From IMG/VR virus record IMGVR_UViG_3300042892_000894, positions 1 to 39,659 of that record: DNA of 39,659 nt. One strand, written 5' to 3'. The translations under genes and the position numbers were made by a program. This document shows, piece after piece, positions 1 through 39,659 of this stretch. The first letter of the stretch is position 1. Each line of letters starts with the position of its first letter. The notes under the pieces are model-generated. The model searched no databases and was not told the origin of the DNA. It saw only the letters and a list, made by a program, of their open reading frames with translations. The stretch comes from a virus.

Positions 1-733
1 GACCGTTTAGGACACGTGGTGTCTCAACGATGAAAGCGCCTTCGATAACGCCTACTGCACCAGCAACGAACGGTGTACGCTCAACGTACTTTGTTAGCTC
101 CTGGAATCCACCTGTACCAGTTTCAGCGCGAAGATCGGCTGACTGACGTGGGTGTAGGTATGCAGCATATAGTTCACCCATACGAGGCAATGCCTTGTTT
201 GTGCGTAGTGATACAACAGCGTTACGGATATCCGCAACTGTCATTGTGTCTACTGGTAGAACTGCTGATGATGCAGTTGGTGCAGTTCCTGAAGGACCGT
301 TTGAGTAGATTACGTTAGTTCCTGCTGACAGGACCTGACCTACTACGTTGTCAATAGAGTCTGCTGCGTTGTAAGCGATGATGTCAGCAAGAGCTGAATC
401 AACATCGTTAAATGAAGTTAGGTTTAACTTCTTTGTTGTTGTAACTGCTGAACCGTATTCGTTCAGTGTTACTGTAACCTGTGATGGGTTACCTAGTGCG
501 ATGCTTGAAACATCTGAAGTTTCTGTCAATGTAGATGTAGCCTGAGCCAAATCTGAATAGATTGAGAAAACAACTGATGATCCTGGCATAGCCTGTTGCA
601 CTGGCTTAACATCAGCTAGTGAACGCATAACTGGAATGGAACGAAGTGCCATTCTGACATATTGATCGTATGCCGCAGTTACGAGTGCGCTGATGCTAGA
701 CGTGGTTGTGGGGGTACCTGTTGGAATTGCCAT
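1..733 (-). CDS. Major capsid protein (N4-gp56/HK97-fold type), 3' end cut by window edge
   Basis: The frame is open from ATG at 733 to base 1 (244 codons) without a stop, so the C-terminus is outside the window. The N-terminus (MAIPTGTPTTTSS), the stretches MPGSSVVFSIYSDLA, TETSDVSSIALGNPSQ and VTLNEYGSAV, and the late HPRQSADLRAETGTGGF and EGAFIVETPR segments match, from memory, the major capsid proteins of many actinophages. The start has an AAAGG about 9 bases upstream. It lies just after the scaffold gene, the usual order portal, scaffold, capsid. The missing part should be about 80 residues, since the family normally continues with an AGxQALAEAV...RFRPVGWYG-like end, which is not seen here. 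The family call is from motif memory, not a search. Confidence 0.9.
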   Translation of the reverse strand, partial: MAIPTGTPTTTSSISALVTAAYDQYVRMALRSIPVMRSLADVKPVQQAMPGSSVVFSIYSDLAQATSTLTETSDVSSIALGNPSQVTVTLNEYGSAVTTTKKLNLTSFNDVDSALADIIAYNAADSIDNVVGQVLSAGTNVIYSNGPSGTAPTASSAVLPVDTMTVADIRNAVVSLRTNKALPRMGELYAAYLHPRQSADLRAETGTGGFQELTKYVERTPFVAGAVGVIEGAFIVETPRVLNG

Positions 734-763
734 TAGGTCTAGCCTTTCTTGTTTAGGATCGGA

Positions 764-1234
764 TTAGAGTCCAGACAACCTAATAACTTCATCCAGTTCT
801 TCTTTGCTGTTTGCATTTAGCAGTCTTTGCATAATATCTCCATTATGTTCTGGTGATACACCAGAGTCTGCGGAGTTTGTCATACGCTTATATGCTGCAG
901 CATCGTTTGGATTTACGTTATGTGTTGCCTGGTTTTGGCCTGCTTCAATACCGAATACATCGGCATAATCTTCAAGCCATTTAGATACAGACTCTTCAGT
1001 TGGGTCTATATCCTGTGGGATAAATGAAGCAATTTTGCTGTTTACCCCGCGAGCTGCGAGGGCATCCTTTATTGTTCTTTCGCGCTGCGACTTATTCAAA
1101 GACTCGAACTGAGCCTTAAGCTCATTTAGTTCTTTGTCTTTCTGCTTAGACGCTTTGCGTAGTTGCTTTACTAGATCGTTTGATGAGTCATCCATTGTGA
1201 AGTCGTCATCATCCTCGTAGTCGTAATTGGACAT
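764..1234 (-). CDS. Capsid scaffolding protein
   Basis: This is a 156-residue protein with a strongly acidic N-terminus (residues 5-20, DYEDDDDFTMDD), a charged coiled-coil stretch at about 20-55 (KASKQKDKELNELKAQFES), then a small globular part with AARGVNSKIASFIP near 59-73. This layout, and the position directly upstream of the major capsid gene, are typical of actinophage scaffold proteins, which guide shell assembly and then leave the head. A GAGAAGG ribosome site precedes the ATG. No protease domain is fused to it. Confidence 0.85.
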   Translation of the reverse strand: MSNYDYEDDDDFTMDDSSNDLVKQLRKASKQKDKELNELKAQFESLNKSQRERTIKDALAARGVNSKIASFIPQDIDPTEESVSKWLEDYADVFGIEAGQNQATHNVNPNDAAAYKRMTNSADSGVSPEHNGDIMQRLLNANSKEELDEVIRLSGL

Positions 1235-1271
1235 AGTGGTCCTTCTCCCTATTAGTTGTTGGCGCAGGCCT

Positions 1272-1348
1272 CACATATCCTTGGGGCGGGTTATGTGGCT
1301 CCTACTCCTGGTCTTATTATCGCTCCACTAGGCCAGTCGTTCTAGTGG
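1272..1348. other. Two hairpins in the scaffold leader
   Basis: The 126-base gap between the 603-aa gene and the scaffold gene holds two inverted repeats: CACATA/TATGTG (1272-1297) and CCACTAG/CTAGTGG (1325-1348). The second is followed on the plus strand by CTTTTT, so as a terminator it would face the wrong way for the minus-strand genes. On the minus strand both lie in the leader of the scaffold-capsid mRNA and could act as RNA processing or stability elements. Function is inferred. Confidence 0.4.
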
Positions 1349-1360
1349 CAGGCTTTTTAT

Positions 1361-3172
1361 TTAGTAAGTTCCAGCGCGATCTCGTACTAATGCGCCAGAA
1401 GACAATCCGGTTTTTCCACCGAATGTTGCTTGTTCTAGTCCAGTAATCTTTTGACGTTGCTTACGTGCTTCTTGAGCACCTGCTAACTTAAAGACTTCTG
1501 TTTCTGCAGTTGCTTGGCTATATGGATCTTCTCCATAGATAGCTGCTAATTGTGAGCCACGTTGTAGTCCACCTGCAATAGTTCCAAATCCTTGCTGTGC
1601 TGATTCCTTGGTAATGCCTGCGGCACGTAGTTCATCTGCACGTGCTAAACCAGTTTTTAAGTCTGCCTGAATTGCAGCTCCACCAATTTCAGCATTAGTC
1701 ACCTTGCGCTTAATTGCATCTTTTGCATTTGTAGGATCAAGAACATAGGCAAGTATGTCGCCATTTTGAATATCTGGATAGAACTCTTTAAGCGCTCTCA
1801 GCACTTCTGGGTTGGCATTAACAACACGTTGCTGAGCTGTAGCAATACGATCTTCTAATTCTATGCTGTCTACATCACTAGCAATCAACTTATTAAACCC
1901 TTGTTGTGAAGTAACTCCAGTTACTGGGTCAACTGTCTGCTTCCAGTAAGTACTAGGCAGACCATAGTTACGCATAACGTTCTGGTATTGGTCTTCTAGT
2001 GCAATGTATGCTGCTGGGCTTAATGCTCCAAGTCCTGCTTTAATGCGGTCCTTGTTTGCGCTAAAACGATTTTGATATGCAGTTGTATTTTGCAGCTTAA
2101 TAGAAAACTCTGATGGATCAAAAGAGTTATCAATTAGATAGTTCTTAATATCAGAGACTAGGATACCTAAGCCATACTTATTAAACTCTTCGTAAAGAGT
2201 GTTGTACGCAGAAACACGTTCTGCTTTCTTTGTAGCAGCAACAGTATCTTCCATAGGATTGCCTGATGTATTACCAGTTAACTGAGTAACTAATCCAGCG
2301 CTATTTGTGCTGGTTGAAGAACCATCACTGTATTTTGTAATAGTATTGCCATTAGGATCTTGTGTTGTATTAAGTATAGTTTTATCAGTTGTCCCAGCAA
2401 CTGCGCCACCACCAGTAATATCACCAGGTGTGCGCATAAAGAAGCGCTGACCAACTGGATCGCCTCCTGCTGACTTTGTAAATAATGAATCTATTTCATA
2501 TTGAACAGCGTCTCTTTTTGGACCTGCTGGTGCTGCAAATAATTGTTGTTGTAATGCCTGCCACTGGTGCCCCAGACCAACAGTAGGTTCTAAAACTTTT
2601 GGATTAAAATAAGGATTTGGTTTTTTACTAAATTGATTAGTAGCAGGATCATAATCATTGTAAGTTGGATCAGTTGCACCTAATCGGCTATACTCTATAA
2701 AGCGTGCATTAAAAGCCTGTGCATCCAAGTAAGCATTAGGTGCTTGCGCAGGTTTACCCGTTGCTCTTTGCATATCATTTTGTTCTTTCATATACGCCAG
2801 AAATTCAGGAGTACCATATGTGTATATTGGTTCTTTACCTGTTATGCGTCCACCAGTTAATGCTTGAATTTGTTTTGCTGCATACGCATCATTTGATGCT
2901 TGACCAGCCAGATAAGGTGCATATTCTGCGTCAGACATTTTAATGTCTTCTCGCGTACTAAGAGATGTTACCCCACGTGGAAGTGCTTGGGCGCCAAAGG
3001 CTGGTCCCTTAGCATCTTCTTTTGCACGTTGTGCAATTGCTTCTGCTTCGCTCTTTAAGCCAAGTCTTTGTAAGTATTCTTCATAAGAAGTTCGTAATTG
3101 GGCTGCAGTACCTCTTTGAAGTTCTTCCCATTCAGCACGAAGCATCGTTCCAGTCTGATAATATCCGGCCAT
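1361..3172 (-). CDS. Putative internal virion protein (603 aa)
   Basis: This 603-residue protein is not recognised by motif. It is rich in Ala, Gln, Thr and Asn, has no signal peptide or membrane segment, and has long helical stretches at its N-terminus (LRAEWEELQRGTAAQLRTSYEEYLQRLGL) and C-terminus (about residues 440-600, many Ala and charged residues). A low-complexity Thr/Asn/Gly stretch lies near residues 255-300. It is the last of four large genes between portal and scaffold. That position and the make-up suggest a structural protein inside the head that helps DNA ejection. Its ATG at 3172 follows the upstream stop by three bases, so it is probably translationally coupled. Confidence 0.6.
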   Translation of the reverse strand: MAGYYQTGTMLRAEWEELQRGTAAQLRTSYEEYLQRLGLKSEAEAIAQRAKEDAKGPAFGAQALPRGVTSLSTREDIKMSDAEYAPYLAGQASNDAYAAKQIQALTGGRITGKEPIYTYGTPEFLAYMKEQNDMQRATGKPAQAPNAYLDAQAFNARFIEYSRLGATDPTYNDYDPATNQFSKKPNPYFNPKVLEPTVGLGHQWQALQQQLFAAPAGPKRDAVQYEIDSLFTKSAGGDPVGQRFFMRTPGDITGGGAVAGTTDKTILNTTQDPNGNTITKYSDGSSTSTNSAGLVTQLTGNTSGNPMEDTVAATKKAERVSAYNTLYEEFNKYGLGILVSDIKNYLIDNSFDPSEFSIKLQNTTAYQNRFSANKDRIKAGLGALSPAAYIALEDQYQNVMRNYGLPSTYWKQTVDPVTGVTSQQGFNKLIASDVDSIELEDRIATAQQRVVNANPEVLRALKEFYPDIQNGDILAYVLDPTNAKDAIKRKVTNAEIGGAAIQADLKTGLARADELRAAGITKESAQQGFGTIAGGLQRGSQLAAIYGEDPYSQATAETEVFKLAGAQEARKQRQKITGLEQATFGGKTGLSSGALVRDRAGTY

Positions 3173-3175
3173 TGT

Positions 3176-4204
3176 TTACCCCATAAATCCAAAGTCTTGA
3201 AGAACCTGTTTAGTAGCATTTGCTACCTGGCTCTTAGCTTTATCTGTGTACTGCCAACGATCATCCTTGCGTAGTTGCTTGCGTAGTTCTGAAAGGCTTA
3301 TATTACCGGAAAGAGCGTTTTGAACGTTTCTATCTGTTACATCAATAGATGTGTAAGGTAACTCTAACTCATCAGCTATTGTTGCTCGATATGGACTAAT
3401 GATATCAGTTAAGTCATTACCTTCATCAATTAACTTCTTGGCCCATTCTGGCAGAGCAGTCTTTGCGTAGTTACGAATCATCTGATTAAAGTTTTCAATG
3501 GAAGCACCAGATTGAAGTTCTTTAATAACTTGGTCAATAGTGTCAAAGCCAAGAACCTTTGGAAGCATATCAACCGACACACCATTACGAGTAGCAGTTC
3601 TGAGTAACGTGCTGTAATCAACTGCCGGTGCCCCACCAGTTTTGCCTGGTGTAAATGGTTGTTTAGTTGATAGTTCATCAACAATTGTTAACTCATCAAT
3701 ACCACGAAGGTAGTAATCATCAAGCTGAGCATCTGTATAAGTGATGCCTCTGGATTTAAGTTTAGGAATAAGGGCAAGTTTCCAGCTTTTCAAACGCTCT
3801 TTGAAGAGGTCGCTGTTTTCCAACTGCATTAAGTAACGATCTCTAGCGTCAGTGTCTAGTTTTGCCCACTTGGTCTTAAATAAAAGATCTGCTGCTGCAG
3901 TTTTATTTGTTTTGTAAAGATCAAAAACTTTTTTAAGTTCTGCTCCATAAATCTTATCTAGGAGAAGCGCTTCACCAATTCCAAATTTAGATAGTGCAGC
4001 TAAGCCAGCAGCAATCTCTGCATCAGTTAATTCCTTTGGTGCTACAGGGTTGGCTGCTGTATTATTTAATACCTGTGTGTTAGCAACGCCCATATTGGCA
4101 GCAATACGTGGGTCATTCTGGCTTGTGATTGGGTTATTAAATGACTTGATGTAAGCTGCTTCTTTGGCTAGTCGTGCCTTCTTCTGTGCTGCTGTCTCAG
4201 CCAT
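3176..4204 (-). CDS. Putative internal virion protein (342 aa)
   Basis: This 342-residue protein is mostly helical and basic. An N-terminal AAQKKARLAKEAAYIKSF helix is followed by a mid-region (LKSRGITYTDAQLDDYYLRG, about 150-170) and a C-terminal part with LPEWAKKLIDEGNDLTDI and a closing KAKSQVANATKQVLQDFGF. Similar C-termini occur in actinophage internal proteins of unknown role that sit near the portal. The ATG at 4204 has a GGAGG site and overlaps the preceding gene by 8 bases. No enzyme motif is seen. A virion or ejection role is inferred from place and size. Confidence 0.6.
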   Translation of the reverse strand: MAETAAQKKARLAKEAAYIKSFNNPITSQNDPRIAANMGVANTQVLNNTAANPVAPKELTDAEIAAGLAALSKFGIGEALLLDKIYGAELKKVFDLYKTNKTAAADLLFKTKWAKLDTDARDRYLMQLENSDLFKERLKSWKLALIPKLKSRGITYTDAQLDDYYLRGIDELTIVDELSTKQPFTPGKTGGAPAVDYSTLLRTATRNGVSVDMLPKVLGFDTIDQVIKELQSGASIENFNQMIRNYAKTALPEWAKKLIDEGNDLTDIISPYRATIADELELPYTSIDVTDRNVQNALSGNISLSELRKQLRKDDRWQYTDKAKSQVANATKQVLQDFGFMG

Positions 4205-5018
4205 TTGAGCCTCCTAACGTATTGAACATCCAAGTTGTAAAATCAACACGTTCTTTACGTGCTACCTCTTCAGGTGTCGCCTGACGGATAGCAGTCTCTG
4301 CAGCAGTTGCTACTTTTTCTTGAGAGAAAGCCGGAGTAGTAACTGACTTATTTTCTAATTTTTTGGTTATAGGATTTACAACCTTGGATGTTGTAGTCAC
4401 AGCACCAGTACTAATCATCTTATCAATAGAACTTTTAAGATCCTTATACCACTTTTGTGTTTTATCTTGTTCAGTAATAGCCTGACCACGAAGAGTTAGT
4501 GATACATCATCAATCATCTTGATGCGATCTGCTTCTGTGTACTGGTAAATCTGACGCTGTGGCAATGCTGCTGCTTTAGCGGCTGCATCGGCTACGTTTG
4601 CAGTCTTTGCTGTTGAGCGAAGGAAATCTTCAATGCTCATAGTCTTGACTATTGGGTCTGTTGAATAGAAGATGTTCTCAGCTAAACGACCAACCCAAGC
4701 ACCAAGAGTATTAGGGTCATCAATTGTTTTACCTGATGCTGCTTTTACTAAACTCTTAATTGAGTTGTAAGCCTTTGGGTTAGTCTTTGAAAGAGTAACA
4801 ATGTATGGGGCAATCTTAACTGGGGCAAGAGTTAGTTCCTTGCCTTGGTCTTGAATACCGAACCCAAGGATTAATCCAAGAGTGCTTGCAGTACTTGTGC
4901 CAGAATTAAACCCAAAAGTAGGCTTTGGTGTTGCGTTGTCGCCAATTACATTTGGGTTGCCTATACCGTCTGGCTTCCAAACGGTTAACTTACCAGTACT
5001 GTCTTTAGTCCAAGACAT
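4197..5018 (-). CDS. Putative internal virion protein (273 aa)
   Basis: This is a 273-residue protein of unknown function. A Gly/Thr/Asn-rich N-terminus (about 1-50, with NSGTSTASTLGLILGFG) is followed by Ala-rich helices (ADAAAKAAALPQRQIYQYTEAD, near 145-167) and a C-terminal helical tail ending in FTTWMFNTLGG. The start overlaps the stop of the 1740-aa gene as TAATG and the end overlaps the next gene by 8 bases, so the three are co-translated. It is probably part of the same internal virion complex. Confidence 0.55.
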   Translation of the reverse strand: MSWTKDSTGKLTVWKPDGIGNPNVIGDNATPKPTFGFNSGTSTASTLGLILGFGIQDQGKELTLAPVKIAPYIVTLSKTNPKAYNSIKSLVKAASGKTIDDPNTLGAWVGRLAENIFYSTDPIVKTMSIEDFLRSTAKTANVADAAAKAAALPQRQIYQYTEADRIKMIDDVSLTLRGQAITEQDKTQKWYKDLKSSIDKMISTGAVTTTSKVVNPITKKLENKSVTTPAFSQEKVATAAETAIRQATPEEVARKERVDFTTWMFNTLGGSNG

Positions 5019-8000
5019 TAGTCAATCACCTCATAGTTGTCGTTTTCTAAGTAGCGTGTGTACATATCACCGAATCCATTATCCCATAACTTCATCTGTA
5101 AAATGTATTCATCCCAGTCATTTTTAAGATCCGCATTGGCTGGATCTGAAAGACCTTTGGTACCTAGATTTGCTTTACGGTTTGCAAGTTCGCGAGCTAA
5201 GTAATCACGATTAAGAACATAATCAGAAACTGCTTGCATTGTGTTTGTTTTACCGTACTGACCCATCCATTTTTCATCTTGAACGATCTTAATAAGACCC
5301 TTGACATAACGCTTGGTTTTTGTAAAGTCACCTACAGAGTTATCGTAGGCTTCTTTCCAAGCTGGTAGATAAGTGATAATAGATTGAACTGATTTTTCCC
5401 ATTCATCTGCAATACCTAGTTGTCGAGCAGCCTCTGAATTAATGCTTTTAATTCCGTACTGAGCAAGGACTGCATCGCGTTGCTTTGCAAACTTTGTATA
5501 GTAGTTCCAACCAAGACTTTCTTCACGATCAGCTAAGATGTCTTCAGTAGCACGGCGTTCAGTGTATTTAATCTGTCCGCCAGGACGTACTGACTTATCA
5601 CGGAAATAGTTAGCAGCAGCCTCTGAATACTTATCTTGGTTGTTGCCAAAGTTAGCAATAAAACCTACTAAGCCTGGAGTGTTAAGCTTATCCATTTCAC
5701 CCAGTAAAGCATTGTACTTGCGCTGGTTTACTACAGCACCTGATGTTGTAAGCAAGTTAGTTGTATTCTTGCTAGTAGGCGCTGTCATAATATAACCAAT
5801 ATCACCGTACTTATCAAAGATGTAGTCGTCAACCTTTGTTTTTCCAACCTTTGGATCTTGCAAAGCGCGACGGTAGTCATCAATAATTGGTTGCCATTCA
5901 GGACGGAATGTAAATGTAAATGGCAACGTCAAGTTTACAGCCATACGAATCTTGTAGATTTGCTGGGCTAGTTTAATTGCATCTTTGAAATCAGGCTGTG
6001 GGCCTTGGCGACCATTCTGATCCCACTCGTAGTACTGGGTCTTCATAGCGCTACCAACTGCATTTGCAAAACTTGGGTCATCTAAACCGCTTTTTAGCGT
6101 CTCATACTTTTGACCTGCTGCTGGAAGCAATAACTTCCAAGGATCTGCTGGGGCTTTGCCAAATGGCAAAATACTATTCATAATAACAGTAGCTGTTGTT
6201 TCACCAGTGAACTCTACTAAAAAGTTTCTTGCACTATCAATCCGGTCTGGACGTGAATTGGCAATGAGTGATGCTGGAAGAGTTACAGGTATTCCAAATG
6301 AAGGAGCAAGAGGATTTTCTCCTGTTAGGAATACGTTAAGACTGTTCTTAGGAATAGATATTTGATATCCCTTTGGGATGCCCCATCTTCCTTGTACGCC
6401 TTCTGGAATTGTAAACAGTAGATACTGCTGAACTGATGGTGGCGTTCCTGGTGGAACTTCCTTGCCCTCTTCATCTACAACTGTAGCAATACGGTTTGGA
6501 AGGTTCCAGATTTGTGATGCACGAGCAATACGTGAAGGATCTTGAAGGAAGAACTTTCCGTAAACCTTAACAGCGTTATACTGTGCATTAAAGAATGGAA
6601 CCAAGAAACGCATTGTTGTTGAGATACCAGTATTGTTCGTCATACGGTACAAAGTTTCATTAACAGTTTTACGTGATGCTGAATGTGCAGTACGTTGTAA
6701 CTGAATAATCAATTGAGGATCTTGAAGGTTCTTACCTAGTCCCTCTGCAATGTCAATCTCAGCTTGAAGATTCTTCTTGTAAAGTCTTTCATAGAAAGGC
6801 CACGCTACAAGATTGTTTTCAGGTGTAGAACCAATAGCTTTGAATACTCCTGATATAGCAGTATTGATGGAACTTTTAATAATTCCCTTATCATAACGCA
6901 AGGTATCATCAACAAAAGAACGTCCAGCGATAGGTGCAAGATTTGGAGCACCACGCATCAAGGCATCAAATTGTTCTGGGCTTAATTCTTCACGTGCAAC
7001 AAGTGCTCGCATTTGCTGATCTGGAAACAGTTTGTAAATACGAGAACGTGCTTCTGAGATATGAGATCTAAGTTGGTCTGAAGCAACATCAGCATTGATT
7101 TCACGTAAGTAAAATTTACCATCACGACGTAACCATCCAGCGATTTCACTGTCACCCTGTCCCTGAAGGATACGCATAGCAAGTTGATCTTGGCGCAAGA
7201 TACGATTAGCAAATACTGACATCTCGTTAAAGTATTGAGGATCAGTAGGTTGAACTACCGTACGGCTTTGGCTTAACTTTCCTGCATAGCTGCGTGACTC
7301 AATACCCTTCATAGCATCGTATGAAAGGTAAGTCTGTCCTTCTGTCATCCAGTTAAGTGTGTTATCACTTGCTGCATCTTGACGATGCAAGATACCATTA
7401 GGGCCTGCAAATGCTCCGTTAGCCTCTATCTTTACACCAGATGGTGATGTATATAGATCTTGTCCTTCACCAGAACGAACAATTTTAAGTTCAGCACGAC
7501 GTGTTGTTAGTTTCTGTGATTGAACAATTCTATCAAGGATTTCGTTGTCATACTTATCAACCATATCTTGGTAAATGCGGATACGGTTCATCTGTTGCTC
7601 ACCTAAAAGATCAGCAATATCTTCATAGTTCATTCCCTTAGAAATCTCATATGAAGTAATAACACGGATATCAGGTTGTTCAATTGGACCTTTACCACGC
7701 ATCTTAAACTTACCAGATGCTTCTAACTCATCTGCTAAAATTGAAGAAGGCAAACCTTTACGTGTTTGAATATCTGGAATTGCACCCTGTGGTAAACGAG
7801 TTTGCTTTCCAGGAATCTTGTAGAAAACTTTTCCACTAGGAAAATCTGCATAAACTAAAGTTGTGCCTTTAGGAAGATTTGGAACTATCTCCTGACGCAC
7901 ATACTGGCCATAAGCCTTAGCTTGTATTTCCTTAAACTTGTCCTTATCAGCACCAAACAAAAGACCCTTTTGATCTTTCTGCTTCTTGCTTAATTCAAAG

Positions 8001-10240
8001 TAAATATCACGCTGCTTCTGTGTTAGCAAAGGCTTTGTCTTAGATGATAAAGCTAGTTCAACCATTCCTGGGTCAACTGCCTTGCCAAATGTACCTGCAG
8101 CGCCAGCGTAATACTGTGTAGGTGTGATCTCATCTAATATGCTATTACGCACATCAATAGTCTGGCTACGTTGAGTTACTAACTTGCCAATCTGGTCACG
8201 TAATTGACTTGGGTTCTCTAAACCAATTGTCTCTTCAAAAAAGTTTGTAGCTTTAATGGCACGAGTCTTAGTGTTAGATGCTAGGTTTTTAATCATACCA
8301 TCTGTTTTAGCAAGAGCACCTAATGCCAGTGCTGCACGAAGTTGACCGTCAATTGTGTTACGAATTGGGTAACCCATACGTGTAAGTACTGAAGCCTTAA
8401 ATAAAGAGTTAGCAAAATCAAACATATCTTCTACTTCACCGGCTGCTTGACGTGCCTTGAGTGCTGCCTCTGTAGCCTTTTCTCCATAAGGACGGACATT
8501 CTTATAGATTTTAAGGAACTTATCAAAGTCATTAAAGTCCATCATAGGAACCACGTTAGGCATTTCAGACTTCCAAAACGGGGAAGTGATTAACTTGTTT
8601 GCATCATCTACCCAGAAACCATTTTGTGAAAAACTATCCATCATTCCACGACGAACGCTGCCATAAACCTTGTACCAGCGCTGTGCTTCTTCAATAGTTA
8701 AACCATTTTCAAGTGCAATGATATCTGCAAGTTCAGATTCAATGTTCTCAACTGCAGCCATACGCTCAGTAGCATTGCGAGCATTCATATATTCTCTGGC
8801 AAGTTCATTTTTAGTTTCGATATATCTCATATCGCGTAGTGGCTTAACAGAATTAAGCGCATATTTAATCTCACTATATGAATCTGCTACAGGGCCACCG
8901 TCAATACGTACAATTCCACGTGGTAACTTGTTAAACGCTGCTTGAATAACTACAACTGGACGAGTAAATGCAGACTTTTGGAACGTTTCTGTGTAGAAAC
9001 TGAAATCGTGATATAGGTCAGATGCTCTAGCACGTGCCTTTTCAACTGCAACACCGATATTTTTGTTAAATAGGTTAACATCGGCTGCTGATGTGTACTC
9101 ATTGATAACACGGTAGTCACCAATAGACTCAGACATAGCACGTTCTAGGTTAGTATCGCGTAATTTAAGGTCATCAAGGACTCTGCTTAGACGATCATAC
9201 TCTTCAACTGTAGGAAGATGCTGTTCAATGTTAACTCCAGCGCCCCACTCAATAGTGTTGTAGCGCTTTTGAATAGGATCTAAGATATCTTGAGAACGTT
9301 GAATCTCATCTGCAATAGATGCGCGAGTAAGTGCAATCTTGTCTAATGAGTTTGTATCACCTGCTGCTGCTGCAATAAAATTTGCTACATCCTCGTAGGT
9401 TTTTGCTTCGCCAACAAGACCTGCCATTAAAAATGGGTTAGTAGTATTTCTAATAAAGATATCATCTGCTGCTTCTGCAGCGTTTTTGCCAACTAGACGT
9501 TGAGCAACAACACCCATTGGGGTTTCGCGTCCAACAACACCGTTAGACTTTACATACATACCGTGAATATCAAGTTCTGAACGAAGACGAACAATGTCTT
9601 CTGCAGATTCAATAGGACGAATAAATCCTGCTATACGAGCAGCCTTAAGAGCTTTACCTCCAATGACTAATGGATCTGCAAACCAGTTAACCAATCCATC
9701 AAGACCACCACTTGTAAGTTTTCCAAAGACGTTATCTGTAAATGTTTTCTTACGATCTGATGGAGAAGCAATGTCAAATTCAGGATTAAAAAGTTCTACA
9801 TAAGGTGCAGTAATTGCCTGCCCAGGGCTAACATTTTTTGCAAGCTTCCAGTTCTCTACAAGGTTAAGACCTTCACCTGCAACAACATCAGCACTTACAA
9901 GAGCAGTCGCGCTAATAGGTTGTGATATCTTTGGGTATGCCCATTGGTAGAACTGATCTACTTCTTTCAAACCAAGGTTAAATGCAGTATCTAAGCGTAT
10001 TACTTCTGCTGGCTTAGTAACGGTACCAACTGCCTTGGAACCTATATTATTAGAAAGTTCACCAATGGTAGCTTTAGGTTTGTCCGCAATAGTAGGAATG
10101 CTTACACCAGGAGATAGCTGACTTGCTTGCTTTTGAGCAAGACCACCAGCGAGGGAAATACTTGCTTGTGGAACGGCACCAACTGCGTTACCGACTGCGT
10201 TACTAATTGCTTGTTTAATAGAATCCCAATAGTTAGGCAC
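5018..10240 (-). CDS. Giant internal virion protein (1740 aa)
   Basis: At 1740 residues this is the largest gene in the window. It starts with GTG at 10240, seven bases after a GGGAGG site. The N-terminus (1-60) is Ala/Ser/Gly-rich. Segments I associate with very large actinophage virion proteins are the LTRMGYPIRNTIDGQLRAAL helix near residue 630 and the RFLVPFFNAQYNAVKVYGKF segment near 1217, followed by IPKGYQISIPKNSLNVFLTG near 1300. Many long amphipathic helices suggest a rod or membrane-active ejection protein. I see no clear transglycosylase, polymerase or protease motif. It sits between portal and scaffold and is followed by three smaller co-translated partners, like a podovirus internal-core set in an unusual place. 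Confidence 0.7.
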   Translation of the reverse strand: MPNYWDSIKQAISNAVGNAVGAVPQASISLAGGLAQKQASQLSPGVSIPTIADKPKATIGELSNNIGSKAVGTVTKPAEVIRLDTAFNLGLKEVDQFYQWAYPKISQPISATALVSADVVAGEGLNLVENWKLAKNVSPGQAITAPYVELFNPEFDIASPSDRKKTFTDNVFGKLTSGGLDGLVNWFADPLVIGGKALKAARIAGFIRPIESAEDIVRLRSELDIHGMYVKSNGVVGRETPMGVVAQRLVGKNAAEAADDIFIRNTTNPFLMAGLVGEAKTYEDVANFIAAAAGDTNSLDKIALTRASIADEIQRSQDILDPIQKRYNTIEWGAGVNIEQHLPTVEEYDRLSRVLDDLKLRDTNLERAMSESIGDYRVINEYTSAADVNLFNKNIGVAVEKARARASDLYHDFSFYTETFQKSAFTRPVVVIQAAFNKLPRGIVRIDGGPVADSYSEIKYALNSVKPLRDMRYIETKNELAREYMNARNATERMAAVENIESELADIIALENGLTIEEAQRWYKVYGSVRRGMMDSFSQNGFWVDDANKLITSPFWKSEMPNVVPMMDFNDFDKFLKIYKNVRPYGEKATEAALKARQAAGEVEDMFDFANSLFKASVLTRMGYPIRNTIDGQLRAALALGALAKTDGMIKNLASNTKTRAIKATNFFEETIGLENPSQLRDQIGKLVTQRSQTIDVRNSILDEITPTQYYAGAAGTFGKAVDPGMVELALSSKTKPLLTQKQRDIYFELSKKQKDQKGLLFGADKDKFKEIQAKAYGQYVRQEIVPNLPKGTTLVYADFPSGKVFYKIPGKQTRLPQGAIPDIQTRKGLPSSILADELEASGKFKMRGKGPIEQPDIRVITSYEISKGMNYEDIADLLGEQQMNRIRIYQDMVDKYDNEILDRIVQSQKLTTRRAELKIVRSGEGQDLYTSPSGVKIEANGAFAGPNGILHRQDAASDNTLNWMTEGQTYLSYDAMKGIESRSYAGKLSQSRTVVQPTDPQYFNEMSVFANRILRQDQLAMRILQGQGDSEIAGWLRRDGKFYLREINADVASDQLRSHISEARSRIYKLFPDQQMRALVAREELSPEQFDALMRGAPNLAPIAGRSFVDDTLRYDKGIIKSSINTAISGVFKAIGSTPENNLVAWPFYERLYKKNLQAEIDIAEGLGKNLQDPQLIIQLQRTAHSASRKTVNETLYRMTNNTGISTTMRFLVPFFNAQYNAVKVYGKFFLQDPSRIARASQIWNLPNRIATVVDEEGKEVPPGTPPSVQQYLLFTIPEGVQGRWGIPKGYQISIPKNSLNVFLTGENPLAPSFGIPVTLPASLIANSRPDRIDSARNFLVEFTGETTATVIMNSILPFGKAPADPWKLLLPAAGQKYETLKSGLDDPSFANAVGSAMKTQYYEWDQNGRQGPQPDFKDAIKLAQQIYKIRMAVNLTLPFTFTFRPEWQPIIDDYRRALQDPKVGKTKVDDYIFDKYGDIGYIMTAPTSKNTTNLLTTSGAVVNQRKYNALLGEMDKLNTPGLVGFIANFGNNQDKYSEAAANYFRDKSVRPGGQIKYTERRATEDILADREESLGWNYYTKFAKQRDAVLAQYGIKSINSEAARQLGIADEWEKSVQSIITYLPAWKEAYDNSVGDFTKTKRYVKGLIKIVQDEKWMGQYGKTNTMQAVSDYVLNRDYLARELANRKANLGTKGLSDPANADLKNDWDEYILQMKLWDNGFGDMYTRYLENDNYEVID

Positions 10241-10242
10241 AG

Positions 10243-10389
10243 TTATGCCTCCCGTGTTAGGTAATCTATAAAGCCATCTCTGTCATAATCTGATTCCCAA
10301 GGAATTTGTGCAAGCGAAAGTATGATGCCTGGGTGGTCATAACCTAGTGCATCAACAAACGCTGTAACATCTTTAACAAATTGCTTCAC
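10243..10389 (-). CDS. 48-aa protein with EF-hand-like loop
   Basis: This small gene starts with GTG at 10389, overlapping the upstream TGA as GTGA and preceded by AGGGGAA. It ends two bases before the giant protein's start, and the giant gene's GGGAGG site lies in its last codons. The product (48 aa) contains ESDYDRDGFIDYLTRE. The spacing D-x-D-x-D-G-F-I-D resembles the first nine positions of an EF-hand or dockerin calcium loop, although position 12 is Thr rather than Glu or Asp. Function is unknown. Coupling to the giant internal protein suggests a partner or chaperone. Confidence 0.6.
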   Translation of the reverse strand: MKQFVKDVTAFVDALGYDHPGIILSLAQIPWESDYDRDGFIDYLTREA

Positions 10390-10811
10390 ATATTCCCCTG
10401 TAATGCACGAACAAAAATTCTAAATGATTGTGGCGTATCTGGAGCTGATGCCATTGCATCAAGTGCAGGAAGGTATCTTGCAATTATATCTGCTTCGCCT
10501 TGCTTGCTCTGATTCATCATCAAAGCATCTGATCCTGGTCCCGCGCCCATATCAATACCTGAAGTGATTGGACTATCTGGTCGCTCAGTTGGTGCAAACA
10601 ATTCTGTTCCTGCTGCTTGTGATGCTGCCTGACGCACATCTGAACCACGAGCACCGCGTACATCAGCGGTCTTAGCAAGCGGAGCGCCAGACTGAATCGC
10701 CTGCGTCTCAACGCCTTCACCGTATCCTGTGGAACCCATTTGAAGATTATCGGTACGTGTAGAGAACTTACCTGGGCCTGCTGGTCCAGCCAGTGGATTC
10801 ATCATACTCAC
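10386..10811 (-). CDS. Gly/Ala-rich hypothetical structural protein (141 aa)
   Basis: The start chosen is GTG at 10811. It overlaps the upstream TGA as GTGA and has GGAGG seven bases before it. The open frame reaches further up to 10859, but that would overlap the preceding gene widely. The product begins MSMMNPLAGPAGPGKFSTRT and is rich in Gly, Pro, Ala and Ser up to residue 100. It then has a more ordered helical end (ADIIARYLPALDAMASAPD, FRIFVRALQGNM). No family is recognised with certainty. Similar proteins follow the portal gene in some actinophages, so a head role is likely. Confidence 0.6.
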   Translation of the reverse strand: MSMMNPLAGPAGPGKFSTRTDNLQMGSTGYGEGVETQAIQSGAPLAKTADVRGARGSDVRQAASQAAGTELFAPTERPDSPITSGIDMGAGPGSDALMMNQSKQGEADIIARYLPALDAMASAPDTPQSFRIFVRALQGNM

Positions 10812-11023
10812 TGTTTGTCCTCCTCTAATTTTTCTAAATCTGCTGTCATATCTTCCCAAGCTCTATTAGTTTGGGTAAGATGATTTGATTGGTAAATTGA
10901 TAATTCCATTAGCTCACCTGTAAATGTTTCAATAGATGATGCTATGTTGTGTAGAAAACCTATACTGATAACTACAAAGTCAAGAAAGCGCACTGGGCGA
11001 GAAATATAATTATCATCTTTCAT
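10808..11023 (-). CDS. Small helical protein, possible membrane-associated (71 aa)
   Basis: The ATG at 11023 is preferred over an in-frame GTG at 11035 because GGAGGG lies at a usual distance only from the ATG. The product has a hydrophobic N-terminal part (RFLDFVVISIGFLHNIASS, about residues 12-30) and a hydrophilic helical C-terminus (AWEDMTADLEKLEEDKQ). It could be a small membrane protein or a helical accessory protein of the portal region. No family is recognised. Confidence 0.55.
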   Translation of the reverse strand: MKDDNYISRPVRFLDFVVISIGFLHNIASSIETFTGELMELSIYQSNHLTQTNRAWEDMTADLEKLEEDKQ

Positions 11024-11050
11024 CGCCCAGTACACCCTCCATTAAAAGTA

Positions 11051-11194
11051 TTATCCCTTTTTGACTGCGTTTCCGCGTCGTCCTGCTGGCATCATTGATG
11101 GTACTACCTTGCCTGGTCCTGCTGGCTTGGAAGTATCCTTCTTGCCTTCGACGGCCTTTGACATTGGTGCTGCTGCACGTGATCCTCTGTTCAT
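11051..11194 (-). CDS. Lys/Arg/Pro-rich mini-protein (47 aa)
   Basis: This 47-codon gene lies just downstream of the portal and has a strong GGAGG site eight bases before ATG 11194. The product is basic (SRAAAPMSKAVEGKKDTSKP, then AGRRGNAVKKG at the end) and probably unfolded. It resembles the other tiny Lys-rich proteins on either side of the portal-terminase region and near the right edge. The role is unknown. Packaging or capsid association is a guess. Confidence 0.6.
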   Translation of the reverse strand: MNRGSRAAAPMSKAVEGKKDTSKPAGPGKVVPSMMPAGRRGNAVKKG

Positions 11195-11210
11195 ATTACA
11201 CCTCCTCTGA

Positions 11211-12971
11211 TTATGCTGCGCCGGTGATACCAGCTAGTAGTTGGGCTATATCTGGACGTTGACCAGCAGCAGGGGCCATACCACCTTGTTCTTGTGGAGG
11301 TTGCGCTGAGGCTGGGGCGGGGGCCGCACCTGCCGCTGGAAGTTGTTGTTCCATACCTGGTGCCATCGGTGGCATCTCTGGGGCTGGAGGAGGTGGTTCT
11401 GGCATAAATGCTTTTTCGATAACCGCTTCTAGCGATTGCCCCTTTTGCCGACCTTGGATAACAGTTGCAATGCGGGTGATAATCGAACTAGGGTCTTGGC
11501 CTTGCGCTGCGAGGGCAGGAATTGCCTGAGCATACTGTGCAACAGCAACACGCAAAGAATCGCGCATCTCTTCAATATCAACACGTTGTTCCTCCTGAGT
11601 TACATTCAAGTCCATTGGAATCTCACGGCGTACATAGTCACGAGATACGAGCTTGTCTGAACGCATTTGTAGTAATGCAATGATGGCACGGTTTGGGTCC
11701 ATACCAGACATAATTCCGTAACGTACATCTACACCGTACTCACCCTTGATATCACGAGATGGTGTGTACTTGAGAACGTAAGGTGTTCCGTCATCTGTTC
11801 CCTTGATGGTCTTTGGAATACCACCAAATACTTTCTCATCTGCTTCAAAGCAAACTGAAACAAGTTCTTGGAACATACGAGCAAACTGTGCTTGTGCTGA
11901 CTTGATCTGTGTATCAAAGCCTGCTTGTAGTGCTTGCACACCGCGACCAGTAACTACTGATGCATCAATGTTACCTGACCGAGATTCAGGGTAACGAGCA
12001 CCAAGGCGTAGTTCACGCTCTAGTACGCTGGACTCAGTAAAGACTCCAGGTGGTAGTTCTAGTGGAACACGACGAATACCTTGTGGGTTAGCAGAACGCA
12101 TAATTGCGTCTGGACCAAGTGCCAACTCTTGCACATCTTGTGGAATAGCAATAGGTGCTTGGATAGATTTTTCTGCTGCTTGGATCTGTAATACTGCAAA
12201 GCGAGCACGAGCAAGTTGAACTGATAGAACATCATCAAACTGTCCACGTGCTTCACCATCAAGTGATGAACGCATAACGACAGATGCCATTGGCTTATTT
12301 AAGATGTTAGGTGTACGTGCTAGAACTAAGTTCTTGCGCTCTGGTAAGTACAGTAGATCTTGGTCCTTGTCGTGGTACTTGACCATTGAGATATAAGGAG
12401 AAGATAAAGCATACTGGTTCTTACCTAGAATTAAATCGTAATACTCTGGGTATTGTGCAGCTAGTGTCTCTGCATCGGTAACGATAACCTGAGTTACAGA
12501 CATTACGCGACCATAACGATCTAACTCTGGGTAGGTACCAAATGGGTTGAGCATACGGATACGAGGATTATTGTCCTCAAAGTCCATCTCAACCATACCA
12601 ATACCAAGACCATAGGTGTTATACCAGTCTGCTGCTGTGTACATCTGCAGTTGTAGGTCAGAGTTTGTTACATAAAAGTTTGCAATACGAGTTCTAGTAT
12701 CTGCTGCCTTACGTGCTGCATCTGAAACCATATTGGTTGCAGAGCAGTTAAAGGATGGCAATGGTGCCATCGCTTCTGCTAGATCTCGTGCTGCGACGTC
12801 AATGAAGTTTGCAACCAGAGGCTTTGGATATTCCTCTGAAAACATTGCAGGATATACCTTAGAGATATCTCCCTGACGCACCGAGAGCACATCACGCATA
12901 CGTTGATCCCGCGCTGATGAGCGAGTACGTAAGCGTGCGAGCTTAGCGTCAACTTCTTTGACTGATAACAA
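11211..12971 (-). CDS. Portal protein
   Basis: This 586-residue protein lies between terminase and scaffold. The portal is the dodecameric ring at the head vertex through which DNA is packaged and ejected. Supporting features are the N-terminal ARLRTRSSARDQRMRDVLSV helix, PLVANFIDVAARDLAEAMAPLP near 50-71, TAADWYNTYGLGIGMVEMD near 113, and ELRLGARYPESRSGNIDASV followed by TGRGVQALQAGFDTQ. These are typical of actinophage portals. From about residue 515 the protein is a Pro/Ala/Gln-rich tail. The start is TTG at 12971, with AAGGA eight bases upstream and no better ATG. Confidence 0.85.
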   Translation of the reverse strand: MLSVKEVDAKLARLRTRSSARDQRMRDVLSVRQGDISKVYPAMFSEEYPKPLVANFIDVAARDLAEAMAPLPSFNCSATNMVSDAARKAADTRTRIANFYVTNSDLQLQMYTAADWYNTYGLGIGMVEMDFEDNNPRIRMLNPFGTYPELDRYGRVMSVTQVIVTDAETLAAQYPEYYDLILGKNQYALSSPYISMVKYHDKDQDLLYLPERKNLVLARTPNILNKPMASVVMRSSLDGEARGQFDDVLSVQLARARFAVLQIQAAEKSIQAPIAIPQDVQELALGPDAIMRSANPQGIRRVPLELPPGVFTESSVLERELRLGARYPESRSGNIDASVVTGRGVQALQAGFDTQIKSAQAQFARMFQELVSVCFEADEKVFGGIPKTIKGTDDGTPYVLKYTPSRDIKGEYGVDVRYGIMSGMDPNRAIIALLQMRSDKLVSRDYVRREIPMDLNVTQEEQRVDIEEMRDSLRVAVAQYAQAIPALAAQGQDPSSIITRIATVIQGRQKGQSLEAVIEKAFMPEPPPPAPEMPPMAPGMEQQLPAAGAAPAPASAQPPQEQGGMAPAAGQRPDIAQLLAGITGAA

Positions 12972-12981
12972 TATGGGGTCC

Positions 12982-13335
12982 TTACTTCTTCTTTTTCTTC
13001 TTGGCGTTCATTTCAATGATTTTGGCACGCATAGCAGTTTTTGATTTGTCGTTAATGATTTGACGTTCTACTTGCTTTGCAGAACCCATACCAGCATCTC
13101 CGTAAATTGTTTTTGTTTTACGACTTGGTACTCTAGCTCCATCTTGTGTAAAATAATAGGCAGGTTCTTCACCAACTTTTACTGGCTTAGTAAGTTTTGC
13201 AGCAGTCTTTGCTGCTCCACCTTTTTTAGCCTTTTCAAGTTCATACTTTGCATAAGCAGTAGTTCCCTTACGAGGTGCTTGAACTAAATCTGCTGTAATT
13301 TTTTTAGTTGTTTTAGCAACAGGTTTCTTAGCCAT
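12982..13335 (-). CDS. Lys-rich hypothetical protein (117 aa)
   Basis: I use ATG 13335, which overlaps the preceding small gene by 8 bases. An in-frame TTG at 13359 is the alternative. The product is very basic: it starts MAKKPVAKTTKKITADLV, has a moderately ordered middle (EEPAYYFTQDGARVPSRKTKTI) and ends in a run of six lysines. It sits between terminase and portal. Such basic proteins may bind nucleic acid or neutralise packaged DNA. No family is recognised. Confidence 0.6.
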   Translation of the reverse strand: MAKKPVAKTTKKITADLVQAPRKGTTAYAKYELEKAKKGGAAKTAAKLTKPVKVGEEPAYYFTQDGARVPSRKTKTIYGDAGMGSAKQVERQIINDKSKTAMRAKIIEMNAKKKKKK

Positions 13336-13462
13336 AGATTTTACCGTATTTCTTTTCAAGGAGTTTTTTCATTGCTGCATCCTGTGGAGTCATCTTTGTT
13401 GGACTAGGTGTTGGCTTTGGCTTTGGCTTTGGCTTTGGCGTTGGCTTCTTTGCTACTGGCAT
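13328..13462 (-). CDS. KP-repeat mini-protein (44 aa)
   Basis: This gene starts ten bases after the terminase stop. The 44-residue product begins MPVAKKPTPKPKPKPKPTPS, an extended Lys-Pro repeat, followed by a short helix (PQDAAMKKLLEKKYGKIYG). The repeat is encoded by a tandem hexamer, which is prone to slippage, so length may vary between relatives. The preceding ATATCTCC on the plus strand gives a GGAG site upstream of ATG. Function is unknown. Confidence 0.55.
   Translation of the reverse strand: MPVAKKPTPKPKPKPKPTPSPTKMTPQDAAMKKLLEKKYGKIYG
13411..13446. repeat. TTGGCT hexamer tandem repeat
   Basis: TTGGCT is repeated about five times, the last interrupted by one G. It encodes the Lys-Pro run of the 44-aa protein on the minus strand. 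It is a low-complexity coding repeat, not a regulatory array. Confidence 0.8.
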
Positions 13463-13472
13463 TTATATCTCC

Positions 13473-15332
13473 TTAGATGAATGTACGATCTTTTTCGGCG
13501 AGCAATTCATCTATGTTGATAACTGTTCGCTTGCCTCTTTCATAACGAGAGAGGAATGGATTTTTCATATGGTGGGTCGCGTGGATACCTTGGCTCAGCA
13601 TCTCGCGTGCTCTGATCTCACAGAACCACAAGGCCATCACCATATCTGTCTTACCTTTAGTAGTAGGTGACCACGTAATCAATTGCTCGATGAGCGCCTT
13701 GATGTTTTCAGTCTGGTCACTAGGTAGGTGAATAAGGTTGTCGCGGTGGTGCTTGCCGTCAAATTGTTTTGTGCCAAACAAGGTGGACATAGAAGCAACA
13801 CCGAAGCCGGAGTCCCACTTGTTGTTTCCAGTATGGTGCTCTCGCAGTAGCACACCCCTGGAGGCAAGGTTTGCGCGGATGCCCTCATCTTGCGTAAGGA
13901 ATGATTGAAAAGCATTCTTCTCTACTATCCACTCACTAGGTGAGTACAGGGAAGTCCAGTCAAAGATTAACTGACGGATTGCAGCAGGCGTTGGCCTAGT
14001 AATCTTAATAGCATCAACGATATAGCGTTTATGTGTAGCGCGATCAACAGCGTAACAAACGGCGGCTGTATCACCAACCATAGCGGGATCAAGACCACAA
14101 ATAAAAGAAAAGCCATTGACATCACGCGGATGGCCTGGGTTACCAGGAACCAAACGACCTGCCTTACGCATACCATCAATAGAACCTCTTACACATACTG
14201 GGTCATAGATTGCATCATCTGATATATCTTGCTGTTGATAAACCAAAGCCCAGGTACTTGCATCCATAGCTTGACGTTCGTTGTAAAGGTTACGACCATT
14301 CCATCTAGGATAGAGGCCGTCCTCGTTCAAATCTGATTCTGTCTGTCCATCAAAGGGAGCATCGCTAGCAGGCCAGAGGGTTTCCCATTTCTCAGGGTCC
14401 TCATCTGTAGTTAAAAGCGCCGGCATCGCAAGGTAGGTCCAAGGGACCAAGCCACCGGGGTAGCGGTCTTCGGAGCGTAGCTCGCGGTATAGGTCAACTG
14501 CGGTAACTCGGGTACCTACGATAATCAACTTACCAGTAGGGTTCAAACGAGAGCGCACATCCTGGGTTAACCAGCGGATCTGCTTCTCAAACTCGTTGGC
14601 GTTCTTTAATGTCACCGCGTCGTCCACGATAATCATATCGGCACGCTTACCGTAGATCTGACCACCGATACCAACGGCTTCGATGTTCGGGTCCTTTTCA
14701 GATGACTCACGGAGTTCATCACCAAAGGTAACACGGGTTGCCTGCCAAGAGGCAGACTTAGAGTTAAACCCTACGCCAGCAGCGTAAGCCTGTTGGAGTG
14801 CTTCATAATTTGGATGAGTCAGGCGTTGCTTGATGGCGTAGAGAAAGTCTGCAGCTAACTGCTGGGTCTGAGAGACTATCAGCACACGAAAGTTAGGGTT
14901 CTGACAAACCTGCCAAGTGACGTAATCAATGGTCACAGTCATAGATTTGGCGTGGTTTGGCGGGATGTTCAAAAGGATACGGTTATTAGCCAGACCCTTT
15001 TCATACTTCATACTGGGGTGTAGCCACCCAGGTTCACGGCCTTCGATCACATCTATTAGATTCTGCTGATGTGGAAAGGTGCGGGAGTGTAGGTACTTCT
15101 GGCGGAACTCGGCAAAGGTAAGGTCGTGTACATCAGATGCTGCAAAGGACTTGTCTTTCAACCCAAGGCGGGTTCGGTCAACTTTGTCAGTAAAGATCTT
15201 GTCTGTGCGACGGTAGTACTCGTAGGTCTTAATGGACTTACCGGCGGAGGCACAAGCCTGCTCAATAGTCATACCTTCAGCTACACAGCCAAGGATTAAT
15301 CTCTTGGCAATGTCAGCGCTGTTGTCTGCCAT
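13473..15332 (-). CDS. terL: Terminase large subunit
   Basis: This is a 619-residue DNA packaging motor. The ATPase part has a deviant Walker A, NIPPNHAKSMTVT (near residue 126), and Walker B MIIVDDAV (near 234), followed by LIIVGTRVT as the coupling region. The C-terminal RNase H-like nuclease has ICGLDPAMVGDTAA (first Asp, near 415), VEKNAF, and DMVMALWFCEIR (last Asp, near 560). The N-terminus (about 15-45, GMTIEQACASAGKSIKTYEYY) reads like a helix-turn-helix. No separate small terminase gene is seen, so this may supply DNA recognition. ATG 15332 has an AAGGAG site. It is the first gene of the leftward late operon. Confidence 0.93.
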   Translation of the reverse strand: MADNSADIAKRLILGCVAEGMTIEQACASAGKSIKTYEYYRRTDKIFTDKVDRTRLGLKDKSFAASDVHDLTFAEFRQKYLHSRTFPHQQNLIDVIEGREPGWLHPSMKYEKGLANNRILLNIPPNHAKSMTVTIDYVTWQVCQNPNFRVLIVSQTQQLAADFLYAIKQRLTHPNYEALQQAYAAGVGFNSKSASWQATRVTFGDELRESSEKDPNIEAVGIGGQIYGKRADMIIVDDAVTLKNANEFEKQIRWLTQDVRSRLNPTGKLIIVGTRVTAVDLYRELRSEDRYPGGLVPWTYLAMPALLTTDEDPEKWETLWPASDAPFDGQTESDLNEDGLYPRWNGRNLYNERQAMDASTWALVYQQQDISDDAIYDPVCVRGSIDGMRKAGRLVPGNPGHPRDVNGFSFICGLDPAMVGDTAAVCYAVDRATHKRYIVDAIKITRPTPAAIRQLIFDWTSLYSPSEWIVEKNAFQSFLTQDEGIRANLASRGVLLREHHTGNNKWDSGFGVASMSTLFGTKQFDGKHHRDNLIHLPSDQTENIKALIEQLITWSPTTKGKTDMVMALWFCEIRAREMLSQGIHATHHMKNPFLSRYERGKRTVINIDELLAEKDRTFI

Positions 15333-15428
15333 TGTACTCCTTAGATGGGCCGGAATCGGATCTTATCTTTACTAGGTCGAATGTTTCATCTACCAGTAGA
15401 TAGACCAATCCCCACTAAAAGTACTGGG

Positions 15429-15467
15429 CAGTTCGGGCTTAGCGCCCGAGGGAGCTACAGCGAACTG
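15429..15467. repeat. Nested inverted repeat in control region
   Basis: An outer CAGTTCG/CGAACTG pair (15429-15435 and 15461-15467) encloses an inner hairpin TCGGGC-TTAGC-GCCCGA (15433-15449); the two share three bases, so they are alternative or cruciform-like folds. It lies about 100 bases upstream of the terminase start, where a leftward late promoter or its operator would be expected. Confidence 0.5.
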
Positions 15468-15493
15468 AGGGGTAAGTTAGTGCTCGGCCTAGG

Positions 15494-15509
15494 GGCCTCG
15501 CTAGAGGCC
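15494..15509. repeat. Short GC-rich hairpin
   Basis: GGCCTC-GCTA-GAGGCC is a perfect 6-bp stem with a tetraloop. No T-run follows on either strand, so it is not a classical terminator. It belongs to the group of folds in the divergent non-coding region. Confidence 0.5.
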
Positions 15510-15670
15510 AAACTGTCACTGCTCAGGGTCTTTCCCATTAAAGCCCCTTACTATATATAAGGCAGGAAATTTAACGCATTTCCCGTTTTTACGATGTGAG
15601 TTGTATCACAGTATATATAACCGCAGGTCAGAGGCTGATCGAGCTTCACTTTAGCAAATATTTTTTGTTT

Positions 15671-15688
15671 GGGTATATACCTATACCC
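15671..15688. repeat. AT-rich hairpin GGGTATA/TATACCC
   Basis: GGGTATA-TACC-TATACCC is a perfect 7-bp stem, beside the T-rich ATTTTTTGTTT stretch at 15659-15669. It also contains the 10-bp palindrome GGTATATACC. An AT-rich element next to a fold is a common layout of a DNA-unwinding site. Confidence 0.5.
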
Positions 15689-15868
15689 CGTGCAAAATTC
15701 AGCAACGGGGGGTGCCCCTTCCTGCTGCCAGACCCTGTTCCTATGGTAGAGGGTTAGACAGTTACGGGCAGACTGTCTGCAATGTTTGGCAAGGGTTAGA
15801 GTGCTTGCTGTACCTCCGGCACTTATTTAATATCCTCCCCTAGCCCGATTAAGTAACCGCCTACCCTT

Positions 15869-15952
15869 GCAGCTACTAACCGGCGCAGCTATCACCCGAT
15901 ACCGCAGCTCTAGCCCGTGAGCCGATAGCCTTGCCCTACTAGATCGCAGCTA
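15869..15952 (+). repeat. GCAGCT(A/C) iteron cluster
   Basis: Four copies of GCAGCTA or GCAGCTC occur at 15869, 15885, 15904 and 15946, all in the same orientation, in 84 bases of non-coding DNA. The spacing is 16, 19 and 42 bases. Further copies continue into the early operon. The cluster may be a binding site for a phage replication or regulatory protein. Confidence 0.45.
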
Positions 15953-16052
15953 ATACCTAACCCCGCAAGCCCTAGACATAAGCGGGCTAACTGTCTACCT
16001 TATGGCGTGACTGGTCACCTTAAAACTATGACCGCTTGCCTTGTTGTAAGTG

Positions 16053-16080
16053 TTGCTTATGGGGCATAGTCGTGTATAGT
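16053..16080 (+). promoter_or_regulatory. Candidate early promoter
   Basis: TTGCTT (16053-16058) and TATAGT (16075-16080) are spaced by 16 bases and resemble a sigma-70/SigA -35/-10 pair. Transcription would begin near 16087, some 50 bases before the first early gene. No other equally good pair is seen close to that gene. Confidence 0.5.
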
Positions 16081-16088
16081 TACACCCG

Positions 16089-16119
16089 TAGAGCTACTCA
16101 CTTACCTACTCAAGCTCTA
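16089..16119 (+). other. 5' leader hairpin of early transcript
   Basis: TAGAGCT (16089-16095) pairs with AGCTCTA (16113-16119) and would fold at the very 5' end of the early mRNA if the promoter above is correct. A 5'-terminal hairpin can protect the message from decay. Confidence 0.45.
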
Positions 16120-16136
16120 TAGATAAGAGTAAATAA

Positions 16137-16583
16137 ATGACTAACACAATTAAGCAAGATACTAAGCTCTCTTTCCCTTGCAGCTGTAACGGGTGCCGTA
16201 ACTATCCAACACGCCCCGCCGAGATCTGGCACGAGAGCCAGATAGCAAGCAAGGCGCAAGGGTATTTTTTTACCCGTGACACTATGCGATTCTTTAATAG
16301 TAGAATTGCAGACTTTAAGCCCGTAGGGATAAGCCCTAGCGGTGTTGATAGCTTAATGGTTATCGTATCGAATAGGCGTGATGATGATCCCCGCTACTAT
16401 GAGATCATTACCCTCTGCCCTTACGGGGAGATTGGGCGCGAGTGGGCTAGAGATCAAGAGGGCACACTAATCACACAATACGCGAGCTTAGCTAAGGCGC
16501 GAAAGTCTGCCCGGTGGAATTGTACTATCGCCCCGCAGCTCTGCGATTGTCACGGGTGCCAACTAGATAAGGCGGGGCGGTAA
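16137..16583 (+). CDS. Conserved phage protein with FTRDTMRFF motif (148 aa)
   Basis: This is the first gene of the rightward early operon. The 148-residue protein has an N-terminal Cys group (CSCNGC, residues 15-20), a central GYFFTRDTMRFFNSRIADF segment (near 42-60) and a C-terminal CDCHGC group near 136-141, so it probably binds zinc. The FxRDTMRFF segment recurs in actinophage proteins of unknown function. ATG 16137 follows an AAGAG site, and the stop overlaps the next start as TAATG. The role is unknown. Early position suggests host takeover or replication support. Confidence 0.7.
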   Translation: MTNTIKQDTKLSFPCSCNGCRNYPTRPAEIWHESQIASKAQGYFFTRDTMRFFNSRIADFKPVGISPSGVDSLMVIVSNRRDDDPRYYEIITLCPYGEIGREWARDQEGTLITQYASLAKARKSARWNCTIAPQLCDCHGCQLDKAGR

Positions 16584-16753
16584 TGGATAAGTGCGATAAG
16601 TGCCAGAATATGGCAAGAGTGACAGTATCGGGCTACTTAGTACCGCGATACTTATGCGCCTTTCACGCTAGTGAGTTATGCGAGAGCGTAGGCGATCAAG
16701 AGGGAGCGGTTAAGTTCGCGCAGCTATTAGCCGGCGATAGGTTAAGCGCGTGA
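16583..16753 (+). CDS. CxxC/CxxH mini-protein (56 aa)
   Basis: The 56-residue product begins MDKCDKCQNMARVTVSGY and has a second pair, CAFH, near residues 25-28. Together they form a likely single zinc-binding finger. The start overlaps the previous stop (TAATG) and the end overlaps the next start (GTGA), which supports it as a real gene. Function is unknown. Confidence 0.65.
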   Translation: MDKCDKCQNMARVTVSGYLVPRYLCAFHASELCESVGDQEGAVKFAQLLAGDRLSA

Positions 16754-16914
16754 GATCGCGTACCTATTACCGTATACGCCTAGCGGTACGCCTATCCTTA
16801 GGGTTAGCCCTCTTAGCTCTAATTCTATGGATCGCGGGCAATGTATGGTGGACGGGAGAGGGCTATTGTTTTGGGTCTATGTCTAAGTGCTTAGGTAAAG
16901 AGTTCACTAGGTAG
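16750..16914 (+). CDS. Single-pass membrane mini-protein (54 aa)
   Basis: It starts with GTG at 16750 in a GTGA overlap. The 54-residue product has an Arg-rich N-terminus (RSRTYYRIR), one membrane helix (about residues 11-33, LAVRLSLGLALLALILWIAG) and a short outside tail with two cysteines (YCFGSMSKC) that could form a disulfide. It may act on the host membrane early in infection. No family is recognised. Confidence 0.6.
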   Translation: MRSRTYYRIRLAVRLSLGLALLALILWIAGNVWWTGEGYCFGSMSKCLGKEFTR

Positions 16915-16922
16915 GTGACTAG

Positions 16923-16946
16923 CGCCCTCCCTTAACGGGGAGGGTG
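16923..16946 (+). terminator. Hairpin before clamp gene
   Basis: CCCTCCC (16925-16931) and GGGAGGG (16938-16944) form a strong stem around a TTAACG loop, extended by two more pairs. No T-run follows, so it may attenuate or mark an RNA processing site rather than terminate fully. It sits in the 77-base gap between the membrane mini-protein and the clamp-like gene. Confidence 0.45.
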
Positions 16947-16974
16947 TTAGCCCGTACCTAGCGGGGAATTACTA

Positions 16975-16995
16975 AGTAAAGGGGTTAAATTATGA
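16975..16995 (+). repeat. Leader repeat copy 1 (clamp start)
   Basis: The 21-base stretch that holds the ribosome site and ATG of the clamp gene recurs at 17686-17706 with one mismatch. Both contain AGTAAAGGGGTTA followed by ATTATGA. The shared part includes the start codon. Confidence 0.85.
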
Positions 16996-17609
16996 CTATA
17001 GTACAAGAGAATAAGATCATCACGGCAGGGCCTAGCCTTAACGCGGTAGAGGTAGAGGGCGCTCTATTGTTAGAGCTATTCGAGGGCGTAAGCTCTCACG
17101 CGGGGCGCGATAAGTCCCTGCCTACGCTTAACGCGGTAGAGGTAGAGGGCGGGGGAGGGTTATTTATCGCCCGTGCTACCGATAGATACCGCTTAATCGA
17201 GGGCGGGGCAAGATCCCTAGACGGTAGCTTAGATAAGGCGCTCATATCCTTAGACGATATTAAACGCATAATTGCATTACTTAAAGCGCATAAGGTGCAC
17301 CGTATCGGGCTTAACCGTATCGGTAACGCCCTAACCGTGAGCGCACTAGGCGATAGCCTTACCGTGACACTATTAGAGGGAACCTTTCCACCTACCGCGC
17401 ATCTATTCGAGGCAAGCGAGGGAGAGACTATAGCTATAGCAGGCGTAGCCTTTAACCCTGCTTACTTTACCGATTACGCTAAGATCGCGGGTAAGGGTGC
17501 AGCTATCAAAGTTTACTTTACGGGTAACGGCAAGCCTATGCGGGTCCGGATCACTAGTGACACCATAAATTGGAGAGCTTTACTTATGCCTATGCGCTAT
17601 CAAGATTAG
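16992..17609 (+). CDS. Sliding clamp-like protein (DNA polymerase III beta-like)
   Basis: The 205-residue product resembles a shortened beta sliding clamp. SLPTLNAVEVEGGGGLFIARATDRYRLI (about 42-69) reads like the clamp strand-turn ending in ATDRYRL. SLTVTLLEGTFPPTAHLFEA (about 121-140) reads like the mid-domain EG-x-FP motif. The end has the typical PMRYQD-like MPMR close (residues 200-203). Bacterial clamps are about 365-390 residues, so one domain appears to be missing and a different oligomer is likely. It would tether a polymerase to DNA. A strong AAAGGGG site precedes the ATG, and hairpins flank the gene on both sides. An 8-residue segment, LNAVEVEG, appears twice near the N-terminus. 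Confidence 0.7.
   Translation: MTIVQENKIITAGPSLNAVEVEGALLLELFEGVSSHAGRDKSLPTLNAVEVEGGGGLFIARATDRYRLIEGGARSLDGSLDKALISLDDIKRIIALLKAHKVHRIGLNRIGNALTVSALGDSLTVTLLEGTFPPTAHLFEASEGETIAIAGVAFNPAYFTDYAKIAGKGAAIKVYFTGNGKPMRVRITSDTINWRALLMPMRYQD
17037..17151 (+). repeat. 25-base direct repeat inside clamp gene
   Basis: Exact copies at 17037-17061 and 17127-17151 are 90 bases apart and in the same frame, both encoding LNAVEVEG. The second copy is at the place expected in a clamp fold. The first looks like an added duplicate. Confidence 0.85.
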
Positions 17610-17666
17610 TTAGTGCGGTAGTATCGTACTCTACTTTTACGGTAGAGTGCGGTACTATCTTACTAA
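17610..17666 (+). other. Long 57-base hairpin after clamp gene
   Basis: Bases 17610-17634 and 17642-17666 pair over 25 positions with one mismatch and a few G-U pairs, leaving a 7-base loop (TTTTACG). It begins directly after the clamp stop codon. No T-run follows. It could block 3' decay, be an RNase III-type site, or fold as single-stranded DNA during replication. Confidence 0.65.
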
Positions 17667-17685
17667 ATTAGTAGGATATCTAGAC

Positions 17686-17706
17686 AGTAAAGGGGTTAGA
17701 TTATGA
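17686..17706 (+). repeat. Leader repeat copy 2 (mini-ORF start)
   Basis: This is the second copy of the 21-base clamp leader (20 of 21 identical), here in front of a 7-codon frame. See the copy at 16975. Confidence 0.85.
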
Positions 17707-17726
17707 ACGAGGGAGAGGGTAAGTAA
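17703..17726 (+). CDS. Seven-codon mini-ORF (MNEGEGK)
   Basis: After the repeated leader, ATG 17703 opens a frame of only seven codons, MNEGEGK, and its stop overlaps the next ATG as TAATG. The residues EGEGK are the same as the C-terminal end of the 78-aa gene that ends at 18535. It looks like the start and the end of a cassette gene joined, with the middle lost. It may still serve to load ribosomes for the next gene. Whether the peptide itself matters is unknown. Confidence 0.45.
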   Translation: MNEGEGK

Positions 17727-17983
17727 TGGACACACTAGAGCAACTAATAAATGAGATATACGAGGATAACTATTCTCACTTAGAGTTTGATGAAGCTATG
17801 GGAGGTGAGGGCTGCTCTTGCCCTATCCATATCACGCTCAACACTATCGTTAAATACAGAGACAAGGGAGAGGGAGAGTGCGATAAGTGCTCTAGCTCTT
17901 ATGATCTATCAAGCAGAGATAACCGCTGCGGAGATTGCGGTAATTGCGATACCTGCTGCACACACGAGAGAGAGGATAAGTAA
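17726..17983 (+). CDS. Cys-rich zinc-binding protein (85 aa)
   Basis: The 85-residue product has an acidic N-terminal helix (DTLEQLINEIYEDN), then many cysteines: GCSCPIH near 29-35, CDKC near 52-55, and CGDCGNCDTCCTHE near 68-81. At least two zinc sites are likely. The start overlaps the mini-ORF stop and uses the junction repeat as ribosome site. A different-frame ORF at 17787 lacks the cysteine pattern and a ribosome site. No family is recognised. Confidence 0.65.
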   Translation: MDTLEQLINEIYEDNYSHLEFDEAMGGEGCSCPIHITLNTIVKYRDKGEGECDKCSSSYDLSSRDNRCGDCGNCDTCCTHEREDK

Positions 17984-18145
17984 ATGAAAGAGTACGGATA
18001 CTATGTAGAGGAGATCGTAATGGTCTGTCCTAAGTGTGCAGCTAACGCGGAGTATGTGGGTCTGCTGACAGTAGCTGAGGAGGAGGGATACCCTGATGGG
18101 TACACTTGTAATGATTGCAACATAGTGATAGGAGGAGAGCTATGA
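17984..18145 (+). CDS. Zinc-ribbon mini-protein (53 aa)
   Basis: ATG 17984 follows the previous stop with no gap. The 53-residue product has CPKC (residues 15-18) and CNDC (42-45), a plain four-cysteine zinc ribbon, between YYVEEIVMV and NIVIGGEL strands. It ends in GGAGGAGAGCTATGA, where the last codons provide the ribosome site and the stop overlaps the next start. The role is unknown. Confidence 0.6.
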   Translation: MKEYGYYVEEIVMVCPKCAANAEYVGLLTVAEEEGYPDGYTCNDCNIVIGGEL

Positions 18146-18318
18146 AAGATAGATACCTAGTAACGCTAGAGATAGAGACTTACGACGGAGATCCTAAAAG
18201 TTGGAATTGGGACTATATCTTTACGGGTGAGGACGAGATCAAGGTAATCGAAAGTCAATGGAAGGGTAGAGTACTACCCACTAATGAGGGAGAGGGTAAT
18301 GAAAGTAGTAATGCGTAA
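18142..18318 (+). CDS. Hypothetical protein (58 aa) with junction-repeat tail
   Basis: ATG 18142 is in an ATGA overlap and has a strong GGAGGAG site. The 58-residue product (MKDRYLVTLEIETYDGDPKS) is a likely small alpha/beta protein with an acidic C-terminus containing NEGEGNESS from the junction repeat. It overlaps the next gene by 20 bases because the repeat is read through here instead of ending the gene. Function is unknown. Confidence 0.6.
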   Translation: MKDRYLVTLEIETYDGDPKSWNWDYIFTGEDEIKVIESQWKGRVLPTNEGEGNESSNA

Positions 18319-18535
18319 AGATTTAGCTGATGAAGGTATGAATATACCTTGTCTGTATCAAGAGGGGGGCTATTTAGACTCTAGCACTATCGCTGAAGCT
18401 ACCTACTTAGGCACGCTCAATGGAGAGGGTAGTGAGGTAGTACTGCAATTAGCTAGAGGGCAAGGAGGGTATAGCGAGATAGTTATAGTTATGTCTATTG
18501 ACCTAGATTACATACAAGAGGGAGAGGGTAAATGA
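18299..18535 (+). CDS. Hypothetical protein (78 aa) ending in EGEGK
   Basis: ATG 18299 is chosen because the junction repeat lies just before it. The frame also allows an ATG at 18284, but that would place the start upstream of the ribosome site. The product has alternating strand-like segments (EATYLGTLNGEGSEVVLQLA, GGYSEIVIVMSIDLDYI) and ends QEGEGK. It may be a small beta barrel. Function is unknown. Confidence 0.6.
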   Translation: MKVVMRKDLADEGMNIPCLYQEGGYLDSSTIAEATYLGTLNGEGSEVVLQLARGQGGYSEIVIVMSIDLDYIQEGEGK

Positions 18536-18684
18536 AACTGACAGACAAAGAATACGGAACAATCATTTTTGCACTAGAGGAGTATCAAAGTATCTTAGAC
18601 AAAGAGGGTGATGTTGCTACCCGCAACTATGTCATAGATTTAATACACAAAGTAGACAACAACAAGGGGGAGAGTAATGAATAG
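18532..18684 (+). CDS. Helical hypothetical protein (50 aa) ending in KGESNE
   Basis: ATG 18532 is in an ATGA overlap right after a junction repeat. The 50-residue product is helical (KEYGTIIFALEEYQSILDKE, NYVIDLIHKV) and ends NNKGESNE, again from the repeat. It could be a two-helix anti-host or regulatory peptide. Function is unknown. Confidence 0.55.
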   Translation: MKLTDKEYGTIIFALEEYQSILDKEGDVATRNYVIDLIHKVDNNKGESNE

Positions 18685-18802
18685 CTGGGAACTGAAAGAG
18701 GATAGCGATGTATCGTGGTGGCATTGTGGCCGTGCGGGTTACTGGGAAGGGCAAGAGGTCTATTGCTCTAAGTGTCAGACTAAATTAGAGGAGGTAGCGT
18801 AA
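18677..18802 (+). CDS. Zinc-binding mini-protein (41 aa)
   Basis: This 41-residue protein has WWHCGRAG near residues 14-21 and CSKC at 30-33. A His-Cys plus CxxC set could hold one zinc. It starts at the junction repeat, overlaps the previous gene by 8 bases, and its stop overlaps the next start as TAATG. Confidence 0.55.
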   Translation: MNSWELKEDSDVSWWHCGRAGYWEGQEVYCSKCQTKLEEVA

Positions 18803-18885
18803 TGAGTAATCTAAAAGAGTGGGTAGAGGATCGCCAACAAAATGGTGATGACGGCACAGAATATGAGGGAGATAGTGATGAATAA
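18802..18885 (+). CDS. Acidic 27-aa peptide
   Basis: The product is MSNLKEWVEDRQQNGDDG followed by an acidic tail from the junction repeat (YEGDSDE). It is short but has a GGAGG site, a TAATG overlap at its start, and an 8-base overlap with the next gene. The acidic make-up would allow DNA mimicry, but this is only a possibility. Confidence 0.45.
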   Translation: MSNLKEWVEDRQQNGDDGTEYEGDSDE

Positions 18886-19039
18886 AGAATACCTAGAGGC
18901 TAAAGTAAAGCTATGCCTAGATCAAGCCGAGATTGACATACACCAGCAAGAGATAGCGCGAGCTATCAAGAACCTAGAGCGTGCCAATAGTGCACTATCA
19001 CGCCTCTTTGGGTTGGACGAGGGAGACAGTAATGAGTAA
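18878..19039 (+). CDS. Coiled-coil hypothetical protein (53 aa)
   Basis: ATG 18878 follows a junction-repeat copy, and I prefer it to an upstream in-frame start at 18842. The product is one long amphipathic helix (YLEAKVKLCLDQAEIDIHQQ, RAIKNLERANSALSRLF) with a tail DEGDSNE. It is likely a small oligomer. Function is unknown. Confidence 0.55.
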   Translation: MNKEYLEAKVKLCLDQAEIDIHQQEIARAIKNLERANSALSRLFGLDEGDSNE

Positions 19040-19190
19040 AGAGTTTATTACTATGGCGCATTACCCCGATAGCTTGGCTTTAATACTAGAGCGACATACA
19101 CCTAGTTACGGGCTATGCACAGAGTGCAGCTCTTTCAGCACTTATGTACCTTACCCTTGTCCTATTGTTGCGGAGGCTAAAAATGAGTGA
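19032..19190 (+). CDS. Small Cys-containing protein (52 aa)
   Basis: ATG 19032 is preceded by the last clear junction repeat. The product has HYPDSLALILERHTPSYG, then CTEC and a YPCP group (near 34-48). Small actinophage proteins with a CxxC and a late YPCP are known to me as a family of unknown role. It may bind one zinc. The stop overlaps the next gene by 8 bases. Confidence 0.6.
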   Translation: MSKEFITMAHYPDSLALILERHTPSYGLCTECSSFSTYVPYPCPIVAEAKNE

Positions 19191-19488
19191 TGGAAGAGTG
19201 CCACGCATACTAGATAATGGAACTAAATTTATGGGAGACAATAATATCTACACCCTGCACCCGCCTAAGTCTGATCTAATTCTATTCTATGAAATCGTGG
19301 AGCCTAGTAATGGTATTCGCTGGGGTGGGGGAGAAGCTAAGTCTGCTATCCAATGGCTATTCCTAGCACCGGTAGGCTCACGCCTATTGGTATCAGCTTG
19401 GGATAGTGATGAGGAGGACGCTCACTTGGTAGGACAAACGATAGACATAACCGAGATTATCCAACAGGCAAGGGAGGTAGGGCTATGA
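19183..19488 (+). CDS. Hypothetical beta-rich protein (101 aa)
   Basis: ATG 19183 lies in the 3' end of the previous gene with GGAGG upstream. The 101-residue product has strands (DLILFYEIVEPSNG, AIQWLFLAPVGSRLLVSAWD) and a C-terminal helix (DITEIIQQAREVG). No family is recognised. It could be a small cytosolic regulator. Confidence 0.6.
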   Translation: MSDGRVPRILDNGTKFMGDNNIYTLHPPKSDLILFYEIVEPSNGIRWGGGEAKSAIQWLFLAPVGSRLLVSAWDSDEEDAHLVGQTIDITEIIQQAREVGL

Positions 19489-19568
19489 TGTATTGGGTGG
19501 GGATAGCGGTAGTAATGGTGATAGTCTATGGACTTATAGTGTGGGAGGACAAGATCAATGGAGAGTAA
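19485..19568 (+). CDS. 27-aa membrane peptide
   Basis: ATG 19485 overlaps the previous stop as ATGA after an AGGGAGG site. The product is almost wholly one membrane helix (YWVGIAVVMVIVYGLIVW) with a short charged end (EDKINGE). Its end overlaps the next start by 11 bases. It may be an early membrane-acting peptide. Confidence 0.55.
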   Translation: MMYWVGIAVVMVIVYGLIVWEDKINGE

Positions 19569-19839
19569 AGAGGTTAGTGGCAAGCAAGCAATTCATTACC
19601 GCAATTACCGGAGAGCAAGAGACAAGGCATTAGTTCGCCTAGCTCACCTGTATCCAGACACATACAAGCAGTTGCTTGATGAACAAAGGAGTTTTGATGA
19701 GCAAGAGGGCAAGACTTGGGTTATTGGTAGTAATAGTAGGCTTACTGTGGGTATTCATACCAGAGCGAACACACCACTTCCCTTTGGAGATCCCTCAGAT
19801 GCAGGAGCGGACGAAGGCTACGATGGAGGAGAAGCGTGA
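19558..19839 (+). CDS. Actinophage-type basic helical protein (93 aa)
   Basis: Residues 12-44 (IHYRNYRRARDKALVRLAHL, then YPDTYKQLLDEQR) match a small basic helical protein that I know from many actinophages, of unknown function, near replication genes. The C-terminal half (about 50-93) is low in recognisable features and overlaps the next gene in another frame by 143 bases. It starts with ATGGAGAG at 19558. The C-terminal half may be shaped mostly by the overlapping gene. Confidence 0.6.
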   Translation: MESKEVSGKQAIHYRNYRRARDKALVRLAHLYPDTYKQLLDEQRSFDEQEGKTWVIGSNSRLTVGIHTRANTPLPFGDPSDAGADEGYDGGEA

Positions 19840-20110
19840 GAATAAAGCACTTGCAATTAGTTACGCAAAAGCACTCGGTTACAGTAACGAAAACATTGAC
19901 TGCTTACTCACCCTTTGGACCCGTGAAAGCAGGTTTGACCACCTCGCAGACAACCCAAGAAGCACGGCTTTCGGAATTGCTCAGCTCCTTAGAGAGCGTA
20001 GTGGAGAGCCTGGTATCCAAATCCTCCACGGTATTAGATACCTTAACCACCGCTACGGAGGGAGTGCGTGTCGCGCTCTCAGCCACAGCGACAGACGAGG
20101 CTGGTACTAA
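19697..20110 (+). CDS. Membrane-anchored lytic transglycosylase-like protein (137 aa)
   Basis: ATG 19697 has an AAAGGAG site at a good distance. After a short basic start there is one membrane segment or signal anchor (about residues 8-21, GLLVVIVGLLWVFI). Residues 51-137 read as a lysozyme-like transglycosylase domain: LWTRESRFDHLADNPRSTAF has the catalytic Glu77 and the NP-x-S motif, followed by GIAQ, HGIRYLNHRYGG and a final GWY. It would cleave glycan strands of peptidoglycan outside the membrane. It lies in the early operon, away from holin and endopeptidase. A different-frame ORF at 19836-20117 overlaps it and is taken as a shadow. Confidence 0.75.
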   Translation: MSKRARLGLLVVIVGLLWVFIPERTHHFPLEIPQMQERTKATMEEKRENKALAISYAKALGYSNENIDCLLTLWTRESRFDHLADNPRSTAFGIAQLLRERSGEPGIQILHGIRYLNHRYGGSACRALSHSDRRGWY

Positions 20111-20271
20111 TGTTTAGATTATGGTTGAGGGTGGGAGTGAAAGCTGGTTGGATCAGCGCACCATACTGTGCAACGCACGATGGCAACTATGATTATATGA
20201 CTGAGGAAGAGGTCAAAGAGTGGGACGAAGGTGGAGATCCTTGCCACCTAGCTATTTCTTTACTGCAATAA
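20110..20271 (+). CDS. Conserved actinophage protein (CxTHDG...DPC type, 53 aa)
   Basis: ATG 20110 overlaps the previous stop as TAATG. The 53-residue product has GWISAPYCATHDG near residues 13-25 and EWDEGGDPCHLAISLL at the end. I know this pattern from many actinophage genomes, function unknown. The Cys-His-Cys-His set may bind a metal. It is the last gene of the rightward operon and is followed by a terminator. Confidence 0.7.
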   Translation: MFRLWLRVGVKAGWISAPYCATHDGNYDYMTEEEVKEWDEGGDPCHLAISLLQ

Positions 20272-20300
20272 ATGCGCTAGGTTTCTAACCCTTTCCTGGC

Positions 20301-20340
20301 AAAACAAAAAGCCCTCGCCGTAACTGGCGGGGGCTTCTTG
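20301..20340. terminator. Bidirectional Rho-independent terminator
   Basis: The stem AGCCCTCGCC/GGCGGGGGCT (20310-20335) with a 6-base loop is flanked by an A-run (AAAACAAAAA) on the left and CTTCTT on the right. It stands between the converging early plus operon and the minus replication operon. For minus-strand mRNA the A-run reads as a T-tract, so it works best in that direction. Confidence 0.8.
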
Positions 20341-20385
20341 CTAGCACTCAGTAGGCGGGCGCCTACCAGTGCGTAAATAATAACA

Positions 20386-20559
20386 CTAGCCACCAGTAGA
20401 GTAAAACCCTTTACCTTTGAAGGTGACACCAGGTGAGTCCCACTTACGCACCATTGGTATATGACAATCAAAGCAAGAAGGCTCACGAGGTTCCTCGTGG
20501 ATAGAGCGTTCAATAGTTAATACTGTGTTGCAATCAGGGCAACGATAGTCATACTGCAT
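20386..20559 (-). CDS. FmdB-type zinc ribbon protein (57 aa)
   Basis: This 57-residue protein starts MQYDYRCPDCNTVLTIERS and has a second CFDC pair near 29-32. It closes with FKGKGFYSTGG, matching the small zinc-ribbon family of FmdB-like proteins (Tyr-Asp-Tyr-x-Cys start, Gly-x-Gly-Phe-Tyr end). The ATG overlaps the previous stop as TAATG. It is the last gene of the leftward replication operon. Its exact role is unknown; DNA or protein binding is likely. Confidence 0.75.
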   Translation of the reverse strand: MQYDYRCPDCNTVLTIERSIHEEPREPSCFDCHIPMVRKWDSPGVTFKGKGFYSTGG

Positions 20560-20948
20560 TAGAGCTGCACCGCCTCTTCTACTGGTAGATAACCTACTAA
20601 CTTTGATACCTTGTTAGATCGTGAGAACTCTGTAGTTGCTGGCATCCAATGGTTAAACCACTCAGGTTCTGCAACATCCATTAGGTCAAAAGAAAAGACA
20701 CCTTGCGGTGTCGAGTTGATGTAGTAGGGGATAAGATCTCGCTCTGCTGCCTGGGTTATCAGCTTGCGATACTTCATCTCCTCTATCAGTAGCGTGGGAT
20801 AGTGGGTATGTCTACACTTTAACTCAATGTAATGACCTGCCTGTACAGAGATACAGTCAAAGGCATCATAGATACCTGGTGCTTTCTCTAAGTCCGGATA
20901 GAAACCTTCACGCAAGAAGGTAAACAATAACTCTTCGTTCATTGCCAA
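20559..20948 (-). CDS. PD-(D/E)XK nuclease-like protein (129 aa)
   Basis: The 129-residue product has YDAFDCISVQAGHYIELKCR (about 27-46), in which Asp31 and Glu42-x-Lys44 fit the PD-(D/E)XK nuclease core, with a preceding acidic residue in the first helix. Small nucleases of this type occur in actinophage replication modules. Its start may be ATG 20948 or the second ATG at 20942. It overlaps the sigma-like gene by 10 bases. Cleavage specificity cannot be told. Confidence 0.6.
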   Translation of the reverse strand: MAMNEELLFTFLREGFYPDLEKAPGIYDAFDCISVQAGHYIELKCRHTHYPTLLIEEMKYRKLITQAAERDLIPYYINSTPQGVFSFDLMDVAEPEWFNHWMPATTEFSRSNKVSKLVGYLPVEEAVQL

Positions 20949-21586
20949 GGACTCACCCCGCCTAGATTATCCTGCAACCTACGCAAAGACTGAGCACACC
21001 TACGATCTGCGGTAGAGATAGCGCACTCTAGTACCTGTGCTATCTGTTGCAGGGTAAAGCTCTCGTGATGGCGCATACGCAAGATTGCTTGGTCCTCTTG
21101 TTCCAACTTAAGATAGCCACGCTTGATGTCAATCAGGTTAGCAAGCAGGTTGCCACCTTCTGCCGGTGATGATGAACCTTTAGGTTGTCCATCTGAAATC
21201 ATCTCTTGTGCTTGCTCTAATACTGTTCCATCTATGACTGATGCAATAACAAAGGGTAACAACTGACCAAGTGTTGCTGACTCGTAGTAAGTCTCATCAT
21301 TAGTTTGATAGCCAGACTTAGCTGCCTTCTCCTTGCGTGCGTAGCGTTCTCCTGCACGCTTCATCTGCCAGGCTATGCGCTGCTCGTTATGTCTGCGCCT
21401 ATCTTCGATAGGTTCCATTAGATAGACAGTATGATCTTCAACCCTAGTCATAGCCCAAGCCATCAACTCTTGCTTGATGTCATCAAGTTCAACGTGCTTG
21501 TTATACCTACGATAGATAGTGTTAGCAACGCTAGGTACTAGGTCATAGATTACTGGGTGTAGTTCAGTCACGAGGCCACTTACCAT
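20939..21586 (-). CDS. Sigma-70-like factor (215 aa)
   Basis: The 215-residue product has a region 2-like N-terminus (ANTIYRRYNKHVELDDIKQE, near 21-40, then LMAWAM) and a region 4-like helix-turn-helix (EDQAILRMRHHESFTLQQIA, then LECAISTADRRCAQSLRRLQ; about 162-205). A long linker joins them. It likely directs RNA polymerase to phage promoters. The start is uncertain: ATG 21586 lacks a strong ribosome site, and GTG 21571 is possible. It overlaps the preceding gene by 23 bases. Confidence 0.7.
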   Translation of the reverse strand: MVSGLVTELHPVIYDLVPSVANTIYRRYNKHVELDDIKQELMAWAMTRVEDHTVYLMEPIEDRRRHNEQRIAWQMKRAGERYARKEKAAKSGYQTNDETYYESATLGQLLPFVIASVIDGTVLEQAQEMISDGQPKGSSSPAEGGNLLANLIDIKRGYLKLEQEDQAILRMRHHESFTLQQIAQVLECAISTADRRCAQSLRRLQDNLGGVSPWQ

Positions 21587-21959
21587 CTAGTACCATCAGT
21601 GCGATAGCACTGTAGTTTAATAAATCAATGAAGCTATCTCGCAGTGACTCGTTCTCTGGTGTAGCACCGCTATCAATCAAGTGGTTGATGCGTGCAGTCT
21701 TGTCGTGCATACGCACACGCAAACCATTGAGTGGTCCACCAGGTGAGAGACTGATGTTGGTTGGACCATAATCTTTGTGCTTCTTGATGAGCAGGTTACC
21801 TGCACCATCTAAAGTAGACCAGACATCAGCTATGAACGCGTTGGTACTGGGCGTATTGTTATCACTTCGCTTTGCGTATCCACGGAAAGGATCTGGAAGC
21901 CCAAATGCTGCAAAGTCTGTAGCATCGTGTCCCACTCTTGTCTTGTCATCATCATACAT
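21564..21959 (-). CDS. DUF1599/Nmad1-like protein (131 aa)
   Basis: The C-terminal half contains KHKDYGPTNISL (near 60-71), GLRVRMHDKTARINHLID and ENESLRDSFIDLLNYSAIA. These match the DUF1599 family (nucleotide-modification-associated domain 1), thought to act in modified-nucleotide metabolism of phages. The N-terminal third is polar and specific. It overlaps the primase gene by 8 bases. No hypermodification pathway (thymidylate synthase-like or kinase) is seen here, so its substrate is unknown. Confidence 0.7.
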   Translation of the reverse strand: MYDDDKTRVGHDATDFAAFGLPDPFRGYAKRSDNNTPSTNAFIADVWSTLDGAGNLLIKKHKDYGPTNISLSPGGPLNGLRVRMHDKTARINHLIDSGATPENESLRDSFIDLLNYSAIALMVLDGKWPRD

Positions 21960-22602
21960 TAGACTCCCCTATCAGTAATTTTCTTGTGGCATCTATACCA
22001 TTGGCTAAGTAGTAATCATTGATGTCCATACCTGGTGGTAGTGTAACGATCTGTGAGTTCATTACCTCGTTCGCCACGCGCTTTGCAAACTCAGCTCCAG
22101 GGTTAGACCCATCCTCTTTAACATCATTGTCACCTACAACATAGATAGTTTCGTACCCCGCAAATAACTTTGGAAAGTGTGGCTTCCAAGCTGCAACACC
22201 TGGTACTCCCACTGCTGGTATGCCTAGCTCACCGCTAGTAACGATGGCATCTAGTTCACCTTCGCATACAACAATATGTGGTGAGTCAAGTGTAATGTCT
22301 GTGACATTAAACAGATGTGCCTTCTGCCCAGTAGGTGAACCATACTTAGGCTTGGCATCATCTAATCTTCTAAACTTAAAGCCAACACAACCACCGGATG
22401 CGGTGATGTATGGGATAGATAGCCACCCTTCATACATCTCGTGACCATTGATTGGGTTAGTAATAGTTCCTAGTTGAAACAGTCCTGCTGTTTCTTCAGA
22501 GATCCCACGTGCGCTTAGCACGGCTAACGCCTCTTGACTTATTGCCTGAGCGTATTGTTGCGCCGCTTCCAGTAGCAATTTCGACTGCGCGTTTAAGGCC
22601 AT
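21952..22602 (-). CDS. Primase TOPRIM subunit (DnaG-like)
   Basis: The 216-residue product has an N-terminal helix-rich part (YAQAISQEALAVLSARGISE, as in DnaG after the zinc domain), a substrate-reading part (KFRRLDDAKPKYGSPTG) and a TOPRIM core: HIVVCEGELDAIV (catalytic Glu, near 110-122) and TIYVVGDNDVKEDG (Asp-x-Asp, near 155-168). It makes RNA primers for replication. The zinc-binding domain is a separate gene that overlaps by 107 bases in another frame. GGAG lies before ATG 22602. Confidence 0.85.
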   Translation of the reverse strand: MALNAQSKLLLEAAQQYAQAISQEALAVLSARGISEETAGLFQLGTITNPINGHEMYEGWLSIPYITASGGCVGFKFRRLDDAKPKYGSPTGQKAHLFNVTDITLDSPHIVVCEGELDAIVTSGELGIPAVGVPGVAAWKPHFPKLFAGYETIYVVGDNDVKEDGSNPGAEFAKRVANEVMNSQIVTLPPGMDINDYYLANGIDATRKLLIGESNV

Positions 22603-22873
22603 CGTTAAACTCCAAGTTCTCTAATATGCATACTAAGTTAGCTGCATTGCCACCCTTACCGCAGGTATGGCAGAAGTACAGGTTGTCATAGGTATTCATA
22701 ACAGCAGACCTGCGACTGTCGCTATGTAGGCAGCATCGAACTGATGCGCTCTTACCTTCTCTTACTTCACCACCAAAGTGCGAAACAATGGGACCTATGG
22801 GGATTGTGTTTGCATCAACGGGACCTTTGAACCTGCCCGCTTTACGTACCCTGGACCAGTCTTGTGCTGGCAT
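22496..22873 (-). CDS. Primase zinc-binding subunit (CHC2-like)
   Basis: The product carries the CHC2-type zinc motif of primases: VRCCLHSDSRRSAVMNTYDN then LYFCHTCGKGG (Cys-x-x-His and Cys-x-x-Cys). The N-terminal stretch DANTIPIGPIVSHFGGEV fits the helix that precedes this domain in DnaG. It helps bind the template. I use ATG 22873; GTG 22879 is also possible. Its first 79 bases overlap a small zinc gene. Its last 107 bases overlap the TOPRIM gene in a different frame. Confidence 0.8.
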   Translation of the reverse strand: MPAQDWSRVRKAGRFKGPVDANTIPIGPIVSHFGGEVREGKSASVRCCLHSDSRRSAVMNTYDNLYFCHTCGKGGNAANLVCILENLEFNDGLKRAVEIATGSGATIRSGNKSRGVSRAKRTWDL

Positions 22874-22974
22874 ACACACCCCTTATCATCACACTTATCG
22901 TGCCAATGAGCTGAACGCTTGTAGTGGGTAAGAGTGTTCTCTTCCCCTGCCTTATGACAGTTCTGGCAGATCAT
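22795..22974 (-). CDS. Zinc-finger mini-protein (59 aa)
   Basis: ATG 22974 overlaps the upstream stop as TAATG. The 59-residue product starts MICQNCHKAGEENTLTHYKR and has CDDKGCVCQH near 28-37, a HNH-like or ribbon-like zinc site. Its last third (after about residue 40) overlaps the primase zinc gene in another frame, so the functional part is probably only the first 40 residues. Its role is unknown. Confidence 0.5.
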   Translation of the reverse strand: MICQNCHKAGEENTLTHYKRSAHWHDKCDDKGCVCQHKTGPGYVKRAGSKVPLMQTQSP

Positions 22975-23150
22975 TAGTCAATCCATTTTCCAACAAGAAA
23001 TTCAAAGTTAATTCCTAAAATTCTGATGGTCATACCATATGGAGTTTCATCCCATTCGTAAACAGATACCCAGAGGATCTGCTTCCATAGTGGTTCTAGT
23101 GTAGATACTTCGATTCCATCGAACTTTAATTTCCATATGCTTCCTGTCAT
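22974..23150 (-). CDS. Hypothetical protein (58 aa)
   Basis: ATG 23150 is in an ATGA overlap. The 58-residue product (MTGSIWKLKFDGIEVSTLEP, then WKQILWVSVYEWDETPYG, GINFEFLVGKWID) is beta-rich with many Trp. No family is recognised. It lies between resolvase-like and primase genes and is likely expressed with them. Confidence 0.55.
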   Translation of the reverse strand: MTGSIWKLKFDGIEVSTLEPLWKQILWVSVYEWDETPYGMTIRILGINFEFLVGKWID

Positions 23151-23245
23151 TCTTCGACCTCTGCTTCTTCTTTTACTTCTTCTACTGGTACAACTTCTGG
23201 TACAAGTATCTCTGATGTTGTAATTTCTCCACCTGGTACTGGCAT
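23147..23245 (-). CDS. Acidic 32-aa peptide
   Basis: ATG 23245 overlaps the resolvase stop as TAATG, with AAAGGAG at a good distance. This favours it over the ATG at 23266. The product starts MPVPGGEITTSEILVPEVVP and continues with an almost purely Glu/Val tail. It could mimic nucleic acid, but nothing shows this. Confidence 0.5.
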   Translation of the reverse strand: MPVPGGEITTSEILVPEVVPVEEVKEEAEVEE

Positions 23246-23595
23246 TACTGTTTCTCCTTTAGCCATTGTGCTAGGTCTTGAATGACCCAGGCTTGATCTA
23301 TTGATGCGTTGCGACGCTTAACTATTACATAAGAAAGAGGAACTTCCCCAAGACCCCTAGCCTTTGCATAGTTAAGCGCCTCAACTTGCGCTTCTCTCCA
23401 GAACTCAGGCAAGGAAAGGGTTGCCCTGTTCTTGAGTTCAAGGATGTAGGTTTCTCCCGCGATAACAGTAACGATGTCGCCCTCATCCTTTGCCCCAGCT
23501 TTAGTCAAACGTTCTGCAAGTACCCCCGCCTTTCGGAGCCACTTCATTACATCTGTCTCAAACTGAGAACCTTTAGTCTTGTTGTACTGACTCAT
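23245..23595 (-). CDS. Holliday junction resolvase-like PD-(D/E)XK nuclease (116 aa)
   Basis: The sequence GSQFETDVMKWLRKAGV (Glu13), DEGDIVTVIAGETYILELKN (Asp40, Glu53-x-Lys55) and a later basic helix give the PD-(D/E)XK set of archaeal Hjc-like and phage resolvases. It would cut branched DNA during replication or before packaging. It overlaps the preceding gene by 23 bases and the next by one base. A VRR-NUC or other small nuclease is the main alternative. Confidence 0.75.
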   Translation of the reverse strand: MSQYNKTKGSQFETDVMKWLRKAGVLAERLTKAGAKDEGDIVTVIAGETYILELKNRATLSLPEFWREAQVEALNYAKARGLGEVPLSYVIVKRRNASIDQAWVIQDLAQWLKEKQ

Positions 23596-23860
23596 CTACC
23601 AATACAACCTTGTTGATCTTATAGACGATGTTGCCTTCTTCGTCCTTAACTAATTCGACAACACCAGACTGTAGCAATGCACCAACGAAGTTGGTTAGGT
23701 CTACCTTGATGGCATCAAGTTCTGCACGCAACCCATTGGTAGCATCACGCACTGCATCAATCCTAAGATTGTCTCGGTAAGTATTCTTTAGTTCTGAAAC
23801 TTCTGTCTTTTCTTTTTTCTTTTTTTCTGGAACGTGGTGCATCTGCTCATCGTTAGACAT
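23573..23860 (-). CDS. Hypothetical coiled-coil protein (95 aa)
   Basis: ATG 23860 has an AAGGAGG site, which settles the start; the frame is open up to 23884. The product has a basic stretch (PEKKKKEKTEVSELKNTYRD), a helix (GLRAELDAIKVDLTNFVGAL) and a C-terminal strand pair (VELVKDEEGNIVYKINKVVL). No family is recognised. It lies between helicase-like ATPase and resolvase and may be a replication accessory factor. Confidence 0.6.
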   Translation of the reverse strand: MSNDEQMHHVPEKKKKEKTEVSELKNTYRDNLRIDAVRDATNGLRAELDAIKVDLTNFVGALLQSGVVELVKDEEGNIVYKINKVVLVDESVQQD

Positions 23861-24701
23861 TGTATCCTCCTTGGTATCCTGCAATCGTATCTTTTCTTAA
23901 CATCCAACCGAACTCATTTTGATCTGAGATCTGTACTGCTGCGTAGTTTACCAGTAGCTGTGCATACTTGCTGCCATCAGCAGTGTGTGCGCCAAATCTA
24001 TTCTTGACCGGTGCTACCTTAAGTATTCCTTGCGATGGGTCATAGCCCAGTGTAAGTATCAATGCAGGTAACTGACTGACCTTTCCGTGAATTGCTCTGC
24101 GATGAGGTGGGTTACTAGGTGACCCATACTCTGACTGTTCTGATACGTGGTGAAGCACCATCACACAGGCCTCAGTTTTGCGTGCCATATCGTGAAGCTC
24201 CATCATAATTGCTCTAAGTCCAGCCCATTCGTTGTCCGTCTCGGCGGTGATGTTCATTAAGTTATCAATGACTATCAACTCAGGTGGGTGTCCATAGAGT
24301 TCAACATAGGCCCTGATCTCTAACTCCAAATCATCAATGTTTGGAGATGAATCAAAGACCCACTTGATATGTGAAAGTTTTTCTAAATGTGCATTGTAGT
24401 ACTGGCTATCGTTAGACAGGTTTGCTTCGACTGTCACTTGTGAGTGACCAGATAGATGCGATACAGACCTCATCATTACAGTAGTAGTATCAGTATCTGC
24501 GGAGAAGAAAAGTGTAGGAACCTTGGCTTTGATTGCATAGATCAGGGCGAACATAGACTTACCAGCATTAGGTGCAGCAGCTACCATACATACCTGGCCT
24601 CTGCGAAACTTAATACCTTCTACTGCTAACCCATTCCACACATCAGGTAATGGCGTAGCTTTGGTAAGCACACCACTCCAAGCGCGGGAAAGATTAAGCA
24701 A
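23853..24701 (-). CDS. DnaB-type helicase/RecA-like ATPase (282 aa)
   Basis: The ATPase core has Walker A APNAGKS (residues 43-49), Walker B LIVIDNL (142-148) and a LHHVSEQ segment near 180, as in the DnaB helicase C-terminal domain and AAA_25-type ATPases. There is no N-terminal primase-binding domain, and at 282 residues it is about the size of the motor domain alone. It probably unwinds DNA or loads the host helicase. The start is TTG 24701, which has a perfect GGAGG six bases upstream and overlaps the WhiB gene by 8 bases. Confidence 0.8.
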   Translation of the reverse strand: MLNLSRAWSGVLTKATPLPDVWNGLAVEGIKFRRGQVCMVAAAPNAGKSMFALIYAIKAKVPTLFFSADTDTTTVMMRSVSHLSGHSQVTVEANLSNDSQYYNAHLEKLSHIKWVFDSSPNIDDLELEIRAYVELYGHPPELIVIDNLMNITAETDNEWAGLRAIMMELHDMARKTEACVMVLHHVSEQSEYGSPSNPPHRRAIHGKVSQLPALILTLGYDPSQGILKVAPVKNRFGAHTADGSKYAQLLVNYAAVQISDQNEFGWMLRKDTIAGYQGGYNV

Positions 24702-24963
24702 CGCCGTCCTCCTGATTTAATCTAATACCTCGTTGTTGGCGAATACGAAAGCGTTCTCTTGGAGAGAGTCCACCCCATATGCCAAAGTTCTCTTTATGTA
24801 TTCCCCATTCAGCACATTCTCTGCGATGAGGACAACCTCTACAAATTGATTTTGCATACTGACCATCAGCCAGAGTCATCTGTCCCTGTTCTTTTTCAGG
24901 GAACCAGAAGTCACCACCGACAGTTGCACAACTAGGAGCTTCGTATTGACTTGGCTCCCGCAT
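24694..24963 (-). CDS. whiB: WhiB-family transcription regulator
   Basis: The four cysteines C12, C41, C44 and C50 (CRGCPHRREC) would hold a 4Fe-4S cluster. The turn GIWGG at 61-65 and the basic C-terminus SPRERFRIRQQRGIR complete the WhiB pattern. WhiB proteins are confined to actinobacteria and their phages, where they bind the main sigma factor and modify promoter choice. This is the best host marker in the window. At 89 residues it is of usual length. It lies between the ssDNA-binding-like and helicase-like genes. Confidence 0.95.
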   Translation of the reverse strand: MREPSQYEAPSCATVGGDFWFPEKEQGQMTLADGQYAKSICRGCPHRRECAEWGIHKENFGIWGGLSPRERFRIRQQRGIRLNQEDGVA

Positions 24964-24966
24964 TGG

Positions 24967-25365
24967 TTATCGAACCCAGATAGTGTCGCACTTATCTGGT
25001 GCACCCTTTGGTGTTGGACACATCCAACCCTGCCAAGGACCCTTTGTAGATGTACCTGTCTTGTAGGTCATTGCTCCGTGCTTACAAGTATTACCGCCAC
25101 CTGATGGTGCTGGCGTTGAGTTTGATGGTAACTGCACTGGTGTGCCACCAAATGCTGCAGCAACTGATGCAACTGATGGTGCTGCTGGTGCAGACTGTGG
25201 ACCTGTGTAAAGTTCTGCCTCTGTTGACTTAATCAACGCAGCAATCATTGAGATATCAGTGATCTGAGTTTCTAGTTCTCTAATGTTATCTGCATAAATG
25301 TTTACTAGTGTTCCATCTTTGTGTGTCTTAAAGTTGATCTGATACTTAGTTGTTTCTGAAGCCAT
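24967..25365 (-). CDS. Putative ssDNA-binding-like protein with C-terminal zinc element (132 aa)
   Basis: The N-terminal half is strand-rich (TKYQINFKTHKDGTLVNIYA) with a following helix, a Pro/Ala/Ser linker lies around 55-92, and the C-terminus has CKHGAMTYKTGT, WQGWMCPTPKGAPDKC. The Cys-x-His...Cys...Cys end is known to me from actinophage proteins near SSB and recombination genes. A nucleic-acid binding role is inferred. The ATG directly follows the stop of the Cas4-like gene and has GGAGG. Confidence 0.6.
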   Translation of the reverse strand: MASETTKYQINFKTHKDGTLVNIYADNIRELETQITDISMIAALIKSTEAELYTGPQSAPAAPSVASVAAAFGGTPVQLPSNSTPAPSGGGNTCKHGAMTYKTGTSTKGPWQGWMCPTPKGAPDKCDTIWVR

Positions 25366-26313
25366 TTACTTTCCTCCACTTTGTTTTACGGATAGTCGCT
25401 GACTCTCAGCTCCTACCTTCTTAGGGACAAACCCTAATAGTTTTTCTACCTGCTCACTGTCAACTGACTCGCGTCCTTTAACAGTAGTCCAACTCACTTC
25501 GATACCTGAATTAGTAGTACCCAGCACTCCTTCTAGCGATGCCTTCAAAGAATCCTGTCGTGTCTCTAACTCTTTGATCTGCACTGCTAACTGTAAGTAC
25601 AACAGTGCATTCTTGTCAACATCTGCATCAGCAATGATTACATCACTGACTGGTATACGTTCTTTTTTTAGACCAACGCATCCCATCTCACCTGATGAGT
25701 CGTAGAACTTACAGTAGTGCTGGCAGTAACTTGCATCCTTCTCAGGTGCCGGTGCTTCCTTAGCTTCCTTAACAGCCGCTAGCCAACCGAGTGCCTCAAG
25801 TGCGATTGATTCGTCGTAGTCCTCAGTGTGAACCTTGACATCTCTTTCATCGCCGTCCCTTGCGATAGCCACAAGTGACACTCGGTTGACCGCATAGCCG
25901 TTCTTAGCTAGGAGGTAGCCGTATAGCTGCACCTGCCACCGTTGTTGTGTTGATGGGAAGTAAGAAAGGTTACGCACCTTGCTTGTCTTCCAGTCAATCA
26001 CATCACCGGTACCAGGTACGAAACAGTCAATGTGTGCTTTCATTCCATTGTATTCAACTTCAGTTTCAATCAGCACATCTGGATTATCTGCTAACGCTTT
26101 CTCAATCTCTGCGTGGATAGCAGTACCCATTATCGCAGCAAGTTTTAATTCGTTGTCATTAGTTTCAGGTTGATCGTTGAGTCGGTACCACACCTTACGG
26201 CGACAGCCACCTACCTCTGATGGACCAATCTGTACCTGTGTAGATCGTGAACGCTTCGCGTCCCCTGCACGTAGTGCAGTAAGTAGTAATTCCTTTGGAT
26301 CAGTTGTTGTCAT
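25366..26313 (-). CDS. Cas4/RecB-like exonuclease with Fe-S cysteines (315 aa)
   Basis: ATG 26313 with AAAGGA is chosen; the frame is open to a TTG at 26403. The nuclease set is GTAIHAEIE (His67), HIDCF (Asp96), VIDWKTSK (Asp107-x-Lys109) and QRWQVQLYGYLL (Gln and Tyr). Cys37 (GGCRRKVWY) together with C196, C200 and C211 (CQHYC...C) forms the four-cysteine Fe-S site of Cas4 and AddB-type nucleases. It probably resects DNA ends during phage recombination or host DNA breakdown. No CRISPR array or other cas gene is in the window. Confidence 0.8.
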   Translation of the reverse strand: MTTTDPKELLLTALRAGDAKRSRSTQVQIGPSEVGGCRRKVWYRLNDQPETNDNELKLAAIMGTAIHAEIEKALADNPDVLIETEVEYNGMKAHIDCFVPGTGDVIDWKTSKVRNLSYFPSTQQRWQVQLYGYLLAKNGYAVNRVSLVAIARDGDERDVKVHTEDYDESIALEALGWLAAVKEAKEAPAPEKDASYCQHYCKFYDSSGEMGCVGLKKERIPVSDVIIADADVDKNALLYLQLAVQIKELETRQDSLKASLEGVLGTTNSGIEVSWTTVKGRESVDSEQVEKLLGFVPKKVGAESQRLSVKQSGGK

Positions 26314-26449
26314 TGTTATCCTTTTCGTGCAATAGATAAGCAAGTCTACAAGCCATCCAACCTTGTTGAAACCAATGGTGTGCAGCGTATTCTTTTGTTG
26401 CAAAGATCTCTTTCATCTCGTGCTTAATGTAAACACTTTCACTATCCAT
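26300..26449 (-). CDS. Hypothetical mini-protein (49 aa)
   Basis: ATG 26449 overlaps the upstream stop (TAATG) and has a GGAGGAG site. The product (MDSESVYIKHEMKEIFATKE, then YAAHHWFQQGWMACRLAYLL) is helical with a polar Asn/Asp end. It overlaps the start of the exonuclease by 14 bases. No family is recognised. Confidence 0.6.
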   Translation of the reverse strand: MDSESVYIKHEMKEIFATKEYAAHHWFQQGWMACRLAYLLHEKDNNDNN

Positions 26450-26553
26450 TAGAACTCCTCCCCGCACTCCATACAGATTGCCGTAGCACTAGGACCATCT
26501 ATAAAAATGATATGTCCCCATATCCAGCAACGTATCTTCTTAAATAGTTTCAT
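26449..26553 (-). CDS. Trp/Cys mini-protein (34 aa)
   Basis: This 34-residue product (MKLFKKIRCWIWGHIIFIDG, ending ATAICMECGEEF) has a CxxC near its end and a Cys and His in the first half, which could form one zinc site. Both ends overlap neighbours as TAATG. No family is recognised. Confidence 0.55.
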   Translation of the reverse strand: MKLFKKIRCWIWGHIIFIDGPSATAICMECGEEF

Positions 26554-26684
26554 TAGTACTCAAGTCCTATGTACCAGAATCCTAATGACAAATCACAATT
26601 CCAATTACTAATTTGGAAACCAATAGCAAAACCGCATACCTTGCCACAAGAAAACCAAACCTTCTTGCCTATCTTCTTTTCCAT
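26553..26684 (-). CDS. Aromatic-rich mini-protein (43 aa)
   Basis: ATG 26684 is preceded by GGAGGAG. The product (MEKKIGKKVWFSCGKVCGFA, then IGFQISNWNCDLSLGFWYIG) is hydrophobic and aromatic with three cysteines. It may associate with membrane. It overlaps the next gene as TAATG. No family is recognised. Confidence 0.55.
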   Translation of the reverse strand: MEKKIGKKVWFSCGKVCGFAIGFQISNWNCDLSLGFWYIGLEY

Positions 26685-26692
26685 AGCTCCTC

Positions 26693-27250
26693 CTAGAACC
26701 GTTCTTGGACTACTAACTGTATGGGCTTACCAGTGTTAGCGTCAAGCACCGACGCAATCTCTACTGCTTTACGGGCGTGTCGCTTAGCAAAGGCTACGTC
26801 CATATCAGGTTTGCAAACTGAATACAGGTAGCCAAGAGCAAGTTGACCCCCACTACCAATGCCATACGCTCCGTGATTTGCTTGGAAAAAAGAGAGATCA
26901 CAAGCAATACGAAAGATATTGCCGTTAAAAGCAATGAGATAATCAAAGCCACCATCTTTGTCCGCCTTGTTGTAGTCGTAGTTGTTATCGGTAAATGCTT
27001 GGTTGATACTGGGTATAACTTTCTTTCCCATAAATTGTGCTGGGTCTTCACCCTTGTACGCCGGAGGCTTCCAGTTATAGGCAAGGATGTCACCTGGCCT
27101 AGTATCACCTGATATCCCGATGAGATACTTACCAACCTCAACGATCTTGGGTGTACTGGTCGCTAACGTCACGAGATTATCTTCGGTGATCTGTGAGTCA
27201 GCTACTAGAACTGCGTAATCAATACCCTCAAGCGCTGCGATTGTTGTCAT
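26693..27250 (-). CDS. Proteasome/HslV-like Ntn hydrolase (185 aa)
   Basis: The protein begins MTTIAALEG. After loss of Met, Thr1 would be the nucleophile as in HslV and 20S beta subunits. Asp17 (VADSQIT) is at the same mature position, a Lys at 34 (STPKI) is one off from the canonical Lys33, and GIGSGGQLALGY (Ser at mature 132) matches the GSGG motif around canonical Ser129. Length (185) is close to HslV. It would form a self-compartmented protease, or act on a small substrate. No HslU or Mpa-like ATPase is in the window, so partners would be host-made. It is the first gene of the leftward replication operon. It lacks a strong ribosome site. Confidence 0.85.
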   Translation of the reverse strand: MTTIAALEGIDYAVLVADSQITEDNLVTLATSTPKIVEVGKYLIGISGDTRPGDILAYNWKPPAYKGEDPAQFMGKKVIPSINQAFTDNNYDYNKADKDGGFDYLIAFNGNIFRIACDLSFFQANHGAYGIGSGGQLALGYLYSVCKPDMDVAFAKRHARKAVEIASVLDANTGKPIQLVVQERF

Positions 27251-27319
27251 ACTAGAAGGCTATCACCACTACGGCGTGTCGTCGCGTAGCGACACCTACT
27301 AGTCGTTACAATATGAGCC
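27251..27319. promoter_or_regulatory. Divergent promoter region with hairpin
   Basis: These 69 bases separate the Ntn hydrolase (left) and a zinc-ribbon gene (right). They hold GTGTCG/CGACAC with a nested GTCGC-GTA-GCGAC stem, and a TACAAT box toward the plus gene. At least one promoter per direction should lie here, but no clear -35 is visible. The hairpin may be an operator. Confidence 0.45.
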
Positions 27320-27619
27320 GTGAGGCGAATTAAACAGGCAGGCGCCCTTAAGGGGCGCAGCAGTACCAACCGTACAGTAACCCTGCGGTTCCGTCTACCA
27401 ACCCTGCCATCGTTTAGATGGCGCAGAGATGCCCTTCCTGAGCCTTTTGGGACCGATCTGCGGGGTTTAGGACCACTTCACATATGTCCGTGTGGCTCAC
27501 AAGTATTTAATGTTATGGCAAGCTTTGAAGATTACGAGTTAGTCTGGTACTTCCTAGATGCAACCTGTGTTAACTGCGGGAATCTAGTAACAGTTCCCTG
27601 TCCAGTTGACGCCCAGTAA
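27320..27619 (+). CDS. Zinc-ribbon protein (up to 99 aa)
   Basis: The C-terminal half has CPCGSQVFNVMASFEDYELV, then FLDATCVNCGNLVTVPCP. This is a two-CxxC (CxC/CxxC) ribbon that I know from actinophages, often next to lysis or replication genes. The N-terminal part from GTG 27320 is Arg-rich and may be partly untranslated; the true start may be later. It is the only plus-strand gene between two minus operons and ends before a shared terminator. Confidence 0.7.
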   Translation: MRRIKQAGALKGRSSTNRTVTLRFRLPTLPSFRWRRDALPEPFGTDLRGLGPLHICPCGSQVFNVMASFEDYELVWYFLDATCVNCGNLVTVPCPVDAQ

Positions 27620-27627
27620 AACGGCAT

Positions 27628-27665
27628 AAAAAAAGAAGCCCACCCCTTTCGGGGTGAGCCTCTTC
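27628..27665. terminator. Bidirectional terminator between lysis operon and zinc-ribbon gene
   Basis: CACCCC-TTTC-GGGGTG (27641-27656) is extended by further pairs on both sides with two mismatches. The A-run at 27628-27634 gives a T-tract on the minus strand, so it ends the leftward tail-lysis transcript after the holin gene. It also faces the converging plus gene. Confidence 0.85.
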
Positions 27666-27684
27666 GTTTGCCTCGCGCTATGGG

Positions 27685-27873
27685 TTACTTAGACCCACGA
27701 CCAAAGTCTGCTGACTTAGGATCTAGCCACTTCAATAGTGGACCTGCGATTGCAGATACACCTGCTGCTGCTAGTGCCTTTGGATCTGTTACACCTGCAA
27801 GGTACAGAGCAAGCACGGATGCTACTGCTGCACGGAGGTATGATGCGAGTACTGCCTTTGTTGTTTTGTTCAT
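27685..27873 (-). CDS. Holin (62 aa)
   Basis: The product has two membrane-like segments (about 8-26, VLASYLRAAVASVLALYLAG, and about 34-48, LAAAGVSAIAGPLLKWLDP) and a charged C-terminus. The WLDPKSADFG end fits actinophage holins. It would form membrane holes at the end of infection. The ATG overlaps the endolysin stop as ATGA, and a terminator follows. Confidence 0.75.
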   Translation of the reverse strand: MNKTTKAVLASYLRAAVASVLALYLAGVTDPKALAAAGVSAIAGPLLKWLDPKSADFGRGSK

Positions 27874-28328
27874 TGGTTCTCCTTCTTCTTAGGTAAAGGC
27901 TTAACTGCAGCCCTTACTTTGTTGACAGCCTTTGGTTTTCCCAGCCAAGGGAACCAAGGGGAAGTGTCATCTCCACATCCTTCTTTGATTGAGATGTGAA
28001 GATGCTTGTTGTGTTTATTGGAACCGTCGTAATCACGGTCACCTTCTGAGGCACGCTCTGCTGACCAGATCTTGCCTTGGAAAATTAAATACTTAACGCG
28101 CTTGTCTGCTTTTAGTTCTTGAAATATGTTAGAGCAATCAATGCCACCCAACTTATCGTGGGTTAGATCTACTGCGTAACCAGTATTGTGATCTGAGTTA
28201 GGACTCTGACTGATGTGTGCTGCTGATGGCAACAGGCCATCCGAAGCTTTCTTGCGTAATGGCTTGATCGCTGTGGCTTGACGAAGTACAGCAATAGCGG
28301 CAGGCGTGGCTTTCTTTACAAGTTTCAT
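27870..28328 (-). CDS. Endolysin, M15-type peptidase (152 aa)
   Basis: The zinc-peptidase pattern of the VanY/M15 (LAS) family is clear: SPNSDHNTGYAVDLTHD (His47, Asp54) and NKHNKHLHISI (His111). It would cut peptide stems of the host wall. There is no signal peptide, so release depends on the holin encoded next. There is no separate wall-binding domain. The C-terminus is a Lys/Pro-rich tail (KAVNKVRAAVKPLPKKKENQ). Confidence 0.88.
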   Translation of the reverse strand: MKLVKKATPAAIAVLRQATAIKPLRKKASDGLLPSAAHISQSPNSDHNTGYAVDLTHDKLGGIDCSNIFQELKADKRVKYLIFQGKIWSAERASEGDRDYDGSNKHNKHLHISIKEGCGDDTSPWFPWLGKPKAVNKVRAAVKPLPKKKENQ

Positions 28329-28534
28329 CGTTCATCTCTTCCTTTTTGAATCATAATTTGATAGAGAATTTCTACTTTTTCTTCCAGTCTAATGACGGAA
28401 TCTTTAAGGCTTGATCCAGAATTGGGCTTAAGTTCATTGAGGTAGTGCTTTACAAGCCAACGAACTGCTCCTGCAAATCCACCAATAATTGTCATTACTG
28501 CAACAGCTACTGTTGCGTAGTCTTGTGCCTGCAT
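28325..28534 (-). CDS. Small membrane protein, lysis-associated (69 aa)
   Basis: One membrane segment (about 7-30, ATVAVAVMTIIGGFAGAVRW) is followed by a helical coiled-coil C-terminus (SVIRLEEKVEILYQIMIQKG). It lies directly upstream of the endolysin with an ATGA overlap. It may be a second holin, an antiholin or a spanin-like factor. Confidence 0.65.
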   Translation of the reverse strand: MQAQDYATVAVAVMTIIGGFAGAVRWLVKHYLNELKPNSGSSLKDSVIRLEEKVEILYQIMIQKGRDER

Positions 28535-30447
28535 TAGACCGTCCTAATGGTTACTAAGAGCGTTCCACCGTATCCGGTGAATCGCTTATCTGATGGTGTC
28601 TTGTTAACAAAGTCCAGCTCTTCGATAAGTCCAAGATAGGACTCACCAGTTCTAAAGTCTTCAACACGAATGGTGTCTCCTAGATTTTCTACATTCTCAA
28701 GTTGACTCATACGGTCATAGGCAGAACCTTCAAAGCCAACCTCAACTCCGAAGTGATCTGATTCGTGGTCAAAGCAAGACAATGGATACTGGATAAGTCG
28801 TTGACGTGGGATAGCAGGCAAGGCCTTAACTTGATAGCCAGTAAACAGTGGACCCTTTAACGTATCAGTAGTTGAACGAGTCAATGTAAACTGAAAGCCA
28901 AGATACTCTTGTGCTGCCTGTGGGTAACTTACGTTTACTTCAGGAACATTTGCACCTTGTGCAAAGGTACCGATGCGTACATAATTGTCAGAAGCATCAA
29001 TAGAATCAATGTTTAGGCCACCATTGGCAGTGTTAACACGAGCTTGGATTAACTTAAATATCTTTGTCTCTAGTGTGTTGTATCGGATGTAACCAGTACG
29101 TAGGTATCCACTTGCTACTAGGCTAGTTGTAGATTCAGCCCAGGTATTATTGCCATTAGTAAATGCTACTCTGTCTGAGTTGCCAAAGAAGGCAACCTGA
29201 TCTGCAGTAGTTGATGTACCAGCTGCAATCAAGTCCCAAGCCCAAGGGAAAAACAAAGAGTTACCAAGGGCGGTAGTGGATAAATCCACACGGACTAACC
29301 CTGCTTCTCCATCAACCTTGGATGTTAAGTAAGCAAAGTTGTCACGGAAAGCAATGTTGTTGCAAGGTGCATCCTTAAATAACAGTGGTCCATACTGAAC
29401 ATCACCACTATTGGGATCTGCAACGCCTACTCTAAATCCAAGATTTGTTGCAAGGATTGCGTAGAGTCCAAGGTATACATCAAAGTCATTGATGCGTTCA
29501 CCTTCTGGTAAATCAATAATAACTGTAGGCACACTTAGTGTTGGAAAACCTAAAGAGTTAGGCACAGCCGCATCTAAAGTAATCTTAAAGACAGAAGATG
29601 AAGTACCGTTTGGATCATAGCCTGATACATAGATGGCTTGTGGTCCTTCTGCGATAGATGACCAGACCCAGTTAGCGTTAGGGTGGGTGTACAAGGCGGT
29701 AGGTAGAGCTGCAGAAGCGGTAGCGTTAGCGTTTAATTCGTATAACACATTTCCAATAGCAAGAATCAAGCGCTGCTTAACATAGCGAATGGTAGCTCTA
29801 GTAACTGATGGAGTGTTATAGATCTCAGAGTCTGCTGGAGTCACGCCCACTGAACCCTTGTGAACCTTGGTGCCATTGATAAAGTAATAGTTAGAGCCAT
29901 CAGTTGTAAGGCTATAGATTGTTGAGGCTGTGCCTGCTTGTGTGATAGTTGTTGATGTACCACCAGTAGTAATCTTCTTGAGCGCAGTGCCATCTGTTAC
30001 ATAGATACAGTCATTAGTGCCGTCATTAACACCGATAATCTGAGCAGGTGCTGCTCCTGCATAGAATGAAGCAGTGTCGTTGAGTAGGGTTGCCTGTCCT
30101 CTAGTCCAAACATCTACACCCTTTGACTCTGTGTACTGGAATCGAAGTGACTCTTCCTGTACTGGTTCAAAGAACTTAATGCCAGCGCCAAGGTGGAAAG
30201 ATGACTGAGATCGTAGCCACCAACCGGTAAGCGTCTGCTCACCTGGTTCACGAGATTGGTCAATCTGTTGCTTACGATACTGTGCTGTGACACGACGATA
30301 AGGTGCATCATCAGAGTTCAGCAAGAAGAACGGTAGACCAGCAATGGCTACATCGTATGCCTCACCAGTAGACGAGAAGTTGGTGGCACCCACTGGGTTT
30401 GATAGGACGTAGGGTATTCCCTCTGTGATGTCGTCGCCGTAGGCCAC
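28534..30447 (-). CDS. Tail protein, beta-propeller-like (637 aa)
   Basis: The 637-residue product has repeated strand pairs such as DGSNYYFINGTKVHKG, EGPQAIYVSGYDPNG, LYAILATNLGFRVGVADP, NFAYLTSKVDGEAGLVRVDL and DQVAFFGNSDRVAFTNG, spaced as in a beta-propeller. The N-terminus (ITEGIPYVLSNPVGATN) and the close (GYGGTLLVTIRTV) are typical of actinophage tail proteins of unknown detail. It may form the tail nozzle or a tail spike base, as T7 gp12 does. It ends in a TAATG overlap with the lysis genes. Confidence 0.65.
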   Translation of the reverse strand: MAYGDDITEGIPYVLSNPVGATNFSSTGEAYDVAIAGLPFFLLNSDDAPYRRVTAQYRKQQIDQSREPGEQTLTGWWLRSQSSFHLGAGIKFFEPVQEESLRFQYTESKGVDVWTRGQATLLNDTASFYAGAAPAQIIGVNDGTNDCIYVTDGTALKKITTGGTSTTITQAGTASTIYSLTTDGSNYYFINGTKVHKGSVGVTPADSEIYNTPSVTRATIRYVKQRLILAIGNVLYELNANATASAALPTALYTHPNANWVWSSIAEGPQAIYVSGYDPNGTSSSVFKITLDAAVPNSLGFPTLSVPTVIIDLPEGERINDFDVYLGLYAILATNLGFRVGVADPNSGDVQYGPLLFKDAPCNNIAFRDNFAYLTSKVDGEAGLVRVDLSTTALGNSLFFPWAWDLIAAGTSTTADQVAFFGNSDRVAFTNGNNTWAESTTSLVASGYLRTGYIRYNTLETKIFKLIQARVNTANGGLNIDSIDASDNYVRIGTFAQGANVPEVNVSYPQAAQEYLGFQFTLTRSTTDTLKGPLFTGYQVKALPAIPRQRLIQYPLSCFDHESDHFGVEVGFEGSAYDRMSQLENVENLGDTIRVEDFRTGESYLGLIEELDFVNKTPSDKRFTGYGGTLLVTIRTV

Positions 30448-30474
30448 TGTGTCTCCTTATGGTATCTTTTGGGT

Positions 30475-31197
30475 ATGAAGCAGATCATTAAATTTGAAGC
30501 AAGAAATGAATATGGTTGGGATGTAGCTGAACGCCCTTACCCTGCCAGTCAATCAGTTCCTGATTGGTGGAAGGCTATGACTCCGTATAGCAAAAGTGAA
30601 GATAATCCTGATGGTAAAAAACTTATAGTAAGAAACTTTGAATCAAACGCTTCACCTAAGAAATGCGTTCCAATGTTGGACGCAATGCTTTCGGGTTACA
30701 TAATCCCACTATGGTCTGATGTTCAAGTTACCAATGATGGACAGAATGGAAAGTCTTTAACTTGGAGAGCACGTGAAGATATCTTCCAAGCCCACGGTTT
30801 TGATGCAGCCAATGTTGAAACACCTATTGGATACAGCAATCAAGTCTTTAAGTTTATGAACCGTTGGAGAATACATACACCCAAAGGCTACTCGTGTTTA
30901 ATCACTCAACCTTTTGGCTATCGCCAAACTGGGGTACAAGCAATACCAGCAATTGTTGATACCGATGTAAGCAGCTTAGAGATTCTTCCGCCTGTTTGGT
31001 TTGCAGAAGACTTTGAAGGAATACTAGAAGCCGGTACACCTATGGTGCAGGTCACTCCTTTTAAGCGATCAGACTGGAAAGCAGAGTACTCTTATCTTAA
31101 AGATGGCGAGTATGAACGCATTGAAGAGAAGAACTTTCGTCGCCACATAGTTAACCACTATGTCAGAAAGGTTTGGCAGAAGAAAGATTATTCTTGA
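30475..31197 (+). CDS. Plus-strand moron, uncharacterised phage protein (240 aa)
   Basis: The product has SQSVPDWWKAMTPYSK (near 25-40), KKCVPMLDAMLSGYIIPLWS (near 63-82) and later PPVWFAEDF. I know the CxPxLDAxxSGYxIPLW pattern from cyanophage and freshwater phage proteins of unknown function (possibly DUF6065). It lies on the opposite strand from its neighbours, starts 28 bases from the tail gene's start, and its 3' end overlaps the methyltransferase 3' end by 35 bases. This is typical of a moron. I use ATG 30475 (TTG 30469 is possible). No strong ribosome site is seen. Confidence 0.7.
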   Translation: MKQIIKFEARNEYGWDVAERPYPASQSVPDWWKAMTPYSKSEDNPDGKKLIVRNFESNASPKKCVPMLDAMLSGYIIPLWSDVQVTNDGQNGKSLTWRAREDIFQAHGFDAANVETPIGYSNQVFKFMNRWRIHTPKGYSCLITQPFGYRQTGVQAIPAIVDTDVSSLEILPPVWFAEDFEGILEAGTPMVQVTPFKRSDWKAEYSYLKDGEYERIEEKNFRRHIVNHYVRKVWQKKDYS

Positions 31198-31720
31198 TAA
31201 TCCATACTTGGTAATCGTTTTCAATTACTTCGTACTCTTCTTTAATTGACTCTAGGAATCTGTCAATCCCTGCCTTTGTTTCCTGACCATTCTCTGAATC
31301 AGTCAATAGATAGTCATCAAGTGCCATAATCCCATTAGGTTTTAATAAACCCCAGGCATACCTTGCATCTGCAAAAACACCTTCTTCAGAGTGGTCACCA
31401 TCAATATAAATAAAATCAAACTTTAGATCTTGATTCTCTTGAAGCCATTTTGCACTGTCTGATTTTACTTTGATAATCCGAGGAAAATAAAATTCTATAA
31501 TGGAGTCAAAGAAGTTTTCTGATTCTGGATTTATCCAGTGGTCAACGCAGGTAATTGTAGAGCTAGGATGGGTCAAGATTGTATTAAGCATCCCACTTGC
31601 ACTACTGCCTGAGTGACTACCAATTTCAAGAAACTTAAGATCTGGCTTGCCTATGTAGTTACTAAGGTTCTTAGTAAAGATCTTATTGATACCGTTTATA
31701 TAAAAGTAACCTTGTTTCAC
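31163..31720 (-). CDS. Class I SAM methyltransferase (about 185 aa)
   Basis: Motif I is KFLEIGSHSGSSASGML. It is followed by CVDHW, DFIYIDGDHSEEGVFAD, and LLKPNGIMALDDY, which fits the Methyltransf_24 family. Members methylate sugars or small molecules. GTG 31720 overlaps the previous stop as GTGA; TTG 31732 is the alternative. The gene lies in the fibre region, so it may modify fibre sugars or host surface sugars. It overlaps the moron gene tail to tail. Confidence 0.85.
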   Translation of the reverse strand: MKQGYFYINGINKIFTKNLSNYIGKPDLKFLEIGSHSGSSASGMLNTILTHPSSTITCVDHWINPESENFFDSIIEFYFPRIIKVKSDSAKWLQENQDLKFDFIYIDGDHSEEGVFADARYAWGLLKPNGIMALDDYLLTDSENGQETKAGIDRFLESIKEEYEVIENDYQVWIIKNNLSSAKPF

Positions 31721-32139
31721 CCTAGATCCCAAGACTGATTTGTCTCATTCCAAACATATACATCTTCTTGTACATATGTCCAGAACTCTTCTTGGTCAGG
31801 TGTGTAAGGGTTTTCGGTTACTGGATATGGAACTGGTGAGTCCCATTTTCCAGTTGTTGTATCTAGTATCCAAGAAGGATAAGGTTGCTGATGAATAAAG
31901 CCATCTAGGTTTTCATCATAGACCATACCAATTCCAGCAAAACTTATTCTGTAAGGAGTACCGCCAGCGTGATGAACGCCACCATTGGTGTTATAGGAAG
32001 TGCGCTTACACTTTAGCCCACTTACTTCTGCGTAATGGGCTTCCCAATCTGTGATTCCATCAACAACTTCATCTTCGTTTCTACCTGTTATTACTTGGAG
32101 AACAACATTGTTTTCATCCATTAAAGCATAATGCGCCAT
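31717..32139 (-). CDS. Virion-associated hypothetical protein (140 aa)
   Basis: The sequence YDENLDGFIHQQPYPSWILD and KWDSPVPYPVTENP matches a protein common in cyanophages and other aquatic phages near tail fibre genes, of unknown function. The N-terminus (MAHYALMDENNVVLQVITGR) is also typical. ATG 32139 overlaps the stop of the FN3 fibre gene as TAATG, so it is made together with it. It may be a fibre chaperone or a capping piece. Confidence 0.75.
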   Translation of the reverse strand: MAHYALMDENNVVLQVITGRNEDEVVDGITDWEAHYAEVSGLKCKRTSYNTNGGVHHAGGTPYRISFAGIGMVYDENLDGFIHQQPYPSWILDTTTGKWDSPVPYPVTENPYTPDQEEFWTYVQEDVYVWNETNQSWDLG

Positions 32140-33569
32140 TAGATTGTCACCGTTCCTGTTCCACCTGTAAATTGGTAAACGCGATATCCACTTCGTGTTG
32201 GTTGTGTATATGACAGTCCACCACTAATTGAAGTTAATGCAGCGAAACTATCAGGATAAGCAATAATAACTATGCCTGAACCACCATTAGAAACATAAGT
32301 TCCAGAGAATCCACCGTTACCACCACCGCCACCGCCGGTGTTTGCAGTTCCACTCTTTATTGCTAATGTATTTCCTGGTGCTGTATTGCTACCTGCTGGT
32401 CCACCGCCAGAACTACCAGTTCCAGGAACCAAAGTTCCACCATAGTTGATGAAGGCACCACCGCCACCACCGCCTGCTCTACCAACTGATGTTCCGTTAA
32501 TTGATGATGCAGCTCCTGCACCACCGTTACCACCTGTTGCGACAGGACCAGGTGAAGTTGTAGTACCAGTTCCACCAGCACCACCTGCTCCACCACCACC
32601 GCCTGCACCACCGCTACCTGGGTTTGAGTTACCAGTGCCACCAGCATTTCCTTGACCAGAAGTTCCTGAGCCAGCAGGAGCGCTGTAGTTACCAGCACCT
32701 GAACCGCCACTAGCTGCGGTTACAACTGAACCTGGGTTAACTACTTGTAGTCTTCCGCCACCTATTGCAGTGACGCTTGAGAATACTGAATTTGAACCAT
32801 TAGATGTTCCATCAGATCCTGCACCGACAGTTACTGTGTAAGAACTTCCTCCAGTAACAGCAATTGAAGATGCAAGATAACCACCAGCACCGCCACCACC
32901 AGTAGATTGTCCAGTAGAGTTAACTCCACCGCCACCTGCAATAACCAAGTAATCAACACTTGAAGGTTTTGCAGGAGCAGGAGTTACTGAGTTAGATGCA
33001 GCAGATGCTGTTGAAACTCCATTAGCATTAGTTGCTGTAACTGTAAATGTGTAGGCAGTTCCAGTAGTTAATCCTGAAACTGTAATTGGACTTGTTCCTG
33101 TTCCTGTCTGGCCACCAGGAGATGAAGTAGCTGTGTATGCAGATACTGCTGCACCACCTGTAGCACCAGCAGTGTAGGTAACTGTTGCTGTTGTTGATGT
33201 GGTTGTTGCTGCTGTACCAATAGTAGGAGCTTGCGGAACAGTAGTTGCAGTAATGCTATTAGAAGCTGCAGATGCAGCGCTATTACCACGAGAGTTAGTA
33301 GCAACAACAGTAAATGTATATGAAGTGCTTGATTGCAAACCAGTAACAGACAATGGAGAAGAAGCACCTGTTGTTGCAAACCCACCAGGGCTAGAGGTTA
33401 CTGTGTAAGAAGTAATAGGTAAACCACCGTCAAAGGCAGGAGCAGTAAAGGTTACATCTGCTCGCCCATTGTTATAGGCACGACCTGACGGCACATTGGT
33501 AGCTGTTCCAATACTTGGTGCTCCTGGCACCTCACGTGAAGATGATGCAACTGTTCCAAGGATTCTCAT
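32139..33569 (-). CDS. Tail fibre/adhesin: two FN3 domains plus glycine-rich domain (476 aa)
   Basis: Residues about 15-110 and 111-197 are two fibronectin type III domains (ITSYTVTSSPGG, SSTSYTFTVVATNSRGN; then TGTAYTFTVTATNANG). From about 205 to 430 there are many Gly runs (GGGGAGGYLASS, GGAGGGGGAGGAGG, GGGGGGNGGFSG), as in glycine-rich adhesins that may form polyglycine-helix bundles. The end (GYRVYQFTGGTGTVTI) is typical for this kind of aquatic phage protein. It likely binds the host surface. ATG overlaps the previous stop as TAATG. Antisense Pro-rich frames in the Gly region are shadows. Confidence 0.8.
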   Translation of the reverse strand: MRILGTVASSSREVPGAPSIGTATNVPSGRAYNNGRADVTFTAPAFDGGLPITSYTVTSSPGGFATTGASSPLSVTGLQSSTSYTFTVVATNSRGNSAASAASNSITATTVPQAPTIGTAATTTSTTATVTYTAGATGGAAVSAYTATSSPGGQTGTGTSPITVSGLTTGTAYTFTVTATNANGVSTASAASNSVTPAPAKPSSVDYLVIAGGGGVNSTGQSTGGGGAGGYLASSIAVTGGSSYTVTVGAGSDGTSNGSNSVFSSVTAIGGGRLQVVNPGSVVTAASGGSGAGNYSAPAGSGTSGQGNAGGTGNSNPGSGGAGGGGGAGGAGGTGTTTSPGPVATGGNGGAGAASSINGTSVGRAGGGGGGAFINYGGTLVPGTGSSGGGPAGSNTAPGNTLAIKSGTANTGGGGGGNGGFSGTYVSNGGSGIVIIAYPDSFAALTSISGGLSYTQPTRSGYRVYQFTGGTGTVTI

Positions 33570-34213
33570 TAGGCGCTAGTATCTCCAATCAAGATCCAAG
33601 AATTTGTACCAGTTTTAATAAGAGTTCCCATAGACCATTGAGTTCTAAGACTTAAGAATCCATCAGCAGCATTGACTGTAACGCCAACTGCTCCAGCAAC
33701 TGTTACTTTGCCAACACCGGATTGAGCAATAGTAATCTGAGTCCCAGTAGCAAAAGGAATGGTTGCGTTAGTTGGTACGGTTAAAGTAATTGCTGATGCG
33801 TTAGTAAGATTTACTAGATCTCCAGCATCGCTGGCAACCAAAGTGTATGTAGTTCCAGTTTGATTATTAAGTGGGATAGTTTCATTGAGTCCTGCTTCAA
33901 AAGCGTTAAGAGCTTCAGATACAAAAACGTGCTTTACTGTTGCACCACCTGAGTGTGAGATTCCGCTAGTTCCTGATTGAGCACGAACGATAGTAAAAGT
34001 ATCAGAAGAGTTAGCAGTGATAAAAACAATTTCTTCATTGATAGTATCTGGGTCAATAGCAATTGAGAAGGTGTCAATGTTGCCAGATGCAAGAGTTACA
34101 CCGCCGAGAAGGGCGGCACCGGCACCAGTAGCCACAGTCATAGATGTAGCAGTACTTGAGATACCAGAGGCCAGCGTTGTTTCTACGCTGATACTTGAGT
34201 ATTTACGTGTCAT
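33569..34213 (-). CDS. Tail/fibre protein with shared C-terminal module (214 aa)
   Basis: Residues 1-85 carry a strand-rich module (TTLASGISSTATSMTVATGA ... INEEIVFITANSSDTFTIVR ... SGTSGISHSGGATVKHV) common in phage tail proteins. Residues about 115-214 (GTTYTLVASDAGDLVNLTNA to SWILIGDTSA) closely resemble the end of the collagen-like protein at 36.2 kb, about half identical by eye. This module probably makes the trimer tip or binds a receptor. Confidence 0.7.
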   Translation of the reverse strand: MTRKYSSISVETTLASGISSTATSMTVATGAGAALLGGVTLASGNIDTFSIAIDPDTINEEIVFITANSSDTFTIVRAQSGTSGISHSGGATVKHVFVSEALNAFEAGLNETIPLNNQTGTTYTLVASDAGDLVNLTNASAITLTVPTNATIPFATGTQITIAQSGVGKVTVAGAVGVTVNAADGFLSLRTQWSMGTLIKTGTNSWILIGDTSA

Positions 34214-34222
34214 TGGTTTTCC

Positions 34223-35125
34223 TTAACGGGTGTAGTGGATACGGATTGGATATTTGTCAGCTAACTTTAATGCTTCTTCGTTGAGTCGCTGTTGGAATAA
34301 AGCAAAGATATAACGAGATGCGGCAACTCCAGCAGATGATGGAATCTTGGAATCGTTTAGATCCGCTTCAGCACTAGAGAGATTGATTCGTCCTGCGTCA
34401 AGATAAGACAGTAACTTGTATGCGGCTCCCAGTACGACAACATCCTTGCAAGAATCTGGTAAGCCAGATACGTCAGCAAAATCATCTGTGTTGGCGTCAA
34501 GAGTGTTAGGGGTTGCTGTATACCAAACTTGAATTGTACGACCAGGCTGTACGTTCTCATAGATGTTAATTGTATTCTGTGTGTTAAAGGTGGCAGCGTT
34601 TGCCATACCATCTAAGCGCCAACGGTTTACCGGTAGCCATTCTTGGCTAGAACCTGTCGTCTGCCAAGAGATAAACAAGACATCTTCGCAATCATCAGGT
34701 AATGGGTATGTAGTCTGAGATGCGTTAAAAGTAAATGTGTAAGAAGCAGCAATCCATAGTTTAGGATAGAAGCTGTTGATCGTATCGTTGATAGCCTTCT
34801 TGATGTTGTTGCGTGGGAAAGTTGGAGATAGGGTTACTTGAGCATACTGTGCGTGAGGTGATGCTGTGGTTCCTTGAAAGCCACGACCAAATCCTGGTAC
34901 TACGTTAAGGTTATTGTTGGCCTTATCAAAGGAATCAATCCAGATGAGTTCGTCATCAATTTCAATAAGACCTTTGGCTAGGTTAGAAGATGAGCCAACA
35001 GTGATCTCAGTGCTAGTAGTAGTTAGACCAGCAGCATTAGCAACATATGTAATACGGTCCTGACGTAGTGAGTAACCTTGTAGGTTAGCCTTTACTTCAT
35101 CAACCAGTTCGTCCAGTGTTGGCAT
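34223..35125 (-). CDS. Head-tail connector/adaptor-like protein (300 aa)
   Basis: The product starts MPTLDELVDEVKANLQGYSL and has a strand-rich module (TTSTEITVGSSSNLAKGLIE ... GFGRGFQGTTASPHA), then NNIKKAINDTINSFYPKLWI and a helical C-terminus (RYIFALFQQRLNEEALKLAD). The helices around the middle and end fit tail tubular protein A or head-tail adaptors of short-tailed phages. Part of the module is also in the 214-aa protein. The start at 35125 abuts the glycosyltransferase stop. Confidence 0.6.
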   Translation of the reverse strand: MPTLDELVDEVKANLQGYSLRQDRITYVANAAGLTTTSTEITVGSSSNLAKGLIEIDDELIWIDSFDKANNNLNVVPGFGRGFQGTTASPHAQYAQVTLSPTFPRNNIKKAINDTINSFYPKLWIAASYTFTFNASQTTYPLPDDCEDVLFISWQTTGSSQEWLPVNRWRLDGMANAATFNTQNTINIYENVQPGRTIQVWYTATPNTLDANTDDFADVSGLPDSCKDVVVLGAAYKLLSYLDAGRINLSSAEADLNDSKIPSSAGVAASRYIFALFQQRLNEEALKLADKYPIRIHYTR

Positions 35126-36186
35126 TATTTCCTCTCATACCAGCCATCTCCCCATAGAGTTAGCAGTCGTGCAAAGTATTGCTCGTATTGTGGTGCGATA
35201 GCATCTAATGAATATAAAGATACTGCTCGCTTGTGTATTGCTACTGGGTCTAAGTCCTTAACCCACTCTGTAGCTACTGCAAACTCCATTGCATTTCTGC
35301 AACGGTATCCAGTAACACCTTGTGGATTAGTTTCTGTAAACGCACCCCAGTCTGTAGTAATCGTTGGAGTACCACAGGTTTGTGCTTCGATAACAACGTT
35401 ACCGAAAGGTTCTATGTAGAGCGTTGGAGCAAATAGGGCGATAGCACCACCCATTAACTTTGCTCGTTCTTCTGCTCCTACTGGTCCTACCCACTCGCCG
35501 TATTCAATCTTAGGATCTTTACCAGGACCTGCCATAATCAGCTTGAGTCCTAGTTCCTTGCATACGTGCTGGGCTACAACTAAACCTTTGCGATCTACCA
35601 TACGTCCAACGTATAGGTAGTAATCTTCTTTCTTCTCCTGTAACGGGAACATCTCAGGTTCTAAATATCCTGGAATTACCGCATCATAGAAGTTGCCATC
35701 TACTGTTGTTGGGTTCTTAAACATTGCATAGATACTGTGCATCCAAGCGTATGACTCAAAGACTTTATACTTACTAAAGATTCCACCATAGCCAACACCA
35801 AACTCCACAGTGATGTGGTTTGGGTAAGCATCTGCAATGGGCTTTTGTGAAGCACCACCGATAACACAGATAAAGTCTTTCTGCTCTAGGCGCTTGCCTA
35901 GTTCCTTGATGGCATTACCATTAAAGATCTGCCAGTGTGGAAGGTTAGAATCAAAAGCAGCTTCGGTAAAGTGTTTACCATCTAGTGCTTCTTCACGCTG
36001 CTCATTTGTGATGCAAGTAATTAACTCATCACACGGTGCTTCGTTTTCTTCACCAGCATAGAGATAGACCGTGTGGCCTAACCCTTTCATCATCATACAG
36101 AATCGGCGTACCTTTTCTGTATAGGCGCAGTTGACATAATCTTTGGTTGTCTGCGTGTGAGGCAAACTCATAACGTGGAATCTCAT
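35125..36186 (-). CDS. Glycosyltransferase family 4 (353 aa)
   Basis: The C-terminal Rossmann half has YVGRMVDRKGLVVAQHVCKE, LKLIMAGPG, LFAPTLYIEPFGNVVIEAQT (the E-x7-E motif, near residue 262), then CGTPTITTDWGAFTE, all of GT-B family 4. Sugar donor and acceptor cannot be told. It lies 9 bases after the collagen-like fibre gene on the same strand. The N-terminus (MRFHVMSLPHTQTTKDYVNC) is a normal GT-B start. It probably decorates the fibre or a host surface glycan. Confidence 0.88.
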   Translation of the reverse strand: MRFHVMSLPHTQTTKDYVNCAYTEKVRRFCMMMKGLGHTVYLYAGEENEAPCDELITCITNEQREEALDGKHFTEAAFDSNLPHWQIFNGNAIKELGKRLEQKDFICVIGGASQKPIADAYPNHITVEFGVGYGGIFSKYKVFESYAWMHSIYAMFKNPTTVDGNFYDAVIPGYLEPEMFPLQEKKEDYYLYVGRMVDRKGLVVAQHVCKELGLKLIMAGPGKDPKIEYGEWVGPVGAEERAKLMGGAIALFAPTLYIEPFGNVVIEAQTCGTPTITTDWGAFTETNPQGVTGYRCRNAMEFAVATEWVKDLDPVAIHKRAVSLYSLDAIAPQYEQYFARLLTLWGDGWYERK

Positions 36187-36195
36187 ACGAGAATC

Positions 36196-37653
36196 TTACG
36201 CTGAAAGGTCACCAACTAGCACCCAAGTATCGGTTGCTCGCTTGATGAGTGTCGCAGAAGACCACTGAGCACGAAGTTTTAATCCTGGCGTAGCGTTAAT
36301 AGTTACGCCACCTGTAGCTACAACTGTCATTTGACCTGCTCCTGTTTGAAGAAGGCTAATCTGTGTACCTACCGCAAAAGCAACTGATGAGTTTAATGGG
36401 ACTGTTAGGTTGTTTGCAGAAGCGTTGCTGATTTCAACCAACTTGCTTGCATCTGAAAGAACCAAAGTATATGAAACAGTCTGAGCGTTAATGACTAGTC
36501 CTGGGTCACCAGATGGACCAGTCGAGCCAGTTACACCCGTTGGCCCTGTAGGTCCTGTTGGACCTGTTGCCCCTGCTGGACCTGTAGCACCTACCGCACC
36601 AGCGGTTCCTGTTGCACCAGCAGGTCCTGTTGGACCTGTAACACCGTCAATGCCATTAGTCCCTGTAGGTCCTGTTGGACCTGTAACACCGATTGGACCC
36701 GTAGCTCCTACTGGGCCTGTTGCTCCTGCGGGTCCTGTAGACCCTGTAGGCCCCGTTGCACCGATGGGACCTGTAGGTCCAACAACACCAGCGCTAACAA
36801 TGGCTAAGAATATATTTTCATTGTTAGCAAATCCTGTAGTTCCAGTACCGCCAGAAGTAATGAGGGTTACTGGTACCTCAACATAACTGTTAGTAATAAC
36901 AGTAATCGCAGCAGAGACTTCCCACTTTTGATAGTTAGCAGAGTTGTTTCTATCTTGAATTATAAGAATATCGCCAACAGAAAGAATGTTTAGGAATAGA
37001 TCAATGTCAATGTTGTCAGCGTCAATGTGGTTAATGTTAATTTGTGTAGCAGAAATCTGAGTTGCATTGTTCCATATCAAATGCTGACTGCCAGGATCAC
37101 CACTTGTAATAGTAGTCTTAGCCTTATAGTCATAGAAGCTAGATGACTGACCGTTCGCTCCAGTAGGCCCTGTAGGGCCTGTAGCGCCCGTAGGGCCTGG
37201 AACAGTGCTGTCTGCACCTGTTGGACCAGTAGGCCCTGTAGGGCCTGTAGGCCCTGTTACTCCTATTGGACCAGTAGCTCCTACTGGACCCGTGGCACCA
37301 ATTGGTCCAGTCGGTCCGATGCTTCCTGTAACTCCTGCAGGTCCTGTTGGACCTGTATCTCCCGTAATGCCCGTAACGCCTGTGGGTCCTGTAGTTCCCG
37401 TGGCTCCGATAGGACCCGTGGCACCAGTCGGGCCAGTCGGTCCAGTAATTCCCACATCACCTGTTACTCCCGTCGGACCAGTAGCTCCGGTGACACCTTG
37501 TACACCTGTCGCACCTGTTGGTCCAGTTGCTCCCACAGGACCAGTTGGCCCTGTTGGTCCAGTGTTACCTGGAGCACCTTGTGGGCCTTGATCCTGCGAA
37601 AATTCTACTGCTACTTGTGGCGTAATTGATTCAATAACAATTATTGTGCTCAC
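36196..37653 (-). CDS. Collagen-like tail fibre (485 aa)
   Basis: Gly-x-y repeats, most with Pro-Thr or Ala-Thr ([16 protein letters not shown]), form two rods: about residues 20-170 and 295-390. A non-repeat domain lies between them (about 171-292: [15 protein letters not shown] ... [18 protein letters not shown]), and a C-terminal module follows ([20 protein letters not shown] to WVLVGDLSA). The repeats make triple helices, so this is a trimeric fibre. Thr is very frequent in the third position. The start is GTG 37653 in a GTGA overlap. Long Pro/Val antisense frames here are shadows. Confidence 0.9.
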
Positions 37654-37991
37654 GTGGTCACCGCCCCTGTTACGATAAATTTACCTTCAAGTATGCGTGT
37701 AACTACGCTACCTGAATCTACTACTAGATCATATGAATAACGGCTAGCAGTAATAGCGCCAGTAGTTGCTGCGCTAAGAGTTACTGTGATTCGACCATTA
37801 GGTCCATCAATAGCAATGCGTCCATTGTCATTGGTTGCTACTACAGTTGTAGTAGATGCACCAACGAATGGGCGCACTGTCATAGTGACATCATAGTTGG
37901 TTAGGTTCCAAGGAGTGTTGTCATTGAGAACCTGAAACTGAAAATTAAATGTGGTTGCTTGGTCACAGACCAAGTTATATTTAGCACTCAA
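37650..37991 (-). CDS. Ig-like tail/fibre-associated protein (113 aa)
   Basis: I choose TTG 37991, which overlaps the previous stop as TTGA; the frame is open up to 38054, but that would overlap the preceding gene by 67 bases. The product ([59 protein letters not shown]) has the strand pattern of small Ig-like or BppU-type tail proteins. It probably joins the fibre to the tail. Confidence 0.6.
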
Positions 37992-38272
37992 GATGACACC
38001 GCTCTGAGAGCTTGCGCTGCAGGTAGTTGAAAAGTGCCAGCGATGAGATTGCATACGCCGCTGTAATCAAGGCGATTATCACTAGTCGTACCCGCAATCG
38101 CATTTAGAACTCCCACTGTATCTGTTAAATTTGTAGTTACTGAGCGTTGCGTTGCCCATTGCTTTGCAGCAAGGGCTTCGCCAACCATTTCGCCTGGTGC
38201 TCGATAGGTGCCACCATTAGCCAAACGATTAAGTTCATCTAATAACGTTGTGCCGTATTGTCCTAGTGCCAC
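37988..38272 (-). CDS. Conserved phage protein, LNRLANGGTY type (94 aa)
   Basis: The product has TTLLDELNRLANGGTYRAPG, AAKQWATQRSV, VGVLNAIAG, and YSGVCNLIAGTFQLPAAQAL. I know this set from many actinophage and aquatic phage genomes, close to fibre genes, function unknown. A structural or assembly role is likely. Confidence 0.7.
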   Translation of the reverse strand: MALGQYGTTLLDELNRLANGGTYRAPGEMVGEALAAKQWATQRSVTTNLTDTVGVLNAIAGTTSDNRLDYSGVCNLIAGTFQLPAAQALRAVSS

Positions 38273-38281
38273 CTATTTACC

Positions 38282-38446
38282 TCACTTCTTCTTTTTACGA
38301 GACGCTGCTGCGTTATCTACTAAGTTTGGATAAGGTCGTCCTGCTGCCTTAGCCCGTGCTTTTGCTGCCGCCTTTTGTGCTGGCGTTAATGTCTTTGACT
38401 TTTCTTTAGGGTTCTTCTTATCCCAGAAAGCTACTTTCTTTTTCAT
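38282..38446 (-). CDS. Lys/Ala-rich mini-protein (54 aa)
   Basis: ATG 38446 overlaps the previous stop as ATGA. The product (MKKKVAFWDKKNPKEKSKTL, then TPAQKAAAKARAKAAGRPYP) is highly basic, with a helical Ala/Lys centre and a KKKK end. The PAQKAAAKARAKAAGRPYPN stretch recurs in phage and bacterial small basic proteins. Role unknown; DNA binding is plausible. Confidence 0.65.
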   Translation of the reverse strand: MKKKVAFWDKKNPKEKSKTLTPAQKAAAKARAKAAGRPYPNLVDNAAASRKKKK

Positions 38447-38721
38447 TTGCAACTACAATCCCAAGCGCGAAGCGACTTGTTTATTCTTGAGTTCGGATCT
38501 TTGGCTGTCTTACTAGAAGTGTTCTTGGCTTTCATCCCACACATACGACCACAGAAAGACTTACGTCTTCCTGCAGACTTAGGAGACTTAGCAGCCTCAG
38601 CCTTCTTAACTGGAGGCTTGAGGTTCATACCCGCAGCCTTGGCAGAGGCACGACCTTTTGCATTCAGGCCACCCTTGGGGTTCTTACCTTCTGCTCTCTG
38701 CCACGCTGGAGATTTTGCCAT
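38443..38721 (-). CDS. DUF6321-like basic protein (92 aa)
   Basis: MAKSPAWQRAEGKNPKGGLN, AKGRASAKAAGMNLKPPVKK, RRKSFCGRMCGMKAKNTSSK, and DPNSRINKSLRAWDCSC fit a small conserved family known from phages (I believe DUF6321). The function is unknown. The start follows the previous stop directly. It is rich in Lys and has Cys pairs, so nucleic-acid or metal binding is possible. Confidence 0.75.
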   Translation of the reverse strand: MAKSPAWQRAEGKNPKGGLNAKGRASAKAAGMNLKPPVKKAEAAKSPKSAGRRKSFCGRMCGMKAKNTSSKTAKDPNSRINKSLRAWDCSCK

Positions 38722-38895
38722 TTACTTTTTCTTACCCATTCTCTTCTTGGACATCTTTGCTTGAGACATTGCAATAGCAATTGCTTGCTTCTTGCCTTTA
38801 ACTACTGGACCTTTACTAGATCCTGAGTTCAAAGTACCAGCCTTAAACTCTTTCATTACTTTGGCAATCTTTGCCTTCTTAGCAGCCTTGTTCAT
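38722..38895 (-). CDS. DUF6496-like basic protein (57 aa)
   Basis: The product (MNKAAKKAKIAKVMKEFKAG, then TLNSGSSKGPVVKGKKQAIA, IAMSQAKMSKKRMGKKK) matches the VMxEFKxGxLxSGS...KQAIAIAxSxA pattern of a small family (I believe DUF6496). Function unknown. ATG 38895 directly follows the preceding stop. Confidence 0.72.
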   Translation of the reverse strand: MNKAAKKAKIAKVMKEFKAGTLNSGSSKGPVVKGKKQAIAIAMSQAKMSKKRMGKKK

Positions 38896-38964
38896 TTAGC
38901 ACTTACAAGACTTCTTTGACTTACCACACTTCTTGCACATTCCTGCCATTGGCTTCTTCTTCAT
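38896..38964 (-). CDS. 22-aa Cys/Lys peptide
   Basis: ATG 38964 overlaps the upstream stop as TAATG, and the stop is directly followed by the next ATG. The product is MKKKPMAGMCKKCGKSKKSC plus KC: four cysteines in a CxxC...CxC order and nine lysines. It could hold one zinc. Tiny, but its exact fit between two genes supports it. Confidence 0.5.
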   Translation of the reverse strand: MKKKPMAGMCKKCGKSKKSCKC

Positions 38965-39086
38965 TACTTTGCTGCCTTTCCCATAGCTCCGGTTTGGACT
39001 GATTCATAAGACTGAAACTTCATTGCACCTTCGTATTGCTTATCTGGTGTTGGGTATTTAGTGATATCTTCTTCGTAGTTTTCCAT
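38964..39086 (-). CDS. Hypothetical protein (40 aa)
   Basis: ATG 39086 has an AAGGAG site. The product (MENYEEDITKYPTPDKQYEG, then AMKFQSYESVQTGAMGKAAK) is polar. No family is recognised. It is the first of the tiny-gene run that follows the GCFGCK gene. Confidence 0.55.
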   Translation of the reverse strand: MENYEEDITKYPTPDKQYEGAMKFQSYESVQTGAMGKAAK

Positions 39087-39088
39087 TG

Positions 39089-39361
39089 TTACTCCTTAAA
39101 TGTCATTGAGATCCCATCGAAAGCTTTACCAGCCTCGTTGGAAAGTTGAACTGCTGCGTTTATATCTTTACTCTTTGTTGAACGTGGTTCTATACCCTGT
39201 CGCGTAGCATCGTAATAAGACTGTAGTTCCTTATCGTGTTGCTTAGCTGTAGGTATACCTCTGTGGTTTGCCACACCTACGCTCAACTCTAGTTCTCCTA
39301 CCTTGCAGCCAAAGCATCCCTCAACATACTCAGGATGCGTGGTGCGTCTATGTAAACTCAT
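39089..39361 (-). CDS. Conserved actinophage GCFGCK protein (90 aa)
   Basis: I choose ATG 39361 (ATGA overlap with the preceding stop) over the in-frame ATG at 39376. The N-terminus MSLHRRTTHPEYVEGCFGCK carries the HPxxVxGCFGCK pattern found in many actinophage proteins of unknown role. The remainder (KQHDKELQSYYDATRQGIEP) is helical. The Cys pair may bind metal. Confidence 0.72.
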   Translation of the reverse strand: MSLHRRTTHPEYVEGCFGCKVGELELSVGVANHRGIPTAKQHDKELQSYYDATRQGIEPRSTKSKDINAAVQLSNEAGKAFDGISMTFKE

Positions 39362-39659
39362 ACTGGAGTTAACCAACTTCCATATCCTGCAGCGGTAAGT
39401 ACCCCTGCTTGGTAATCGCTGATCTCATACTCGTGACCACCAAGGAAGTAATAGCTAGCTGCTGCTAAGTCATCTTGGCTTGGAGTTAAAGTTAAAGTTA
39501 CTGTAGTTCCATTAACGATTAAAGTTTGACCTCGTGGGATATCTGTCATACTAGGAGCAATAGCTCCACTGCTAGTTCCACCGTTAAAGCGACGACCTGC
39601 AAGGCGTGAGTACGGAGTAAACTCTGTATAGTCTGCGCCCCAAGTTTGCCACACGTAGG
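39358..39659 (-). CDS. Structural protein, 5' end cut by window edge
   Basis: The frame is open to the right edge, with no stop, and ends at 39358. The visible 100 residues are WQTWGADYTEFTPYSRLAGR, a short Gly/Ser linker, then a small strand-rich domain (IPRGQTLIVNGTTVTLTLTP) and GGHEYEISDYQAGVLTAAGY near the end. The in-frame GTG at 39654 is not a convincing start. It may be a head or tail protein. It would read on from the truncated capsid gene if the ends were joined, but its sequence does not look like the capsid C-terminus. Confidence 0.55.
   Translation of the reverse strand, partial: YVWQTWGADYTEFTPYSRLAGRRFNGGTSSGAIAPSMTDIPRGQTLIVNGTTVTLTLTPSQDDLAAASYYFLGGHEYEISDYQAGVLTAAGYGSWLTPV

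Follow-up and report, generated by a model that had tools for sequence, protein, structure and literature searches.

An array of overlapping small phage genes linked by a recurrent purine-rich junction, and the turnover of its gene content

The window, by which we mean the whole stretch of DNA analysed, corresponds to one IMG/VR virus record, 39,659 bases long. Its TerL is nearest to that of the unannotated ct2KA10 genomes (46%) and then to those of Streptomyces phages (44%), all below 60% identity, and a clamp-like gene gives weak tblastn matches in Arthrobacter, Rhodococcus and Gordonia phages. These matches to actinophages suggest that the host is probably an actinobacterium. A cultured relative was found neither by a DNA search among annotated phages nor by tblastn with two of the array genes, and a scan of genome contigs revealed no prophage form.

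About ten overlapping small genes of the + strand lie between the clamp-like gene (16992-17609, +) and a gene at 19558-19839, and the end of this array reaches approximately 19558, beyond the interval 17709-19034 first described. The clamp-like gene, which forms the left border, fails the curated cut-off of Pfam DNA_pol3_beta_2 (E=0.006), matches PHROG 947 processivity factor (E=3.5e-14), and has a tblastn match to the clamp of Arthrobacter phage DrYang. Between it and the first array gene, an alignment of 12 sequences and their consensus fold delineated a conserved leader hairpin (17610-17666, +) of 25 predicted pairs, with two-sided changes at 5 of them. No Rfam match was obtained in the window, this hairpin included; it possibly serves the array as attenuator, processing site or operator.

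All features of the array are on the + strand; genes and families were defined by gene calling and family clustering, and the numbered junction copies by motif search. Junction copy 1 (17709-17724) falls within a micro-ORF encoding MNEGEGK and a stop codon (17703-17726), recognized by aligning the leader with those of contigs L008, L003 and L005. Then come a Cys-rich cassette gene (17726-17983, family 8, found in 20 arrays), a junction variant GAGAGAGAGGATAAGTAA (17966-17983), a cassette gene with CxxC pairs (17984-18145, family 52) and the near-core gene MKDRYLV... (18142-18318, family 4). Copy 2 (18286-18301), an exact one with the upstream tail EGEGNE, leads to the cassette gene MKVVMRKD... 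(18299-18535, family 68), whose start at 18299 is backed by relatives. This gene is joined through copy 3 (18518-18533, tail EGEGK-stop) to a cassette gene of family 36 (18532-18684), and the latter through copy 4 (18664-18679, tail KGESNE-stop) to one of family 17 with a CxxC pair (18677-18802). A second junction type, GAGGAGGTAGCGTAATG (18788-18804), precedes a cassette gene for an acidic 27-aa peptide (18802-18885, family 22), followed by copy 5 (18865-18880, tail EGDSDE-stop), the core gene MNKEYLEAK... (18878-19039, family 0, present in 100 of 104 arrays), copy 6 (19019-19034, tail EGDSNE-stop) and a cassette gene of family 18 (19032-19190). The remaining three are core genes: family 1 (19183-19488), family 2, of 27 aa with a hydrophobic stretch (19485-19568), and MESKEV..., family 3, the right border (19558-19839). 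The small array genes are probably early phage genes.

Elsewhere in the window lie genes for a Cas4/RecE-like exonuclease (25366-26403) and for a Holliday-junction-resolvase-like protein (23245-23595), and no integrase was found among the 20 window proteins scanned, a set that includes short ORFs in part. The gene adjoining that of the exonuclease (24967-25365, -) matches the mycobacteriophage L5 gp49 family (Pfam) and PHROG 364 ribonucleotide reductase. A protein encoded at 20939-21586 (-) resembles sigma-70 region 4 and is a possible phage sigma factor, and the product of 26693-27250 (-) matches Pfam Proteasome-subunit (E=4e-11).

The sequence-only reading of this DNA had proposed that at six junctions one purine-rich string serves as the end of a gene, the ribosome site of the next and its start codon. 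Counting confirmed this: GAGGGAGAGGGTAATG, with at most 3 mismatches, matches the window 8 times against 0.27 expected (shuffles: sd 0.60, largest 3). Seven of the eight copies are on the + strand within 17709-19034 and six occupy a junction position, while the eighth, at 16406 (-), bears no relation to any start. At 17709 the claim held in part, as this copy does end an ORF but one of only 7 codons, not a normal gene. The degenerate tails said to be shared by the upstream proteins are seen at all six copies. The joints 17983|17984, 18145|18142 and 18802|18802 have related or other Shine-Dalgarno strings, such as the second recurrent type GAGGAGGTAGCGTAATG, and a third type, GAGGAGGAGGAGAATGAG, occurs in relatives. 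The two copies noticed inside genes are present as well, at 17870 (gene 17726-17983) and 18419 (gene 18299-18535). Homologues have them at corresponding positions (e.g., GEGECDKC in family 8), and such in-gene copies could be relics of joints between genes that have since fused.

Relatives were gathered from IMG/VR by scans with three window proteins, 105 independent contigs being kept after near-identical ones were dropped, and their genes were called with a custom program using Shine-Dalgarno energy, overlap and length criteria. This yielded 104 independent arrays with 1,339 small genes in 262 families (136 singletons). Family building relied on single linkage (E<1e-4), which may have separated distant homologues and raised the diversity of neighbours to some extent. 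The exact string GAGGGAGAG occurs 245 times on the + strand and once on the - strand in the 239 kb of array DNA, against 6.5 in shuffles (sd 2.7). A called start follows within 12 nt in 186 of the 245 cases, a zone that makes up 7.3% of array DNA; the other 59 exact copies lie away from called starts, mostly in the same frame. The string is thus far from equally common elsewhere, with 1.03 copies per kb in arrays vs 0.053 per kb in non-array DNA of the same contigs (about 19-fold). Moreover, allowing 1 mismatch, it precedes none of the 34 non-array genes of the window, despite equal or stronger Shine-Dalgarno strings in several of them.

The motif is not obligatory at joints, as only 356 of 1,235 (29%) have it at up to 1 mismatch and many of the gain and loss events described below have short flank repeats. 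Joint strings are purine stretches of 9-25 nt. At 1,102 of the 1,235 joints the two genes abut or have an overlap of 0, 1, 4, 8 or 11 nt, and in an entropy test this overlap class appeared to depend on the upstream and the downstream gene alike. Conservation around joints sets in abruptly at the first motif base and fades past the start codon. By its anti-Shine-Dalgarno pairing and its proper distance to the start, the motif is also an ordinary Shine-Dalgarno site, yet an array-specific one. At 317 of the 356 motif joints, the upstream gene reads the motif as Glu-Gly-Glu (EGE). This frame lock was discarded as an argument for the motif, since joints with GGAGG and no motif are equally locked (151 of 168).

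Comparison of the 104 arrays showed no single fixed gene set. A scaffold of near-core families, namely 4 (79 arrays), 0 and 1 (100 arrays) and 2 and 3 (93-94 arrays), is separated by variable slots. Order is mostly conserved, and 35 of 643 co-occurring family pairs appear in both orders, indicating that some genes change slots. Across 78 arrays, 30 different families follow family 4, and 31 precede it; family 0 has 25 followers and 29 predecessors. In contrast, the joint between families 2 and 3, which is free of the motif, keeps its order in 90 of 92 cases; as only 5 joint types are fixed, the contrast between fixed joints and variable ones is no more than suggestive. With its cassette genes at predictable positions between the core genes, this simple architecture could serve to find new small phage proteins.

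We identified 102 distinct clean gain or loss events that map to junctions: X-Y in one phage stands against X-Z-Y in another, with Z being 1-3 genes and both flanks at least 85% identical. The gain and loss of genes without an integrase, as the sequence-only reading had suggested, is thus supported by one gene pool in many combinations with switches at junctions. The comparison of arrays shows gene content turning over by one or few genes per step, with breakpoints at the joints. Where a pair has the upstream gene in common, identity is 0.93 before the motif and 0.94 inside it, then falls to 0.31 and 0.26 within about 20 bases; pairs with a common downstream gene give the mirror image. This sharp profile alone is no proof of crossover in the motif, because pairs selected for unlike neighbours will necessarily show a homology step close to gene ends.

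The window itself provides an example. It shares with contig L123 a five-gene block (17966-18809, 844 bp, families 52-4-68-36-17) that is 92% identical, with homologous flanks at 79% and 76%. Its left end lies in the joint GAGAGAGAGGATAAGTAA|ATG and its right end in GAGGAGGTAGCGTA|ATGA, at the joint of the second type (18788-18804). Before the block the window has family 8, where L123 has families 5-27; after it, the window carries the 27-aa gene of family 22, absent there from L123. The nearest contig differs from gene to gene within the window array. Family 5 (MTVERVRHSGA...), the usual first gene, is absent from the window and present at that point in L008, L003 and L005. Its leader and start codon are fused here to a joint copy, giving the 7-codon ORF at 17703-17726, which is probably the scar of a deleted family-5 first gene.

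Repeats flanking the exchanged genes bear on how such steps occur. Flank repeats of at least 9 nt accompany 38% of single-gene events vs 18% of distance-matched controls (p=8e-4), and the excess persists against other joints of the same array (p=0.003) and with one value per cassette (p=0.003). The longest, such as AGGAGGTAGCGTAATGAATA and GAGGGAGAGGGTAAGTAATG, measure 18-20 nt. For roughly two thirds of the events the flank repeat stays below 9 nt, close to the control level, and across families the correlation of repeat length with neighbour diversity was not significant (p=0.15). From these repeat statistics, we infer that crossover inside the motif may be one route of exchange. The proposal that genes are shuffled by recombination at a shared junction therefore stands for the location of turnover at joints, while the motif is not required and crossover within it is a plausible route.

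Taken together, we consider it fairly probable that the small genes of the region make up an operon interlinked by translation and acting as a modular array, with short-repeat recombination driving part of its turnover. Each joint would combine the 3' codons of the upstream gene, a Shine-Dalgarno site and a stop/start (ATGARTAA or TAATG overlaps). Since almost every upstream gene reads the purine string in one frame (GAG codons), exchanging any two joints would keep the stop, the ribosome site and the start intact. Part of the turnover would be homology-assisted, through short repeats, between joints or between co-infecting phages, with the help of phage or host recombination proteins, in line with the exonuclease and the resolvase-like protein that this phage encodes. 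As most joints have no long repeat, illegitimate recombination followed by selection for intact coupled genes would also have to act and account for the rest.

It is conceivable, if rather doubtful in our view, that translation constraint explains everything: illegitimate recombination would strike anywhere, only in-phase products preserving the Shine-Dalgarno site would survive, and the motif would play no recombination part, its string recurring as the best Shine-Dalgarno/stop/start solution under gene overlap. Such a reading accommodates the pairing of the motif with the anti-Shine-Dalgarno, the more than half of joints that have other Shine-Dalgarno strings and are equally variable, and the GAG frame preference seen without the motif; the strings ACAGGAGAA of ct2KA10 and GAAGGGAAG of L117/L132 could likewise be lineage ribosome-site preferences. 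However, the motif is not the strongest such site, its duplex energy with the anti-Shine-Dalgarno being about -9 kcal/mol against -11 to -13 kcal/mol at GGAGG joints, and it is missing from the other genes of the phage. Moreover, the repeats flanking gains and losses exceed both the matched and the within-array controls, and in some events the conserved identity reaches into the first codons ATGAATA.

The free variation of joint sequences within an array (second type GGAGGTAGCGTAATG, third type GAGGAGGAGGAGAATGAG), a spacing between motif and start that varies by 4-5 nt and the lack of any conserved extension seen beside the joints make it improbable that the motif is the binding site of a regulator or phage translation factor, a role suggested for the start-associated sequences (SAS) of mycobacteriophages, with shuffling being incidental, even if a string repeated at starts, strand-specific and array-specific, with a lineage-specific consensus as in SAS, is what such a site would look like. 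The acidic Gly-Glu tail might also be a functional protein tag on small proteins, considering that EGE is about 13-fold enriched among the last 10 residues of array proteins. We regard this as very unlikely: in EGE tails the Gly codon is GGA in 129 of 153 cases (84%) and Glu is GAG in 92-94%, vs 25% and 70% in gene bodies, and the family 30 protein ends in TGENNE in ct2KA10 and in GEGNE elsewhere. With synonymous positions fixed far above gene-body codon usage, it is the DNA that is conserved, and tails such as EGEGK and EGDSNE are by-products of this conservation.

A distant relative, ct2KA10, shares array genes and shows similar behaviour with another joint string. Two ct2KA10 genomes possess a related array (families 8, 30, 9 and others) with zero copies of GAGGGAGAG, whose joints repeat ACAGGAGAA; in a 12-kb piece of OX376641, all 8 copies of ACAGGAG on the + strand precede a start. 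These siblings, L218 (OX376641) and L219 (OX376640), are 98.6% identical over 2.4 kb including the terminase gene and differ strongly in array content, a 35-aa gene (family 261) lying between shared neighbours in just one of them; they are a ready close pair for the study of recent cassette exchange. Other strings are found in L117/L132 (GAAGGGAAG), L157 (AGAAGGAGG) and L011 (GAGAGAGGGA). In the main group, joint strings are more homogeneous within the same contig (0.152 vs 0.143), above all permutations, yet by a small difference. The joint string thus seems to follow lineage more than gene. Tentatively, one could go further and imagine an integrase-free, phase-locked cassette platform in which each lineage maintains its joints in concert (GAGGGAGAG for the present group, ACAGGAGAA for ct2KA10, GAAGGGAAG for L117/L132) and incoming genes, possibly anti-host or anti-defence, receive the recipient's joint string by joint recombination; we see this as a speculative extension that is less likely to hold than to fail.

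How phages gain and lose small early genes singly is an old open question, and the roles of homologous boundary sequences and of illegitimate recombination have been debated since the lambdoid work. With 104 arrays and 102 clean events, and more relatives public, these phages offer a natural data set for a quantitative test of the joint hypothesis. The sequence-only reading knew of no earlier description of the mechanism; in fact the lambda nin region, the SAS of mycobacteriophages and the PeSL of T4 are close precedents. The classic case of small genes chained through their stop and start codons is the lambda nin region (Kroger & Hobom 1982, as cited in PMC8022706). For lambdoid mosaicism, conserved boundary sequences were proposed as a driver in a model cited in PMC3029335, and a passage of the same article says that they are unidentifiable at most mosaic boundaries. 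Like our array, lambda nin consists of small genes in a tightly packed operon with stop/start overlaps, with mosaic gene content among relatives and short boundary homology proposed to drive exchange. Its joints are plain ATGA, whereas those of the array have a purine string of 9-16 nt and overlaps of 1, 8, 4, 11 or 0 nt. Moreover, this phage is not lambdoid: its TerL is actinophage-like (nearest ct2KA10 and Streptomyces phages), and neither Q nor lambdoid genes were seen among the window proteins scanned.

SAS/ESAS elements are found in Cluster K mycobacteriophages and Microbacterium cluster EF (PMC3203893, PMC7302621), and the authors suggest that these short repeats could also be recombination targets (PMC3203893). 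As with our motif, a string repeated in one orientation marks the ribosome site of non-structural genes, is better conserved than a Shine-Dalgarno and has a lineage-specific consensus. SAS mostly precede genes more than 50 bp from their upstream neighbour, often with inverted repeats (PMC3203893, PMC7302621), whereas array genes overlap and the string is coding; the 13-bp SAS consensus GGGATAGGAGCCC had 0 matches at up to 2 mismatches.

Integron gene cassettes form arrays of small, mostly unknown genes that are gained or lost singly. The array resembles them in this one-by-one traffic, but no integrase was found among the 20 window proteins scanned, and its cassettes are translationally overlapped. 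T4-type phages are said to have PeSL promoter/stem-loop cassettes, reportedly described by Arbiol in 2010 and Comeau in 2014. PMC4503421 cites PeSL, short regulatory elements that recur at the borders of genes and would mediate the modular shuffling of small genes. The joints share with PeSL the short repeated border element tied to small-gene shuffling, but PeSL are intergenic promoter and stem-loop units, whereas array joints have no intergenic space. The array shares some features with lambda nin, SAS and PeSL and lacks defining features of each; by analogy, the SAS of Cluster K are the nearest relatives of the motif in kind, and the PeSL of T4 the nearest functional analogue.
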